The notes under the pieces are model-generated. The model was given only the letters and a program-made list of their open reading frames with translations, was not told the DNA's origin and did no database searches. From assembly GCF_032362555.1 (NCBI RefSeq), contig NC_083532.1, positions 4,043,001 through 4,107,000 of the forward strand: 64,000 nucleotides of DNA. The letters are read 5' to 3'. This stretch comes from Amyelois transitella (lineage: Eukaryota > Arthropoda > Insecta > Lepidoptera > Pyralidae). Below, piece after piece: positions 1-64,000 of this stretch (its first letter is position 1; every line of letters begins with the position of its first letter). Position numbers and translations under genes: made by a program.

Positions 1-483
1 GAGGTAAGCGACTTCGTCCGCATGGAAACCCTATCAATCCCGCGGGAACTCTGGAATAAAAAGTAGCCTATGTGTTATTCTGGGTCTTCAGCTACCTACA
101 TACCAAATTTCATCGTAATCGGTTCAGTAGTTTTTGCGTTCAGCCCCCATGGACAGACATACACTTTGACTTGACATTTTAGATGAACAAAACTGACTTG
201 ACATTTTAGATGAACAAAACCGACTTGACATTTTAGATGAACAAAACCGACTTGACATTTTAGATGAACAAAACTGACTTGACATTTTAGATGAACAAAA
301 CTGACTGACATATTGATGAAAGAAAAGGACAATCAAAATTTGACTAAGACGACAATAACAGACGACGCCTTGAACAGCCAAAAAAGTGGTTTTATTCAGA
401 CACGACCTATCAGACCCTCGGCTCGTTCACTGTCATCCTGAAATACTCACAAACTTTCGCATTTTTAATATTACATAGTAGGA
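1..483 (+). repeat. RTE-like LINE 3' end carrying a 27-bp minisatellite
   Basis: Starts with the GACTTCGTCCGCATGGAAAC block and ends with AGTAGGAT like the other RTE-like tails in this window (4324, 16811, 55045). Five perfect-length 27-bp units (169-303, ACTTGACATTTTAGATGAAC...) are inserted in the middle. Confidence 0.75.
169..303 (+). repeat. 27-bp tandem repeat, five copies
   Basis: Five consecutive 27-bp units beginning ACTTGACATTTTAGATGAAC differ by single C/T changes. They are open in the minus frame only because 27 is a multiple of three. Confidence 0.95.
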
Positions 484-570
484 TTTATATATATAAAATT
501 TCGCCCCAAGTCAAATGGTCGGCCAAAAGAAATGCTTTTATTAATAACTTTAATTAAAATTGTTTAACAG

Positions 571-678
571 GTGGACGTCCCGTTATCGTACGGGGTGATC
601 AGAGTAGAACAGCCGTCGTGTCTCAACTCCCTGCACGTTTACTGGGACCCTACCAAAGATGTCGGCGTTTACATAAAG
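571..678 (+). CDS. gem: gem exon: CP2 DNA-binding domain, part 1
   Basis: Phase-0 exon of 36 codons between a TTTAACAG acceptor and a GTATAA donor. It reads [14 protein letters not shown] and then a [12 protein letters not shown] segment, which aligns with the TFCP2 segment before its CISTEF block. Confidence 0.85.
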
Positions 679-3600
679 GTATAACATTTTATTTATAATT
701 ATTTGACCGTGTGGTTCCCGACACCAATACAAAAAAGAATAGGACCACTCCATCTCTTTCCCGTGGATGTCGTAAAAGGCGACTAAGGGATAGGCTTACA
801 AACTTGAGATTCTTTTTTTAGGCGATAGGCTAGCAACTTGTCACTATTCGAATCTCAATTCTATCTTAAAGCCAAATAGCTGAACGTGGCCTATCAGTCC
901 GCTCAGGACTGTTGGCTCTGTCTACCCCGCAAGGGATATAGACGTGATTATATGTATGTATGTATGTATGTATAATTATTTGACGATATATTTATAATTA
1001 TATGTAATTTATTTGACGTCAACCAATGTTGTGAAACCAAACGTTTTGACAATTATTATGCGATATGAAGTATCCTATAATAATGAAATTTGAATTTGAT
1101 TCATTATTAATTTAATTTTAGTTTCGTACATACATACATATAATCACGTCTATATCCTTTGCAGGGTAGACAGAGCCAACAGTCTTGAAAAAAATGATAG
1201 GCCAAGTTCAGCTGTTTGGCTTAATGATGGAATTGAGATTCAAATAGTGATAGGTTTCTAGCCCATCGCCTGCAAGAAGAATTCCAAGTTTATTAGCTTT
1301 TTGCGACATCCATGGAAAAGAGATGGAGTTGTCCTTTTTTTGCAATTGGTGCCGGGAACCACACGGCACCATACCTTGTTTTTTTATTGGTTGAATTGAA
1401 AGTGAGGGAAAGAAAGGATGTAATTCGTAGACATCTTTTCATTGTATTATACTTAGGTATTTTTTCTGTTTTGAGTAATTTTCCAGGCTTATTTTTATTT
1501 CCTTGATTATGATTCTATTATTTGTTTCACAATTTCTATCTCTTTCTCTAAAGAGATGGACGGAAAATTATTATTCAAGGTCATCTTTTCATTAAAATAA
1601 GTGAGTTAGTAAGTAAATGCTTTATTGTTCACTAAAAAAGTACATTACAAATATAAAACAGTAGTACAGTACAAAGGCGGGCTTATCTCTTAGTGGGATC
1701 TCTTCCAGCCAACCTGACAATAATAAGTTTTATTTTTATTTACTTTTTCAGGATTGCTGATATATATTATTTTTGTGATTTATCATTATGTTATTGTATG
1801 TATTAATTTTAACGGCCTCTGTGGCGTAGCGGTAGTACAGTACACTTGTCTGTGACATCGGAGGTCCCTGGTTCGAATCCCGGCCAGGGCATGATGAGAA
1901 AAGAACTTTTTCTGATTGGCCTAGGTCTTGGATGTTTATCTATATAAGTATCACTACATAGTATAAAACAAAGTCGCCCATTTTGTCTGTAGTCCCTTCG
2001 TATGCATAAAACTTTAAAACTACGCAACGGATTTTGATGCGGTTTTCACTAATAGAAAGAGTATTTTCTCCGACAGGTTTTTATATATAATTGAAATACA
2101 TTGAAACTATATTAGCTGAGTTATAGCGATTTATGTCCAAGAAGTCAGAAAAAAAATCTAATTGAAGATTGCATTTGTGCGTGCGCCGCTTATACCGTTG
2201 GATACAAGTAAGAACAATGTATAGCAAAAACATTGGTCTTTATTAGTTCTACAAAAAAGTCCGCGATGACATATATCCAGCTTTTTTATTTAAGTCACAA
2301 AAACTACTTTTCTGGATTAAAAAAACATTTAATTCGTTGGGTGATGTTTAACTGGTGATATAACCAATAATACATATATCCTTATCAAAATAAGTAAGTT
2401 CATCATCACGAGCATTTAATTTAGATTATTTTTGCAGTTTACAGTGTGTTATTTAGACATATAGTTTAGGAGATATCACGATATTAGTATTGCGGCACGG
2501 TACGGGCCGGCCGCGGTAGTTTTTAATTGTAGATAGTCTTTAATTTTAAATATATGGGAAACCTTTCTCATCGTTAAAATGAAAATGTATGTATACCTTA
2601 TATTATATTTCAAAGAATGTAGACAAAGTTAATCTTCTAATGTAAATAATTTAAAAAGTAAACAAGAAAATAATAGTTAGATGTATATAACAAAAGTAGG
2701 TATGTACATAAAAAAAACAAAAAATATAAAAAAACGGTACATAAAAAATAAATAATATTAAAAAGTAGATACTACGACTTTGATCTATACATATGAGACA
2801 AAAAAAAATCTGTACATTACTTAAATATTTTTTCCAAAAACTGATAGGGGGGGCGATCAAAGAAGAGTCACAGAAACCAAAAAACATTTTAATATTTTAA
2901 ACGCGGTTAAGGGAAAGAGAAGTTATTGTGAATTGAAAATTAGTATCCAATATGTGTTGGTGCGTTGACTGTATTTGTCGAAGTAGCGGGATACACGCAA
3001 ACGAAGTTGCGCGGGTCAGCTAGTTTATTATAAAATATAGTATCGTTGAGTAAGTATCTCGTAATACAAGTCTCGACCTTACTTCGAGGCCAACTCAATC
3101 TGTCTAATTTGTCCCGTATAGGTATATTTATTATTATTTATTTATTTATTATGTTAAACAGGTGAACTGCATATCCACCGAGTTCACGGCAAAAAAACAT
3201 GGCGGCGAGAAAGGCGTACCATTCCGTATACAAGTGGAGACTTACTTGGCAAGCGACGAACATACCCGGCTGCATGCCGCTGCATGCCAGATAAAGGTAC
3301 ATATAGAATAGAATAGATTTATTAAGAACAGATATACAAAGTTGGATACAAGGTATCTCTTATTGACGTCACATCACTTAAATCTAATTATAAATACTAC
3401 CGCTTCCATAGCGCACGTGTCAAAGTAGCGGCGGAACAAACTACATATTATATATATACATGACTGCAGTGTAGTTTGTTCCGCCGCTTCTTCTACACAT
3501 GCGCTACACATACATCCACGACTAGTTTAATTATAACATACATACAAAAAATCACGCTTCTCTTCCGGAGGGGTAGGCAGAGACCAAATCATCCCACTAG

Positions 3601-6600
3601 CCACGATCTCTGCATACATTTAACGTTCCAACCACGACTTGTTAAATTATAACATACGTACATACATAAAATCACGCCTCTTTCCCGGAGGGGTAGACAG
3701 AGGATACATCTTTCCATTTGCCACGTTCCTTGCATACTTATTTCGCTTCATTCACATTACAATTCTCTTCATGCAAACTCGTCGGTTTCGGGTACTTTTG
3801 ACCTGACCTTTAGCCAGGACGTCGGCGGCGTATAAGTATTGTACATACATACATACATATGGTCACGTCTATATCCCTTGCGGGGCAGACAGAGCCAACA
3901 GTCTTGAAAAGACTGAATGGCCACGTTCAGCTATTTGGCTTTAAGATAGAATTGAGATTCAACTAGGTACGAGGTTGCTAGCCCATCGCCTAAAAAAGAA
4001 TTCCAAGTTTGTAAGCCTATCCCTTAGTCGCCTTTTACGACATCCATGGGAAAGAGACGGAGTTGTCCTCTTCTTATTTTGTATTGTTGCCGGGAACCAC
4101 ACGGCAATGCTGGGAACCACACGGCACTTATATACCTAATTATTGTTTCTTTTTTTATTATAGGTGTTCAAATTGAAAGGCGCCGATCGCAAACACAAGC
4201 AAGATCGCGAGAAGGTCCTGCGCAGACCCCGCGCTGAACTGGAGAAATACCAGCCCGGATGTGAATCCACTGTCCTCACCACTGTGAGTACTTCCACGAT
4301 CTATACTGATATTAATATATATTACTAGAGGCCGCCCGCGACTTCGTCCGCATGGAAACCCTATCAATCCCGCGGGAACTCTGGGATAAAAAGTAGCCTA
4401 TGTGTTATTCTGGGTCTTCAGCTACCTACATACCAAATTTCATGGTAATCGGTTCAGTAGTTTTTGCGTGAAAGAGTAACAAACATCCATACATCCATAC
4501 AAACTTTCGCCTTTATAATAGTAGTAGGATATCGCAAAACAACATTTTCCGGGACAGCTAGTAATATTATATATAATAGTGAGAGTGTGCCGTGCGGTTC
4601 CTGCCACTTTAGAATGGGAATGGTCCTACCATTCCCATAATTATATTTCCCATGGATGTCGTGAAACTTGGGATTCCCTTTATCTATACTAATATTATAA
4701 AGCTGAAGAGTTTGTTTGTTTGTTTGAACGCGCTAATCTCAGGAACTGCTGGTTCGAATTGTGAAAATTCTTTTTGCGTTGAATAGATTATTTATTAGTG
4801 AAAAATATATGTTGGCCGATTCTCAGATCTACTACTCAACATGGTTACAAAATTTCATTGGGAATCGGTCAAGCCGTTTCGTACGAGTACAAGAACGAAC
4901 ATTGTGACACGAGAATGTTATATATAAGACTAGCTGTGCCCGCGACTTCGTCCGCGTGGAATAGTTATTTTGGGCATCATTGAAGCCCTCAAGGAGGAAT
5001 AATTTTCCCCGTTTTTTTTTTTTCACATTTTCCATTATTTCTTTGCTCCTAATGGTTGCAGCGTGATGATAAATAGCCTAAAGCCTTCCTCGATAATGGT
5101 GTATTAAACACAAATATAATTTTTCAATTTGAACCAGTAGTTCTTGAGATTAGCGCGTTCAAACAAACAAACAAACTCTTCAGCTTTATAATATTAGTAT
5201 AGATAATATTGTAACAGTTTTTTTTTCTCCACCAGTTGTCCAATGACGCAATGATGCCACCGCCGTCCCTGGTCACCACATCACCGCCATATTCACCCGA
5301 AATGTGGTAAGTTTCTCCATTTTGTTTTTGTTATTCACCTCCGTGCCGTATGGTGCCGTGATGTTTCCGACATCAATGGAACAAAAGATATATAGGTCCA
5401 CCTCCATCTGTATCTAATGGATGTCGTAAAAGGCGACTAAGGAATAGGCTTATAAACTACTTTTAGGCAATGGGATAGCAACCTGTCACCGTTTGGGTCC
5501 CCGCCAAAGTCTTTTTTTTCTTTATCCCGGATATCCGCAGCGTAAATCACACTGTAGTGGTGCTGCTCAATAGTCTTCTGTCGATTGTCTATCGATATAC
5601 CATCGATATAATTAATATAGGTACTTACACTATTTTTATACATACGATAGAATACATATCAAATTGTATGAGTTTAATGTTGCAAATCAATATATAGTTT
5701 CGATAGATTGCGTTTATTCTGCTTTCATACCTCTTCTGCCACTAAAATAAAAACATTCATATATACATTTAATAACGTCTATATAAGTATATATCGTAGA
5801 CAGTGCCAACAGTCTTGAAAAATGGCCACTTTCAGCTGTATGGCTTCATGATGGAATGTGCCGTGAGGTCCCAAGCCCTTTCCCTCAGTCGCCTTGTATG
5901 ACATCCATGGGAAAGATATGGAGTAGTCCTACTTCAAAGTAATAGGAACCACACGGCAAACTGATAAAAATACCGTCCAATAAACGTTTAGATTGGTTTG
6001 TGATGTGATGATAATCACCATTTTAACGAGTATTGTCTCTATGGTGTAATTGATACATTTATTTTTTACAAACTTGACGCCCTAACCAACCGTCACAACA
6101 ACGCAAACCGTCTGAATCGAATTACTCAATTTGATTTTTTATTATGACAACTTATAATTTATTACAATGAGAGTCACGAGTCCACTTGACGCAACAGTGT
6201 TTGTAATTAATAGCAATTGGTTGTGGAAGACCAGGCATTTGAACTATAGTTTGTTTTTTTTACGTATCTATCTATAGATAAACAAAAATCACGTGACTTA
6301 ATACGTTCTGTCAAAGGCGCCGTCTACAAAATTAAAGGAACAGAAAAGCTGCATAAATACATATGTCACACACAATGAATGCATGTCGAACAGCCTCAAA
6401 AAGACGGAATCACCACAAAGATTCGGCTGGCAGATAACTCTTTATACTTTATCTTGAATCACTCTTTTAAAACGAATCTTTAAAAAATACTACATTAAAA
6501 TCCGTTGTGTAATTTTAAAGATCTTAGCAAGTATACTAAGAAGATGTCTTTGTTTGTTTATGTTTATTTTTTTATTACGTGCGCAGATTGACCTGCACTA

Positions 6601-9600
6601 GCACCTAGGTCATAACTGAAAATCAGCGTATTGCTCTATAGCAATAAATTCGTTGAGTTGTGACCTTTTTGTATTGCTGCAACTTACACCCTAATTAATT
6701 TGTATTTCATATGAAATTATAAATTGTGTAGCAAATCAAATAAATGAATTATCTATCTATCTATACATACATGTACATGGAAATAGGGACAGACGCGGGT
6801 AGAGACTTTGCTTTGTACTATGTTATGTGTATACTGTTCTAAATTTTACATACACAAAGTTTAAATGGATAAATTAAAATATTTACTGGAAAAAGTCTTC
6901 AGACTATGTTCTGAGGAACGTCAGCTTATCAGTATTGTATTGTTATAACTGTCATGTCTCCAGTCTATGTTAAAAAATGCACTAAAATTCAGAAAAGACT
7001 AGACTTTATGACTAGACGGTATATTATTCCAAGTAGTCTACTTGTGTTTCCCACACACTCAAACAACTTTACAAACTATCGTAAGGCTTGCAAACTTAGG
7101 ATTCTTCTTCTAGGCTATGGGCTAGCAACCTGTCACTATTGGAATCTCAATTACATCATTAAGCCATACAGCTGAACATGGCCTATCAGTCTTATCAAGA
7201 CTGGGCTCTGTCTAACCCGTAAGGGATATAGACGTGATGATATGCATGTATGTAGATTGTAATGCAAGTAAGATCACAATGGTACGTCGCGTGAGAACAA
7301 GTCGCCGGGGTCATTGCAAGGGCACAATGTCCGCAATTGTGCCTTCGTCCGTATCCTCATATGTACATATATATCCTCATAACTGTCCGTAAATACCTTG
7401 TCCTAGAACGGCCTGTTAAAATCCTTCTAGTCACTAAACCTGTTGACTAAACAAATGATAATAAAACATACATACCTACACATAAGCATATTTTTATCCC
7501 TTGCGGGATAATGATAAAATTGACATTCATAAAGTGTCTGGTTGCTATCCTAAAAGTACCCGTTCTCCACACTAAATGTTTTTAGTTCAGTGGTTTTGAC
7601 GCGAGAGACCGACAAACAATCTCACAAACACTCTCACATTTATAATATTAGTATGGATAGTATAGACCTCAACTTGCGCGAAATTATTATTGAAGTTAGT
7701 TAGGCACTGGGCACTCATAAATATCTATCCAAGAACAAATTTTCTTATTAAATATATAAAAATACTTATTGTACTTAAATAACATACATACAATCTCAAA
7801 AAAAAAACCTTTTAATGAAGAAGTTGATCAATCGATAATCTCCCATCCCTAGTGTATTCATCGTTCAATTCGACAATAGACCTACTATAATTAGAAGTTA
7901 CTCAACCGAGTTCAATTGTATGATGGCCCTTGGAGTTCTCATGAATGACAAAAATAGTACTAATTAACGCCGATAGTAGTAAGTTACTTTTTTATCGACT
8001 TCATTCTTTTTATTTCCCTTTTGTATATAGTGAAGTATTGTGGATAGACATTTTTGTTTCGCATTTTTATAACTCATCATTTAGGTAAACCGTCATTAAG
8101 AAAAAGCCTAAATTACCCAGTAAGTAGAAATATTAGTAACATACGTACATACAGTCACGTCTTTATCCCTTGCGGGGTAGACAGAGCCAACAGTCTTGAA
8201 GAAACTGATTGGCCACGTTCAGCTTTTTGGCTTTATGATACAATTGAGATTCAAGTAGTGACAGATTGCTAGGCCATCGTCTAAAAGAAGAATCCCAAGT
8301 TTATAAAACTATCCTTTAGTCGCCTTTTACGACATCCATGGGAAAGAGATTTAGTGGTCCTATTCGTTTATCTTTTGATGCCGGAAACGACACGGAAACC
8401 ATATAAGTAAGTTACTAGTAAAATGATAAACTAAGGGGACCGTTAAACGCTTAATACGTCCAGCACCAAGGTGAACTGCACGGCTCAACGTGGGAAAGAT
8501 TTTACTAGGTACGGTACGGAAGAACTCAATTTTCACACACGTCACCGGTTAAAACTAGATTCTGTTCAAGATGACTTATCATCTTAAAACATACTGCTGC
8601 TTCAAACAAGCTATTTTCCTATTTCCACCTTTGACCATGGAGACGTAGTTGTCCGTCAAAAGATGTCGCCTCGTTTGCTTTCACACTGGTCAGTAGCTAA
8701 ATGAATAATGTATGCCAGCTGCTTCTCTTCCGGTGCTGATTGTAAAAGTCTATCAAGGGAAGGGCTTTAAACACTTCGGGTTCTTCTAGGCGATGAGCTA
8801 TCAACCTGTCACTATTTGACTCTCAATTCCATCATTAAGTCAAACAGCTGAATGTCGAGAGTCGAGACTGTTGATTCTGACCATTCCGGAAGGAATGGAG
8901 ATCTAATTATAATATGTATGTATGTATTTATGCAAACCAACGTGTTCAATACAAACAATGAAGTCTCTTTTATCTTTGCGTGTTCTCAGTTGCATCTTCA
9001 AGGCTGAATCCACTTCCATCCATTTTTTTTATCGTCTAGTCTTCTGAATCCTTAATTGAGTAAATTGGTATGTATATTGTCCACGCAATCCAACTTGAGT
9101 ATTAATAGCACGATGTCAACATCTCATAGAATACAAGCTATAAGACGTGCAAATTAAATCATTGCTCATACTGGTTTATTGTAACGCGAATCTGTCTTGC
9201 GATACCGGTTTGTTGCGGGAAAATCTATTGCAACTAGAGACCTTAAGTGGAAAGGAATCATTGAATGCAGTTACTGCAATGGTTGAATAGTTGATGCTTA
9301 AAACGAGGTCACCAGGTCGATTCCTGGGTTTTAATTCAGGAAATTGACGTTTAGATGTCATCTGTTTGACTGATTGCAATGTAAAAACATCATCATGAAA
9401 TAACAAAACAACATAAATCACGCCGTAGTCAGAGATTACATCTTTCCACTTTCATGAAATAAGATGACACTTATTTGTAGATGTTTTAAAAGTAGATGGT
9501 TTTTAGACATCGAACCGTATTGTTCTTGTAGACATTCATGAAATAATTGAACTATTTTATGACTGCAAATGTAAATGTTCCCAAATGCATGCCTTATTAT

Positions 9601-12600
9601 ATATACACATAAGCACGTATTTATTCCTTACAGGGTAGACAGAGCCAATAGTCTCGCAAAGACTGAAAGGCCACGTTCAACTATGGTTTAATGACGATTT
9701 TAAGATTCAAATAGTGTCTTACAAGACAAAACCTGTGATCCAAACGCAAGATTCAGAAAACTTTTCACGAAATATTTGTAAAATGAAATGTAACCGATAT
9801 TCGAATTTTTTAACCGATTCGAAATATCACCATACATACATAATAATCATGCAGATAATTCATATTTCTACTTGCCTCGACTTGCATACCACTTGCCTCG
9901 AATTGCATACCTCTTTCGCTTCATCCACGTTCTTTTCATTCTCTTTGTTTTAGGGTACTCTTGAACTGACCTTTAGATAGAATCTTCTTACGAAGTCGAA
10001 GTAGCCAATACTTCCTTAAAGAGGACCTGGCAAACAAATTGTCTTCCCACTGTCGCCTGTCGCATTCAACACGCTGAATAGCAACCGCCCATTTTGTAAA
10101 TTGCCAGCTATATATAGATTGTATGGACAGTTTCCGAGCCTCGGATCCTGTTAGAAGCGGTTTTTCATGCCGGTGTCATCACACTGCAGCATAGATTGAC
10201 GTAATGCACCGCCTCGTATAATAATGACAAATGGATCTGGTAATATTTGGTACGTTGCCGACGAGACAATTAAATTAATGAAGATGATCTGATTCATGTG
10301 ATAGTTATTAATTAGCTTTTTAATGCTATCTGGGCGATTCCAGTTTCTTTATCAATACTATATTTGCAGATTCGTTAGGCATTAAGGTTTCGCTTCTTCT
10401 CCTTTGTCTACACTGGTATTGGTATTCAAAAACCACTTCATTTGGATTCGGGAAAAATATCGAAAGACAATAAAAATAAGTATTAAGTTCGCAATAATAT
10501 TATAGCAAAATTAAAGATTTCATTATCGACGGTATGAAGAAAACCGGGTTGGGCTTGCATGGTTTTTATGTGGTTGATGCGAAAGAAGTAGTCTGCCTAC
10601 TACTCTGGGCAAGTCTCTCTTCCTTTGTATTTACGGTATAGTTGAAAGATTGTCAAAAGTAATAACTTAAAGCATCGTTTTCATATTTCTCGTTGAGCTG
10701 TGCATCAACTTGATTTGCGGGGGCATTGACATAGCACCGGTTTCTCTGTTATGCTGACTGGTCTAGATAAACTGTAGAAACACTGATATTACAAGGAGTA
10801 TAATCTAAAAGTATTGTGTGAAGGATATATACTGTGCCTCTTTATATTAGTGCTACAATGGATTTTTGTTTTAAAGAAACAAAAAGAAAAAGAAATGAAT
10901 AAGTCTTCATTTCGTATTGTGTCAAGTTACTTATTTAATTTCGAGATATTGGACTCTAAACTAATCGCAATATCGATCGCTTAATTAAAGCATTTTGTAG
11001 CTGGGGCACAAAATTACCGTAATTGGTATTTTACTAAAAAAAATACGTTATTGAGGTTCGGTTTATAGATATTTATTGACTCATAAAGAATACAATAATT
11101 CACTTATAATGAGTCTAAAACTAATTTATAAATAATTCGTAAAAATATTGACGCAAATAAACAATGTAGTTTTCGAAAAAGTTATGTAATTTACAAAATT
11201 TTGGTGTAGAAATAATTTTTAAGTCTTCCTTTAAACAAAGTCAAAGATTTTATGTTTTTTAAGTCCTTAGGTAAGTCATTAAACATTTTTGCTCCTTCAT
11301 ATAATATATCACTCTTTCCATATTTAGTTCTAGGTGTGGGTAATTTTATTTTATTTGTATTTCTTAAATGGTGTTTATATTTATTTATCGTAAAAGTTAT
11401 TTTTGTTTGAATTTTCTTTTCAAGAATTTTTTTTACAAGAATGCACATTTTATATTTATATAGTTGATTTAAATTGAAAATTTTGGTTTTTTTATAAAGA
11501 GTTACAGTATTCATTAAATAGTTAAAATTAAATAGTGTTTTTATTACCTTATTTTGGGACCTCTGGATCAAATTCATATTTGTCTTATTTGCACTACCCC
11601 ATATTTCAATTAGATATTCGAGGTGGGACCTTACTAAAGAATTATATAACATGTACTTAACCTTAAATGGGATGCAAGAACCAACTCTCCGCAAAACGCC
11701 ACGCAAAGAAACTAGCTTTCCTCTAAGATGTTCGATATGAGGTATCCAGGTGAGTTTATCATCAAGATGAAGTCCTAGATACTTTTCTTCGTTAGAGCGA
11801 TGTAATTCTTCGCTATTTATAGTAAGACACGGGTAATGCGGTATTTTTTTATTTTTTGCAGCAAATATCATGTAGTTAGTCTTTTTTGTATTTATGGTTA
11901 ATAAATTACATTGGCACCAATCGTGAAATTTGTCGAGGTCTGTTTGTGCTGTATGAATTAGCTCCAAAAAATCAAGTCCGAAATAAAATAAACATGTGTC
12001 GTCTGCATATAGAGTTATATCGCCTGTAAGCCTGATTGTAGTGATATTATTAATATATATTAAGAATAAAAGGGGTCCCAAAATAGATCCTTGTGGAATT
12101 CCACAAGTAATACTTTGTGGTTTACTCTGTGGTTATTAACCGTACCTACTGAAAACAACTTTTCAAGATAGAGTTTTTACTTTATAGAGTTGTTTCAAGT
12201 GAGAAATTAAATTGATTTCACTGAAAAGAAAACAGATGACGGCAATAAGATAAAGTAGGAGTCTGTTATTGTACAATATGCACACCCTTACAAATTATGC
12301 TAGCAAATACTTTGAACATCACTTGCGTTAGCAGTTGATGTTTTGTTTTCTACCGGTGTGACAATCGTAATGAGGCACCCAATTTAACTGCCTCGTTTTA
12401 GTTGTGGCCGCATCTGGCTTAAACTGAATATATTCTCCTTCATTGACACTTTTCTGCAACACAAGTCATGCGTCTAATTTATTTAGCTAACTAGCTGCGC
12501 CCCGGTACTTCGCTCTCGAGGGAATACCGGGATAAAAAGTACCCTATATGTTATTACATTTTATTCTGCCCGTGTACTAAATTTTTATCAAAATTAGTTC

Positions 12601-15600
12601 AGGTGTTTTTGCATGAAAGAGTAGTAGGGCCACTATATCAAATAAATAAATAATATTATGGTGTCACGCCTATTCTCAATTTACGACTACATAACCTTGA
12701 ATAAATTATTTAGTGAGAAATTTAATCCCCATAAATCTGCATCGTATTAAAAATCTTTCCGAAGAATTTCATGGCAGGAAATTTCTAAAGATAAGGATTT
12801 CCCGAAATTCCCAAGAGAAGGGAAATGGACGTTAGTTAAAAGGTCGCGGGCATACTCTAGTGTCATTCCTATTCAACATTCTTTTTGGAAATTTCGATCT
12901 GTATTTCCGTAATATTTCCTCTGACGCACTATAGTATGACAAAAATTTCTCACGAAAAGTGAGCAGGTAAAAAAACAACCATAAATTGTTGGAATTTATT
13001 TTCATGTCATGGCCCCGGCTTAAAACGTTGCCGTTGTCGTAGGTCCGGGAAATGCCGGCAATATCAAGTAGGTAGAGCTGTTAATTTGTTGTTTGGTTGT
13101 TGTCGTACTGCCTAAGATAAGAATGGCCTGTTCTAATTTTAACTCCACGATATTCATTTTCGCTGCTACACTCATATTCTGGTTTTTACTTATTTATTTG
13201 TTAGTCATTCTCGATGTAGCCGGTTTTGGTCATAGTTTGACATCGTTATTTTATCGAGTTCATCTTTTTTTTTATTAAAAAAGTCACGGATGTAAATATC
13301 GATAATAGAATTATAAACAGTGGTGTCCCATCACTATTGCGCGGAGACGGTGCGCGCGATGCACCGACCCGAGCCGGCCGTAGCCTCCACAAACCGATTT
13401 CAACCGGTTTTCATCCAATCGACGAGCGCGCCTCACTACCCGACCAATCAGAGGTTATTTTATTCAGTCACTCGCTCGCCGCCATATCCTCCGTGTCGCT
13501 TCGTATAATTTTTTTCCTACTAAATTACGCTGATAGATTCGTTGTTTCGGTCATCTACTCCAAATTGGTGTTATCCTGAAATAATCGTGTTGCAAAGGTG
13601 TTTTGTATTGGAAATTTGCGTTGGGTGATTTCATTCGTGCCGATCGTTCGGGAAATAATGTTGGACAAGTGAAGGAGTGATCCATTTGTTTTCACAAGTG
13701 TTGTGCATTTTCATTGAAGAACAAATGGTTGTAGGGGCAGTTATTGGACCAGCTATGGTGTTTGCCGGTGGCCTTTCATTCCGTGTGGGATCCGGCGCTT
13801 TTATTTTCTTCAATTTGACGAGACAGGACTACAGCTGACGAGTATTATGCTCGTATTCGAGCAAAGACTTTGTGCGAGGAATATAGGTCGGGGAGTGGTG
13901 TTGGAGGCGCGACTCCTACACGGCGTGGAGACGAGAGGGTGGCGGATGGATTTCTCCCTTCTGAAAGCGGAAGTGGAGATCCAAGCTGACCCTAGGACGT
14001 ACAGGGAACTGGCTAGGAGGCTGAGAGCGGCGAATGTACACGTTCGTCCGGCCAGGAGATCGATTTACGCGTGAGTTACCAGTTCATTCCGATTAGTTTT
14101 GGTTCGGGGACTTGTTTCACGTTGATTCGAAGGTGTTATTTGGGGTTTTGGAAGTTTCGTAAGCCCATTTTCATAGTAGAATTTACATAGTTTAAGGTTA
14201 TTTTATTTAGTAAACAAGATCAGCTGATTTTAAAATTGAGGAACTCCAATTTTCGAAACAATTTAAGTTGTTTTTGGTTATTAATTTTTGTAATAATCCA
14301 CTGTTTTAGGTAGGTACATAAAATTCTACATATTACTACTAGTTCTATGTAGGACTTATATCCAATTTATAAATAAACATTGAAATAATGAAGAAATCTT
14401 GTACAAATCGAGTTTTTCTGGACTATGGCCAGAATTCAGAGCTGAATAAAGAACATTTTGATTTGTCAAACTATAGTAGTCTTACTGTCTCTAAACATCT
14501 CTCTTTGCATGCGAGCGAAGCATGTTGAAATATTTTAGATACACAATTTTCTGATAGGTGAGTTCTGCATCCTAATCCATTTCATAGTAGACAGAGCCAA
14601 CAGTCCTGATAAATTAATTCCACTTTCAGCTGGACGGCTTCATAATGGAATTGTAGTTAGATTTACAGGACTCAATTATCCCAAGTTTATTTCTTGAAAA
14701 AATCAGTGTGTATTAATGTAAAAGTGTTTCACAGTTAAATTATAAATAGATTATGATCCCGTATCAAATCACAGGAACCTATCACCTGTCTCTTCAATAC
14801 AACCTAACGTAATTATTGCATACATACATACAGACATATGGTCACGTCTATATCCTTTGCGGGGTAGACAGAGCCAACAGTCTTGAAAAGACTAAATGGC
14901 CATGTTCAGCTATTTGGCTTAATGATAGAATTGAGATTCAAATAGTGACAGGATGATAGCCCATCACCTAAAAAAGAACCCCAAGTTTGTAAGCCTATCC
15001 CTTAGTCGCCTTTTACGACATCCATGGGAAAGAGATGGAGTGGTCCTATTCTATTTTGTATTGGTGCCGGGAACCACACGGCACACGTAATTATTGCCCG
15101 AAATTAATTATTATTATGCCCACATCGCATCACACATTTAAACAGGCACATTACAATTCGAACACCAAGGCACTTGATTAGATAAATTCTCTTGAGAAAT
15201 GAAGATTCTTATTTATTTTGTTTATTTTTGGTACTCTTCTATAATACCTACACACATAGATGATGCCCATTATCCCTTTTGGGGTAGACAGAGCCAACAT
15301 ACTTGCAAAGACTGTAATGCCCCATTCGGCTGTTTCACTTTCAAAATAGTTTATTATTGTATAGCCCATATATGTTACTCAGGTTAAATAGTTGTAAAAA
15401 AATTATTTGAATCCGTCCAGAACTTTTTGAAGATACATACAGTATTAGTATAGTACACCCTGTACTTACAAACAAAGAGACATACAGACTTTTTCTTTTT
15501 AAATTTTTCTACTACTCTTTCATTCCCGCCAAATTTTGTTTTATGACATTTGGTGAAAATCGGTTCATAAACTGTGATTTTAACCTTTTCTATTTATTTT

Positions 15601-18600
15601 TTTTGTATATTTTTTTGAATTTTTTTTTTACTTTACCCTTAAAAATCCATATAAATGTAATGTTGGTTATTCATACTAATATTTTTATTTTGTTACAGCG
15701 TGACCCCAAAGAGTGTTACGAGCCCGCACGTGGTTAACAGCAAGCCGGTCTTGCCACAACCAAGTGAGTAACATACATTCAAATTGATAATTGAAAATCT
15801 TTATTGCATAATCATAAAGTACATCAGTTGAATTACAGTTACATATATACATAAGGTTGGTCATGTCTATATCCCTTGCGGGGTAGATAGAGCAAACAGT
15901 CTTGAAAAGACTTAATGGCCACGTTCAGCTATTTGGCTTAATGATAGAATTGAGATTCAAGTAGTGACAGGTTGCTAACCCATCGCCTTAAAAGAATCCC
16001 AAGTTTGTAAGCCTATCCCTTAGTCGCCTTTTACGACATCCATGGGGACGAGCTGGTGTGGTCCTATTCTTTTTTGTATTATTATTTTCTAATTTAAAAA
16101 AAGTTGTTAGTCAACATGTCACTATTTGAACCCTGATCCCGAATATGGCCGTTCAGTCTTATTGAGACTGTTGGCTCTGTATAACCCGTTTAACGTATAC
16201 TTTCTTCAGGATTCGAATTTGACCTTTATTTACAAGTGAAACACTAAAATTATTATATTAAACATACATACATACATATAATCACGTCTATATCCCTTGC
16301 GGGGTAGACAGAGCCTACAGTCTTGTAAAGACTGATAGGCCACGTTCAGCTATTTGGCTTTTAGATAGGATTGAGATTCAAATAGTGACAGGTTGCTAGC
16401 CCATCGCCTAAAAGAGAATCCCAAGTTTATAAGCCTACCCCTTAGTCGCCTTTTACGACATCCATTGGAAAGAGATGGAGTGGTCCTATTCTTTTTTGTA
16501 TTGGTGCCGGGAACCACACGGCACTATATTAAACTGTTTTTTTTTAATTGTTACAGCTGTACTTGCCTCAAACAACCAGATGAAGCCACTTTATTGCCAA
16601 GAGTGAGTAATTAATTTACTATTTAATAGAGGCCGCCCGCGACTTCTTCCGCGTGAAATCAATCACGCGGGAACTCCGGGATAAAAAGTAGCCTATATGT
16701 TATTCTGGGTCTTCAGCTACCTAATTTACCAATTATTTCATCGTAATCTGGTCAGTAGTTTTTGCGTGAAAGAGTAACTAACATCCAAACTGACATACAA
16801 ACTTTTACATATATAATACTAGAGGCCGCCCGCGACTTCGTCCGCATGGAAACCCTATCAATCCCGCGGGAACTCTGGGATAAAAAGTAGCCTATGTGTT
16901 ATTCTGGGTCTTCAGCTACCTACATACCAAATTTCATGGTAATCGGTTCAGTAGTTTTTGCGTGAAAGAGTAACAAACATCCATACATCCATACAAACTT
17001 TCGCCTTTATAATAGTAGTAGGATTAGTAGGATGTTATGACATAATATGAGTTGCTGTGCCGTGTGGTTCTCGGCACTTTTGAATATCAACACTCATCTC
17101 TTTCCGCATTGATTACTGTAAACACCAAGGTCAGCTGTTCAACCGCCATTTTTTTAGCGTTGGATCGAAATACTTTTTAGCTTAGGTAATACATGAAGGG
17201 TCGAAATCTGTCGCCTTTTACGACATCCATAGGTAAGAGATGGAGTGGTCCTGTTATTTTTATTTATTGGTGCCCGGGAACCACACAGTGTTTAATGACA
17301 TTGTCAATCTTGTCTTGAAATAAAACTCATTTTATTTGTCAATTTTATTACATACTAGCTGACCCGGCAAACGCTGTTTTGCCAATTATTTTTATATATT
17401 ATTACGGAACCCTATGTTTTTCCAAAATAAAATATAGTCTATGTTACTCGTGGATAATGTAGCTATCGAATGGTGAAAGAATTTTTAAAATCGGTCCAGT
17501 AGTTTTTGAGCCTATTCATTACAACTAAACAAACAAAGTTTTCCTCTTTATAATATTAGTGTAGAAAACTATAAACTACAAGATGGTTTGTTTATTTCAC
17601 TTGATTAAAAAATTAAGGACGTAAAAATCTTGATCAAATTAAGGACGTCCTGGTAAAGGGTCAGGTCAAAAGTACCCGAAACCGCCGAGCTTGCATGAAG
17701 AGAATTATGAATGTGGATGAAGTGAAGGAAATATGCAGAGATCGTGGCAAGTGGAAAGAGGTAGTCTCTGCCTATCCCTCCGGGAAAGAGGCGTGATTTT
17801 ATGTATGTGTATGTATAAAAAATATATTGTTATTTTTCACAGTGGCGGTGAGATGAAAGTGAACAGTCCACAGTGTCACTCTCCGGGCGCCATCTTGCCA
17901 GACTTGCCACAAGCCGCCGAGGATCCCGATAAGGTACCTATATATATATCTCTAAACATGTAGAATGAGGTTTCTCTGGTCATCCCCATACTGATGATGT
18001 AAAGTTTTTTTTGGTGGATGTTTGTAATGAATAAACTCCAAAACTGTACTGGACTGATTTTTACGAAATTTGGCATAGATATAGAATAGAACTTTGGGAG
18101 TTACCTGTGTAACTAAAACTAGTATAGATTATATATATAACAATAGTTATACTAGCTCTACTAGGCTCTGTCTACCCCGCAATGGATACAGACGTGATTA
18201 TATGTATGTATGTAAGATTAATTAAAGATGTTTTGTTATTTCAATTATAAATATAATATTATTAAATGATTTCAATAATAGCACACTCATGCAGCCACAC
18301 AGTATAGCATTTATTTTGAAGACAGATAAGATGCATAATATGACATTGACACATAGTCACAGAGTATATTGTTCGCGCCAAAATTTAAATATTCAACATA
18401 ATAATAATAATTAAAATGTATTGCTTCTCTATCGCATCGGTGCAAACTGTAAAGATAGATTTAAGCTTCTGAAATAAATAAGTAAATAAAAAAATAAATA
18501 AATGTTTCCTGCCTGTGTCAGAACTCCGGCCTAAGCAAGGAGGCGTCGTCCATCGAGACCCAGTCGTGGCTGTCTCGGCACAGGTTCTCTCAGCACGCCG

Positions 18601-21600
18601 CCACGCTCGCCAACTTCTCTGGTGCTGATCTCCTCAGGTAGGTACCATCAGTAAAATTCAAATTCAGAATTTCTGCTCAGGTATACCATCATTCAAATTC
18701 AAATTCAAAATTTCTGCTCAGGTATAGTACCATCATTCAAATTCAAATTTTTGTTTTTGCCGTGTTGCTCCCGGCACTAATACAAAAAAGAACGGGACCA
18801 CTCCATCTCTTTCACATGGATGTCGTAAAAGGCGACTAAGGGATAGGCTTAAAAACTTGGGTTTCTTTTAGGCGATGGGCTAACAACCTGTCACTATTTG
18901 AATCTCGATTCTATCATTAAGCCAAATAGCTGAACGTGACCATTCAGTCTTTTCAAGACTGTTGGCTCTGTCTACCCCGCAAGGGATATAGACGTGATTA
19001 TATGTATGTAATTTTTTTTTCATTAGGTACTAGCTGTCCAGGCAAATGTTGTTTTGCCATATAAATGAATTTTAAGTAATTTCTAGTTAATGAAAATTTT
19101 TTTTTAAGATTGGGCAACCCTTATCTCTAAGGTGTATGAAAAATAGATGTTTGATCATAAATTTAATGAAATATTCGTATTGAAACCATTAGTTTTACAT
19201 TAATTCATATTTTTTAAAAATGTAAATCTCTAAGGTGTATGAAAAATAGATGTTTGATCATAAATTTAATGAAATATTCGTATTGAAACCATTAGTTTTA
19301 CATTCATTCATGTTTTTTAAAAATGTAAATCTCTAAGGTGTATGAAAAATAGATGTTTGATCATAAATTTAATGAAATATTCGTATTGAAACCATTAGTT
19401 TTACATTCATTCATGTTTTTTAAAAATGTAAATAGATAATGTGTATTCTTCCACGATTTAGATTTAAAAGATCTTATATTTGTTAATTGACGTCCGGTTA
19501 AAATTCTGCAGTGTATTTTGTTCCGCCGCTTCTTCTACACATACGCTTTGGAAGCGGTAGTAAGTTATAATTAGATTAAGTGATGTGACGTCAATAAGTG
19601 ATACCTTGTATCCATCCAATTTTGAAAATATGTAAATCTATTTCTATTGTAAATCTTGTACCAAGTAAACAATGACTTTTTCAATTTCAGACTTTCTCGC
19701 GAGGACATTATACAGATTTGCGGCCTCGCCGATGGCATACGTCTATTCAACGCACTGCATGCCAAGTAAGTTTGTTTTTTTTTTATTTTCTACTAGCGAT
19801 CCACCTCGGTTTCGCACGGGTGCAAAATTATAAATGTTATTATACATAAAAACCTTCCTCTTGAATCACACTACCTGCTACAAAAAACCGCATCAAAATC
19901 CGTTGCGTAATTTTAAAGATTTAAGCATACAGACAAACAGACTAAAATAGCGACTTTGTTTTATACTATCTAGTGACTAGCGACCCGCCCCGACTTCGCA
20001 TGGTTAGCATTTATAGATGTTTTTAGCACTTTGTTCAGAAAACCCTCTTTCCAATATTTTCAACACGAAGAAATCTGTTCACGACTTTTGTCAGCAATGC
20101 CCTGACGACAGCTGCTGGTGAAGCTATAAATGGCTGTATAATAAATGTGGCAAAATTTTTAAATCTGTAAAGTGACATTTGCATGTTAAAAAAAAAGCAT
20201 TGTCAGATTTGACAGCAGGAAGTAATAGGTTTATTATATTTAAAAAAAAATGTTTTAATACATTGTATCATATCCCTTCAAAATCGGGAATCTAGATATT
20301 TTAATGTTGTTTTATTTATACAAACTTCATTGTACAAAATACAAATTTATAGCACGATTGGCATACTGATGCTAGAAGCATTATCTATGTATATCTGAAG
20401 ACCCAGAATAACGCATAAGCATACTTTTTATTCCGGGGTTCCCGCGGGATTGATTGTTACGTTATGATAATGTTTTAAAACGGACGAGGTCGCGTGCGGT
20501 CACTAGTAAGTAAACAAATTTAACGTATAACGTTTGATTGATGACTGACTGCTTATTTAAAATACATTACATAATTCCGACGCCTTCAAACGCAGAATGT
20601 GTGTTAACTCTCTACATACATACATAAATACATACATATGGTCACGTCTATATCCCATGCGGGGTGTAGACAGAGCCAACAGTCTTGAAAAGACTGAATG
20701 GCCACGTTCAGCTTTTTGGCTTAGTCATAGAATCGAGATTTAAATAGTGACAGGTTGTGCTAGCCCATCGCTTTAAAAAGAATCCCAAGTTTGTAAGCAT
20801 ATCCCTTAGTCGGCTCTTACGACATCCACGTGAAAGAAGTGGTCCTATTCTTTTTTGTATTGGTGCCGGGTACCACACGGCACTACATACCTATGTACAT
20901 ATTGTGAACATATTCAAGGAATAAATCAAGCTAGCAACCTGTCACTATTTGAATCTCAATTCTATCATTAAGCCAAATAGCTGATGATTGATTGATTGCG
21001 TGACCATATGTATGTATTTATGTATGACGAAGTCGCGTGCGGTTTCTAGTTAGTAAATAAATGAAATGTTACATATAATGATTGTTTGTTTGCAGACGCA
21101 TAGAGCCCCGGCTGACGGTGTACGTGTGCCCGGCGGGCGGCGCCGTGTACAGCGCGCTGTACCTGCACTCGTGCCGCGCCGGCGAGCTGCTGCACAAGCT
21201 GCGGGCCTTGCACGACACGAGGAAGGTACATATATCATATATATATATATATATATATGTACATATACATACATACATATGGTCACGTGGGGATCCCGGG
21301 CACCAGTAAAGAAAATGCTGCAGTGCAGTTTGTTACCGCTTCTTCTGCTCTGACGCCTTGGAAGCGGCAGTGAACTGAGTTTTAAGTAATTTATTTGACG
21401 TCAACCAATGTTGTTAAACCATACGTTTTGACAATTATTAAGCGATATATAGTATCCTATAGTAATGAATAAAAATTCGGGATATAGACGTGACCATATG
21501 CACATGCATTCACATTCATATGGTCACGTCTATACCCCTTACGGGGTAGACAGAGCCAACAGTCTTGAAAAGACTGATAGGCCACGTTCAGCTGTTTGGC

Positions 21601-21968
21601 TTAATGATATAATTGAGATTCAAATAGTGACAGGTTGCTAGCCCATCGCCTAAAAGAAGAATCCCAAGTTTATAAGCCTATACCTTAGTCGCCTTTTACG
21701 TCATCCATGGGAACGAATTGGAGTGGTCCTATTCTTTTTTTTATTGGTGCCGGGAGCCACACGGCAATTCCTGATAAATGAATATAAGTATATTATAATC
21801 CCGCAGGAGTGCGAGACGGTGCTGGTGTCGGGTCCGAACGGAACCCGGGTCCGGCTCACGGACGAGCTGGTGCGCCACCTGCCGGACAACTCCACCTACC
21901 GCCTGGAGGCCATTGAGGACAGCAAGGCGTTGTTGTTGTCTGCCACCAACTGTCAGAACGCTGTGTAA
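571..21968 (+). CDS. gem: CP2-family transcription factor gemini/TFCP2-like (5' part outside window)
   Basis: Eleven exons splice in consistent phase to 372 codons plus a stop: 571-678, 3162-3296, 4164-4283, 5236-5306, 15699-15763, 16557-16602, 17843-17933, 18522-18637, 19691-19765, 21096-21225, 21807-21968. The first three encode the end of the CP2/Grainyhead DNA-binding domain, including [20 protein letters not shown] and [14 protein letters not shown], which closely resemble TFCP2/UBP1. Exons 18522-21225 encode a SAM domain ([28 protein letters not shown]). The last two encode the C-terminal region that mediates oligomerisation in the family. CP2 proteins are nuclear sequence-specific factors that bind DNA as dimers or tetramers. 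The SAM domain separates this gene from Grainyhead itself, which lacks one. The N-terminus and promoter lie upstream of the window. Introns are full of SINE and LINE fragments. Family assignment is firm; the symbol gem follows the Drosophila orthologue and is inferred. Confidence 0.9.
707..975 (+). repeat. S265 interspersed repeat, forward
   Basis: Reference copy of a roughly 265-bp repeat found over 40 times here. The order is a head like CCGTGTGGTTCCCGGCACC, then GGATGTCGTAAAAGGCGAC, GCTAGCAACCTGTCACTA, GGCTCTGTCTACCCCGC, and a TATGTATG simple-sequence tail. It is probably a SINE; no RNA polymerase III boxes were clearly seen. Confidence 0.85.
1124..1371 (-). repeat. S265 repeat, reverse
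   Basis: Nearly full copy from the TACATACA tail to the CCGGGAACCACACGGCACC head. Confidence 0.85.
1813..3150 (+). repeat. tRNA-derived SINE (type A) split by a Helitron
   Basis: 1813-1950 has A-box-like GTGGCGTAGCGGTAGT and B-box GGTTCGAATCCC. The SINE body resumes at 3024 (TTTATTATAAAATATAG) to about 3150, exactly as in the uninterrupted copy at 29025-29270. The interruption is the Helitron at 1951-3023. Confidence 0.85.
1951..3023 (+). mobile_element. non-autonomous Helitron, 1073 bp
   Basis: Begins TCACTACATAGTATAAAAC and ends GCGGGTCAGCTAG (5' TC, 3' CTAG), inserted between A and T of the host SINE. A short hairpin CGCAA...TTGCG lies about 10 bases before the 3' end. No Rep/helicase ORF is present. 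The ends resemble the abundant lepidopteran Helitrons. Confidence 0.85.
3162..3296 (+). CDS. gem: gem exon: CP2 DNA-binding domain, part 2
   Basis: Phase-0 exon of 45 codons after AAACAG, donor GTACAT. It encodes the hallmark [20 protein letters not shown] block and ends in CQIK, the most conserved part of CP2 proteins. Confidence 0.92.
3305..3510 (+). repeat. interspersed repeat with GACGTCACATCACTTAAATC block, fragment
   Basis: Shares TAGAATAGATTTATT, GGATACAAGGTATC, TTGACGTCACATCACTTAAA and CCGCCGCTTCTTCTACACAT with copies at 19380-19660 (reverse), 22425-22505 and 50912-51180. Confidence 0.6.
3540..3835 (-). repeat. LINE reverse-transcriptase tails, two fragments
   Basis: Two adjacent reverse-oriented pieces (about 3540-3630 and 3660-3835) carry AAATCACGCCTCTTTCCCGG and TTCATGCAAACTCGTCGGTT, the complement of the coding tail seen intact at 48098-48370. 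Confidence 0.7.
3842..4127 (-). repeat. S265 repeat, reverse, with duplicated head
   Basis: Full copy. The head GGGAACCACACGGCA occurs twice in tandem (4090-4127), just upstream of a gem exon. Confidence 0.85.
4164..4283 (+). CDS. gem: gem exon: end of CP2 DNA-binding domain
   Basis: Phase-0 exon of 40 codons after TTATAG, donor GTGAGT. It contains [18 protein letters not shown] followed by a basic stretch and [14 protein letters not shown], matching the TFCP2 segment that closes the DNA-binding domain. Confidence 0.92.
4324..4530 (+). repeat. RTE-like LINE 3' end
   Basis: From ACTAGAGGCCGCCCGCGACT to the AGTAGTAGGAT end; almost identical to 16811-17024. Confidence 0.75.
4686..5208. repeat. 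back-to-back RTE-like LINE 3' ends
   Basis: The reverse-oriented end (TATAAAGCTGAAGAGTTTG) at 4686 and the forward end (CTTCAGCTTTATAATATTAG) near 5208 bracket a mosaic with GCCCGCGACTTCGTCCGCG at about 4937. Two related elements are joined. Confidence 0.65.
5236..5306 (+). CDS. gem: gem exon: proline-rich linker
   Basis: 71-base exon (ends in phase 2) after CCACCAG, donor GTAAGT. It encodes [20 protein letters not shown] and EM, the linker after the DNA-binding domain. The following intron is over 10 kb and holds the internal promoter. Confidence 0.85.
5343..5510 (+). repeat. S265 repeat, forward, partial
   Basis: Degenerate head to GCTAGCAACCTGTCACC-like block; the 3' tail is missing. Confidence 0.6.
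5755..5960 (-). repeat. S265 repeat, reverse, degenerate
   Basis: Recognisable CGTCTATAT...CAACAGTCTTGAAAA and GACATCCATGGGAAAGA blocks with an internal deletion. Confidence 0.6.
7060..7255 (+). repeat. S265 repeat, forward, 3' part
   Basis: Starts at the GGCTTGCAAACTTAGGATTC block and runs to the TGCATGTATGTA tail. Confidence 0.7.
8140..8400 (-). repeat. S265 repeat, reverse
   Basis: Near-complete copy from the ACATACAGTCACGTC tail to the GGAAACGACACGGAAACC head. Confidence 0.8.
8745..8930 (+). repeat. S265 repeat, forward, degenerate
   Basis: CTATCAACCTGTCACTATTTG and a TATGTATGTATTT tail mark a decayed 3' part. Confidence 0.55.
9600..9725 (-). repeat. S265 repeat, reverse, tail half
   Basis: Contains GGGTAGACAGAGCCAATAG and GGCCACGTTCAACTATGG; truncated beyond. 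Confidence 0.6.
11191..12132 (-). pseudogene. 5'-truncated non-LTR retrotransposon reverse transcriptase
   Basis: An open frame of about 314 codons on the minus strand, without its own proper start. It begins with [20 protein letters not shown] (RT motif) and the catalytic [10 protein letters not shown] box, then the thumb region and conserved [16 protein letters not shown] and [14 protein letters not shown] motifs typical of Jockey/CR1-like LINEs. Endonuclease and the N-terminal half of the RT are missing, cut at a stop at about 12133. It lies antisense inside a gem intron. The intact frame suggests a fairly recent truncated insertion. Confidence 0.88.
12490..12640 (+). repeat. RTE-like LINE 3' end remnant
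   Basis: ACTAGCTGCGCCCCGGTACT, GGGATAAAAAGTACCCTATA and TTTTTGCATGAAAGAGTA mark a diverged copy. Confidence 0.55.
13320..13530 (+). promoter_or_regulatory. GC-rich internal promoter candidate of gem
   Basis: A CpG-rich patch (13331-13460) stands out sharply from the AT-rich intron. It carries a CCAAT box at 13443-13447 and an arthropod-type initiator TCAGT at 13464-13468. It lies upstream of an open exon ending in a good splice donor. Interpreting it as an alternative gem promoter is inference. Confidence 0.55.
13725..13838 (+). other. upstream ORF in the alternative gem leader
   Basis: A 37-codon ORF starts at ATG 13725 and stops at 13836-13838, eight bases before the ATG at 13847. It encodes a hydrophobic, glycine-rich peptide starting [16 protein letters not shown]. 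If the leader is transcribed it could dampen or reroute initiation. Chance occurrence is also possible. Confidence 0.35.
13847..14070 (+). CDS. gem: alternative first exon of gem (DNA-binding-domain-less isoform)
   Basis: An open frame from ATG 13847, with a second in-frame ATG at 13946, runs into a strong donor (GC|GTGAGT) and ends in phase 2. The next gem exon (15699) requires exactly a phase-2 partner, because exon 5236-5306 also ends in phase 2. Splicing gives a new N-terminus ([16 protein letters not shown], then an arginine-rich helix-like stretch) joined to [12 protein letters not shown]. From 13946 the product would be 269 aa and from 13847 302 aa, keeping the SAM and C-terminal regions but lacking the whole CP2 DNA-binding domain. 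Such a protein could oligomerise with full-length gem and act as an antagonist; that role is inference. A first exon of an unrelated gene cannot be excluded. Confidence 0.55.
14575..14700 (-). repeat. S265 repeat, reverse, degenerate
   Basis: Only AGACAGAGCCAACAGTCCTG and the following block remain recognisable. Confidence 0.55.
14818..15083 (-). repeat. S265 repeat, reverse, full length
   Basis: All diagnostic blocks from the CATACATACA tail to the CCGGGAACCACACGGCAC head. Confidence 0.88.
15245..15370 (-). repeat. S265 repeat, reverse, degenerate tail half
   Basis: GGGGTAGACAGAGCCAACAT then a diverged block; head missing. Confidence 0.5.
15699..15763 (+). CDS. gem: gem exon: linker
   Basis: 65-base exon after TTGTTACAG, donor GTGAGT, in phase with 5236-5306 (TG|C) and with the alternative exon ending at 14070 (GC|C). 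It reads [20 protein letters not shown]. Confidence 0.82.
15850..16200. repeat. two S265 pieces, reverse then forward
   Basis: 15850-16080 is a reverse copy ending at TCCTATTCTTTTTTGT. 16105-16200 is a forward tail fragment with TTGAGACTGTTGGCTCTGT. Confidence 0.7.
16262..16525 (-). repeat. S265 repeat, reverse, full length
   Basis: Complete copy whose head ends about 30 bases upstream of a gem exon. Confidence 0.88.
16557..16602 (+). CDS. gem: gem exon: short linker
   Basis: 46-base exon after TTGTTACAG, donor GTGAGT. It encodes [14 protein letters not shown]. The acceptor lies about 30 bases after the head of an S265 repeat. Confidence 0.75.
16625..17024 (+). repeat. two tandem RTE-like LINE 3' ends
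   Basis: 16625-16810 (diverged, GCGACTTCTTCCGCGTG) and 16811-17024 (close to 4324-4530) lie head to tail. Confidence 0.72.
17050..17290. repeat. rearranged S265 pieces
   Basis: A forward head (GCCGTGTGGTTCTCGGCAC) and, from 17205, a reverse head half (CTTTTACGACATCCATAGG to GGGAACCACACAG) flank unrelated sequence. Confidence 0.55.
17352..17568 (+). repeat. RTE-like LINE 3' end
   Basis: From ACTAGCTGACCCGGCAAACG to CTTTATAATATTAGTGTAG. Confidence 0.65.
17632..17815 (+). repeat. LINE reverse-transcriptase tail fragment
   Basis: ATCAAATTAAGGACGTCCTG to GGCGTGATTTTATGTATG; corresponds to the C-terminal codons of the frame at 48098-48370 plus the 3' tail. Confidence 0.7.
17843..17933 (+). CDS. 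gem: gem exon: linker before SAM domain
   Basis: 91-base exon after TTTTTCACAG, donor GTACCT. It encodes [20 protein letters not shown] and [10 protein letters not shown] in the expected phase. Confidence 0.82.
18522..18637 (+). CDS. gem: gem exon: SAM domain, N-terminal half
   Basis: 116-base exon after GTGTCAG, donor GTAGGT. It encodes [20 protein letters not shown] then FSGADLLR, aligning with the TFCP2 SAM helices. Confidence 0.9.
18758..19010 (+). repeat. S265 repeat, forward, full length
   Basis: Head TGCCGTGTTGCTCCCGGCAC to GATTATATGTATGTA. Confidence 0.88.
19028..19440 (+). repeat. RTE-like LINE fragment with 103-bp triplication
   Basis: Begins ACTAGCTGTCCAGGCAAATG. A 103-bp unit starting at ATCTCTAAGGTGTATG is repeated three times (19123, 19226, 19329) with few changes. 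Confidence 0.75.
19495..19660 (-). repeat. interspersed repeat with GACGTCA block, reverse
   Basis: Contains TTGTTCCGCCGCTTCTTCTA and GATGTGACGTCAATAAGTGA in the opposite orientation to 50912-51180; it ends about 30 bases before a gem exon. Confidence 0.6.
19691..19765 (+). CDS. gem: gem exon: SAM domain, C-terminal half
   Basis: 75-base exon after TTTCAG, donor GTAAGT. It encodes [20 protein letters not shown], nearly identical to TFCP2/UBP1. Confidence 0.92.
19793..19976 (-). mobile_element. short non-autonomous Helitron remnant, 184 bp
   Basis: On the minus strand it begins TCACTAGATAGTATAAAAC and ends in GGATCGCTAG, the same termini as the 1951-3023 Helitron. It also shares the ACGCAACGGATTTTGATGCG block. 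Confidence 0.65.
20388..20508 (-). repeat. RTE-like LINE 3' end, reverse fragment
   Basis: CTGAAGACCCAGAATAACGC through TTCCCGCGGGATTGATTG to GCGGTCACTAG. Confidence 0.6.
20615..21025. repeat. S265 reverse copy followed by forward fragment
   Basis: 20615-20884 is a full reverse copy. 20925-21020 is a forward piece from GCTAGCAACCTGTCACTA to TATGTATTTATGTATG. Confidence 0.75.
21096..21225 (+). CDS. gem: gem exon: post-SAM region
   Basis: 130-base GC-rich exon after TTTGCAG, donor GTACAT. It encodes [15 protein letters not shown] and [20 protein letters not shown]. The RPRLTIYVC-like block and following helix match the CP2 C-terminal region. Confidence 0.9.
21505..21768 (-). repeat. S265 repeat, reverse, full length
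   Basis: Complete copy ending about 40 bases before the last gem exon. Confidence 0.88.
21807..21968 (+). CDS. gem: gem terminal coding exon
   Basis: Begins after CCCGCAG in phase 0 and ends at TAA 21966-21968. It encodes [20 protein letters not shown] through [12 protein letters not shown], equivalent to the QGPTGIHVLISDE end of TFCP2. Confidence 0.9.
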   Translation, partial: ECETVLVSGPNGTRVRLTDELVRHLPDNSTYRLEAIEDSKALLLSATNCQNAV

Positions 21969-22759
21969 ATGTTGACCGATTATTGAATACACACACTATA
22001 AAAGTAGACCATTCTCGAACACCTTATAACTAATGATCGGAATAGGTAGATTGAATTTGGGTCAATGAACTGAAACATATATATTAATATGGACATGCCT
22101 CCTTCCGGGATTGCGGGATTTGTAAATTATTAAGATTTTTTCCGGAACTTTTACAAGTGGAATGAAGAATATATTAGTGGTAGCTGTTTTCCCCCAACTT
22201 TGTTCACGCAAATTGTAGTCCTATGTTACCCGCGGACAATGTAGTTTACTGTAAGTGTAAGTACTTACTGAAATGGAATCCCGGAAGAGGCTTATCCATG
22301 TTATGCTTTCTATGGTAATTCATGATGCAAGTACATAAAATCAATCTACCTATTCCGATATCTGGTTATAACTTGTCCGTACCTTAAAAATGTTGCAGAA
22401 AAAAAAATTAATAACTCATAAGATAGAATAGAATTGTTTTCAAAATTGGATACAAGGTATCACTTTTGACGTCACATCAATTAAATCTAATTATATCTAC
22501 TATGATGTAAAATCGCCTCCGTGACTATTAAAATATGCTTAGTTCATTTATAACACCTAATGAGCTGTCAACATTAAAATAAATGTATGCACAAGGTGCC
22601 TGTTGACTGACCCCAGAATATGGGGAGTTGATAACTTGGAGATATTAACTGTAGTCCATTTCTTTAGTTACCGAAAAAGTGAAGAATTTTGTTATTTAAA
22701 AATTATAATTAAAAAGCTGAATGAAATTACAAATGTCCTAAATTTTTTAATATATACCT

Positions 22760-22992
22760 ACTAGCTGCCCCGGCAAACATTGTTTTGCCATATAAATAAT
22801 TTTTAAGTAATTTCTAGTTAAAAAAAAAATGTTAAGGGTGGACAACCCTTATTACTGAGGGGTATGAAAAATAAATGTCGGCCGATTCTCAGACCTTACT
22901 ACTCGATATGCTCACAAAATTTCATGCGAATCGGTCAAGCCGCTTCGTAGGAGTACAGTAACGAACATTGTGACACGAGAATTTTTTATATA
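22760..22992 (+). repeat. RTE-like LINE 3' region
   Basis: CTAGCTGCCCCGGCAAACAT and GGTCAAGCCGCTTCGTAGGA blocks; related to 4800-4930 and 19028-19120. Confidence 0.6.
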
Positions 22993-24096
22993 TATTTTAA
23001 ATTATCTTCATTGAAGCTCTTAAAGAAATGGACGTTTGCGTTTGTGGTTTATTTTTTCTAGGCTAGATTAATAAGTTGGAATGACCACGCCTACAGGGAA
23101 ACGTCATCGGTTTTTAAAAACCTGACTGAAATGTGACTGGAATTTATAATGAAAATTAGATTTTCTATATTTTTGTGCGGAGATTGTAGTCCTTTATTTT
23201 TTGAGAGACACATTAAAAATTACTAACATTGCGACTCATTGTACTAACTATTATATTTTTTTAAAACGTAAAATGTTAAGGAAATCGCCAGTGTATTAAC
23301 GGAATGGCTCTAAAAATCGGCTCACGATTATGAGAATCTTCAAGAGGAATCTTAAAAGCGAAAATGTTATATATATTTTACTATGTAAATATAATACTAT
23401 GTAATATATATATATATATATGAACACGCAAATAGAAAGAGAAGTACAATATATATATATATTATTTTGTAAAATTATAAGAGATTTTATTCCGCCATAC
23501 CACACAGCAAAAAAATGTCATTTTGTCCAACGGGCGGATGGTATCGTAAATTATATGAAAGTTGTACACAAGTAAAAAAGAATTTGTATGTCCAAAACTT
23601 GGAAAGTCTTATACAATTTTAATATTTTTCTCTGTGAATTATTATTTAGATTTATTTCTATGTTATACCCATACGTTAGGTTTTGTTAAGTATTTGATAC
23701 CATGTTAAATTGTTAATTTTAGATTACGTTAATAATTAAGAATAGTTATTAAAAAATATATATATTTAAATTACTGTGTTGTTTACAAAATGTATGTTTA
23801 ATTTGTTTGTTTCATTGCACATTTCATTGGGTTAACATTGTCAGTTATACAATTATAAATAATCAATTTGCCAATTAAATACAATACATCTGCAAAACTC
23901 ATTAAGTTCAAGAACATTTGCTGGGAAAAAATGTTTTTTACAGATGACTCATTAAAAGCTTGATGAGAATTATAGCTAACCTGTCAATGAGGGCGCTAGT
24001 TCTGCAATGTTTATAGCTACACCAAATACTTGTGTCATTTAGTGACAGTGAAATGAAAATATATTAGAATTATTTTTATGTACCAATAAAATAGCT

Positions 24097-24445
24097 GTTG
24101 TTTAGAGCGTAGGTGGTCGAATGGGTAAGGTGCCCGGTTGAAATGCGTGATGCGCAGAAAGGCACAGGTTCAAATCCCACCCCGGCCATGTACCAATGAC
24201 TGTTTTCAAAGTTATCTACATTAGTTTGAATACTAACCAAAACCTGCACATTCGGGCAACTGGATGTGTAACCATGGATCCAATACGGGTTAGGTTTACC
24301 TGCAAATGTTGCGGAGGTGAGATGGGAGTCGCTTCGTGTAAAAACCTGACTCACCCAATCCAGGGTCCATGGTCAAGGGCATACCCCGGGCTCCTCTCCA
24401 GAGTGGTGAGGATGAAACCGGAACTAAAGAATTATTTTCATGCAC
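24097..24445 (+). repeat. tRNA-derived SINE (type B)
   Basis: A-box-like GTAGGTGGTCGAATGGGTAA and B-box AGGTTCAAATCCC, then a conserved body (CAACTGGATGTGTAACCATG, GAGTCGCTTCGTGTAAAAAC) ending near GTGAGGATGAAACCGG. Related copies occur at 28820, 50085 and 61445. Confidence 0.8.
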
Positions 24446-24694
24446 CAACAAGGCAGCTATTGTTTAGCTTTAAAACTATGATTTATTGTGTGAATTTGTC
24501 TTGTTTCTATTGTGATCGTGTCAATATCTAGTAACGGTATCAATAGTATAAGTACCAACTCACAAAAAGGGTGATAATTTATTTGTTTAGGAAATTTTTA
24601 CAATATTTTTGTCGATGAAACTGAATTGAGTCCTTAGTAACATAGCGAGAAGCGAATTATAGTTTTTTTACCAGTTTTTTTTAGTTCTAAATAG

Positions 24695-24741
24695 GTCCAG
24701 TTCGCAATTGGTCCATTGCCTGGACCAATCGCGAATTGGAC
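24695..24741. repeat. imperfect palindrome with tandem TTGCGAATTGGAC motifs
   Basis: 21-base arms 24695-24715 and 24721-24741 pair at 19 positions around a 5-base loop. Variants of the same GCGAATTGGAC word repeat to about 24790. Confidence 0.7.
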
Positions 24742-25701
24742 TATTTGCGAACTGGATACTGGACAATTGGACAATTTGCGAATTGGACATAATGCGCCCG
24801 TACGGTGTAAACATGCTGTGAAAATTTCTTGTACAAATAAAAATAACCCTGTGAAAATTTTCCTTTACTTGGATATTTTGATTCTGAAGTTAATACATAA
24901 TTAAGTTGTGAGAAAGCTTATATAGGCTTTCAATTTATATTACCAAATGATATTTCTTATTTACTAGAGTAAATTAGGTTATATTTTAATTATTAAGAAG
25001 TACTTTACATTGTAAAACAATTTTGTTATGATATTTGTTGCTGTTATTCAATAAATCTATTGTAAACATACTCCTTTTTTTTGTTATAAACAAGTTAGAA
25101 TTGAATTTAAAAGCTTTTGTGTTGATTTTGGAAACTACATAATAATTTGTTCTTAAACAAAAGCGAAATTACTTTATTCTTCATATTTTTTAAGTACTGT
25201 TAGTTGTATAATATAAAATGATATTCGTATAACTTCGCGATGTGAATTCGTGTAAATGTTGACATAAAATGAATGACTAATTTTTCTATCGCGCGAAAAA
25301 CTATCGCTGTCCCGTTTGTCGTCGTAAAAAAAAGCGCAACGGCAATATTTTCTCGATAAAAACGGCGAAGGACTTCCCATGCTACGGAGGCATATGCCCT
25401 AAGTAATTCCTTAGTGTCTTCTAAAGGTTATATCAGGTGCCTTTAACAGTGCCTTTTGGAATAAGCGCTCGTTGCATAACGGAGTATTATGATATATTTT
25501 GTAAGAATATGTTAACATGTATATTATGTCTGTTATATTGCAGTGCACTGTATGTAAGAACGTAGTCAAATAAATGTATATACTAATAATATTTCTTTTT
25601 TATTTACTCTATATAAGTCTTGCTTGACTATAATTTTTAACGCCCATCTCACTAGTCCTATTGAGATGCCCCATAGTGAGATTAATGGGACAATGTTGTA
25701 C

Positions 25702-25913
25702 ATCCTTCTAATATTATAAATGTGAAAGTTTGTGAGTATATCAGGATGTCAGTATGGATGTTTGTTACTCTTTCACGCAAAAACTACTGAACCGATTACG
25801 ATGAAATTTGGTATGTAGGTAGCTGAAGACCCAGAATTACATATATGCTACTTTTTATTCCGAAGTTTCCGCGGCATTGATTCCACGCGGACAAAGTCGC
25901 GAGCGGCCTCTAT
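25702..25913 (-). repeat. RTE-like LINE 3' end, reverse
   Basis: From TCCTTCTAATATTATAAATG to GCGAGCGGCCTC. Confidence 0.75.
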
Positions 25914-26012
25914 TACATACATAAAATCACGCCTTTTTCCCGGAGGGGTAGGCAGACTACATCTTTCCACATGTCACGATCTTTGCATATTTTAGATTTA
26001 TCCACATTCATA
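25914..26012 (-). repeat. LINE reverse-transcriptase tail fragment, reverse
   Basis: AAAATCACGCCTTTTTCCCGG and CACATGTCACGATCTTTGCA blocks. Confidence 0.6.
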
Positions 26013-26176
26013 ACTTGACGATATTGTCTTAGTAAGAAAGTACAGGTGCGATACAAAGTGCAATAAAGTTTTTAATAAAATACTTACATTTATCTAATCA
26101 ATCATGGCTAACGCAAATTATTTTTACCTGATGATAGTATAGGTAATATAGATGAAGGTAATGGTTTAACTATGTC

Positions 26177-26190
26177 ATCAAAGAAACAAA
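26177..26190 (-). promoter_or_regulatory. putative histone downstream element (H2B)
   Basis: TTTGTTTCTTTGAT on the minus strand begins seven bases after the stem-loop. The H3 gene has TTTGTTTCTTGAT at nearly the same spacing (27519-27531), which suggests a shared 3'-processing element. It is not the purine-rich element usual in other animals. Confidence 0.5.
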
Positions 26191-26197
26191 CACCTTC

Positions 26198-26213
26198 AGC
26201 CCTAAAAAGGGCT
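26198..26213 (-). terminator. histone mRNA 3' stem-loop of the H2B variant
   Basis: On the minus strand the sequence is AGCCCT-TTTT-AGGGCT: a perfect 6-bp stem with a 4-base loop, 45 bases after the stop codon. This is the size, loop length and position of the SLBP-bound processing hairpin of replication-dependent histone mRNAs. Confidence 0.88.
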
Positions 26214-26258
26214 ACGTCATGAAACCCGCCGCACTGAAACGGAGAATTATATTCGTAA

Positions 26259-26654
26259 TTACGTTTGAGCAGGCGGTTTTGTCACACTATTGTGGTACAG
26301 TGTGACAGCCTTCAGCGCTTCCATGTTGGCGTGTTTGGCGAGCTCCCCCGGCAATAACAGTTTCACAGCAGACTGTATCTCCCGGCTCCCCATGGTCGTC
26401 TTCTTGCCGTGCGCCACCAGCCTCCCCGCCTCCACAGCGAACCGCTCCAGCAGGTCGTTCACCGCGTTATTCATTATCAACATAGATTTCCTCGATATCC
26501 TTATGTTTTCTGGAGCGACGCTACGCAGCAACTTGTAAATGTATATGTCGAAACTGTCGTAATTCTTTTTCTTCTTCTTCATTTTCTTGGATATAGGCTT
26601 CTCCAAGGGTTTTGCTATTGGTTTTAAAACTTTCGGAGGTTTTGAAGGCGCCAT
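26259..26654 (-). CDS. divergent histone H2B variant
   Basis: An intronless 131-aa protein with the H2B histone fold: α1 YDSFDIYIYKLL, α2 MNNAVNDLLERFAVEAGRL, L2-α3 SREIQSAVKLLLPGELAKHA. The N-tail is a lysine-proline repeat (KPP, KPI, KPL, KPI) followed by a KKKKK patch like the basic H2B repression domain. Differences from canonical H2B include one extra residue in loop L1 (VAPENIRIS). In the C-terminal helix AVTKY is AVTLY, so the ubiquitin-acceptor lysine (human K120) is leucine. A ten-residue C-terminal extension ends in KPPAQT. It is transcribed divergently from the H3 variant at 26901 and followed by a histone stem-loop 45 bases after the stop. Family is certain; a specialised germline role is speculation. 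Confidence 0.95.
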   Translation of the reverse strand: MAPSKPPKVLKPIAKPLEKPISKKMKKKKKNYDSFDIYIYKLLRSVAPENIRISRKSMLIMNNAVNDLLERFAVEAGRLVAHGKKTTMGSREIQSAVKLLLPGELAKHANMEALKAVTLYHNSVTKPPAQT

Positions 26655-26900
26655 TTTTTAATTTTTTTTATAGTATCGTATTGGAAACTTTTTGTTTTAA
26701 ATAGATTTCTTATTAGCGAAAACATTAACTGCGTGAACAAGATAATCAGCCAATAGCAAATTAAGAAGGCTCATTCCTTATATTGTGATCTTCCGCAAAA
26801 TTTCTTAATCTACCTTCAAAAATAAATATTAATAAAAAGTGGGGTTAGCTAGTTATAAAATCGCCATACAACACGACAAAACGACAGTCTGACAACAAAA
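26655..26900. promoter_or_regulatory. shared divergent H2B/H3 promoter region
   Basis: Only 246 bases separate the two start codons. A TATAAAA box at 26854-26860 lies 41 bases before the H3 ATG, and a CCAAT box is at 26750-26754 near the middle. No convincing TATA box for the H2B direction was found at a suitable distance. Confidence 0.65.
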
Positions 26901-27323
26901 ATGGCGCGAACCAAGCAAACCGCGCGCAAATCAACCGGCGGGAAAGCGCCGAGGAAGCAGCTAGCTATGAAAACCATTAAAGCATGCAGGAAGACCGCCT
27001 CCATGACCTGCGGGGGGGTCAAGAGACCGCACAGGTACCGGCCCGGCACCGTCGCGTTGAGAGAAATCAGGAGATACCAGAAGAGCACTGAGTTATTGAT
27101 GAGAAAATTGCCGTTTCAGAGGTTGGTGAGGGAAATTGCGCTTGAGTTCAAGACTGAGTTGAGAATACAAAGCTCGGCCATGATGGCGCTGCAGGAAGCC
27201 TGCGAGTCTTATTTGGTGGGCCTGTTTGAGGACACCAACCTGTGCGCGGTACATGCCAAGAGAGTTACCATCATGCCGAAAGATATTCAGCTGGCGAGAA
27301 GGATAAGAGGCGACCGCTGTTAG
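26901..27323 (+). CDS. divergent histone H3 variant with altered tail
   Basis: An intronless 140-aa H3. The first 21 tail residues are canonical ([20 protein letters not shown], keeping K4, K9, K14, K18), and the core keeps [19 protein letters not shown] and the αN/α3 helices. The tail between K23 and GGVK is [20 protein letters not shown], four residues longer than canonical. The RK pair equivalent to R26-K27 survives, but S28 becomes T and the surroundings are new. Extra cysteines lie at mature positions 28, 36 and the last residue (RGDRC). Core changes include QDF to LEF, LRF to LRI, and SAVM to SAMM. Loop 1 has no insertion, so it is not a CENP-A type. A TATA box, a short leader and a histone stem-loop 172 bases downstream suggest a functional gene. 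Confidence 0.95.
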
Positions 27324-27494
27324 AAGTTACCTTAGTTTATTATCTACATTAACTTTTTTTTATCTTCGCGTAAAACCTAATGCACCCTCAGCCGTTGCGC
27401 TTAGGCGTAGGGTTTGGGTTTGAAGATTTTGTATATAGTTAAAATCTGTTTATACAAAGTTACCATTTTGTTGTTGTTTGTTGAAATATGACAA

Positions 27495-27510
27495 AGTCCT
27501 TTTCAGGACT
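27495..27510 (+). terminator. histone mRNA 3' stem-loop of the H3 variant
   Basis: AGTCCT-TTTC-AGGACT: perfect 6-bp stem with the canonical UUUC loop, preceded by CAAA and followed by GCAA. It is 172 bases after the stop codon, rather far compared with typical histone genes. Confidence 0.9.
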
Positions 27511-27518
27511 GCAATTTT

Positions 27519-27531
27519 TTTGTTTCTTGAT
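27519..27531 (+). promoter_or_regulatory. putative histone downstream element (H3)
   Basis: TTTGTTTCTTGAT starts eight bases after the stem-loop and matches the H2B downstream motif (26177-26190, minus) with one indel. Confidence 0.5.
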
Positions 27532-27699
27532 ATCACAGTCTAACATTTTTGAAAAATGAAACCGTGTCAGACAAGAATTTTGCTTAATTTTATAATTGGT
27601 GAAATGAAATTAAGTTACGGAAGCATTTGCTAATAAAAAAATATGGGAAGCCATTAAATGGAGCCCCGAAACAAACTAATTTTAAATAATCATCAAAAC

Positions 27700-27705
27700 T
27701 TTATT
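27700..27705 (-). terminator. poly(A) signal candidate of the H2A variant
   Basis: AATAAA on the minus strand about 125 bases after the H2A stop. No 6-bp stem/4-base loop histone hairpin is seen between stop and signal, so the mRNA is probably polyadenylated, unlike the H2B and H3 neighbours. Confidence 0.55.
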
Positions 27706-27830
27706 ATCATAATACAATTTAATTATAAATAAAAAAAATACATGTTTATAATTTACATTATTCATCCACAATCGGCTCCGGGCCAAATAATAACAAAATA
27801 AATCAAAATTCACAATTAATAATATTCCGA

Positions 27831-28196
27831 TCAAACAGTTATAGTCTTTTTCAAGGTTTTCTTCGGTAGCAACTGGGGTTGAATACCTGGCAACACTCCA
27901 GCTTGAGATATGATAACCCCAGTCAACATTTTGTTCAATTCATCATCGTTTCTGATCGCAAATAAAATATGTCGGGGTACAATTCTAGTTTTTTTATTTT
28001 CCTTGGCCGCATCTCCAGCTAATTCTAAGATTTCTGCTGCAAGGTACTCCAGTACAGCTGCAAGATATACGGGAGTGTCTCGTCCTATTCTTGGCGCGAA
28101 ATTCCCTTTTCTCAATATCTTGTCGATTCTTCCCACGGGAAATTTCAGACCAGCTCGCGATGATCTAGTCCCCTTCGCTTTCGTTATTGTCGACAT
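27831..28196 (-). CDS. divergent histone H2A variant
   Basis: An intronless 121-aa H2[21 protein letters not shown], then [40 protein letters not shown] and a KTLKKTITV end. The acidic patch is kept (E of LEYL, the EILE glutamates, DDE), as is the PKK lysine pair near the C-terminus. Differences from canonical H2A are a short [12 protein letters not shown] tail without SGRGKGGK, loop 1 IGRDTPVY in place of VGAGAPVY, HILFAI for HLQLAI, and no SQ/E-Y motif, so it is not H2A.X or H2A.Z. A TATA-like TTTATATT (minus, 28230-28237) lies about 35 bases upstream of the ATG. No histone stem-loop was found downstream; an AATAAA occurs instead. Confidence 0.95.
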
Positions 28197-28819
28197 TGTG
28201 ACGTTAAATTATGTGATCTGTGATTGCAATAATATAAACGTATGGTTTTTGTAATGAACCGCAGTCTGAAGTAGTAACTGCGTTGATGTGTGATAGAGAA
28301 ATGGAGGGGGTAGTTAGTTGGATTAATTCAGATGTGTAATTAGTAGGTACTGTACGATTAAAAAAAATGGTTTGTGTGACATGATGATATATTATAGTTT
28401 GGACTTAAGAATGGAAATTAGTATACTTAATTTTTGTTTCCACATTTTTGATGAGAAGCAATTGCAATTAGCTGTTTGTTTTTCATTATTTATTCACATA
28501 CATTCCACACATTCATGGGATAAGTCCGCCATTGCAAGTTTCTTTTATAACTATGTACTATTGTTACTGTGAAAATTTCTATGCAATAAAGATATTAATA
28601 CATAGTTACACACATTTTTTTTTGTTGTCAAACCAGCACACAAACTTGCACTAGATGAATGTGCTTATTCCTTTAGTCGCTTTGTTTCATAATTTTATCC
28701 ATCATCTAGGTACACCGAGGCCTTCGACACCGAGAGAATTGCGATTGTAGGCTACAAAACCGATTCATTTTTATTTCATGGTACTATTGACCCTGACTAT
28801 ACCTTAACGTATGAAGACG

Positions 28820-28940
28820 TGAAGTGATACGTAAGGAAACCTGCACATTCAGGCAAATGGATATATAACCAGGGATCCAATACGGGTTAGGTTTACCTGA
28901 AACGGAGGTCAGATGGGAGTCGCTTCGTGTAAAAACTTGG
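28820..28940 (+). repeat. tRNA-derived SINE (type B), middle fragment
   Basis: CTGCACATTCAGGCAAATGG and GGGAGTCGCTTCGTGTAAAA; ends truncated. Confidence 0.65.
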
Positions 28941-29024
28941 ACTAAAGCAAAGAGTAGTGTTTATGTCCTAGTTATTGTAAATTACTATTAGAATCTTAAA
29001 TCCATCATTGGGCCATTGATGACC

Positions 29025-29270
29025 TCTGTGACGCAGCGGTAGTGCGCTTGTCTGTGACATCGGAGGTCCCGGGCTCGAATCCCAGCCAGGGCGTGATGAG
29101 AAACGAACTTTCTCTGATTGTCCTGGGTATTGGTTGTTATCTAGTATAAGTATTTATTATAAAATATAGTATTGTTGAGTTAGTATCTCGTAACACTAGT
29201 CTCGTAGGTACTCACTTCGAGACTAACTCATTCTGTATAATAAGTCCCATATACCTATATTTCTTTTATT
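29025..29270 (+). repeat. tRNA-derived SINE (type A), full length
   Basis: CTCTGTGACGCAGCGGTAGT (A box), GGGCTCGAATCCCAGCC (B box), then a body with ATAGTATTGTTGAGTTAGTA; the uninterrupted reference for the split copy at 1813. Confidence 0.85.
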
Positions 29271-29354
29271 TATTTATTTATAAAGGTTAACCTGGTCTTG
29301 TTTCAGTCGTGTTCTGTAGGCTCTGTCTACCCCGCAAGGGATAAAGTCTATGTA

Positions 29355-29600
29355 AGTGCCGTGACTATGTAAGTGCCGTGTGGTTCCCCGCACTTTAGAA
29401 TAAGACCACTCATCTCTTTCTTATGGATGTTGTAAAAGGCGACTAAGGGATATGCTTACAAATTTGTGATTCTTCTTTTAGGCGACGAGCTAACAACCTG
29501 TCTCTATTCGAATCTCAATGCTGAATAACTGAACGTGGCTTTCTAGACTTTGTGAGTCTGTTGGCTCTGTCTATCCCGTGGGGGATAAAGACGTAATTAT
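29355..29600 (+). repeat. S265 repeat, forward
   Basis: GTGCCGTGTGGTTCCCCGCAC to GACGTAATTATAGATAGATAG. Confidence 0.82.
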
Positions 29601-29604
29601 AGAT

Positions 29605-29735
29605 AGATAGATAAAACTTTTTATTGCACCATAAGAGTAAAACATACAAAACAGATAGGAATGGTACAAAGGCGGACCTATTGCTAATGCAATCTCTTCC
29701 AGTCAACCTTTGGGTGGAATGAAACCAAACATTAT
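29605..29735 (+). repeat. LINE 3' remnant (TACAAAGGCGG block)
   Basis: Shares GGTACAAAGGCGGACCTATT and AATCTCTTCCAGTCAACCT with 1665-1722. Confidence 0.5.
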
Positions 29736-29924
29736 ATGTATGTATGTACTGTAGAATACCATCATTCACACAAAGTTAAGGTCAGTATCGATTTTTCGAT
29801 ACTTGTTTTGTCATAGTACGTCAATGTTATGGGCGATACCCCCAATGGCAAGTCATGGGGAGAGGGCAGGGGTTATCAACCTGTTTTACGCGACTTCAAA
29901 AAGGAGGGTTAAGTTTCAGTTTCA

Positions 29925-30140
29925 TACGTACATATAGTCATGTCTATATCCCTTGCGGGGTAGACAGAGCCAGCAGTCTTGTAAAATTGAAAGGCCACGT
30001 TCAGCTGTTTGGCTTAATGATATCTAACATTAAGATTCAAATAGTGACAGGTTGCTAGCCCATCGCCTAAAAGAAGTGTCCCAGGTTTATAAGCCCATCC
30101 CTTAGTTGCCATTGAATGTCGTATCCATGGAAATGGGAGA
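29925..30140 (-). repeat. S265 repeat, reverse, head truncated
   Basis: ACATATAGTCATGTCTATAT to CGTATCCATGGAAATGGGA. Confidence 0.75.
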
Positions 30141-30359
30141 AGACAGACATATGTACATTGTTAACCACCGGGATCCTCCAAGTGGTCTTGGAGTGCACTA
30201 AGTCATGACTTTCCAAAAGATACCGCAAGAACAAAAATTTACGGAATTCTTCTTAGTCTTTAAAACAATTTTTTTTAACCGTTACGGAGTAAACAGAGCC
30301 AGACGTAGGTACCTATGTGTCGTTATTAAGTTTTCACCAAACGTTGTTCTCCCCTGCCC

Positions 30360-30380
30360 GCAGCTGTTAACCGGCAGCTG
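30360..30380 (+). promoter_or_regulatory. paired CAGCTG E-boxes upstream of sanpodo-like gene
   Basis: GCAGCTGT (30360-30367), which fits the proneural consensus GCAGSTGK, is followed by a second CAGCTG at 30375-30380 in a locally CG-rich patch about 1.2 kb before the sanpodo-like ATG. In Drosophila sanpodo acts in sense-organ and neural precursors, so proneural control would make sense. This is inference from motifs only. Confidence 0.25.
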
Positions 30381-30424
30381 CGCCGAACCGTTACGGCGCG
30401 TGCGCACGTGCCCTTCGCTACATA

Positions 30425-30500
30425 CTTACATATTCACCTCTTTATCCCTTACGGGGTGGACAGAGCCAGCAGACGCGAAAGAGCTGACAAGCCTGGCCTA
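30425..30500 (-). repeat. S265 repeat, reverse, tail fragment
   Basis: TTATCCCTTACGGGGTGGAC and AGAGCCAGCAG blocks only. Confidence 0.55.
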
Positions 30501-31368
30501 AAACGGAATCTGAAGAATGTGACTTAAATCGTTATTAGCCTAACCCTTGACTGGCTTCAACTGTTGAAGCCAGTCTTTTTGTTGCAAACTGTTACAGTTT
30601 GCAAGAGAAGAGAAAGAAAGAAAAAATGTTTATTTTATACATTAAAATATATCCAGAACAGAAACATTAACCTGTAACAAGTTTTGTACCAAAATGACCC
30701 TCAGTATTTGTTGTGCAATATATTACAAAGTTGGTCTTACGTGGGTACGTGAGAAGGAACTGGCATACACTATGTTTTTCAAACGCACATTGAATCTTGC
30801 ACTAGATAAATGTGCTTACTCCTTTATGCGACTTTTACGACATCCATAGGTGAAAGAGTACACAGATTTACAGTTAACATAAAAGTTTTATTTTTTTGTA
30901 CAACTAAACAAAAGTAGTAGGTACCTAATGGTGATTTTTAAACGGTGTGAGCATTACAGTAATCTTCAAAAATAATATTCAATTGAACATTTTCTCCGTT
31001 AAACACTTATGATAACAGAAAATTAAATTTATGAAGTCACAATCATATAAACTTCCAAAAAAAAGAATGCTTTCGAAGCACCGGTAATTCAATAATTGCG
31101 CAAATGTTTCAAATGAACTGTTTTCGTCCTTGTACCTTTACGTTAAAGCTCCATTTGTAATATTATACCTGGATGTATTGAAACGAAAATGAAAACGTTA
31201 AATTTTTATAAGCGTTCAAATGAAACTCAACCTAAATTCTTCAACAGAAGATTCATTAAAGGTTTATAGAGGTTGAACTTTTGAAATTAGAATTCAAATA
31301 GCTCGTGCCGTCTATAGGGGTGCGCTCGCGCCATTTCCGACCCCAAGTTTTTTCAAAAAGAGAACCGC

Positions 31369-31375
31369 TTCAGTT
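31369..31375 (+). promoter_or_regulatory. initiator candidate of sanpodo-like gene
   Basis: TTCAGTT resembles the arthropod initiator TCAGT. It lies about 255 bases before the start codon within a relatively CG-rich stretch (31305-31400). Confidence 0.3.
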
Positions 31376-31625
31376 AAATTCCGACCGTTACGACGATAAG
31401 ACGTGCTAATAATAATTATTAAAAAAAACTAAGTGTAAGATAAGATAAAGTTTAGTGGCATACCTGTGTAAATAAGACAACAAGAATTTGATAGTGATCG
31501 TGCATAGTAAGTTAGTGTTTAGTGTAGAACATTCTAGAATTCTAAGAATACGCAATGACCTGATCGGTCACGGGTTAAGGAACACCCTCTTTACTCAAGA
31601 CAGTGGGGAAATTATACGCTTAAAC

Positions 31626-32758
31626 ATGGATTCTCCGAAGATTGTCTACAAATATTATTCTAACCCAGCATTTTGCGCTCAAAGTGAAGTCATTTTCGCT
31701 CAAAAACAATGCATGACCAAGATTGTAGCACCCAACCGACGAATGTCACCTTTAGGGGGCAACTCTCCAAGAAAACATGTTGAAACACGAATCATGAGGA
31801 CCGATATCTCAGATAATCCTCTAAGGATGTCTCCAGCTGGAGCAAGACGCGATGAACCACCGGAATTACCACCAAAACCGGCCAAATTTCAAGCCAGAAA
31901 CTTCCAAAGACAATCATCTTTAGTGTACAAACCTACAAGAACAGTGAGATGTCGAACTAGAAGCGAAGATCTTGAAATGGCCCAGTTAAAACAAGAGAGG
32001 AGATCAAAATACGACAGAAATGCCGAAAGCGATGATGGACTAGAAGATAGTAGATATAAACATAGATACGAAGTCATTAAGGATGATATATATGAAGGCA
32101 TGGATTATTCCCCAACGAAGAAAAGGATAATAGAAGCTGATGCTGCAGACATTGAGGAATATAACGTAGACGGGCCAGATGATAACGAACTGAAAGAAAT
32201 TCCAACGGAAATTGTCAAAACAGTGAATGGTAAGACTCACAGATACGCCATAGTGCCTTCGGACGACGACGAACCGGTACCAGAGCCCGTACGACGGAAC
32301 AATGTGACATTTTCGTCTCCAATGATGTCCACGAAGAATTTAATAGCGACACAGAAGTTACACGAACTTTTGTCCACGCCCAGGAAGTTAAAAAGCTACG
32401 CAAGCCAACCATCAGTGCATGTGACCCCAAATAAATCTTCGCTTAGTCCAAACAGATACAATTCGAATACTCCTAATAAAATTTTGTCCAGTACACCAAC
32501 AAAAGGTGTGACTCCGTCTAAATCTTGTGCTAATCTTACTTCAAGAAGTCTAGTTACTTCGCCAATTTCGCCAAGGGCTCAACAAAAGCTACATTACGGA
32601 TTGCCAGATGAATTTAACAGGACAGATGTTTTTGTAACTAGTTTTAGGGAAAAGAGTCACGATAGGAGTTTAGATTTAGATAGGAGAAATGTGAGTAGAG
32701 ATAGCAGAAGGGTAAAGGAACAGAAGAAGGATAGGACGACTGCTGTGATCACGCCAAG
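31626..32758 (+). CDS. spdo: spdo exon 1: NPAF motif and cytoplasmic domain
   Basis: 1133-base coding exon ending in phase 2 before GTGAGC. It carries nearly all the disordered N-terminal region, including the NPAF motif, the proline-rich PPELPPKP, acidic clusters (PSDDDEPVPEP) and repeated TPNK/SPNR/TPTK motifs. Confidence 0.88.
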
Positions 32759-34844
32759 GTGAGCTGCAGCTAATAAATAAATACATACGGGACAAATTAC
32801 ACTGATTGAGTTATTAGCCTCGAAGTAAGTTCGAGACTTGTGTTACGAGATACTAACTCAACGATACAATATTTTATAATAAATACTTATATAGATAAAC
32901 ATCCAAGACCCAGGCCAATCAGAAAAAGTTCTTTTCTCATCATGCCCTGGCCAGGATTCGAACCCGGGACCACTGGTGTCACAAACAAGCGTACTCCCGC
33001 TGCACCACAGAGGCCGTCAAAATTTATCATACTGCTGAGTATTTTTTCACAGGCGGAATCCGTCAATTTGGAAATTGGTTAACTTAATTAATTGCAATTG
33101 GAGTCCTAATGTGATCTAAGTAAAGCACATTATTAAACGGATTTGAAATATGTTTTCAGAGTGGCTGCGCCCGCGCCTTCCGTCTACTCGGACGACACCT
33201 ACAAATCGTTTTCTTTCGTCAAGACCGGGGGCTCTAGGGCTTCGCTGACCGTCGCCGCCATGATGCTGACCCTCAGTGGAGGCCTAACCACTGGCCTTAG
33301 CTTCTTTATGATGTATGCTGTAAGTATAATATACAATCACATCTATATATCCCTTGCGGGTTAAAAAGAGTCAATAGTCTCGAAAATACTGATAGACCAC
33401 GTTCAGCTGTGGTTTAGTGATAGAATTTTAATTCAATTGTTAAACTAGTTGAGCGCGGTCGTCGTAGTCTTGTGGGGTAGACAGAGCCAACAGTCTAAAA
33501 GACCGATAGGCCACGTTCAGCTGTTCGGCTGTTTATTTATAGTTTTAAACATTAACGGTTAGAATTGTTGAATAGACCATTTATCGAGGAAGGCTTTAGA
33601 CTATATAACATCACGCTGCAACTTTTAGGAGCGAAGAAATAATGGAAAATGTGAAAAATAAAACGGGGGAAGTTATTCATCTTTGAGGGCTTCAATGATG
33701 CTCAAAATAACTATTCCACGCGGACGAAGTCGCGGACGCAGCTAGTATATAATAGTCATGTGTTTTTGTTTACAGATGGGTCGCCGTTATTACCTAGACT
33801 TTGGCGTGTTTTCCGGCTTCACTTGCTTTTTGTTGGGGCTGCTAGGTTGCAGGTCGAGGAGGAGGCACCTTCTGCCTAATAGGAATTATATATCAGGTAT
33901 GTCACCGTTATAACAAGTGAAAAAAATTAAGGACGTCCTGGTAAAGGGTCAGGTCAAAAGTACCCGAAACCGCCGAGCTTGCATGAAGAGAATTATGAAT
34001 GTGGATGAAGCGAAGGAAGTATGCAAAGATCGTGGCAAGTGGAAAGAGGTAGTCTCTGCCTACTCCTTCGGGAAAGAGGCGTGATTTTATGTATGTATAA
34101 AAAGTGCAATGCATACACATAAATCTAAGATGAAATCGGGTAAATATTATAAGTAAGTATTTTTTTTTCTTTAACATAACCACACAACACCCGCATTTTA
34201 AAACCACATAAGTTCTTACAGAAAGCTATTGATGTAACTAAAATGCGGGCTTCTAATATTACGATCTAGTTGAAGAAATATTTCTTTTGGGCTTTTCAAA
34301 TGCGAGTCAAATTCAAAGGAGATAATTTATTTTAGTGTGGCGCGTGGGCCCATCGCAATACTTTGGACAGGGTTGCCAACTCCCACCTAAGACTTGTAGC
34401 TAGACATATAACAGAAAGTTGCTAGATTGGGTATTGTTTTTTCAACCTAAAGTGTTGCTAGTAAAAGTAGCTAAAAAGTTTTGCTCAAGTTTTTAAATGA
34501 TGTAGCTGCCTGACTTCAAAAAGTTGTCCACTATTTAATGATTTACGAATTTTGTTGTTGTCAAGTTGGCAGCACTGACTGACACTGATTGTTTTATCTT
34601 AAACATATTTCCTTTTCCAGGGTACATAGTCCTCTCATCGTTCTCGCTGCTCAGCGCGGGCGGGCTCATCATGCTGTTGACACTGGACCCGAAGCCTGGC
34701 ACCCCGCTCAGTGACATCACGTCGGGAGCCGTCTGCGGAGTAAGCGTGCTCTCATTAGCTCTGGCAGCGCTTGGAGTCTTCGCCTCTTACTGCTGTGCCA
34801 GAGACCCGCCCGATAATAGAGTCGGCAGTGCTACGTGGTATTGA
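31626..34844 (+). CDS. spdo: Sanpodo-like four-pass membrane protein (Notch pathway)
   Basis: Four exons (31626-32758, 33160-33319, 33776-33896, 34621-34844) splice in phase to 545 aa. A long polar N-terminal cytoplasmic region (about 1-400) begins with YYSNPAF; NPAF (residues 13-16) is the Numb-interaction motif described for Drosophila Sanpodo. A PPELPPKPAK stretch could bind SH3 domains, and there are many SP/TP sites. Four hydrophobic segments follow at roughly 405-431, 436-456, 473-493 and 509-531, then a short tail. Sanpodo promotes Notch signalling during asymmetric division and is removed from the membrane by Numb. Length (Drosophila about 565 aa), topology and motif position all fit. 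The start is ATG 31626, the first in-frame ATG after a two-codon upstream ORF (31555-31563). The orthology call rests on architecture and motif. Confidence 0.8.
32775..33020 (-). repeat. tRNA-derived SINE (type A), reverse, in spdo intron 1
   Basis: GGATTCGAACCCGGGACC (B-box complement) and CTGCACCACAGAGGCCGTC (A-box complement) with the full body upstream. Confidence 0.82.
33160..33319 (+). CDS. spdo: spdo exon 2: first membrane segment
   Basis: 160 bases after TTTTCAG, donor GTAAGT. It encodes SVYSDDTYKSFSFVKTGG, then the hydrophobic ASLTVAAMMLTLSGGLTTGL. Confidence 0.88.
33335..33530 (-). repeat. two S265 tail fragments, reverse
   Basis: 33335-33440 and 33470-33530 each hold a GACAGAGCCAACAG-like block and GGCCACGTTCAGCTGT. 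Confidence 0.6.
33560..33750 (-). repeat. RTE-like LINE 3' end, reverse
   Basis: ATCACGCTGCAACTTTTAGG to CCACGCGGACGAAGTCGCGG and AGCTAGTA. Confidence 0.7.
33776..33896 (+). CDS. spdo: spdo exon 3: second membrane segment
   Basis: 121 bases after GTTTACAG, donor GTATGT. It encodes MGRRYYLDFGVFSGFTCFLL and a basic CRSRRRH turn. Confidence 0.87.
33925..34105 (+). repeat. LINE reverse-transcriptase tail fragment in spdo intron 3
   Basis: Near-identical to 17632-17815, starting at AATTAAGGACGTCCTGGTAA. Confidence 0.7.
34621..34844 (+). CDS. spdo: spdo exon 4: membrane segments 3-4 and C-terminus
   Basis: 224 bases after TTTTCCAG, ending in TGA 34842-34844. It encodes YIVLSSFSLLSAGGLIMLLT and AVCGVSVLSLALAALGVFAS, with a short RDPPDN tail. 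Confidence 0.88.
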
Positions 34845-34862
34845 ATTTGTTAGGTCCTAAAG

Positions 34863-35067
34863 CAGGGTTTCTCAAGAAGCAAGCACACTCTTTACATTAA
34901 TATTACAAAGATTTTGGTACTGTATGTGTTACTTTTTATTAAAATAAAAACCTTATTTTCTTCTACAGTCAAATTTATTTTTGTCTTGCTCATTAGTTAG
35001 TAAGGGGTTCGCCATCATTTGGAAATTTTAACAGAGGTTCGCGGAGCCGAAAGTTTGAGAAACCCTG
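34863..35067. mobile_element. hAT-type MITE in the spdo 3' UTR
   Basis: A 205-bp element with perfect 13-bp terminal inverted repeats CAGGGTTTCTCAA (34863-34875) and TTGAGAAACCCTG (35055-35067). It is flanked by an 8-bp target duplication TCCTAAAG/TCCTATAG (34855-34862, 35068-35075; one mismatch). TIR sequence and 8-bp duplication are typical of hAT elements. It begins 18 bases after the spdo stop codon and contains AATAAA at 34943-34948 in the sense direction. Confidence 0.85.
34943..34948 (+). terminator. poly(A) signal candidate of spdo inside a MITE
   Basis: AATAAA about 100 bases after the spdo stop, followed by a T/G-rich stretch (TTTTTGTCTTG). It belongs to the inserted hAT MITE. Confidence 0.45.
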
Positions 35068-35073
35068 TCCTAT

Positions 35074-35128
35074 AGCGAAATATGTTCAATATATTTCTGC
35101 CCAACAGCCATATTGAACATATTTCGCT
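35074..35128. repeat. 19-bp-arm inverted repeat
   Basis: Perfect 19-bp arms, 35074-35092 (starting AGCGAAATATG) and 35110-35128, with a 17-base loop, directly abut the right target duplication of the hAT MITE. It could fold as an RNA hairpin in a long spdo 3' UTR. Confidence 0.7.
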
Positions 35129-35299
35129 GAATTCTTGCATAGATTTCGGAATAGATTTAGGAATTCCGAATCTGAATAAAGGAATTAAATATGAAGCCAG
35201 TGAAGATATACTTATATGTATTATGAAGTCCACTATTTATTTAATAATTTACGAATTTTATTGTAACTTATAAAATTATTTGTAAACAGCTACTTAATG

Positions 35300-38170
35300 T
35301 CTTAGCGATAATTAAAAGAGTGTAATAGGATCACTCGATCTCTGTCTGCTTAAGTCGAACTATTACCTAAGTCTTATTTTATGGACTCTATTGACACGAG
35401 GAGTCGAGGAAGGGAGGTGGCTCCCAAGAAAAGGGGCCAGACTCCTTTGTAGAAACTCTGTTATATGACATTATATATCAAAAAATTGCATTTTAGAAAA
35501 ATGCTAATTAATACAATGTGTAACCTATATATATATACATAGATATGTAGACAGAGCCACAATGCGTTTTGAATAAGTACTTATATACATACTTGTAGGT
35601 AATGATATCCCTTGCGGGGTAGACAGAACTCACACACAGTCTCGGAAAACGGAAATATTCCCAGTAAATATTCAAAACGCATTTACAAACGAAATTTAAT
35701 TCCTAGTTACTTATTTCGTGGTCAATACTTTGTTTGTGGTTTGCGGAACATCTTATTTTAAGAGGCCATTGTATGCATTTAATAAAAGGTCATTAAATTA
35801 TTCCGAATAAGCTATTAAGCACACGTGGCTGAATAAAGATATTTTTTGTTAGGATTAATAAGTTTCTTTATTCACTGTAACTCCAAGGCCGCTAATATTT
35901 CGTACACTGGTTTCGGCTAGTTCTAACTAGTGTAGGTAGGATAAGAAATTTGTTAAAATAATTAAAAATGTACCCACAGTTAACGAAATAATATAGGAGT
36001 TTATTAGATATTATATTGTTATTTATTCCGATGTCAGTGGATGGTTTGTGGGTGTGTATCTAAGATAACCTATAAGAAAATATAACTTAATATTGTACAA
36101 GAAGCTACAGACGGTAAAGTGACCTTGATCCTCGGATAATAAATGTTATTACAAAAAAAAAGCTTAAATGTTTTTACAAATTAACAAAAAAAAGTATCAT
36201 TTCTTCTTCATGATATTTTTTTACATGCTGTATATTATTTCGGTCATAAAGGTATAGGTACCTATAGTAAATTATGCTTTAGTATTAAGTAAGTACTAGG
36301 TCATATGGTACTTAAAGCTAAGTAAGTAGGTATAAAGTATCTAAGCTTTGTAAAAAGGAGTGATTCTATTTCCCCTAAAATTTAGGCTCTTAATTAAATA
36401 GAAATAATACTATTCCAAATACCATGGTTTGTGTATAAGTAGTAGGTATGTATAGCCACTAGGTTATTTTGAAATTACATGATTTTAATATGTCAATAGC
36501 TTTAATGTCTTTGTATTTGTTCTTGTTGTAATTTTACGTGTGTTTGAAATTTGAATTTGATATATTTTTTAAAATTATATTGTATTAAATAACTTTTTAC
36601 AAAAGGAAAAAAAAAAACAATTTTAATCAAATTGTTTTTTTTTCGGACATTTGATAATGTTTGTAGTTAGTTACATAGTACCTACGTCATATACCTAGGT
36701 AACTGAAAATAAAGTTATAAAACAATTTGCATATGTTTCGTTTAATTCCTAAGTAAAATAAAAAAATATTCATGTAGGTAAGTAATTTACAGATGAACGA
36801 GTTTGTACACCTACCTATCTAGGTAAGTAGGTACATTCTGTATTCTATGATTACACCTTTCAGTGTCAGCTTTATTTTTCAAGAACATAACTACCAGTAG
36901 GTAAGTTACCTACTAAATACTGTAGTACATTTAGGTAACCTACTCATATCTCGAAAGGTCAGATTCAATGCGTTTTTTTCCCTGAAAACCTTGCGTACCT
37001 GTGTAGGTTATATGGGACGGATGTTCTTCCATATAAATATGATTTTCTGATATTTTAGCTGAGACGATTTTATGTATATTTCAATGTAACAGCCATTATT
37101 TTATCCATCAATAAAAAAAATACTAAAATTTGATAATAAACGTCACTCACTGTCAATTTTAATTAGTCAGATGTCAGGCAACTCAGTAAACAGCAAATTG
37201 GCTTTGCTGTACTTGCTACGGTAGCTTGACTGCATAGTTCCAAAAAATAATTAATTGATAAACATAACAATGTTATCAAACAGTTCTGACTGCTAATAAT
37301 AGTACAATAGATTTAGGACTATCACTCCAAAGGGACCAACGCGACTTCGCGTGTATAATGTACTGATAACAAACTACAATTGAAAATTCTATTGGGTAAG
37401 TCTTTGTTTCTACGATTAGAAAGTTTATTTAAAATGTAATCTGACTCATAAAAAGTGTTTTTACTCTGTTATAATTCATAATTTTTAAGTGAGGCATTAG
37501 AAAAGCGACAGATACCGTTTTTGAAAGAAAAAGGTTATTAAATTCATTGTTTGATAAGTAACAGTCTTTATTAGCCACACAGTATATTAATTAGTAAGTT
37601 GTAAATTATACAAAGCTAATAAGCGGTTGTTTCGGAATTTAGATATACACGTGTTAATTTGGAGTTGATATTGATGTTGCTTCTTCAATCTATTTGAAAA
37701 AAGAAGAGGTTCTCAATCAGACTGTGTATTTTAGTTGACTGATTATTGGTTGTGATGGTTAAATTTTTTGAAGGGATATACCTACTTCCCTCCCTCGAGT
37801 AAGTATGTCTTATAAGATTTTCTCTTATGCTAAATTCTGTGAAACAAAAAATTCTGTAAACAGTTTTGTGTGCATTCCGGCACTTTAGAATATAACCACT
37901 CTACATCTTTCCCATGGATGTCGTAAAATGCAACTAAGGGATAGGCTTATAAACTTGGGATTCTTCTTGTAAATGATGGGCTAACAAACTACAATTTGAA
38001 TCTCAATTGTATCATATAGCTGAATGTGGCCTATCGGTCTTTTCAAGGCTTTGTCTACCCCACAAGGGATATAGCCGTGACTATATGTATGTATAAAACG
38101 AGATTATGGCAACTTCTCACAAGAAATAGAAAATAAAAAAAGAAAGTCTAATACATTCCGTTGTTTTCAG
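35300..38170. other. intergenic region upstream of STARD3-like gene
   Basis: AT-rich sequence without recognisable coding exons, rich in GTAGGTA/TACCTAC-type simple motifs and a poly(A)/poly(T) hairpin around 36606-36642. An S265 copy lies at 37872-38093. The 5' noncoding exon of the STARD3-like gene is probably somewhere here, but I cannot place it. Confidence 0.4.
37872..38093 (+). repeat. S265 repeat, forward
   Basis: TGTGCATTCCGGCACTTTAG to CTATATGTATGTATA with an internal deletion, ending about 70 bases before the acceptor that precedes the STARD3-like start codon. Confidence 0.75.
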
Positions 38171-38176
38171 TTCATC

Positions 38177-38264
38177 ATGCCGAGGCCAGACGCTAACTCC
38201 CACATCCGGGAAGCGGCCGAGTCCCTTCTCAGCACAGTGTCTAATCCAAATTATAGGACGATAT
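38177..38264 (+). CDS. Start1: STARD3-like exon 1 (start codon)
   Basis: ATG 38177 follows an acceptor TTGTTTTCAG ending at 38170, so a noncoding exon lies upstream. It encodes MPRPDANSHIREAAESLLST, ending in phase 1 before GTGAGT. Confidence 0.85.
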
Positions 38265-41200
38265 GTGAGTATTACTTTTGCCACGAACAAAACTCGCGAA
38301 ATATTTTTTTTAAACACATTTCGTGTAATCCCCGTGCTTTATTCTAATTGGTTATATATATATTTCAGCTCACTCCCAATCAGTGAACATAGTGTCGGAG
38401 GAACTAGTCGCCGGGCACAGACCTCAGGGCAGGATGTCTACGGTGAGACGGTTCTTCTGTTTGTTTGTGACATTCGACCTCCTGTTCACCGGCCTCATGT
38501 GGCTTATATGCGTTATGGTGAGTTGTATACTTATTTTATCAGTTAACTAGCGGCCCATGTGGAGAGGATGAATGAAAGCAGGTTGACTAAGCAGATATAC
38601 AAGGAGAGTGTGGAGGGAAAGGTCGGAGTGGGAAGACCTAGACAAATGTATCATGATCAAATTAAGGACGTCCTGGTAAAGGGTCAGGTCTAAAGTACCC
38701 GAAACCGCCGAGCTTGCATGAAGAGAGTTATGAGTGTGGATGAAGCGAAGGAAGTATGCAGAGATCATGGCAAGTGGAAAGAGGTAGTCTCTGCCTACCC
38801 CTCTTGGAAAGAGGCGTGATTATATGTATGTATGTATGTAAGTAACTAATGAATGGAATTGAGCATCATTTGAATCTCAATTCCATTATAAAGCCATACA
38901 GCTGAACATGGCCTTTCAATCTCTTCGAGACTGTTGACTCTGTCTACCCATAAGGGATAAAGACGTGATTATATATATGTATACTTGGGATAAAGAAAAT
39001 CTATGGGAAGCTGGTAACACCAGCGATAATGTTAATTGCCACCAAAAAATATTACTTAAAAAAAACTATTTTTTTTTCAGATGCGTGGTGAAACCTTGGA
39101 ACAGATATTCGACCGTGAAATTGTACATTATAACGTTAAAACTTCACTATTTGATGTAGTGCTGTTAGCTATAACGAGGTTCACAACACTGTTATTATTC
39201 TACGCTCTATTATATATTAACAATTGGAGCGTTATAGCTGTAAGTATATATTTGTTATAAGTTTACATTGTTTTTCAAAGATATCTGCAGCGCATTTTGC
39301 AAAAAATCTGAAAGAAAATAAATAAATGTATACGGGACAGATTGAGTTAGCCTCGAAGTGAGTTCGAGGCTTTTGTTACGAGATACTAAACGATACTAAT
39401 TTTATATATTATAACGAACTATATTCTATAATTATGTAGATAAACATCCAAGACCCTGGGCCAATCAGAAACAATTTGTTTTTGTTTGGGTTGTCCACGC
39501 TAAACTTTTAGTAACTAGATATTACTTAAAAAATATTTATATTGCAAAACAACGTTTGCCGGGACAGCTAGTATAATACTCGTATTTATTTTGTTTCAGC
39601 TATCTACGGGCGGAACCTGTGCTTTTTTGATGGCCAAAGTCTTTGTTTTTGATGTAAGTATATTATTTCACACAATGTTGGTACATATGTAATGTATATG
39701 TATATAAAGACAAAGAATATTTTCTTAATCCTAAAGAAAAGTAAGGGTAGGGTAGCTCATCTGACGCGACGTGTTTATTTAAAAATATTACTTAAAATAA
39801 GGTACCTTAATGAGTTACTTCTATTATTTCTTACATTTTTACTACGCTTTCATTTAAATATTAAATGGAAAAATAAATTTGATGTCGGGGGACTTAATTA
39901 ATACAATTTGTTAACTAATTTTTAGTGACGAAATTGTGCAATTTCGTTTCACTTGCAAAAACAGGATTATTTCATTATAGAAATAATGAAATACTAACTC
40001 AACGAAGTGAAATGGCACGTTGTGAGCCTTATGTGTGCGGTGAGAACGAAACCATAGCGAGTTCTATTTGCGCACAACGCCATCTGTCGGTAGCTTTGAA
40101 AAACAAAAATATTATTGTATAAAATTAAGTGTATCTTTTCATTGGTACTTACATGGTTGGTATATACATAGTAATCACTCTTTATCATTTACGGGGTAGA
40201 CAGAGCCAACTGTTTCTGTTGTTGTTGATACTTTTCGACTGTATAGTTCGTGATAGATCATTTAAAAATCTTTATTCGTCTATTGTAATAAATATTAATA
40301 ATTGTAATATATAAAAAATACATACATACAATAAAAAAATTATAGGACCACTCCATATCTCTTTCCCATGGATATCGCAAAAGGCGACTAAGGGATAGGC
40401 ATATAAACATGCGATTCTTCTCTTTAGTCGATAGGCTAGCGACCGCTGTCACTATTTGAATCTCAATTCTATCATTAAGCCATACAGCTGAACGTGACCT
40501 TTCAGTCTTTGCGAGACCGATGGCTCCGTCTACCCCGTAAGGGATTCAGAGATGATTAACGCTTATGTATGTATCTTGATCAAATTAAGGACGTCCTGGT
40601 AAAGGGTCAGGTCAAAAGTACCCGAAACCGCCGAGCTTGCATGAAGAGAGTTATGAATGTGGATGAAGCGAAGGATCGTGGCAAGTGGAAAGAGGTAGTC
40701 TCTGCCTACCCCTCCGGGAAAGAGGCGTGATTTTATGTATGTATGTTTGTATTTTATTTAAAAACACATTCGTCTTCCGAACAGTGGCCCAACGCCGCCC
40801 AGCCGGTGTACCAAGTGTTCCTGATCCTGACTTCCTTCACGATATCCTGGAGCGAAGCGTGGTTCCTGGACTTCAGGGTTCTCCCTCAGGAGTTGCAGGC
40901 CAAGGAGATACTGGAGTGTATTAGTGAGTGTTATCCTACATACATACATACATACATAGATAGATATACATACATATGTTCACGTCTATATCCCTAGCGG
41001 GGTAGACAGAGCCAACAGTCCTGAAAAGACTGATAGGCCGCGCTCAGCTGTTTGGCTTTGTGATAGAATTGAGATTCAAATAGTGACAGGTTGCTAGCCC
41101 ATCGCCTCAAAGAGGAATCCCAAGTTTATAAGCCTATCCCTTAGTCGCCTTTTACGACATCCTTGGGAAAGAGATGGAGTGGTCCTATTCTTTTTTGTAA

Positions 41201-44200
41201 TGATGCCGGGAACCACACGGCACATAGATAGATATAATCGCGTCTAAATCCCTTGCGGGTAGGACAGAGTCAACAGTCTTTAAAAGATTTAAAAAGACCG
41301 TGTAGCGGGAGCGATGATTCGGCTTGACCGCCACCAAAGGGAAGATCTTCCACGAGGCTATGTGTGATGCCTGGGGAACCGCGCGACACACGATGTTGTG
41401 TCGGAGGTTGTATATATGCTCCAATCTGTGAAATCTTTGCTTGCGCGATTTAGACTTTTCGCTGTTTTTGACTGATAGTGTGATTTTGTTTTTGTGACTT
41501 GTGGCGTATAGATGTCGCCACGGCCGCGATAAGCTATGTATATTAGGCTTAGTGATGGAATCTAGATTCATATGGTGACAGGTTGCTAGCCCATCGCCCA
41601 AAAAACAATCCCAAGTAAGCGTTACCCTTAGTCACCTTTAACGACATCCTTGGGAAAGTTGTGCAGTGGTCCTATTTTTAATTGCCGTGATAACTCTCTC
41701 TCTTATATGTATATATAGGTATATTTGCTGTGTGGGTCCCGGAACCAATAGAAAAAGGAATAAGACCACTCTATCTCTCTCCCATGGATGTCGTAAAAGG
41801 CGACTAAGGGATATGTTTATGAACTTGGGATCCTTCTTTTAGGCGACGGGCTAGCAACCTGTCACTATATGAATCTCAATTCTATCATTAAGCCAAACAG
41901 CTGAACGTCTCTACCTATCAGTCTTTTGGCTCTGTCTACCCCGCATGGGATATATATGTGATTATATGCCGAGCTTGCATGAAGAGAGTTATGAATGTGG
42001 ATGAAGCGAAGGAAGTATGCAGAGATGGTGGCAAGTGGGTAGAGGTAGTCTCTGCCTACCCCTCCGGGAAAGAGGCGTGATATTGTTTATTAACATTAAT
42101 AACCTTCGACAGCTTCACACGGTAACGCGGTAACCTGTGAGCGGACGCCGCTTATATCCGCCCATCGCACCGCGCCCCACTCCACTTTCGGAGAGTCCAC
42201 TGTGAACTGGTTCTCACCCGTTGACACTCCCGAGGCCAGCCCGAGGCCCAAGAGGCCCGGGGAGACTGTTATACTGACCCAGGATCAGGTATGTAGCTTT
42301 TTGAAACTTCCAAAGAAGGTATTTGCTTTCTAGAGAAGTATTTGCCTTCTGTAGAACATGGTCTAAGGTCTAGAGAGGCCACTGTTAACTGGTTCTCACC
42401 AGGTGACACTTCTGTGGCCAGTGCTAAACGTGAAAAAAGACCTGGGTAAACTGTTATTTTGACTCAGGATCACTGTGTCTCTGTGTGTGGACATTCTGCA
42501 ATTGCATGTACCTTCTAGAACCCTTAAGAGGTAAACTTCAACGTCTGGGAGTTAAAAATGATCTGGGTTTAGCCAGTTGACATCACAGTGGCCCAAAGTG
42601 CCTGTGGAGGCTGTAATACTTCCCAAGATCAGGTATGTACCTTCAAGAACATTCCAGAAGAGTTCTGTGCCGTTTAGGACCTTCTTCGTAAGCTAATCTA
42701 AGGTAGGGGAGTCCAAAGATAACTGGTTCTTAGCAGTTGATACTCCCGAGACCCAAGAGGCCCGGGGAGACTGTTATACTGACTCAGGATCAGGTGTGTA
42801 GCTTTTAGACATTTCCAGCGAAGGTATTTGCCTTCTAGAACCTTCTGGAGAACATGGTCTAAGGTCTAGGGAGTCCACTGTTAACTGGTTCCCACCGGTT
42901 GGCACTCCCGAGGCCTAAGAGGCCCGGGGAGACTGTTATAATCACTCAGGATCGGGTATTTGGCTTCTAGAACCTTCTAGAGAACCTGCTCTAATATTTA
43001 GAATTTTAGTTATTCTGACTCAGCTTCAAGTATGGGTCTTCTAGAGCGGTGTACAGTAAAGTTATGACTTCTGAAACCTTCTAAGTCCGTGGTTGCATGG
43101 TTCTCGCCAGCTGGCACTCCAGAAGATAAGCCTTAATAGCCTTAACCCGCGTTTCTTAACTTTATCGCAAATCCCACGAAAACGGAGATTATGACTTTAT
43201 TATTTTTATTGACAAAAAGATAATTAGTCCGAAACGTAATTACATGAACTATTTATTAGATTACAAATAAAATAAACACACAGTCTCGTCTATATCCGTC
43301 GCGAGCTAGACAGAGCCAGCAGTCTTGAGAAGACTGATAAGGCAGGTTCAGCTGTTCAGCTTAATGATAGAATTGAGATTCAAATAGTGACAGTTTGCTA
43401 GTATATTACACCAACAAGAAGCTAATAACAGCGAGTATTCTTAATCGTGCCGTGTGGTTCCCGGCACCAATAGAAAAGAGAATACGACCAATCTATCTCT
43501 TCCCCATGAATGTCGTAAAATGCCACTAAGGGATAGGCTAATAGACTTGGGATTCTTGTTTTGGGCGATAGGCTAGCAACCTGTCACTTTTGAATCTTAA
43601 TTATATCATTAAGCCAAACAGCTGAACGAGGCCTGTTGGTTTTTTCGAGACTGCTGGCTCTGTCGACCCCGCAAGAGATATAGACGTGGTGATATGTAGA
43701 TATGCATCAAGATTATTACAGCACCCACGATTATCTATAATCGCAGACAGTTTAATACATTGCTATCATAATTCACAATGCAATAAGTCCGAAAAAGATT
43801 TACTATAACCGGATATTTAATTTTGCAAATTGAAATTGGTCAAGTGCGTGTCTGGCCGCGCGCAGGACGGTGGTAACTAAAGAAGGAGTTATATTTAGCG
43901 AACGTAAACACGCTAGTATATTTATTTATTTTAATAAATGTACACAGGACAGATGCCGTGTGGTGCCCGGCCCCAGTGTAAAAATGAATAGCCTATCCCT
44001 TAGTCGCCTTTTACGACATCCATGGGAAAGAGATGGAGTGGTCCTATCCTTTTTTTGTATTGGTGCCGGGAACCACACGATACATAGGTACATACACAAA
44101 TTGAAAAATTTTTATACCAATTCAAGTCAAATTGATGAGTACTTTGACCCGCCCATAGTTAATCTATTACGCATGCGCTAATCCAAGTTATTGGACGTCT

Positions 44201-47200
44201 ATTAATGTCAATTGCCAATCGTCTTAATTCGCACAAGGTGATCCCTATTGCTCATGCGTAGGATTAGCGCGAACTATGTAATAATACTGTTGTTAAGGGC
44301 TCTTAGTGCTTATGGGGCTGGTATTCTGAGACCTAAGTTCTGCTTAATTCAGATCAAAATCTTTATAATTATGAACGAAATAAATAGTGTCGCATTTCTA
44401 TACCTCACAGGGTTAAGTATAGTAAGTTATTAAAAACTGTAAGGCCTCGTGGAGTTGTATATATACATACATATATACATACATATATACATAAATCACG
44501 CCTCTTTCCCGGAGGGGTAGACAGAGACCACATCCATCTCCACCTATCCAGTCGCCACGATCCCTGCATACTTCTTTCGTTTCATCCACATTCATAACTC
44601 TCTTCATGCAAGCTCGGCGGTTTCGGGTAGGTACTCTTGACCAGACCTTTTGCCAGAACGTCTTCGATTTGATCAAGGTACGTTCATTTGTATGACTCGG
44701 ATAAACAAAGAATCCCAAGTTTATCAGCCTTTCCCTTGATTACTTTTACAATTTGGAGATGGCACACATAATGTTTTTTCTCGCTCGCTACAGTTGTATG
44801 TGATAGATACAGACTATGTATATATCTTGTAACAACATATATACATACATATGGTCATGTCTATATCCCTTGCAAGGTAGACAGAGCCAACAAGTCTTGA
44901 AAAGACTAAATGGCCACGTTCAGCTATTTGGCTTAATGATAGAATTGAGATTCAAATAGTGACAGGCTGCTAACCCATCGCCTAGAAAAAATCCCAAGTT
45001 TGTAAGCTTATCCCTTAGTCGCCTTTTACCACATCCATGGGTAAGAGATGGAGTGGTCCTATTCCTTTTTTGTATTGGTGCCGGGAACCACACGCCAAAA
45101 GTTTAAATATATCTTATATACAGTCACCTACATAAGTCTACATACGTAAGTACGTACATTAAGTACAGTCATCTACAAAAGTCCGCATTGCAAATGTTCC
45201 GAAAGCTGTTAATCGACTTTTGCAGTCGACTGTATACATAAGTTAAGTATGTATGTACATTCATTAAAAGCAATTACGATAGCAATGAATGATTTAAATG
45301 CCCCACCAACCATCTATTACACTCAGTACGCTATAAGAAGCCGAAGAGAACGCACGCGCGTTTTTCTAAAGAATATATTTTTTTTTAAAATACGTGTCTA
45401 ACCTCGTGAGTGATAAAATAATCATGATAAAAAGATTATCGTTGCATTTATACATTTGTAATGATAACGTGTTTGAGTTCTATATGTATATATTGTTCTA
45501 TATGTATATATTGTTATATTTTAATATTGATTTTTATTTAGGTCATTCGTTGTTTGAATATGCGCAAGCGCTTATGTGCATCTAAGTTGTTGATAGCATT
45601 ATGTTTGCGATAGATATCACTATAGGACAGATAACATATTAAATATTTGACAAATAAATAAAGGTGCCGTGTGGTTCCCGGCTCCTATATCAAAAAGAAC
45701 AGGAACACTCCATCTCATTTCCCATGGATGTAGTAAAAGGATAGGGATAGGCTTATTAAATTCTTATTTTAGGCGATGGGTTAGTAACCTGTCACTATTT
45801 GAATCTCAATTCTATCATAAAGCCAAACAGCTGAACGTGGCCTATCAGTCTCTTCAAGATTGTTGGTCCTGTCTTCAAATTGTCTTCAAATTTGTCAAAC
45901 AACTATCCATAAATAGGTTGAACAGCCACGGAGACGCAACACATCCTTGCCTACACATATGTATTTAAATTATACCAAATTATAATTATAGTAAACATCG
46001 TATATAAACAAGTAACTAATAGCGATAATTATATGTGACCTAAATATCTTATATTATTTGATATCGAATTTCATATACATATATCATAAACAACCAGATG
46101 TTGCCCGTGACTTGGTTTTTGTGGACTTTAACTGTTGATGAATCCTAAGATTAGAGCGTTTTAAACAAGCACTGAATTTCTGATAGATATGTTGTTGAAA
46201 GTGAAAGTAACAAGTACTTACTTATAGGAACTCAAACATATTCTCAAACTTTCGCGTTTATCGCAAAAATATACTTTATTATTTGGTTATTTTTTTTTAT
46301 TTGTAATAGCTAACAGTCTTTATTACGAATAATAAAATAATCTAAATTGAAAGTATTTAAACAGAAACAAGAAGTGAAATTACGAATTATTACTGTAATA
46401 AAAAAAAAACGAAATAAAAAGTTTTAGTCGTTTAACATAAAAAAAAAAACATTCCTGAAATAAAAGAAAAAACAAAGATGGCCGCGTCGTCTTCATCAGC
46501 TGATCCGAATGCCGCGCTGACCGACGTTGAAACGTCCGAAATGGACAAATACGTTAAAGAACTGGCCAATGCGAAAAGCAATGAAGAGTTTGAGAAGAAA
46601 ATTAATAGCATGTCAAAATTCGGCATATCCATAGCTAGTTGGATGAAGTTATTGTTTAATAGGACATCCAACGATTACAAGCCCGTCAACTACACTGTAA
46701 GTTTTTAAATGTTTCCAGCAATGGATACGAGTTTTTTATTACCAAACATTGTCTTGAAAAGTCAGAAAGGTAGTACTCGTCATGGTCCAATCAATAAAGG
46801 GCAAGAAAGGGATAATTCTTTGACTTCTCTTTAAATGAGAATCATTCTTAATTGGACTCGTTCATTCAACTGCGATGGATAGATGGATTGATTATGACGC
46901 CTTTTTGGGCAAATCCATCCATTCGTTTATACGAATGGAACGCCCGCAAGGGATATAGACGTGATTATACGTCTATCCCTTGCGGGGTAGACAGAGCTAG
47001 CAATCTTGAAATGCTGACAAGCCACGTTCAGCTGTTTGGCCCTATCCTCCTCCATCTCTTTCCCATGGATGTCGCAAAAGCGACTAAGGGATAAGCTTAT
47101 AAGCTTGAGATTCTTCGTTAAGACGATGGGCTAGCAACCTGTCACTATTTCAATCTCAATTCTATCATTAAGCAAAACAGAACTGAACGTGACCTATAAG

Positions 47201-47457
47201 TCTTTTTAAGACAGTTGGCTCTGTCTATCCCGTTAGGGTTAAACACGTGATTATATGTATGTGTGTGTATGTAGGTATGTATATTTTTGTTATCTTTGCC
47301 AACAGATAGAAGAATATATATCGCAGGCCGAGGAGAGTTTGACGAACTCATGGCGGGTGATAAACATGGAGAACTGGCATTTGGAGAAGAGGGGCCAGCA
47401 CGGGGACGTGGTGGAGTCCAAGAAGACCGAGTTCGGGAAGGTGTACAGGTTTACAGT

Positions 47458-47503
<46 letters not shown>

Positions 47504-50500
47504 GGTAGTATGTCGTGTGGTTTGCGGAACTTTAAAATATGTATAAACTTGTGTGTACATACATACATATGGTCACGTCTATATCACTTGTGGGGTAGAC
47601 AGAGCCAACAGTGTTGAAAAGACTGATAGGCCACGTTCAGCTATTTGGTTCAATGATAGAATTGAGATTCAAATAGTGACAGGTTGCTAGCCCGTTGCCT
47701 AAAAAAAGGATCCCAAGTTTGTTAGCCTATCCCTTAGTCGCCTTATACGACATCCATAGGAAAGAGATGGAGTGGTCCTATTCTTTTTTGTACTGGCGCC
47801 GGGAACCACACGGCACTTGTGTGTACGGTTAGTTTTTTTTTTCAGGGAAATATTTCGTTTATTTTGGCGCTTTAAAATACGAATTTATATGTCTCATGGA
47901 TGTCGTAAAAGGCGACTCAGTGTAAACTTGGGATTCCTCTTTATAATATTCTGTGACTATTCAAGCCTACGTGTCTAGAACGTAATCCATAATGTGTGTG
48001 TGTGTGTTTTTTTTAAATGAATTATATGTATGTATCATGGGTGTGAAATTGAGTGACCGGATAAGGAACAGCATGATAGATAAGGGAATGTTGTGATGTG
48101 AAAGAAGATGTAGTTACAGGAATAGAAAAGGTTATGTTGAGATGGTTCGGTCATGTGGAGAGGATGAATGAAAACAGGTTGACTAAGCAGATGTACAAGG
48201 AGAGTGTGGAGGGAAAGGTCGGAGTGGGAAGACCTAGACGAACGTATCTTGATCAAATTAAGGACGTCCTGGTAAAGGGTCAGGTCGAGAGTGCCCGAAA
48301 CCGTCGAGCTTGCATGAAGAGAGTGAATGTAGATGAAGCGAAGGAAGTATGCAGAGATCGTGGCAAGTAGAAAGAGGTAGTCTCTGCCTACCCCTCTGGG
48401 AAAGAGGCGTAATTTTATGTATGTAGGTATGTATGAATTGCAAATCCGTAAAAAAAACGGATTGAAATGCATTAGTGCATCGATAAAGTTTAATCCAAGT
48501 GTTTCTAAGACAATTATCGGCTTAGATAAAAATATTTATACTTTATCGGGGCGGCGTGTTGCTAATCTGAGATAATTATTAATTTTGTGGTAATAAAATT
48601 AATTAAAACAAGATTTATTGATTTTATGTAATAACTTATTTTTATGTCTGTTGGTTCTTTAGTTTAGGATCCGCTACATCACACGGCAAGGCTTCGGTTA
48701 TTTTGGTTATAAGTGTACATGGCTACATATATCACGTCATTATACCTTACGAGGTATACAGAGCCAGCAGTGTCACAAAGACTGAAAGGCCACGTTCATA
48801 CATATGGCTTTAAGATGGAATTGAGATTCAAATAGTGACAGGTTGCTAGCCCGTCGTTTAAAAGAAGAGTCACAAGTTTATTAGCCTATCCTTTAATCGT
48901 TTTTTACGACATCCATGGGAAAGAGTTGGACCACTCCTGGCATAGTACAACTCCATCTCTTTTCATATATATAATAAAATTTAATCATTACATGTGGATG
49001 TCACACATATAGGCAATTTTATTATATGTATGAATAAAGATTAATATTTGTTGTTTAATTGTGCTGTGTAGTTTCGGGCACCAAATCTTTTTCCCGAGGA
49101 TGTCCTAAAAGGCGTCTAAGGGATAGGCTTGGGATTCTTCTTGTAAGCGATGGGCTAGCAACCTGTCACTATTTAAATCTCAATTATATCATAAAACCAA
49201 ACAGCTGAACGTAGCTATTGCTCTTTCCGAGACTGTTGCCTCTGTCTGCCCCGCAAGGGATATAGACGTGACTAATGCATGTATGTTTGTATTAATTAGT
49301 TTGCTCTCTCCTTTCCAGGGTGTAGTAGAATGCCCGCCCCAGTTCCTCTTCAAAGAGTTTAGGGACAATTTGCAAAGACTGCCCGAGTGGAACCCCACCA
49401 TACTTAAGAGCGAAATGATCAAGGTATGTGCTTATATTCCTTCTAACCTACCCAAATTCACGGCATATTCGTCTCTATTACCGAGTCATAGAGTTCCATG
49501 TAGGGAACTGCTGTTCCCGCGACTTCGTCCGCGTGGAATAGTTATTTTGGGCATCATTGAAGTGCCGTGTGGTTCCCGGCACCAATACAAAAAGAATAGG
49601 ACCACTCCATCTCTTTCCCATGGATGTCGTAAAAACCGACTAAGGGGTAGGCTTATAAACTTGGGATTCTTCTTTTAGGCGATGGGCTAGCAACCTGTCA
49701 CTATTTGAATCTCAATCCTATCTTAAAGCCAAATAGCTGAACGTGGCCTATCAGTCTTTACAAGACTGTAGGCTCTGTCTACCCCGCAAGGGATATAGAC
49801 GTGATTATATGTATGTATGTATGTATTGAAGCCCTCAAGGATGAATAATTTTCCCCGATTTTTTTCACATTCTCCATTATTTCTTCGCTCATAATAGTTG
49901 CAGCGTGATGTTATATAGCCTAAAGACTTAATCGATAAATGGTCTATTCAACGCAAAAATAACTTTTCAATTCGAAACAGTAGTTCCTCAGATTAGCGCG
50001 TTCAAACAAACAAACTTCAGTTTCATAATATTAGTATAGATATTCACGCATATCGCATTATTTTTAGACACACTACGGCTGAGTAAGTAATGTGTGTTCA
50101 AATCCCAACTCGGCCATTTTTTTAGTTGTACACATTAGTTTGAGTGCTAACCGATGCTCTTATGGTGAGGAAAAATATCGTGAGGAAGGACTTGCACATT
50201 CAGGCAACTGGATGTGTAACCATGATCGATCCGATACGGGTCAGGTTTACCTGCAAAGGTTGCGGAGGTCAGATTGGAGTCGCTTCGTGTAAAAACCTGA
50301 CTCACCCAATCTAGGATCCCCACGCAAAACCATACCCCGGGCTCCTCTCCAGAGTGGTGAGGATGCAATCGGGACTAAAGCCAGTAGGAACAAGATGGTC
50401 GAACGGTAAAGGTGCACAAGTTCAAATCCTGCCTCGGCCTAGGGTTGCCACCTTTTTTTTGAAGAAAAATAGTATTATTTATTTTTCCATGACGCTGCGG

Positions 50501-52852
50501 GTGCGTTCCATTCGCAGTTAATTCAAAAAAAGCGCGACAATTGAATTAGCGATAAAAATATACCTAGTATTTTTCGTCCTATATTGTTTTTTTTTTTATT
50601 ATATAGTACAATTGACTAAAATATAGTACGATACTATATAATATAGTACGGGTGGCAACCCTACCTCGGCCTAGCCCGTATTAGATCGATCATAGTTACA
50701 CATCCAGTTGCAATAATAATTATGTAGGACACACAGAATCAGTTAGCGGTCGAAAGGCGCGCCCCGGGCTCCTCTCCAGAGAGGTGAAACATGTAATCTC
50801 TGCCTATCCCTCCGGGGGAAAAAAACGTGGTTTTTACATACATACATACATAAAATCACGCCTCTTTCCCGGAGTGGAAATGGTTTTTACATACGTGCCT
50901 ATAATGACTAGAATAGAATAGATTTTTTTTCAAAATAGGATACAAGATATCACTTATTGACGTCACATCACTTAAATCTAATTATAACTACTACCGCTTC
51001 CAAAGCGCATGTGTAGAAGAAGCGGCGGTACAAATTACACTGCAGCATTTTCATCGGACGTCAATATACAAATATAGATCTCTTAAATCTAAATCATGGA
51101 CGAATGCACATTGTCTACATTAAAAAACATGAATGAATGTAGAACTAGTTATTTCAATACGAATATTTCGTCAAATAAATTAAGATAAAATAAAATATGT
51201 ACACACTGTACAAATTATGTCAACACCATGTCAAAAATGCACAAGCATTCAAGAGGCCATTATGTCAAGCTCGGGCCACACATGTTTATCATTAACATAA
51301 TCCTCCGTGCTGTAATAGGCTTTCCTTTTGGCTATGATCACAATAAGGGAATTTCCAATTATTTTCCAGGAAATAGCTCCAGGCATCGACCTGTCTTACC
51401 AAGTGACCGCTGGTGGTGGCGGCGGCATCATAGCGCCGCGAGACTTCATCATCCTCAGACGCACGGCGGCTCTCTCAAGGGACGGCCTCGTGGTGGAAGA
51501 CGAGACGCCATACGCTTATATCAGCAGCGGGAAGAGCGTGCAAGTGCCCGGGTACCCTCCTTGTCCCAAGATGGTGAGGTGAGTGGCTTTGAAACAGGGT
51601 TTTGTTACACTTTCGTCATTCCTCCGTCTATCTGCCGTCATTTCCTCTTCAATTTTGCGTCATTACCTCGCCAAGTGTTCGCCATTCTCTCTCCAATCTT
51701 GCGTCATTACCTCGCCAATTGTTCGTCATTCTCTCTCCAATCTTGCGTCATTACCTCGCCAATTGTTCGTCATTCCCTCTCCAATCTTGCGTCATTACCT
51801 CGCCAATTGTTAGTCATTCCCTCTCCAATCTTTCGTCATTACCTCACCAATGTCTCGTCGTATATTCTGGTCTGCTTTTGCACCGGAGATGGTTAGATAA
51901 CTGTCTTTGAAGCCACATTTCTCCTCTAATTCCCCCATCATAGCGCCGCGAGACTTCATCATCCTCAGACGCACGGCGGCACTCTCGAGGGACGGCCTCG
52001 TGGTGGAAGACGAGACGCCATACGCTTATATCAGCAGCGGGAAGAGCGTGCAAGTGCCCGGGTACCCTCCTTGTCCCAAGATGGTGAGGTGAGTGGCTTT
52101 GAAACAGGGTTTTGTTATACTTTCGTCATTCCTCCGTCAATATTTCGTCATTCCACCGTCTATCTGCCGTCATTTCCTCACCAATATGTATGTATGTAAA
52201 TAATTAATAACTTGTATGCTATTGTCCGTAGAGGTGACAATAAAGTTGGCTGCTGGTTCATGAAGCATCTGAACAAGAAGAGTAGCAGTGGGAGTGTGGA
52301 GAGGTGCACCACATTCCAGTGGCTCATGTGCTGTGACCTCAAAGGTAAGGACCTTTTTTTGACCTCGCTTTGTTCTCCCACCCGGCTTTATACTAATGTG
52401 GTTTTTAAATGCGGGTGTTGTGTGGTCATGTTAAAGAAATAAATACATACATACATACATATCATCACGTCTATATCCCTTACGGGGTAGACAGAGCCAA
52501 CAGTGATGTAAAGATTGAAAGGCCACGTTCAGCTGTTTGGTTTAATGATAGAATTGAGATTGAAATAGTGACAGGTTGCTAGCCTGTCGCCTAAAAAAGA
52601 GTGCCAAGTTTGTAAGCCTATCCCTTAGTCACATTTTACGACATCCATGGGAATGAGACGGAGTGGTCTTATTCTTTTTTTTTGTATTGATACCGGGAAC
52701 CACACGGTTATTATTAATAATTTTTTAATTTATCTCTTCCAGGTAAAATACCACAATTTGTTCTCGACACGGCGTTTGCAACGGTAATGTTGGATTATAT
52801 AGTGCACGTGAGGAAGTTCGTCGCTGAGTCCAAAGCTAAGGGTCTCTTTTAA
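38177..52852 (+). CDS. Start1: STARD3/MLN64/Start1-like sterol-transfer protein
   Basis: Eleven coding exons splice in phase to 483 aa: 38177-38264, 38369-38517, 39081-39239, 39600-39653, 40785-40923, 42113-42288, 47306-47455, 49319-49423, 51370-51578, 52232-52344, 52743-52852. Residues about 50-196 form the MENTAL domain, with four hydrophobic segments and STARD3-like motifs (FCLFVTFDLLF, WFLDFRVLPQE). Residues 197-255 are a linker containing NWFSPVD, matching the phospho-FFAT motif position of human STARD3 (QFYSPPE). Residues 256-483 are a START domain (IAPRDFIILRR, DLKGKIPQFVLD). Family members sit in late endosomes and move cholesterol at contacts with the ER; the insect protein Start1 is linked to ecdysteroid-producing tissue. 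The long START insertion of Drosophila Start1 is absent. Confidence 0.92.
38369..38517 (+). CDS. Start1: STARD3-like exon 2: MENTAL domain TM1
   Basis: 149 bases after TTTCAG, donor GTGAGT. It encodes STVRRFFCLFVTFDLLFTGL and MWLICVM, close to the human SIRRTFCLFVTFDLLF segment. Confidence 0.92.
38549..38840 (+). repeat. LINE reverse-transcriptase tail fragment
   Basis: CCATGTGGAGAGGATGAATG to GGCGTGATTATATGTATG; aligns with codons of the tail at 48098-48370. Confidence 0.72.
38865..38985 (+). repeat. S265 repeat, forward, 3' half
   Basis: TTTGAATCTCAATTCCATTA through CTGTTGACTCTGTCTACCC. Confidence 0.65.
39081..39239 (+). CDS. Start1: STARD3-like exon 3: MENTAL domain TM2
   Basis: Phase-0 exon of 53 codons after TTTTTCAG, donor GTAAGT. 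It encodes ETLEQIFDREIVHYNVKTSL and a hydrophobic segment ending NWSVIA. Confidence 0.9.
39325..39480 (-). repeat. tRNA-derived SINE (type A), reverse, truncated
   Basis: GTTAGCCTCGAAGTGAGTTC and AAACATCCAAGACCCTGGGC; the box regions are lost. Confidence 0.6.
39495..39575 (-). repeat. RTE-like LINE 3' end, reverse fragment
   Basis: Ends GCAAAACAACGTTTGCCGGG and ACAGCTAGTATAATA, just upstream of a STARD3-like exon. Confidence 0.55.
39600..39653 (+). CDS. Start1: STARD3-like exon 4: MENTAL domain TM3
   Basis: An 18-codon exon after TTGTTTCAG, donor GTAAGT: LSTGGTCAFLMAKVFVFD, matching the short human VTTLVSSAFLIVKV segment. Confidence 0.88.
40330..40570 (+). repeat. S265 repeat, forward
   Basis: AGGACCACTCCATATCTCTT to GATGATTAACGCTTATGTATG. 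Confidence 0.75.
40572..40748 (+). repeat. LINE reverse-transcriptase tail fragment
   Basis: TCTTGATCAAATTAAGGACG to GGCGTGATTTTATGTATG; abuts the S265 copy and ends about 35 bases before a STARD3-like exon. Confidence 0.72.
40785..40923 (+). CDS. Start1: STARD3-like exon 5: MENTAL domain TM4
   Basis: 139 bases after CGAACAG, donor GTGAGT. It encodes VYQVFLILTSFTISWSEAWF then LDFRVLPQE, a MENTAL-domain hallmark. Confidence 0.92.
40935..41223 (-). repeat. S265 repeat, reverse, full length
   Basis: CATACATACATACATAGATA tail to CCGGGAACCACACGGCAC head, directly after a STARD3-like exon. Confidence 0.85.
41230..41690 (-). repeat. S265 repeat, reverse, with 240-bp insertion
   Basis: The tail block at 41230-41285 and the remainder from about 41545 are separated by unrelated sequence (around 41300-41540) that I do not recognise. 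Confidence 0.6.
41722..41965 (+). repeat. S265 repeat, forward
   Basis: GCTGTGTGGGTCCCGGAACC to GTGATTATATG. Confidence 0.78.
41967..42085 (+). repeat. LINE reverse-transcriptase tail fragment
   Basis: CCGAGCTTGCATGAAGAGAG to GAAAGAGGCGTGATATTG; sits about 30 bases before STARD3-like exon 6. Confidence 0.7.
42113..42288 (+). CDS. Start1: STARD3-like exon 6: linker with phospho-FFAT-like motif
   Basis: 176 bases after CGACAG, donor GTATGT, entered in phase 1 and left in phase 0. It encodes the linker between MENTAL and START domains, including FGESTVNWFSPVDTPEASPR. NWFSPVD has aromatic residues at positions 2-3, S at 4, P at 5 and D at 7, as in the VAP-binding phospho-FFAT of human STARD3. 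The 3' half and donor of this exon are repeated in decayed form downstream. Confidence 0.85.
42370..43140 (+). pseudogene. decayed tandem copies of STARD3-like exon 6
   Basis: About five degenerate copies of the 3' half of exon 6 with its donor and flanking intron recur at spacings of roughly 140-180 bp. They start near 42373, 42540, 42718, 42870 and 43085. Diagnostic pieces are CTGTTAACTGGTTCTCACC, GGCCCGGGGAGACTGTTAT and CTCAGGATCAGGT. Several have frame breaks (for example GGGTAAACTG and GGCCTAAGAGG), and no intact acceptor was found, so they are probably not spliced in. Confidence 0.75.
43280..43705. repeat. S265 reverse fragment and forward copy
   Basis: 43280-43405 is a reverse tail half. 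43449-43702 is a near-complete forward copy with head GTGCCGTGTGGTTCCCGGCA. Confidence 0.78.
43950..44085 (-). repeat. S265 repeat, reverse, head half
   Basis: AGCCTATCCCTTAGTCGCCT to CCGGGAACCACACGATAC, preceded by a forward head GCCGTGTGGTGCCCGG. Confidence 0.68.
44455..44690 (-). repeat. LINE reverse-transcriptase tail, reverse
   Basis: ACATAAATCACGCCTCTTTC to GCCAGAACGTCTTCGATTTG; the complement encodes the RRACMKRVMNVDE segment. Confidence 0.72.
44840..45096 (-). repeat. S265 repeat, reverse, full length
   Basis: ATACATACATATGGTCATGT to CCGGGAACCACACGCC. Confidence 0.85.
45663..45895 (+). repeat. S265 repeat, forward, tail lost
   Basis: GTGCCGTGTGGTTCCCGGCTC to TCTTCAAGATTGTTGGTCC. 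Confidence 0.75.
46478..46696 (+). CDS. possible alternative first exon giving a START-only isoform
   Basis: A 73-codon open exon with a good start context (AAAGATGGCC) and a GTAAGT donor. It encodes MAASSSSADPNAALTDVETS, then an amphipathic KYVKELANAKSNEEFEKKIN and a KFGISIASWMKLLF helix. It ends in phase 0, exactly as needed to splice to the START exon at 47306, and gives a 301-aa protein with no MENTAL domain, about the size of StAR. It has no polypyrimidine acceptor, so it should be a first exon. I do not recognise the 73-aa sequence. A separate nested gene is the alternative. Confidence 0.5.
46935..47262. repeat. head-to-head S265 fragments
   Basis: A reverse tail half (46965-47045) is joined to a forward copy (47045-47262, CCATGGATGTCGCAAAAGCG to GTGATTATATGTATGTG). 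Confidence 0.7.
47306..47455 (+). CDS. Start1: STARD3-like exon 7: START domain N-terminus
   Basis: 50 codons after GCCAACAG, phase 0 at both ends. It encodes IEEYISQAEESLTNSWRVIN and ENWHLEKRGQHGDVVES, equivalent to the human EYIRQG...ENWKFEKNNEYGD. The donor GTGAG is followed immediately by a run of 40 T. Confidence 0.88.
47461..47500 (+). repeat. poly(T) run of 40 at a splice donor
   Basis: Forty consecutive T begin at intron position +6, straight after the GTGAG donor of the START exon. It may be an antisense poly(A) remnant or a replication-slippage expansion; length is likely uncertain or variable. Confidence 0.9.
47555..47816 (-). repeat. S265 repeat, reverse, full length
   Basis: ACATACATACATATGGTCAC to CCGGGAACCACACGGCAC. 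Confidence 0.88.
48025..48430 (+). mobile_element. LINE reverse-transcriptase C-terminal fragment (longest copy)
   Basis: The longest copy of the recurring tail. The open frame 48098-48370 reads MLRWFGHVERMNENRLTKQM, then [15 protein letters not shown] and [20 protein letters not shown], the typical C-terminus of lepidopteran LINE endonuclease/reverse transcriptases. It ends in the TTTTATGTATGTAGG tail. 5'-truncated and non-functional. Confidence 0.82.
48722..48945 (-). repeat. S265 repeat, reverse, head lost
   Basis: ACATATATCACGTCATTATA to GACATCCATGGGAAAGAGTTG. Confidence 0.75.
49060..49290 (+). repeat. S265 repeat, forward
   Basis: GTGCTGTGTAGTTTCGGGCA to GACTAATGCATGTATG, just upstream of a START exon. 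Confidence 0.78.
49319..49423 (+). CDS. Start1: STARD3-like exon 8: START domain
   Basis: 35 codons after CTTTCCAG, donor GTATGT: GVVECPPQFLFKEFRDNLQR and LPEWNPTILKSEMIK, matching the human CPAELVYQEV...WNKTV segment. Confidence 0.9.
49507..50042 (+). repeat. RTE-like LINE 3' end interrupted by S265
   Basis: GTTCCCGCGACTTCGTCCGC at 49512 through GGGCATCATTGAAG, interrupted at 49563-49827, resuming TTGAAGCCCTCAAGGATG to CATAATATTAGTATAGATA. Confidence 0.8.
49563..49827 (+). repeat. S265 repeat with target duplication
   Basis: A complete copy inserted into an RTE-like element. ATTGAAG occurs on both sides, consistent with a 7-bp target-site duplication, and so defines the true ends of S265. 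Confidence 0.85.
50085..50450 (+). repeat. tRNA-derived SINE (type B), composite
   Basis: Body blocks CACATTCAGGCAACTGGATG and GAGTCGCTTCGTGTAAAAAC, then a second box-B-like AGTTCAAATCCTGCC near 50418. Confidence 0.68.
50912..51185 (+). repeat. interspersed repeat with GACGTCACATCACTTAAATC block, long copy
   Basis: From TAGAATAGAATAGATTTTTT through GAAGCGGCGGTACAAATTAC to TTTCAATACGAATATTTCGTC, the longest copy here; it partly overlaps the unit triplicated at 19123-19431 in reverse. Confidence 0.6.
51370..51578 (+). CDS. Start1: STARD3-like exon 9: START domain core
   Basis: 209 bases after TTTTCCAG, leaving in phase 2 at AG|GTGAGT. It encodes EIAPGIDLSYQVTAGGGGG and IIAPRDFIILRRTAALSRD, the conserved PRDF block of START domains. 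Most of it is duplicated at 51936. Confidence 0.92.
51656..51860 (+). repeat. 44-bp minisatellite between the exon 9 copies
   Basis: Units beginning TGCGTCATTACCTCGCCAA recur every 44 bp from 51656, 51700, 51744 and 51788, then degenerate. The CGTCATT word also flanks both exon copies, so the array may have mediated the exon duplication. Confidence 0.85.
51936..52138 (+). pseudogene. partial duplicate of STARD3-like exon 9 and its donor
   Basis: A 203-bp copy, offset by 510 bp, of 51426-51628 with only three differences. The two in the coding part (GCT to GCA, TCA to TCG) are both synonymous, and the third is in the intron. It keeps the open frame and donor but lacks the 5' third of the exon and a strong phase-correct acceptor. 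Inclusion together with exon 9 would shift the frame. It is probably a recent non-functional copy; use as a mutually exclusive exon through a weak acceptor at GAAG|CC (51912) is only a formal possibility. Confidence 0.75.
52232..52344 (+). CDS. Start1: STARD3-like exon 10: START domain
   Basis: 113 bases after GTCCGTAG, donor GTAAGG. It encodes GDNKVGCWFMKHLNKK and CTTFQWLMCCDLK. The acceptor choice is fixed by phase, because the next AG two bases on gives a stop. Confidence 0.88.
52443..52708 (-). repeat. S265 repeat, reverse, full length
   Basis: ATACATACATACATATCATC to CCGGGAACCACACGG, about 35 bases before the last STARD3-like exon. Confidence 0.87.
52743..52852 (+). CDS. Start1: STARD3-like terminal exon: START C-terminal helix
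   Basis: Begins after CTCTTCCAG and ends at TAA 52850-52852. It encodes GKIPQFVLDTAFATVMLDYI and VHVRKFVAESKAKGLF, the amphipathic C-terminal START helix. Confidence 0.9.
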
Positions 52853-53824
52853 GATATTACATGCCGCTTTCTATCCCTAGACAGGCAGGAAACAACACTT
52901 TCTTTAAGATATTACATGCCACTTTCTATTCCGAGACAGATGGAACACTAGTGCCTGTTTTTATACATTGTGTGCCGTTTTGATATTTGTTTAAAAGCAG
53001 TGTTTTCAAGATATATGTGTTAATTTATGAAAGTTACTGCCTATCCCCATAAGGGGATCTCATATTATTTCTGCCTATGAAGGAGTTTTCAGAAAGGTTC
53101 TATGTCAAATTAAATTTTAACAAATCTTTGAATAAAAAGAAGAAAAATAAAAATAAAGAAACAACAAATACATATATGTATTTTTTAATTATTTTGATTT
53201 TATGTAAGATAAGCACTTTAAAAATATATATGTAAAACAACAGTTGTAAAACTTGGCTTCAACACTACTGTGCGACCAAAAAAAGGGTCTCAACAAATAT
53301 AATATTTTATTGTGAACAATTTTTATTACACAGTTATAAAACGTGCCCATGACACTACCGCTAAGAGCTATAAAACAATATTTGTTACGGAATAGTAAAT
53401 AATTTCGAGTGCTTTTTTTTTACAATTTAGGGACAACATATTTAACACAAAAAACATGTGGAAAAAATGGCAAAATATAATAAAGGAAAGAGATGGAATA
53501 ACATACTCTTTTCATATTTCACAAATAATTATTTTATTTGCTTCCTTATTAGTTATTAAGACATATATTTAAAAACATATTTGAGCATTTCCCTGTCCAT
53601 ACTATGTAACTTTTAGTTTTAAGCTAGTGAACATCTGAAATTTATTAAAATCTATGATTGTTTAAATAAAAAATAGGAAATATGCGACCCACTTTGTTTT
53701 CACTTGAGATTTTTATTTTATTGTCTAACGTGGTAACTATTGTACATTTAACCATATCTTTTTTATAAAGTGCTAAATTGTAAACACGTTTATATTTTTT
53801 TTTTACAATACTTATAAGAACGCG

Positions 53825-53932
53825 TAAAAAAATTTTGCGATAAGAATTGATACGTCAAATTTAAAGATGTACAACTGACAAGTTGTACATCTTTAAATTT
53901 GACGTATCAATTCTTATCGCAAAATTTTTTTA
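53825..53932. repeat. perfect 52-bp-arm inverted repeat (hairpin)
   Basis: Arms 53825-53876 and 53881-53932 are perfectly complementary with a 4-base loop GACA. A further AGAAC/GTTCT pairing flanks a 3-base mismatch. No coding potential is seen in either arm. It could be a hairpin-RNA or small-RNA precursor, or a recent palindromic duplication. Confidence 0.92.
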
Positions 53933-54230
53933 TATGTTCTTTGGGAATTATAAAAGAAACACTAAACGAGATATTTCCAATACTTTTACGGGAATCGAGG
54001 CTCTGGGCAAAAATTTGTATTTTTATAACCTTATTGACTTGTCATTAACACTACCGTGCACTATCGCAGTTCAAACTGTGATCAATGTGTGTTTTAATAT
54101 TATGCTGAATGAATGAGTGAATGATTTAATTCGCTTTGAATGAGTCGAATTACAGTTGTTGTTCAATTGTGATATATTTATAAGGATTAAGAGGATATTT
54201 GTATGCTATTAACTATATAATCGTCATTTA

Positions 54231-54312
54231 GCATAACGTTTTTTGGGATAATCATTATTTCACTTAAAAATTCATAGAAACTTAGATGATAACTTATGCC
54301 AAAACGTTATGC
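54231..54312. mobile_element. 82-bp element with 12-bp inverted termini
   Basis: GCATAACGTTTT (54231-54242) and its exact complement AAAACGTTATGC (54301-54312) bound an AT-rich 82-bp segment. It may be a miniature inverted-repeat element or its remnant; no target duplication was identified. Confidence 0.4.
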
Positions 54313-55044
54313 AGAATGCTGATTATGCCATAAAGAATTATGGAATTCAATATGGACTTCTATTTAACAAGTTTTTTTTCAACCTTTCTTTCAATATAAT
54401 TTAACTAAGTAATAAGTTCATTCTTTTTCAATTTTCATTCTAAAACAATTCATATACTTTATGAGATATCACTCGTCCAAAAAAGTCTTTGCCATTGCGC
54501 ATTTAGTCTGCATTACACAAAGGAATCATAATCAGTTATTATTGAAAATATTGAATCAAAAGTAATTTTTTCTAGACACATGACCCTCTTTAATATACGG
54601 ATTTAGACCCGTTCAGTGTATATGATAAATCCAGGATTAATGAATTCTATGAAACCTTAAAATAATTCAAACTAACTTCGAGGCTAACTCTTCAATTTCC
54701 ACTGAACTAAATCTGTATAACTTGACCCGTATATAATTATTAATTTTATTTTTTTATTAATTTAATTATTTGGTCTACCATTGTATGCTATATTGATACA
54801 CGTTATACAATGTAATACATACATTATTTTAATTTAATTGCTAAATGTTTAAACCAACGAAGGTAAACAACCACTTACTCAAATTCATAAAACATTATTT
54901 ACATAGCTGTTAAGAGATTTCCTGAAGGCGATTATTGCATATTTCTGACCCATCGATATAAGTTTTTCAAATGGTTTTTGACTCATTCTCAAGCGACTGA
55001 TTTGAATATTTACGGAGATAAAAAATAAGATGTAATTTATAACC

Positions 55045-55276
55045 TACTAGAGGCCGCCCGCGACTTCGTCCGCGTGGAAATCCAATCATAACGTAACAAT
55101 CAATCCCGCTCTCTCCGGGATAAAAAGTAGCCTATATGTTATTCTGGGTCTTCAGCTACCTATGTAACAAATTTCATCGTAATCGGTTCAGTAGTTTTTG
55201 CGTGAAAGAGTAACAAACATCCATACTGACATCCTGACATACTCACAAACTTTCGCATTTATAATATTAGTAGGAT
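55045..55276 (+). repeat. RTE-like LINE 3' end
   Basis: ACTAGAGGCCGCCCGCGACT to TATAATATTAGTAGGAT with a 10-25-bp difference from the 4324 copy. Confidence 0.75.
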
Positions 55277-55444
55277 TATTTATATACTGTGTTCTTTTGC
55301 CTCTCTCTATTTATGATGAATAAAAAATAATAATGATTTGGTTTAAAAAAAAATGTGACAGAATATACTTATTATGTTGTGACTGACACGACACATAGAT
55401 ACATTTATTTTTAAAGCATTTAACAGAACGTGTAGCAATATTTT

Positions 55445-55565
55445 AACGACCTCTTGACGCAGTGTTGTTAGAATCTGAGATTCCGGGTTCGATACCCGGC
55501 CAGGCAAATTTTGGAAAATGATACTTTTCAGATTGGCCTGGGTCTAGGGTTTCACTATTTAGTTA
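55445..55565 (+). repeat. tRNA-derived SINE (type A), degenerate
   Basis: ACGACCTCTTGACGCAGTG and B box GGGTTCGATACCCGGCC, then a short body. Confidence 0.65.
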
Positions 55566-55734
55566 TAAATAAAACAACCTTAGTATTTAACCTTACAATG
55601 AAGCTGTATGTAAAAATATTAATAATTAATTATTTTAAGTTACATAAGTAGGTATAATTTATTAGAATTAAGGAAAAATAATAAACATTTTTATACTGAT
55701 TTCTTTGTTTCACTTAGAATGACATGTAACTATA

Positions 55735-55925
55735 CATACGCAAAGTTTGTATTCCTCGCGGGGTAGACAGAGCCAACAGTCTTGAAAAGACTAAAAGGCC
55801 ACGCTCAGCTGTATGGTTTTAAGATGGAATTCAGATTCAAATAGTGACAGATTGCTAGCCCATCACCTACAAGAATCCCAAGATTTTTAACTCTTTTCCT
55901 TTAGTTTCCTATTACGTCATCCATG
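55735..55925 (-). repeat. S265 repeat, reverse, head lost
   Basis: GCGGGGTAGACAGAGCCAAC to TACGTCATCCATGTACGA. Confidence 0.72.
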
Positions 55926-56097
55926 TACGATAGAGGTCATCTTTCAAATTATTTTCCGTTTCCCATGGAAATTTTTTAAAAGTATCTTATATTGGCCTCG
56001 GATAATTATTTACTATAATATAAAAATTCATCGAAGTCGATCCAGTGGTTATGTTTGAACGCGCTACTCTCAGGAACTACAGGTTCGAATTGAAAAA

Positions 56098-56303
56098 TCC
56101 TACTACTATTATAAAGGCGAAAGTTTGTATGGATGTATGGATGTTTGTTACTCTTTCACGCAAAAACTACTGAACTGATTACCATGAAATTTGGTATGTA
56201 GGTAGCTGAAGACCCAGAATAACACATAGGCTACTTTTTATCCCAGAGTTCCCGCGGGATTGATAGGGTTTCCATGCGGACGAAGTCGCGGGCGGCCTCT
56301 AGT
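56098..56303 (-). repeat. RTE-like LINE 3' end, reverse
   Basis: TCCTACTACTATTATAAAGG to GAAGTCGCGGGCGGCCTCTAG. Confidence 0.77.
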
Positions 56304-56324
56304 TCTTTTATAGGTTATAGGTAT

Positions 56325-56478
56325 AGGTATAACATCACGCTGCAACTGCAAGAAGCAAAGAAATAATGGAATTAGTATGTGAAAAAAACGGGGAAAACTT
56401 TTCATCCTTGAGCTTGGCTTCAATGATGTCCAAAATAACTATTTATCGCGGACGAAGTCGCGGGCACAGCTAGTTTTT
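56325..56478 (-). repeat. RTE-like LINE 3' end (second subfamily), reverse
   Basis: ACATCACGCTGCAACTGCAA to GAAGTCGCGGGCACAGCTAG. Confidence 0.7.
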
Positions 56479-56699
56479 TTTAATAAATTCCTATTTTCTC
56501 TTCTGCATTTAAGTATGTAAGTATGTACATTATGTTATTTTACAAGTAAAGGGTAGGATGAGGGAATAATAATTAAGGGAAAGAGGCGTGATTTTATGTA
56601 TACCTATACCTATGTATGTAAAGGGGATGTCCTCATTCATTCTATAAATAAAGCTATATAGGTACTTAGTAACAAAAATTAAATTAATAACCATATATC

Positions 56700-57430
56700 A
56701 AGAGAACACGCGGCCGATCACCAACTCGCTGGACTGACCTGATCAAAAAAGCTACTGAGTCTACCATAGTCCAGTGTGATCGCAACGTCTGTGACCGGCA
56801 GAAATGGAAGCACATCACTGAGAGAACAATCCTCGGGAAAGAATACGACCCGCCGAACACCTCTCCATGTTACCTGCGTCTGCGCAACCACGACCATTCT
56901 GAAAAGAGTGTTCGACTTAGTGTGCCGTGTGGCTCCCGGCACCAATACAAAAAGGAATAGGACCACTCTATCTCTTTCCCATGGATGTCGTAAAAGGCGA
57001 CTAAAGGATAGGCTTACAAACTTGGGATTCTTCTTTTAGGCGATGGGCTAGCAACCTGTCACTAGTTGAATATCAATTGTATCGTTAAGCCAAATAGCTG
57101 AACGTGGCCATTCAGTCTTTTCAAGACTGTTGGCTCTGTCTACCCCGCAAGGGATATAGACGTGACCATATGTATGTATGTATGTATGTGTTCGACTAAG
57201 AAGAAGAGAGATGTATTTGTCTACAAACGAAAACAGTTTTTGACTCGCCCCGGCTGTAACATTTATAGATATAATCCTTCCTTCAGAAAACCCGCTTACC
57301 AACGTTTGAAACAGAACAAAATCCATCCACATCTTTCAGAGATTAGCGCATACATACAGACAGATAAAAAGAGACTTTATTACCTATGTGCAGGGGTTTA
57401 ATCTTTATTGTCACAACAATAATTTTTTTA
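56700..57430 (+). mobile_element. LINE endonuclease/RT C-terminal fragment split by S265
   Basis: In the + frame from 56700 it reads RGRSPTRWTDLIKKATES and CDRQKWKHITERT, the usual C-terminal RTE-type motif. The S265 copy at 56929-57186 interrupts it. The sequence repeats GTGTTCGACT(T/A)AG on both sides, a target-site duplication. Confidence 0.75.
56929..57186 (+). repeat. S265 repeat with target duplication
   Basis: Full copy. GTGTTCGACT precedes it (about 56917) and follows its TATGTATG tail (57188), marking the insertion boundaries. Confidence 0.87.
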
Positions 57431-57529
57431 ATAGGAATAGCTTTCCCTACCGTGTCGTGTGGTTCCCTAATCTAAAGATAGGATACACCTTTCCGATGGA
57501 TGTCGTAGAAGGCTAAGGAACTAACATTT

Positions 57530-57700
57530 TCCATTATTTCTTTGCTCCTAAAAGTTGTAGCGTGATGTTATATAGCCTAAAGCCTTACCCGAATTAAATG
57601 TTCTATTCAACACAAAAATATTTTTTCAATTCGAAACAGTACTTAGTTCCTTAGATTAGCGCGTTCAAACTCTTCAGCTTTAAAATATTAGTATAGATAT
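57530..57700 (+). repeat. RTE-like LINE 3' end (second subfamily)
   Basis: ACATTTTCCATTATTTCTTT to AGCTTTAAAATATTAGTATAG. Confidence 0.68.
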
Positions 57701-58274
57701 GAGATGAGATAATAAATATTTTTTACGCAATGAATTAATCGTATATTTTGTGGGTAGTTCAATATTTAGACATTCCATTGGTATAAAAGTAAACTGAAGT
57801 AGTTTGACGCTCACAATTCCAAGCTCGCTACTCATGAAAACACAACTGAGTTGCGCGCTTTTGCCGAAAAGACTGTGGAAGTATTCCTCCCTAATAGAAT
57901 AGAATATTTATTTGCTTTTGACAAGGGTTTATAAAAGGTGTAAAAACAAAACATATTTCCTCCTGGTCAGCCATTAATTAAAGCATGCAAATGCAAAAAA
58001 AGATGAGCGTCTAGCCCTCGCCTAAAACTGACCCGCTGTATTGAATGCCCTTCAGGCAAACTATCGCGTTTGATCGAGTGAAACTAGAACTAAACCGTAG
58101 TAAAAAGAAAAACATAGTGAGAAATCCCGATTGGGATAAATCCGCCATTCATATTCTTCTATATCCAATGACTGTTCTATTTCTGTTACATTTCTTTTTA
58201 TGTGCAATAAAGAGTTTACAAACAAACAAACATAGTGCGTGACAACTGCTTCTGACCCCGTGTAGACTGTTAAC

Positions 58275-58450
58275 ATCGATCTGAGGAAAGATTTGGGATT
58301 CTTCTTGTAGGCGATGGTCTAGCAACCTGTCACTTTTTTTAATGTCAATTCTATCGTCAAGATAAACAGCTGAACGTGGCATATCAGTCTTTTCCAAGAC
58401 TGTTGGCTTTGTCTACCCCGCAAGTGATAAAGACGTGATTATATGAATAA
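58275..58450 (+). repeat. S265 repeat, forward, 3' part
   Basis: GATTTGGGATTCTTCTTGTA to GACGTGATTATATGAATAAAT. Confidence 0.72.
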
Positions 58451-58963
58451 ATGAATAAAGCTCGGTTTTTGACCTACTGATTTTCAGCTTTGTACTCTAG
58501 TTACCTTCTTCAACAACCACTGACAGAGATAAAGTGGTACTTACCTACAATTCAAGACTACGCAAGACCACAGCTTCTAAAGATGCAGGTATTTTTTTAT
58601 ATTCTCTTGAGATTTGTTGGCCAAATTTTCCATTATTAGATAAGTTTACAAGGTATTTGTATCGAAAGAGTTGCGGCGATGGGTACCTGCTATTTGATAC
58701 AGTCATTTTGTGACCTGATCGTCAATTCGGGATGATAGCTTTGATTATTAGAAGGTTATATTAAATATATCTTTTAATGCGCCAGTCGGCCACTTTTTCC
58801 TTTTACGATGTAATAATGTTTGCGTTAAATTCTGAATTACAGCAAACTACCTACACAAAGTTTCAATTTTTACGGCTGTCTCGGTTCTCGTTAAGGTAAG
58901 GCTCCTGCTCACTTAACCTATAGCTAAAATCGAGTTTATATTACATTTAAATAAAAAAAAATT

Positions 58964-59662
58964 ATGTCGGACGACTCTGATATTGATATTCAGTCAGCTT
59001 TACCAAAGAATAGTAAAAAAATGCCAAAACAGCCTACAAGTCCTTCCGAAGAGCACCTGAATCCAGACACCAAGAAAATAAGCACAAAAATTATGATTTA
59101 CGAAGCACTAAACGAATTAAAAAGTAGAAAAGGCACCTCTTTGTACGCCATCAAGAAGTTCATTGTGGAAAAACACCAAGTTGACATCGACAAAATAAAT
59201 TACATTATAAAGAAAGTGATTGTGAAAGGAGTAAATGCGGGCACTATAGTGCAAATGAAAGGAGTTGGCGCGTCGGGCTCATTCAAACTGGCACCCGAAA
59301 AAAAGCCAGAAATAAAGAAACCCAAGCCTAAGAAACCGGAGAAGACGAAGAAAGAACCGAAAGATAAAGATAAAAGGCTAAATAAAACAGAACAAAAGAA
59401 AAACAAAGACAAATCTGAAAAAGTGGAAAAAAATAAAACAAAAACAGTTAAATTACCCGCGACGAATACATCTAAAACTAAAACAAAGGAGCCAAAAGAA
59501 AAGGCGCCAAAAGAGAAAAAAGACAAATCTGCCATAGACAAAGTTAAGAAAATGACCAAAGGGAAAATGACACCCGCCAAAAAACGCGCAATCATGATGA
59601 AAAGAAAAAGTATTGGGTCAATTATAAAGCCGCCCAAAATGAAGCCGAGAGCCCAGAGCTAA
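58964..59662 (+). CDS. divergent linker histone H1
   Basis: An intronless 232-aa protein: an acidic-polar N-tail (MSDDSDIDIQSALPKN), then a winged-helix H1/H5 globular domain from about residue 40 to 112 (ALNELKSRKGTSLYAIKKFI, IIKKVIVKGVNAGTIVQMKG, GVGASGSFKL). A C-tail of about 115 residues is dominated by Lys with PKEK/KKPK motifs. H1 binds linker DNA at the nucleosome dyad. The globular motifs GTSLYAIKKFI and GASGSFKL are classical. The N-tail is unusual, and S/TPKK motifs are scarce (one TPAKK). No histone stem-loop was seen after the stop; AATAAA-type signals occur within about 90 bases, so it is probably polyadenylated. It may partner the divergent core histones 31 kb upstream, but that is inference. 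Confidence 0.93.
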   Translation: MSDDSDIDIQSALPKNSKKMPKQPTSPSEEHLNPDTKKISTKIMIYEALNELKSRKGTSLYAIKKFIVEKHQVDIDKINYIIKKVIVKGVNAGTIVQMKGVGASGSFKLAPEKKPEIKKPKPKKPEKTKKEPKDKDKRLNKTEQKKNKDKSEKVEKNKTKTVKLPATNTSKTKTKEPKEKAPKEKKDKSAIDKVKKMTKGKMTPAKKRAIMMKRKSIGSIIKPPKMKPRAQS

Positions 59663-59734
59663 ATATTGAGAATTAATGTTAAAGAATAATATAAAAAATT
59701 ATGTTTATTTGATTAAGTAATGTTTCATAAAAAT

Positions 59735-59755
59735 AAATAGGTACAATAAATGATT
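59735..59755 (+). terminator. poly(A) signals after linker histone H1
   Basis: AATAAA words (AAAATAAATAGG and CAATAAATG) occur 70-90 bases after the H1 stop codon. No stem-loop of histone type is present between them and the stop. Confidence 0.5.
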
Positions 59756-60164
59756 ATACATAACAATCACTATCTTTTTTTATTTTAACACACAAAAGAA
59801 AAAGTATTTAGACAATTATAAAACCTTTACCCCAGAAGGGACGTCACGTAACTTTTGTAAGGTAGGTATATGGTAAACATCACATATTCTTGGCTTACCT
59901 CTAGATACCAAGAAAAAATAAGCACTTATGACTTATATTGGGTAATACTTATTTCACAAATAGCCTACCTGCCCAGTCGTATTGGGAGATTTTTTATGCA
60001 CGAATTGTTATTGCTCAACTCCTTTAGTTACCTCTACGACATCCACATGAAGAGACTGGTATCATTAATATCCTCTTTCCGAAACAACACTATGGTGATA
60101 AAAAGTATTTATGTAGGTATTAATAACAGATCGCATGCACACGATCATGAATTGAATAGATAGA

Positions 60165-60345
60165 TATACATACATATAATCACGTCTATATCTCTTGCGG
60201 GGTAAACACAGCCTACAGTCTTGAGCCTCCAAGACTGAAAGGCCACGGTCAGCTGTAGGTATGGCTTAAAGGTGGAATTGAGATTTATATAGTGACAGGT
60301 TGCTAGCACATCGCCCAAAAGATAAGAATCCCAAATTTATAAAGA
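60165..60345 (-). repeat. S265 repeat, reverse, tail part
   Basis: ATACATACATATAATCACGT to AAGAATCCCAAATTTATAAAG. Confidence 0.72.
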
Positions 60346-61444
60346 TTTTACGAAGTCGGTAATTCTAATCACCAATTTGTATATCGGGGTTATGTTACGA
60401 ATTTCACAAGCCAAACGTATGTATGTCGTTGTTGATAGTGATGTGAACTTATTATTAAAATTAAATTAATAATATCGATAAAATAAGTTTTTAAGTATCA
60501 CATGATTACTTATAATTTTGGCAAATAAAAATCTTTTTGCATGTTTCACGTTATACAATAATAAGTATTTTTGTATTATTATGATTAATTAAATAATAAG
60601 TATTTAATTAATCTTGCTAATTTTTTGCAGCCATGCTCCATGAAATTAAATCACTATACCTATAAAAAAACAAAGTGCCTCCATCTGATCAAATATTCGA
60701 AGCTACTGAATAGGGTCTATATTTACCTAAATAAGTTGTCTTTTTTCCTTATGGGATGGACAGAGCCGACATATAGGGTCCATATTAATTTTAATTAAAG
60801 GTTAATGTTACGTAAAAAAGCGGCAAGCGTGAGTCATGACAGTGATAATTATGCATATCACGATTTAACCTTACAGGATAGACAGAGCTTATATTCACAA
60901 GACTCGGCCACGCTTACTTGGATGGTTTCTACCTTAGATTAGAAATGAGATCTTAAATAATGATTATTTACAAATATGCTAAAAGATTTGTATAAATTCA
61001 TACACGAATAGGAAGAAACGTATTATCGAATGATCTTGTCGCTTTTATATCGTTTGTAGTATCTTATCTATCGTATGTAATAATATGATGAAAATCTATT
61101 ATGTGGAACTCAAACACACCGAAATCGGAATTAGCACTGTCACTTTGTTCCAAAGCTGTATACTACTCATAGGTATCTCCATAGTTCCGTTGTAGTGGGG
61201 AGTGGCTACAATCTAGTTTCAAAATACCCTCTTATGGTAAATTTTCGGCAATGTTATAATTTTTATTACCCACTACTAAATCTGGCGTCATTTGGGTAGT
61301 CATACATACATAAAATCACGCCTCTTTCTCGGAAGGGTAGGGTAGTCATGTTAGTTTATATCAATGTTGTTCTTCTGAAACTTATTAATTTATTACTTAC
61401 GGGAACGGGAACGGGTCAGTCATTTTGCATTATAAAAATTTAAT

Positions 61445-61800
61445 TGAGTATCGGCGGTTGAATTGTTAAGGTGCCCGGTTAAAATCCATGTTGCGCATAA
61501 AGGCACAGGATCAAATCCCACCTTGACCGTGTAACAATGTCCGTTTTATTACATTACTTTGGATCGGTTAATAACAGATGCTCTTACGGTGAGGGAAAAC
61601 ATCGTGAGGAAACAAGGCAGGAATTCAGGCAACTGGGTGTGTATCCATGAACCCATAGGTACCCAAGGGTAAGATTCCTCTGCAAAAGTTGCGGAAGTCA
61701 GAGGGAAGTCGCACCGAATCCAGTAGATATTTATAGTCAAGGGCTTACCTAGGGCTCCTTTCCAAAGCGGCGAGGATGTCACGGGGACTATAGCTAGGAG
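61445..61800 (+). repeat. tRNA-derived SINE (type B), full length but diverged
   Basis: GTATCGGCGGTTGAATTGTTA (A-box region), GGATCAAATCCCACC (B box), body to GGATGTCACGGGGACTA. Confidence 0.72.
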
Positions 61801-61916
61801 GAAGAAGATTACATAAGTACTTATTACAAAGAATAGATATTAAATTGGTCTCCATCATTCTCTTGGTATTTATCCCGGTTACGTTCTCCGTAAGGAGGAG
61901 CCTGGAGCCCGAGTAT

Positions 61917-61951
61917 GGCCACGAGCCGGATGTAAGATCCGGCTCGTGGCC
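61917..61951. repeat. GC-rich perfect 15-bp hairpin
   Basis: GGCCACGAGCCGGAT (61917-61931), loop GTAAG, and its exact complement at 61937-61951, in AT-rich surroundings. Confidence 0.8.
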
Positions 61952-63499
61952 GTGTAAGATAGTCAGGTTATCCTGATTCTTAGAAATTGATGCATGCAGA
62001 GGTGACGTGCCTATAGTTCTACAGTATTAACTAAATATTTTCAAGAATATGTAAAAAAATTATGAAATAGTCTTTTCTCTTCATTATCTTTTAATGCCTC
62101 TTATGATATTTGCCTGTGTTCTTCTCAAAAACTTAGCCTGCCAAAATGAGTAGTAGCCTACTTAATCCAAGAAAGTACCTACGTTTAATAAATTCTGAGT
62201 AATCTGTCTTTGCTTATCGATTGTAATTTTACGTTAACAGCTGGGAACAATGAGTGTTGTTGTATTCCAAATCACGGTTGAGTTCATTATAAGTAAGTAC
62301 TTAGCTTGACATTGTGCAGAATTCCTACGCTTAACCAATTTTCACGTTTAAAATCGCTACAACTTCCCATGGATTTCGGATCATTTAAATATTTTCGCTA
62401 CTTCTTTTTTAGTACTGACAAAAGCATATGACACATCTTTCAGATGGCCAAGAATAGTTGAAGAAATGTATTTAGGTACTTACTAAGCTTAAACAAATTG
62501 AATAAAAAAACTTGTAGTACTTACTTACATTCAACAGATATATTTATCAATTATGGATTAACATACGTTGACTGAAACAAGCAGTCCAATATGTAATTAC
62601 CTTAATCCATAAGATGACTCATATACTTACGTATTTTGTATAAAAATCTTAAAATCAAAATCTCTGAGCATGACACTCCCAAAGCTAGCTGGATTTTGCC
62701 TCAATATTCGGTTCAGCTAAAGGGTAGATTATATTTACCTTAGGTATTTACACGTTTTCATTAGTGGAGCTAAGATAATTTGTTTGAAAAAAGGAGTAAA
62801 TTTAGGATTCACATGAAAACAATATTAAACAAAACGATGTTCTAAGTAGTTTTATTGTTCCGACGGAACAATAAAATAGACTTCTCGTAGCAATTACTTT
62901 AGCCAATACTAAAAATAACAAGTTCTACAAACTTGTCTCGCATTTTAATTGACTGCCCAAACAATAAAGTATATGGACATACATTTATTTATAATGCAAT
63001 TATTGTAACATAGGCCCAAATGAATTTTATATCAGTCGGCCATTCTCAGTGGGTGACATCACTATTTATCATAATTTGCAAATAAATTATTTTCAACTTT
63101 ATGAACTATAGTTCTGAGTCTATAATAAATTGCACAAATTATTAAACGAGTCTTTGGTTTAACCTTTCTAATTGAAGCAGAAAAAAATGTAAAAACTTTA
63201 CTGTTCTTGCGAAGGGGAATAAATCATTAGTAAGAGAGGGACAGAAGGATATTTCTCGCGTACGAACGACACGGCGAGAGGATATCGGGGTCATGGAACG
63301 TGTTTGAATTTCGAAACACGTTCTGTCCAATACGGTGCGTTCATGTTCACTCTTTTATCATTGGTTAGGGTGGCCCTGTACCAAAATTCCTCACCCGCCA
63401 TAAAATCGATACTTTCTTGGTTGAATTTGTTCACAAGGGGCGATAGTGTCGTTATTTTGTTATCTCTCAAGCGTTTTATGGTACACGGGTTGTTGTAGA

Positions 63500-63631
63500 G
63501 AGAGGTTCTTTGACGTTATTCGTTCAGCCATTCTGTGTGGTAAAATGTCCGGAGCTGGCGTGTTGGTGCCTTTTTAATTCATTATCTATAGTATAAATAC
63601 AGTTTTAGTGGTAAAATAGCAGGACATCAAA
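63500..63631 (+). promoter_or_regulatory. promoter and leader of the gene at the right edge
   Basis: An initiator-like TTCAGCC (63523-63529) and a TATAAATA (63592-63599) precede an ATG at 63632. A short upstream ORF (63545-63577, MSGAGVLVPF) lies between. Which element drives transcription is unclear. Confidence 0.35.
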
Positions 63632-63634
63632 ATG
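63632..63634 (+). CDS. candidate first coding exon consisting of ATG only
   Basis: CAAAATG is followed immediately by a consensus donor GTAAGT (63635-63640), so the coding part of the exon would be just the start codon. Several insect genes (for example calmodulin and alpha-tubulin) have an intron directly after ATG. The gene continues outside the window and its identity cannot be determined. Confidence 0.4.
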
Positions 63635-64000
63635 GTAAGTGAATATGTGATGATATAACTGTATTTTATAGCTGAATATGTTTTGCTAAGCAATGTTTAG
63701 TGTGATAATACTCGTATTATGACTTACTGCTCAGTGTATGTTTACAGTGGTCTTTATTTTCTGTGATAGGATTGGTTTTCAAATGTGACGTCACGTCCCG
63801 TTTGTGATTAGAACGTATTATGTTTACGTCGCCATCTTTTATTTTGATAACCATTAGTGTATCACTTAAGTAACTTAGAAACAATTTAAATGTCCCTTTT
63901 TCTTAATGAGAATTTAATTACTGGCTCAAATAGAAAAAAAATGGTTCTTTAGTATTATTTTAAGATGGAATCATAAACTATGTTAGTGAAAGACTTTGGT

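Follow-up and report, generated by a model that had tools for sequence, protein, structure and literature searches.

Linked, diverged H2B, H3 and H2A genes with intact frames as a candidate cell-type-specific histone set

Three intact, intronless genes encoding diverged forms of H2B, H3 and H2A were found within 2 kb of the analysed stretch of DNA (64 kb; hereafter the window). Core histones barely change, and the linked, altered trio therefore suggests that one cell type has chromatin of its own. The reading proposed here, to which the analysis gives an even chance, is that of a functional, diverged histone set serving one cell type, likeliest the germ line and more likely the male germ line, together with ordinary H4. 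The cluster is laid out as follows:

26259..26654, minus strand: H2B variant gene, 131 amino acid residues, intronless, intact frame
26655..26900, no strand: spacer separating the start codons of H2B and H3, 246 bp, genes head-to-head
26901..27323, plus strand: H3 variant gene, 140 amino acid residues, intronless, intact frame
27831..28196, minus strand: H2A variant gene, 121 amino acid residues, intronless, intact frame

The three intact intronless histone frames in 2 kb, claimed in the original prediction, were confirmed at these positions. The Pfam Histone domain matched H2B (E 1.2e-15), H3 (E 2.5e-44) and H2A (E 2.6e-10), a second match of H2A was to Histone_H2A_C (E 1.9e-14), and PDB sequence searches assigned the three proteins as H2B, H3 and H2A. 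The predicted orientations were also found, as H2B and H3 diverge from the 246-bp spacer and H2A is convergent with H3. The predicted absence of H4 held as well: tblastn with human H4 gave no match in the 64-kb window at E <= 10. The cluster of three single-frame, intronless genes in 2 kb is a trait of replication-dependent histone genes, and the linkage of several variant histones (H2B, H3 and H2A in 2 kb) is a trait of germline variant clusters. Within the spacer, TATAAA (26854-26859, plus strand) lies towards H3 and TATTTAA (26697-26703, minus strand) towards H2B, and these TATA-like boxes stand 47-49 nt ahead of the H3 and H2B starts. GC3 was 0.70 for H3, 0.64 for H2B, 0.38 for H2A and 0.41 for an H1 gene described below, with a window GC of 0.37.

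Relative to the canonical fly histones, the identity over aligned residues was 62/123 (50%) for H2B, 119/136 (87.5%) for H3 and 80/118 (68%) for H2A, and the near-invariance of a canonical histone protein was thus found in none of them. A strong departure from canonical sequence had been predicted for the whole trio; all three are indeed diverged, but H3 is the least changed, with 82 of its 92 core residues kept. For controls, an H3 scan of prokaryote genome contigs yielded ten loci (L001-L010), all in records titled as prokaryotic MAGs, whose histone genes look like contaminating eukaryotic sequence. L001, L002, L003, L004 and L006 were used as alignment controls, and L005 and L007-L010 were excluded from the alignments because they were interrupted or partial. 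The identity to the control genes on these prokaryotic MAG contigs was 54-58% for H2B (three genes), 85-87% for H3 (five genes) and 68-73% for H2A (three genes). Pattern-based scans recovered no orthologue in either the prokaryote genome contigs or the viral contigs; H2B drew no locus in the former, and none of the three core proteins had a relative in the latter. A viral origin was rejected on the latter result, from scans that were not exhaustive because they started from exact short peptide patterns. As a separate observation, L001, L002 and L004 hold eukaryotic histone genes with stem-loops, and L001 additionally carries U1, U2 and 5S RNA genes, an apparent case of contamination in public genome bins.

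Of the 17 substitutions of H3 relative to fly, K37R and five more at residues 22-31 belong to the tail, ten fall on the 92 core sites and one is at the last residue. Residues 1-21 are identical to fly H3, the changes begin at residue 22, and K27 and K36 are kept. The tail also carries a four-residue insertion relative to fly, which occurs in none of the four controls covering the tail (L006 lacks the tail part). Five cysteines are present, compared with one in fly H3; the substitution F84I is carried, and the motif S87-A88-M89-M90 differs from the fly SAVM only in V89. The H3.3 signature is AAIG at 87-90, and an H3.3 identity was rejected on the SAMM found there. In H2B, AVTK became AVTL, so that leucine replaces the lysine that corresponds to human K120. 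This protein also has a one-residue insertion in loop 1, a Lys-Pro-rich N-terminal tail and a C-terminal extension of seven residues, while PGEL and the glutamate of SEG are kept; the AlphaFold mean pLDDT for H2B alone and with the three control H2Bs (56.0 and 53.5) was too low for use. In H2A, the acidic-patch stretches EYL, AE.LEL and ND.EL are kept with one Glu-to-Asp change, as are the lysines of LLPKKT. The N-terminal tail of H2A is shortened, its SGRGK start being gone, and the GNYAERVGAGAP of canonical loop 1 is replaced by another stretch. The hallmark of H2A.X is a C-terminal SQ motif, and this identity was rejected for a C-terminus without it. In canonical histones, the corresponding positions are sites of ubiquitin, of methylation or of contact with chaperones.

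The 3' ends were analyzed for hairpins and poly(A) signals. At the position expected of a histone 3' stem-loop, H2B and H3 are each followed by a perfect 6-bp stem with a 4-nt loop starting with TT:

26198..26213, minus strand: H2B hairpin AGCCCT-TTTT-AGGGCT, 45 nt past the H2B stop, off-consensus
27495..27510, plus strand: H3 hairpin AGTCCT-TTTC-AGGACT, 171 nt past the H3 stop, off-consensus

A strict scan of the window returned three hairpins, namely these two and one at 58386, upstream of H1; none lies within 250 nt of the H2A or H1 stop. Permitting G-U pairs added one weaker hairpin each for H2A and H1 and another three for H3. In 20,000 first-order resamplings of the four flanks, at least one gene was followed by a hairpin in 149 sets and two genes in none, which puts the observed pair beyond chance. 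Both hairpins are flanked by TGAC upstream and, 7-8 nt downstream, by the pyrimidine-rich TTTGTTTCTT; the 10 shared flank letters were reached in 51 of 20,000 shuffles, likewise first-order resamplings, for flanks that had been noticed first and tested afterwards. This TTTGTTTCTT, just 3' of both hairpins, occupies the position expected of the purine-rich downstream element. The best downstream 9-mer held six purines for H2B and five for H3, and the 11 of 13 control sites tested ranged from 5 to 9. Thirteen control hairpins, from 4 of the 10 loci, were compared: all 13 start with G-C and 11 are followed by ACA or ACC, compared with an A-U start and neither ACA nor ACC for both the H2B and the H3 hairpin. 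The Rfam Histone3 model gave a weak 12.0 bits for the H3 hairpin (E 0.99 in 81 bases), no match for the H2B hairpin and no match at E <= 10 over 26000-28400; 12 control sites in L001, L002 and L004 scored 26.9-38.9 bits, and a thirteenth control match (15.7 bits, E 6.1) was chance-like. The fold stability of the H2B hairpin was matched by 3 of 200 shuffles and that of the H3 hairpin by 22 of 200, which is unremarkable. Within 500 nt past the stop, the first AATAAA was found at 70 nt for H1 (with a second at 83 nt), 126 nt for H2A, 309 nt for H3 and 400 nt for H2B.

A fourth histone gene, absent from the original prediction, lies elsewhere in the window:

58964..59662, plus strand: linker histone H1 gene, 232 amino acid residues, intronless

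Its product matched Pfam Linker_histone (E 2.2e-23), its PDB matches are H1 chains, and its C-terminal tail is lysine-rich and alanine-poor (Ala 6 of 120 residues). Identity between its H1 domain and that of fly is 31 of 70 residues (44%). The protein cannot be called unusual, because the H1-like matches in the control loci reach only 49% (L001) and 45% (L004) against the same fly domain. H1 is possibly a variant and possibly ordinary, and it is a possible member of the set by its proximity, 31 kb from the core cluster.

Other features of the window were also recorded. The repeats look moth-like, and two repeat words had no match in viral contigs. A 428-aa stop-to-stop frame (31476-32762, plus strand), which may be a host-gene exon, had no Pfam match at E <= 0.1, and a reverse transcriptase fragment was found at 11191-12132 on the minus strand (RVT_1, E 7e-11). 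A tRNA-His (gtg) was called at 32943-33014 on the minus strand by ARAGORN and Rfam, and it was the only Rfam match in the window at the gathering threshold.

A specialised set derived from ordinary histone genes is consistent with the intronless genes, the TATA-like boxes, the high GC3 and hairpins of H2B and H3, and the near poly(A) signals of H2A and H1. In the proposed scheme, H2B, H3 and H2A, possibly with the H1 gene 31 kb away, would derive from ordinary replicative histone genes; the H2B and H3 mRNAs would end, at least partly, at the hairpins, and those of H2A and H1 would be polyadenylated. H3 would be loaded at replication, given the SAxM motif of replicative H3, and the variant H2A, H2B and H3 would form a nucleosome of their own type together with ordinary H4. 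Such a nucleosome would be unable to carry H2BK120 ubiquitin and might be less stable, or cross-linked through the cysteines of H3. Where sperm are nucleated, it would precede the change from histones to protamines. A variant nucleosome with ordinary H4, as first proposed from the cluster, is the natural reading because the acidic patch and 82/92 of the H3 core are kept and no H4 was found. H3 and H2A also look constrained in the neutral simulation described below, which was not significant for H2B.

The germ line is put first, and the male before the female, because of the analogy with Oikopleura and Hydractinia only; no sequence feature points to testis specifically. At a clearly lower probability, though still a possibility of some weight, the variant set is functional in the female germ line, the early embryo or an endoreplicating tissue and not in sperm. 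These tissues are inseparable from sequence alone, and Oikopleura has in H2A.3 one divergent, ovary-enriched H2A (PMC3156773, in extract), but both multi-gene variant clusters described in the extracts of PMC3156773 and PMC5011920, just two cases, are male-specific.

A neutral simulation, in which the fly proteins drifted to the observed identity with random synonymous codons and with indels excluded, was performed for the three core proteins. Runs as conservative as the observed changes numbered 21 of 2000 for H3, 0 of 2000 for H2A and 203 of 2000 for H2B, the last not significant. The core remained free of stops in 1002 (H3), 465 (H2A) and 296 (H2B) of 2000 runs, or jointly in about 2%. The H2A changes are concentrated at sites where fly and yeast differ (Fisher P 0.001); the same test was not significant for H3 (0.34) or H2B (0.30). 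These results support constraint on H2A and H3 and weakly suggest it for H2B. They bear directly on the view that the genes are a relict histone cluster drifting to pseudogenes and open by chance. Off-consensus hairpins behind H2B and H3, H2B changes that are not significantly conservative and a window without H4 would all fit such a relict, but intact frames, which for three stop-free cores are rarely kept by chance, conservative changes in H2A and H3, and a GC3 that in H2B and H3 greatly exceeds the window GC make it unlikely.

A chromosome-specific chromatin role had also been raised as conceivable, with reference to the lack of CENP-A in Lepidoptera; a CENP-A substitute found no support. 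CenH3 proteins are recognised by a longer loop 1 and by lacking Gln, Phe and Thr at 69, 85 and 118 (criteria as extracted from PMC4359364). In the alignment with the control H3s, loop 1 of the H3 described here has no insertion, and the diagnostic Gln and Thr are kept, with Phe alone changed, to Ile; a CENP-A substitute was rejected on these published grounds. Holocentromere or kinetochore chromatin standing in for CENP-A is therefore very improbable, since, although five lepidopteran genomes yielded no CenH3 (PMC4359364, in extract) and one of the three diagnostic residues of H3 is altered, its loop 1 is no longer than usual, Gln and Thr are kept and tail residues 1-21 are canonical.

The preferred reading, a functional set with ordinary H4 in one cell type, can be extended to a bolder one, which is regarded as a long shot. 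A holocentric insect lineage without CENP-A would possess a near-complete second chromatin set (H2A, H2B, H3 and perhaps H1, alongside ordinary H4) that serves a single sperm morph or holocentric meiosis. Nucleosomes of this set, unable to carry H2BK120 ubiquitin and cross-linkable through the H3 cysteines, would mark chromatin that anucleate sperm are to remove or that nucleated sperm are to compact.

According to the portions of PMC4359364 drawn on, the holocentric insect genomes examined there, five Lepidoptera included, yielded no functional H3-like protein other than H3 and H3.3. If the window is lepidopteran, the H3 described here would be an exception to that statement, a gene that was missed or a younger gene. 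Among the matches listed, the open-licence PMC literature, as far as its extracts go, describes no comparable variant set in Lepidoptera. If the window is lepidopteran, the set would also provide a genetic means of studying how the DNA of the two sperm types is packaged or discarded. A dedicated H2B without the K120 lysine would be a natural test of the role of that mark in germ cells.

Two insects with H3-derived genes provide one comparison, the pea aphid and L. vibrans, the latter an odonate. In these holocentric insects the genes group with H3 and not with CenH3, and that of the pea aphid is called putatively nonfunctional (extracts of PMC4359364). The germline H2B variants of mammals are similar by description, as diverging germ-line H2Bs, but belong to a mammalian host (PMC8857922, in extract). 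In Hydractinia echinata, male germ-cell H2B variants with measured testis expression are divergent, single-exon, partly clustered and stem-loop-bearing (extracts of PMC5011920). Their N-terminal tails carry SPKK or SPKR, whereas the H2B described here has neither, and no linked variant H3 is reported in the extracted parts of PMC5011920. Oikopleura dioica has histone genes and clusters specific to males (H1t, H2At, H2Bt, H3t and H4t), with measured testis expression (PMC3156773, in extract). That system is likened by description and differs in including a variant H4 and in being that of a chordate. According to the same extracts of PMC3156773, Oikopleura shares with the present set the linkage of divergent variants of several histones; the clustered H3t.1, H3t.2 and H1t have stem-loops, and the orphan H3t.3, with a degenerate one, carries ten histone-fold substitutions, equal to the core count in the H3 described here.
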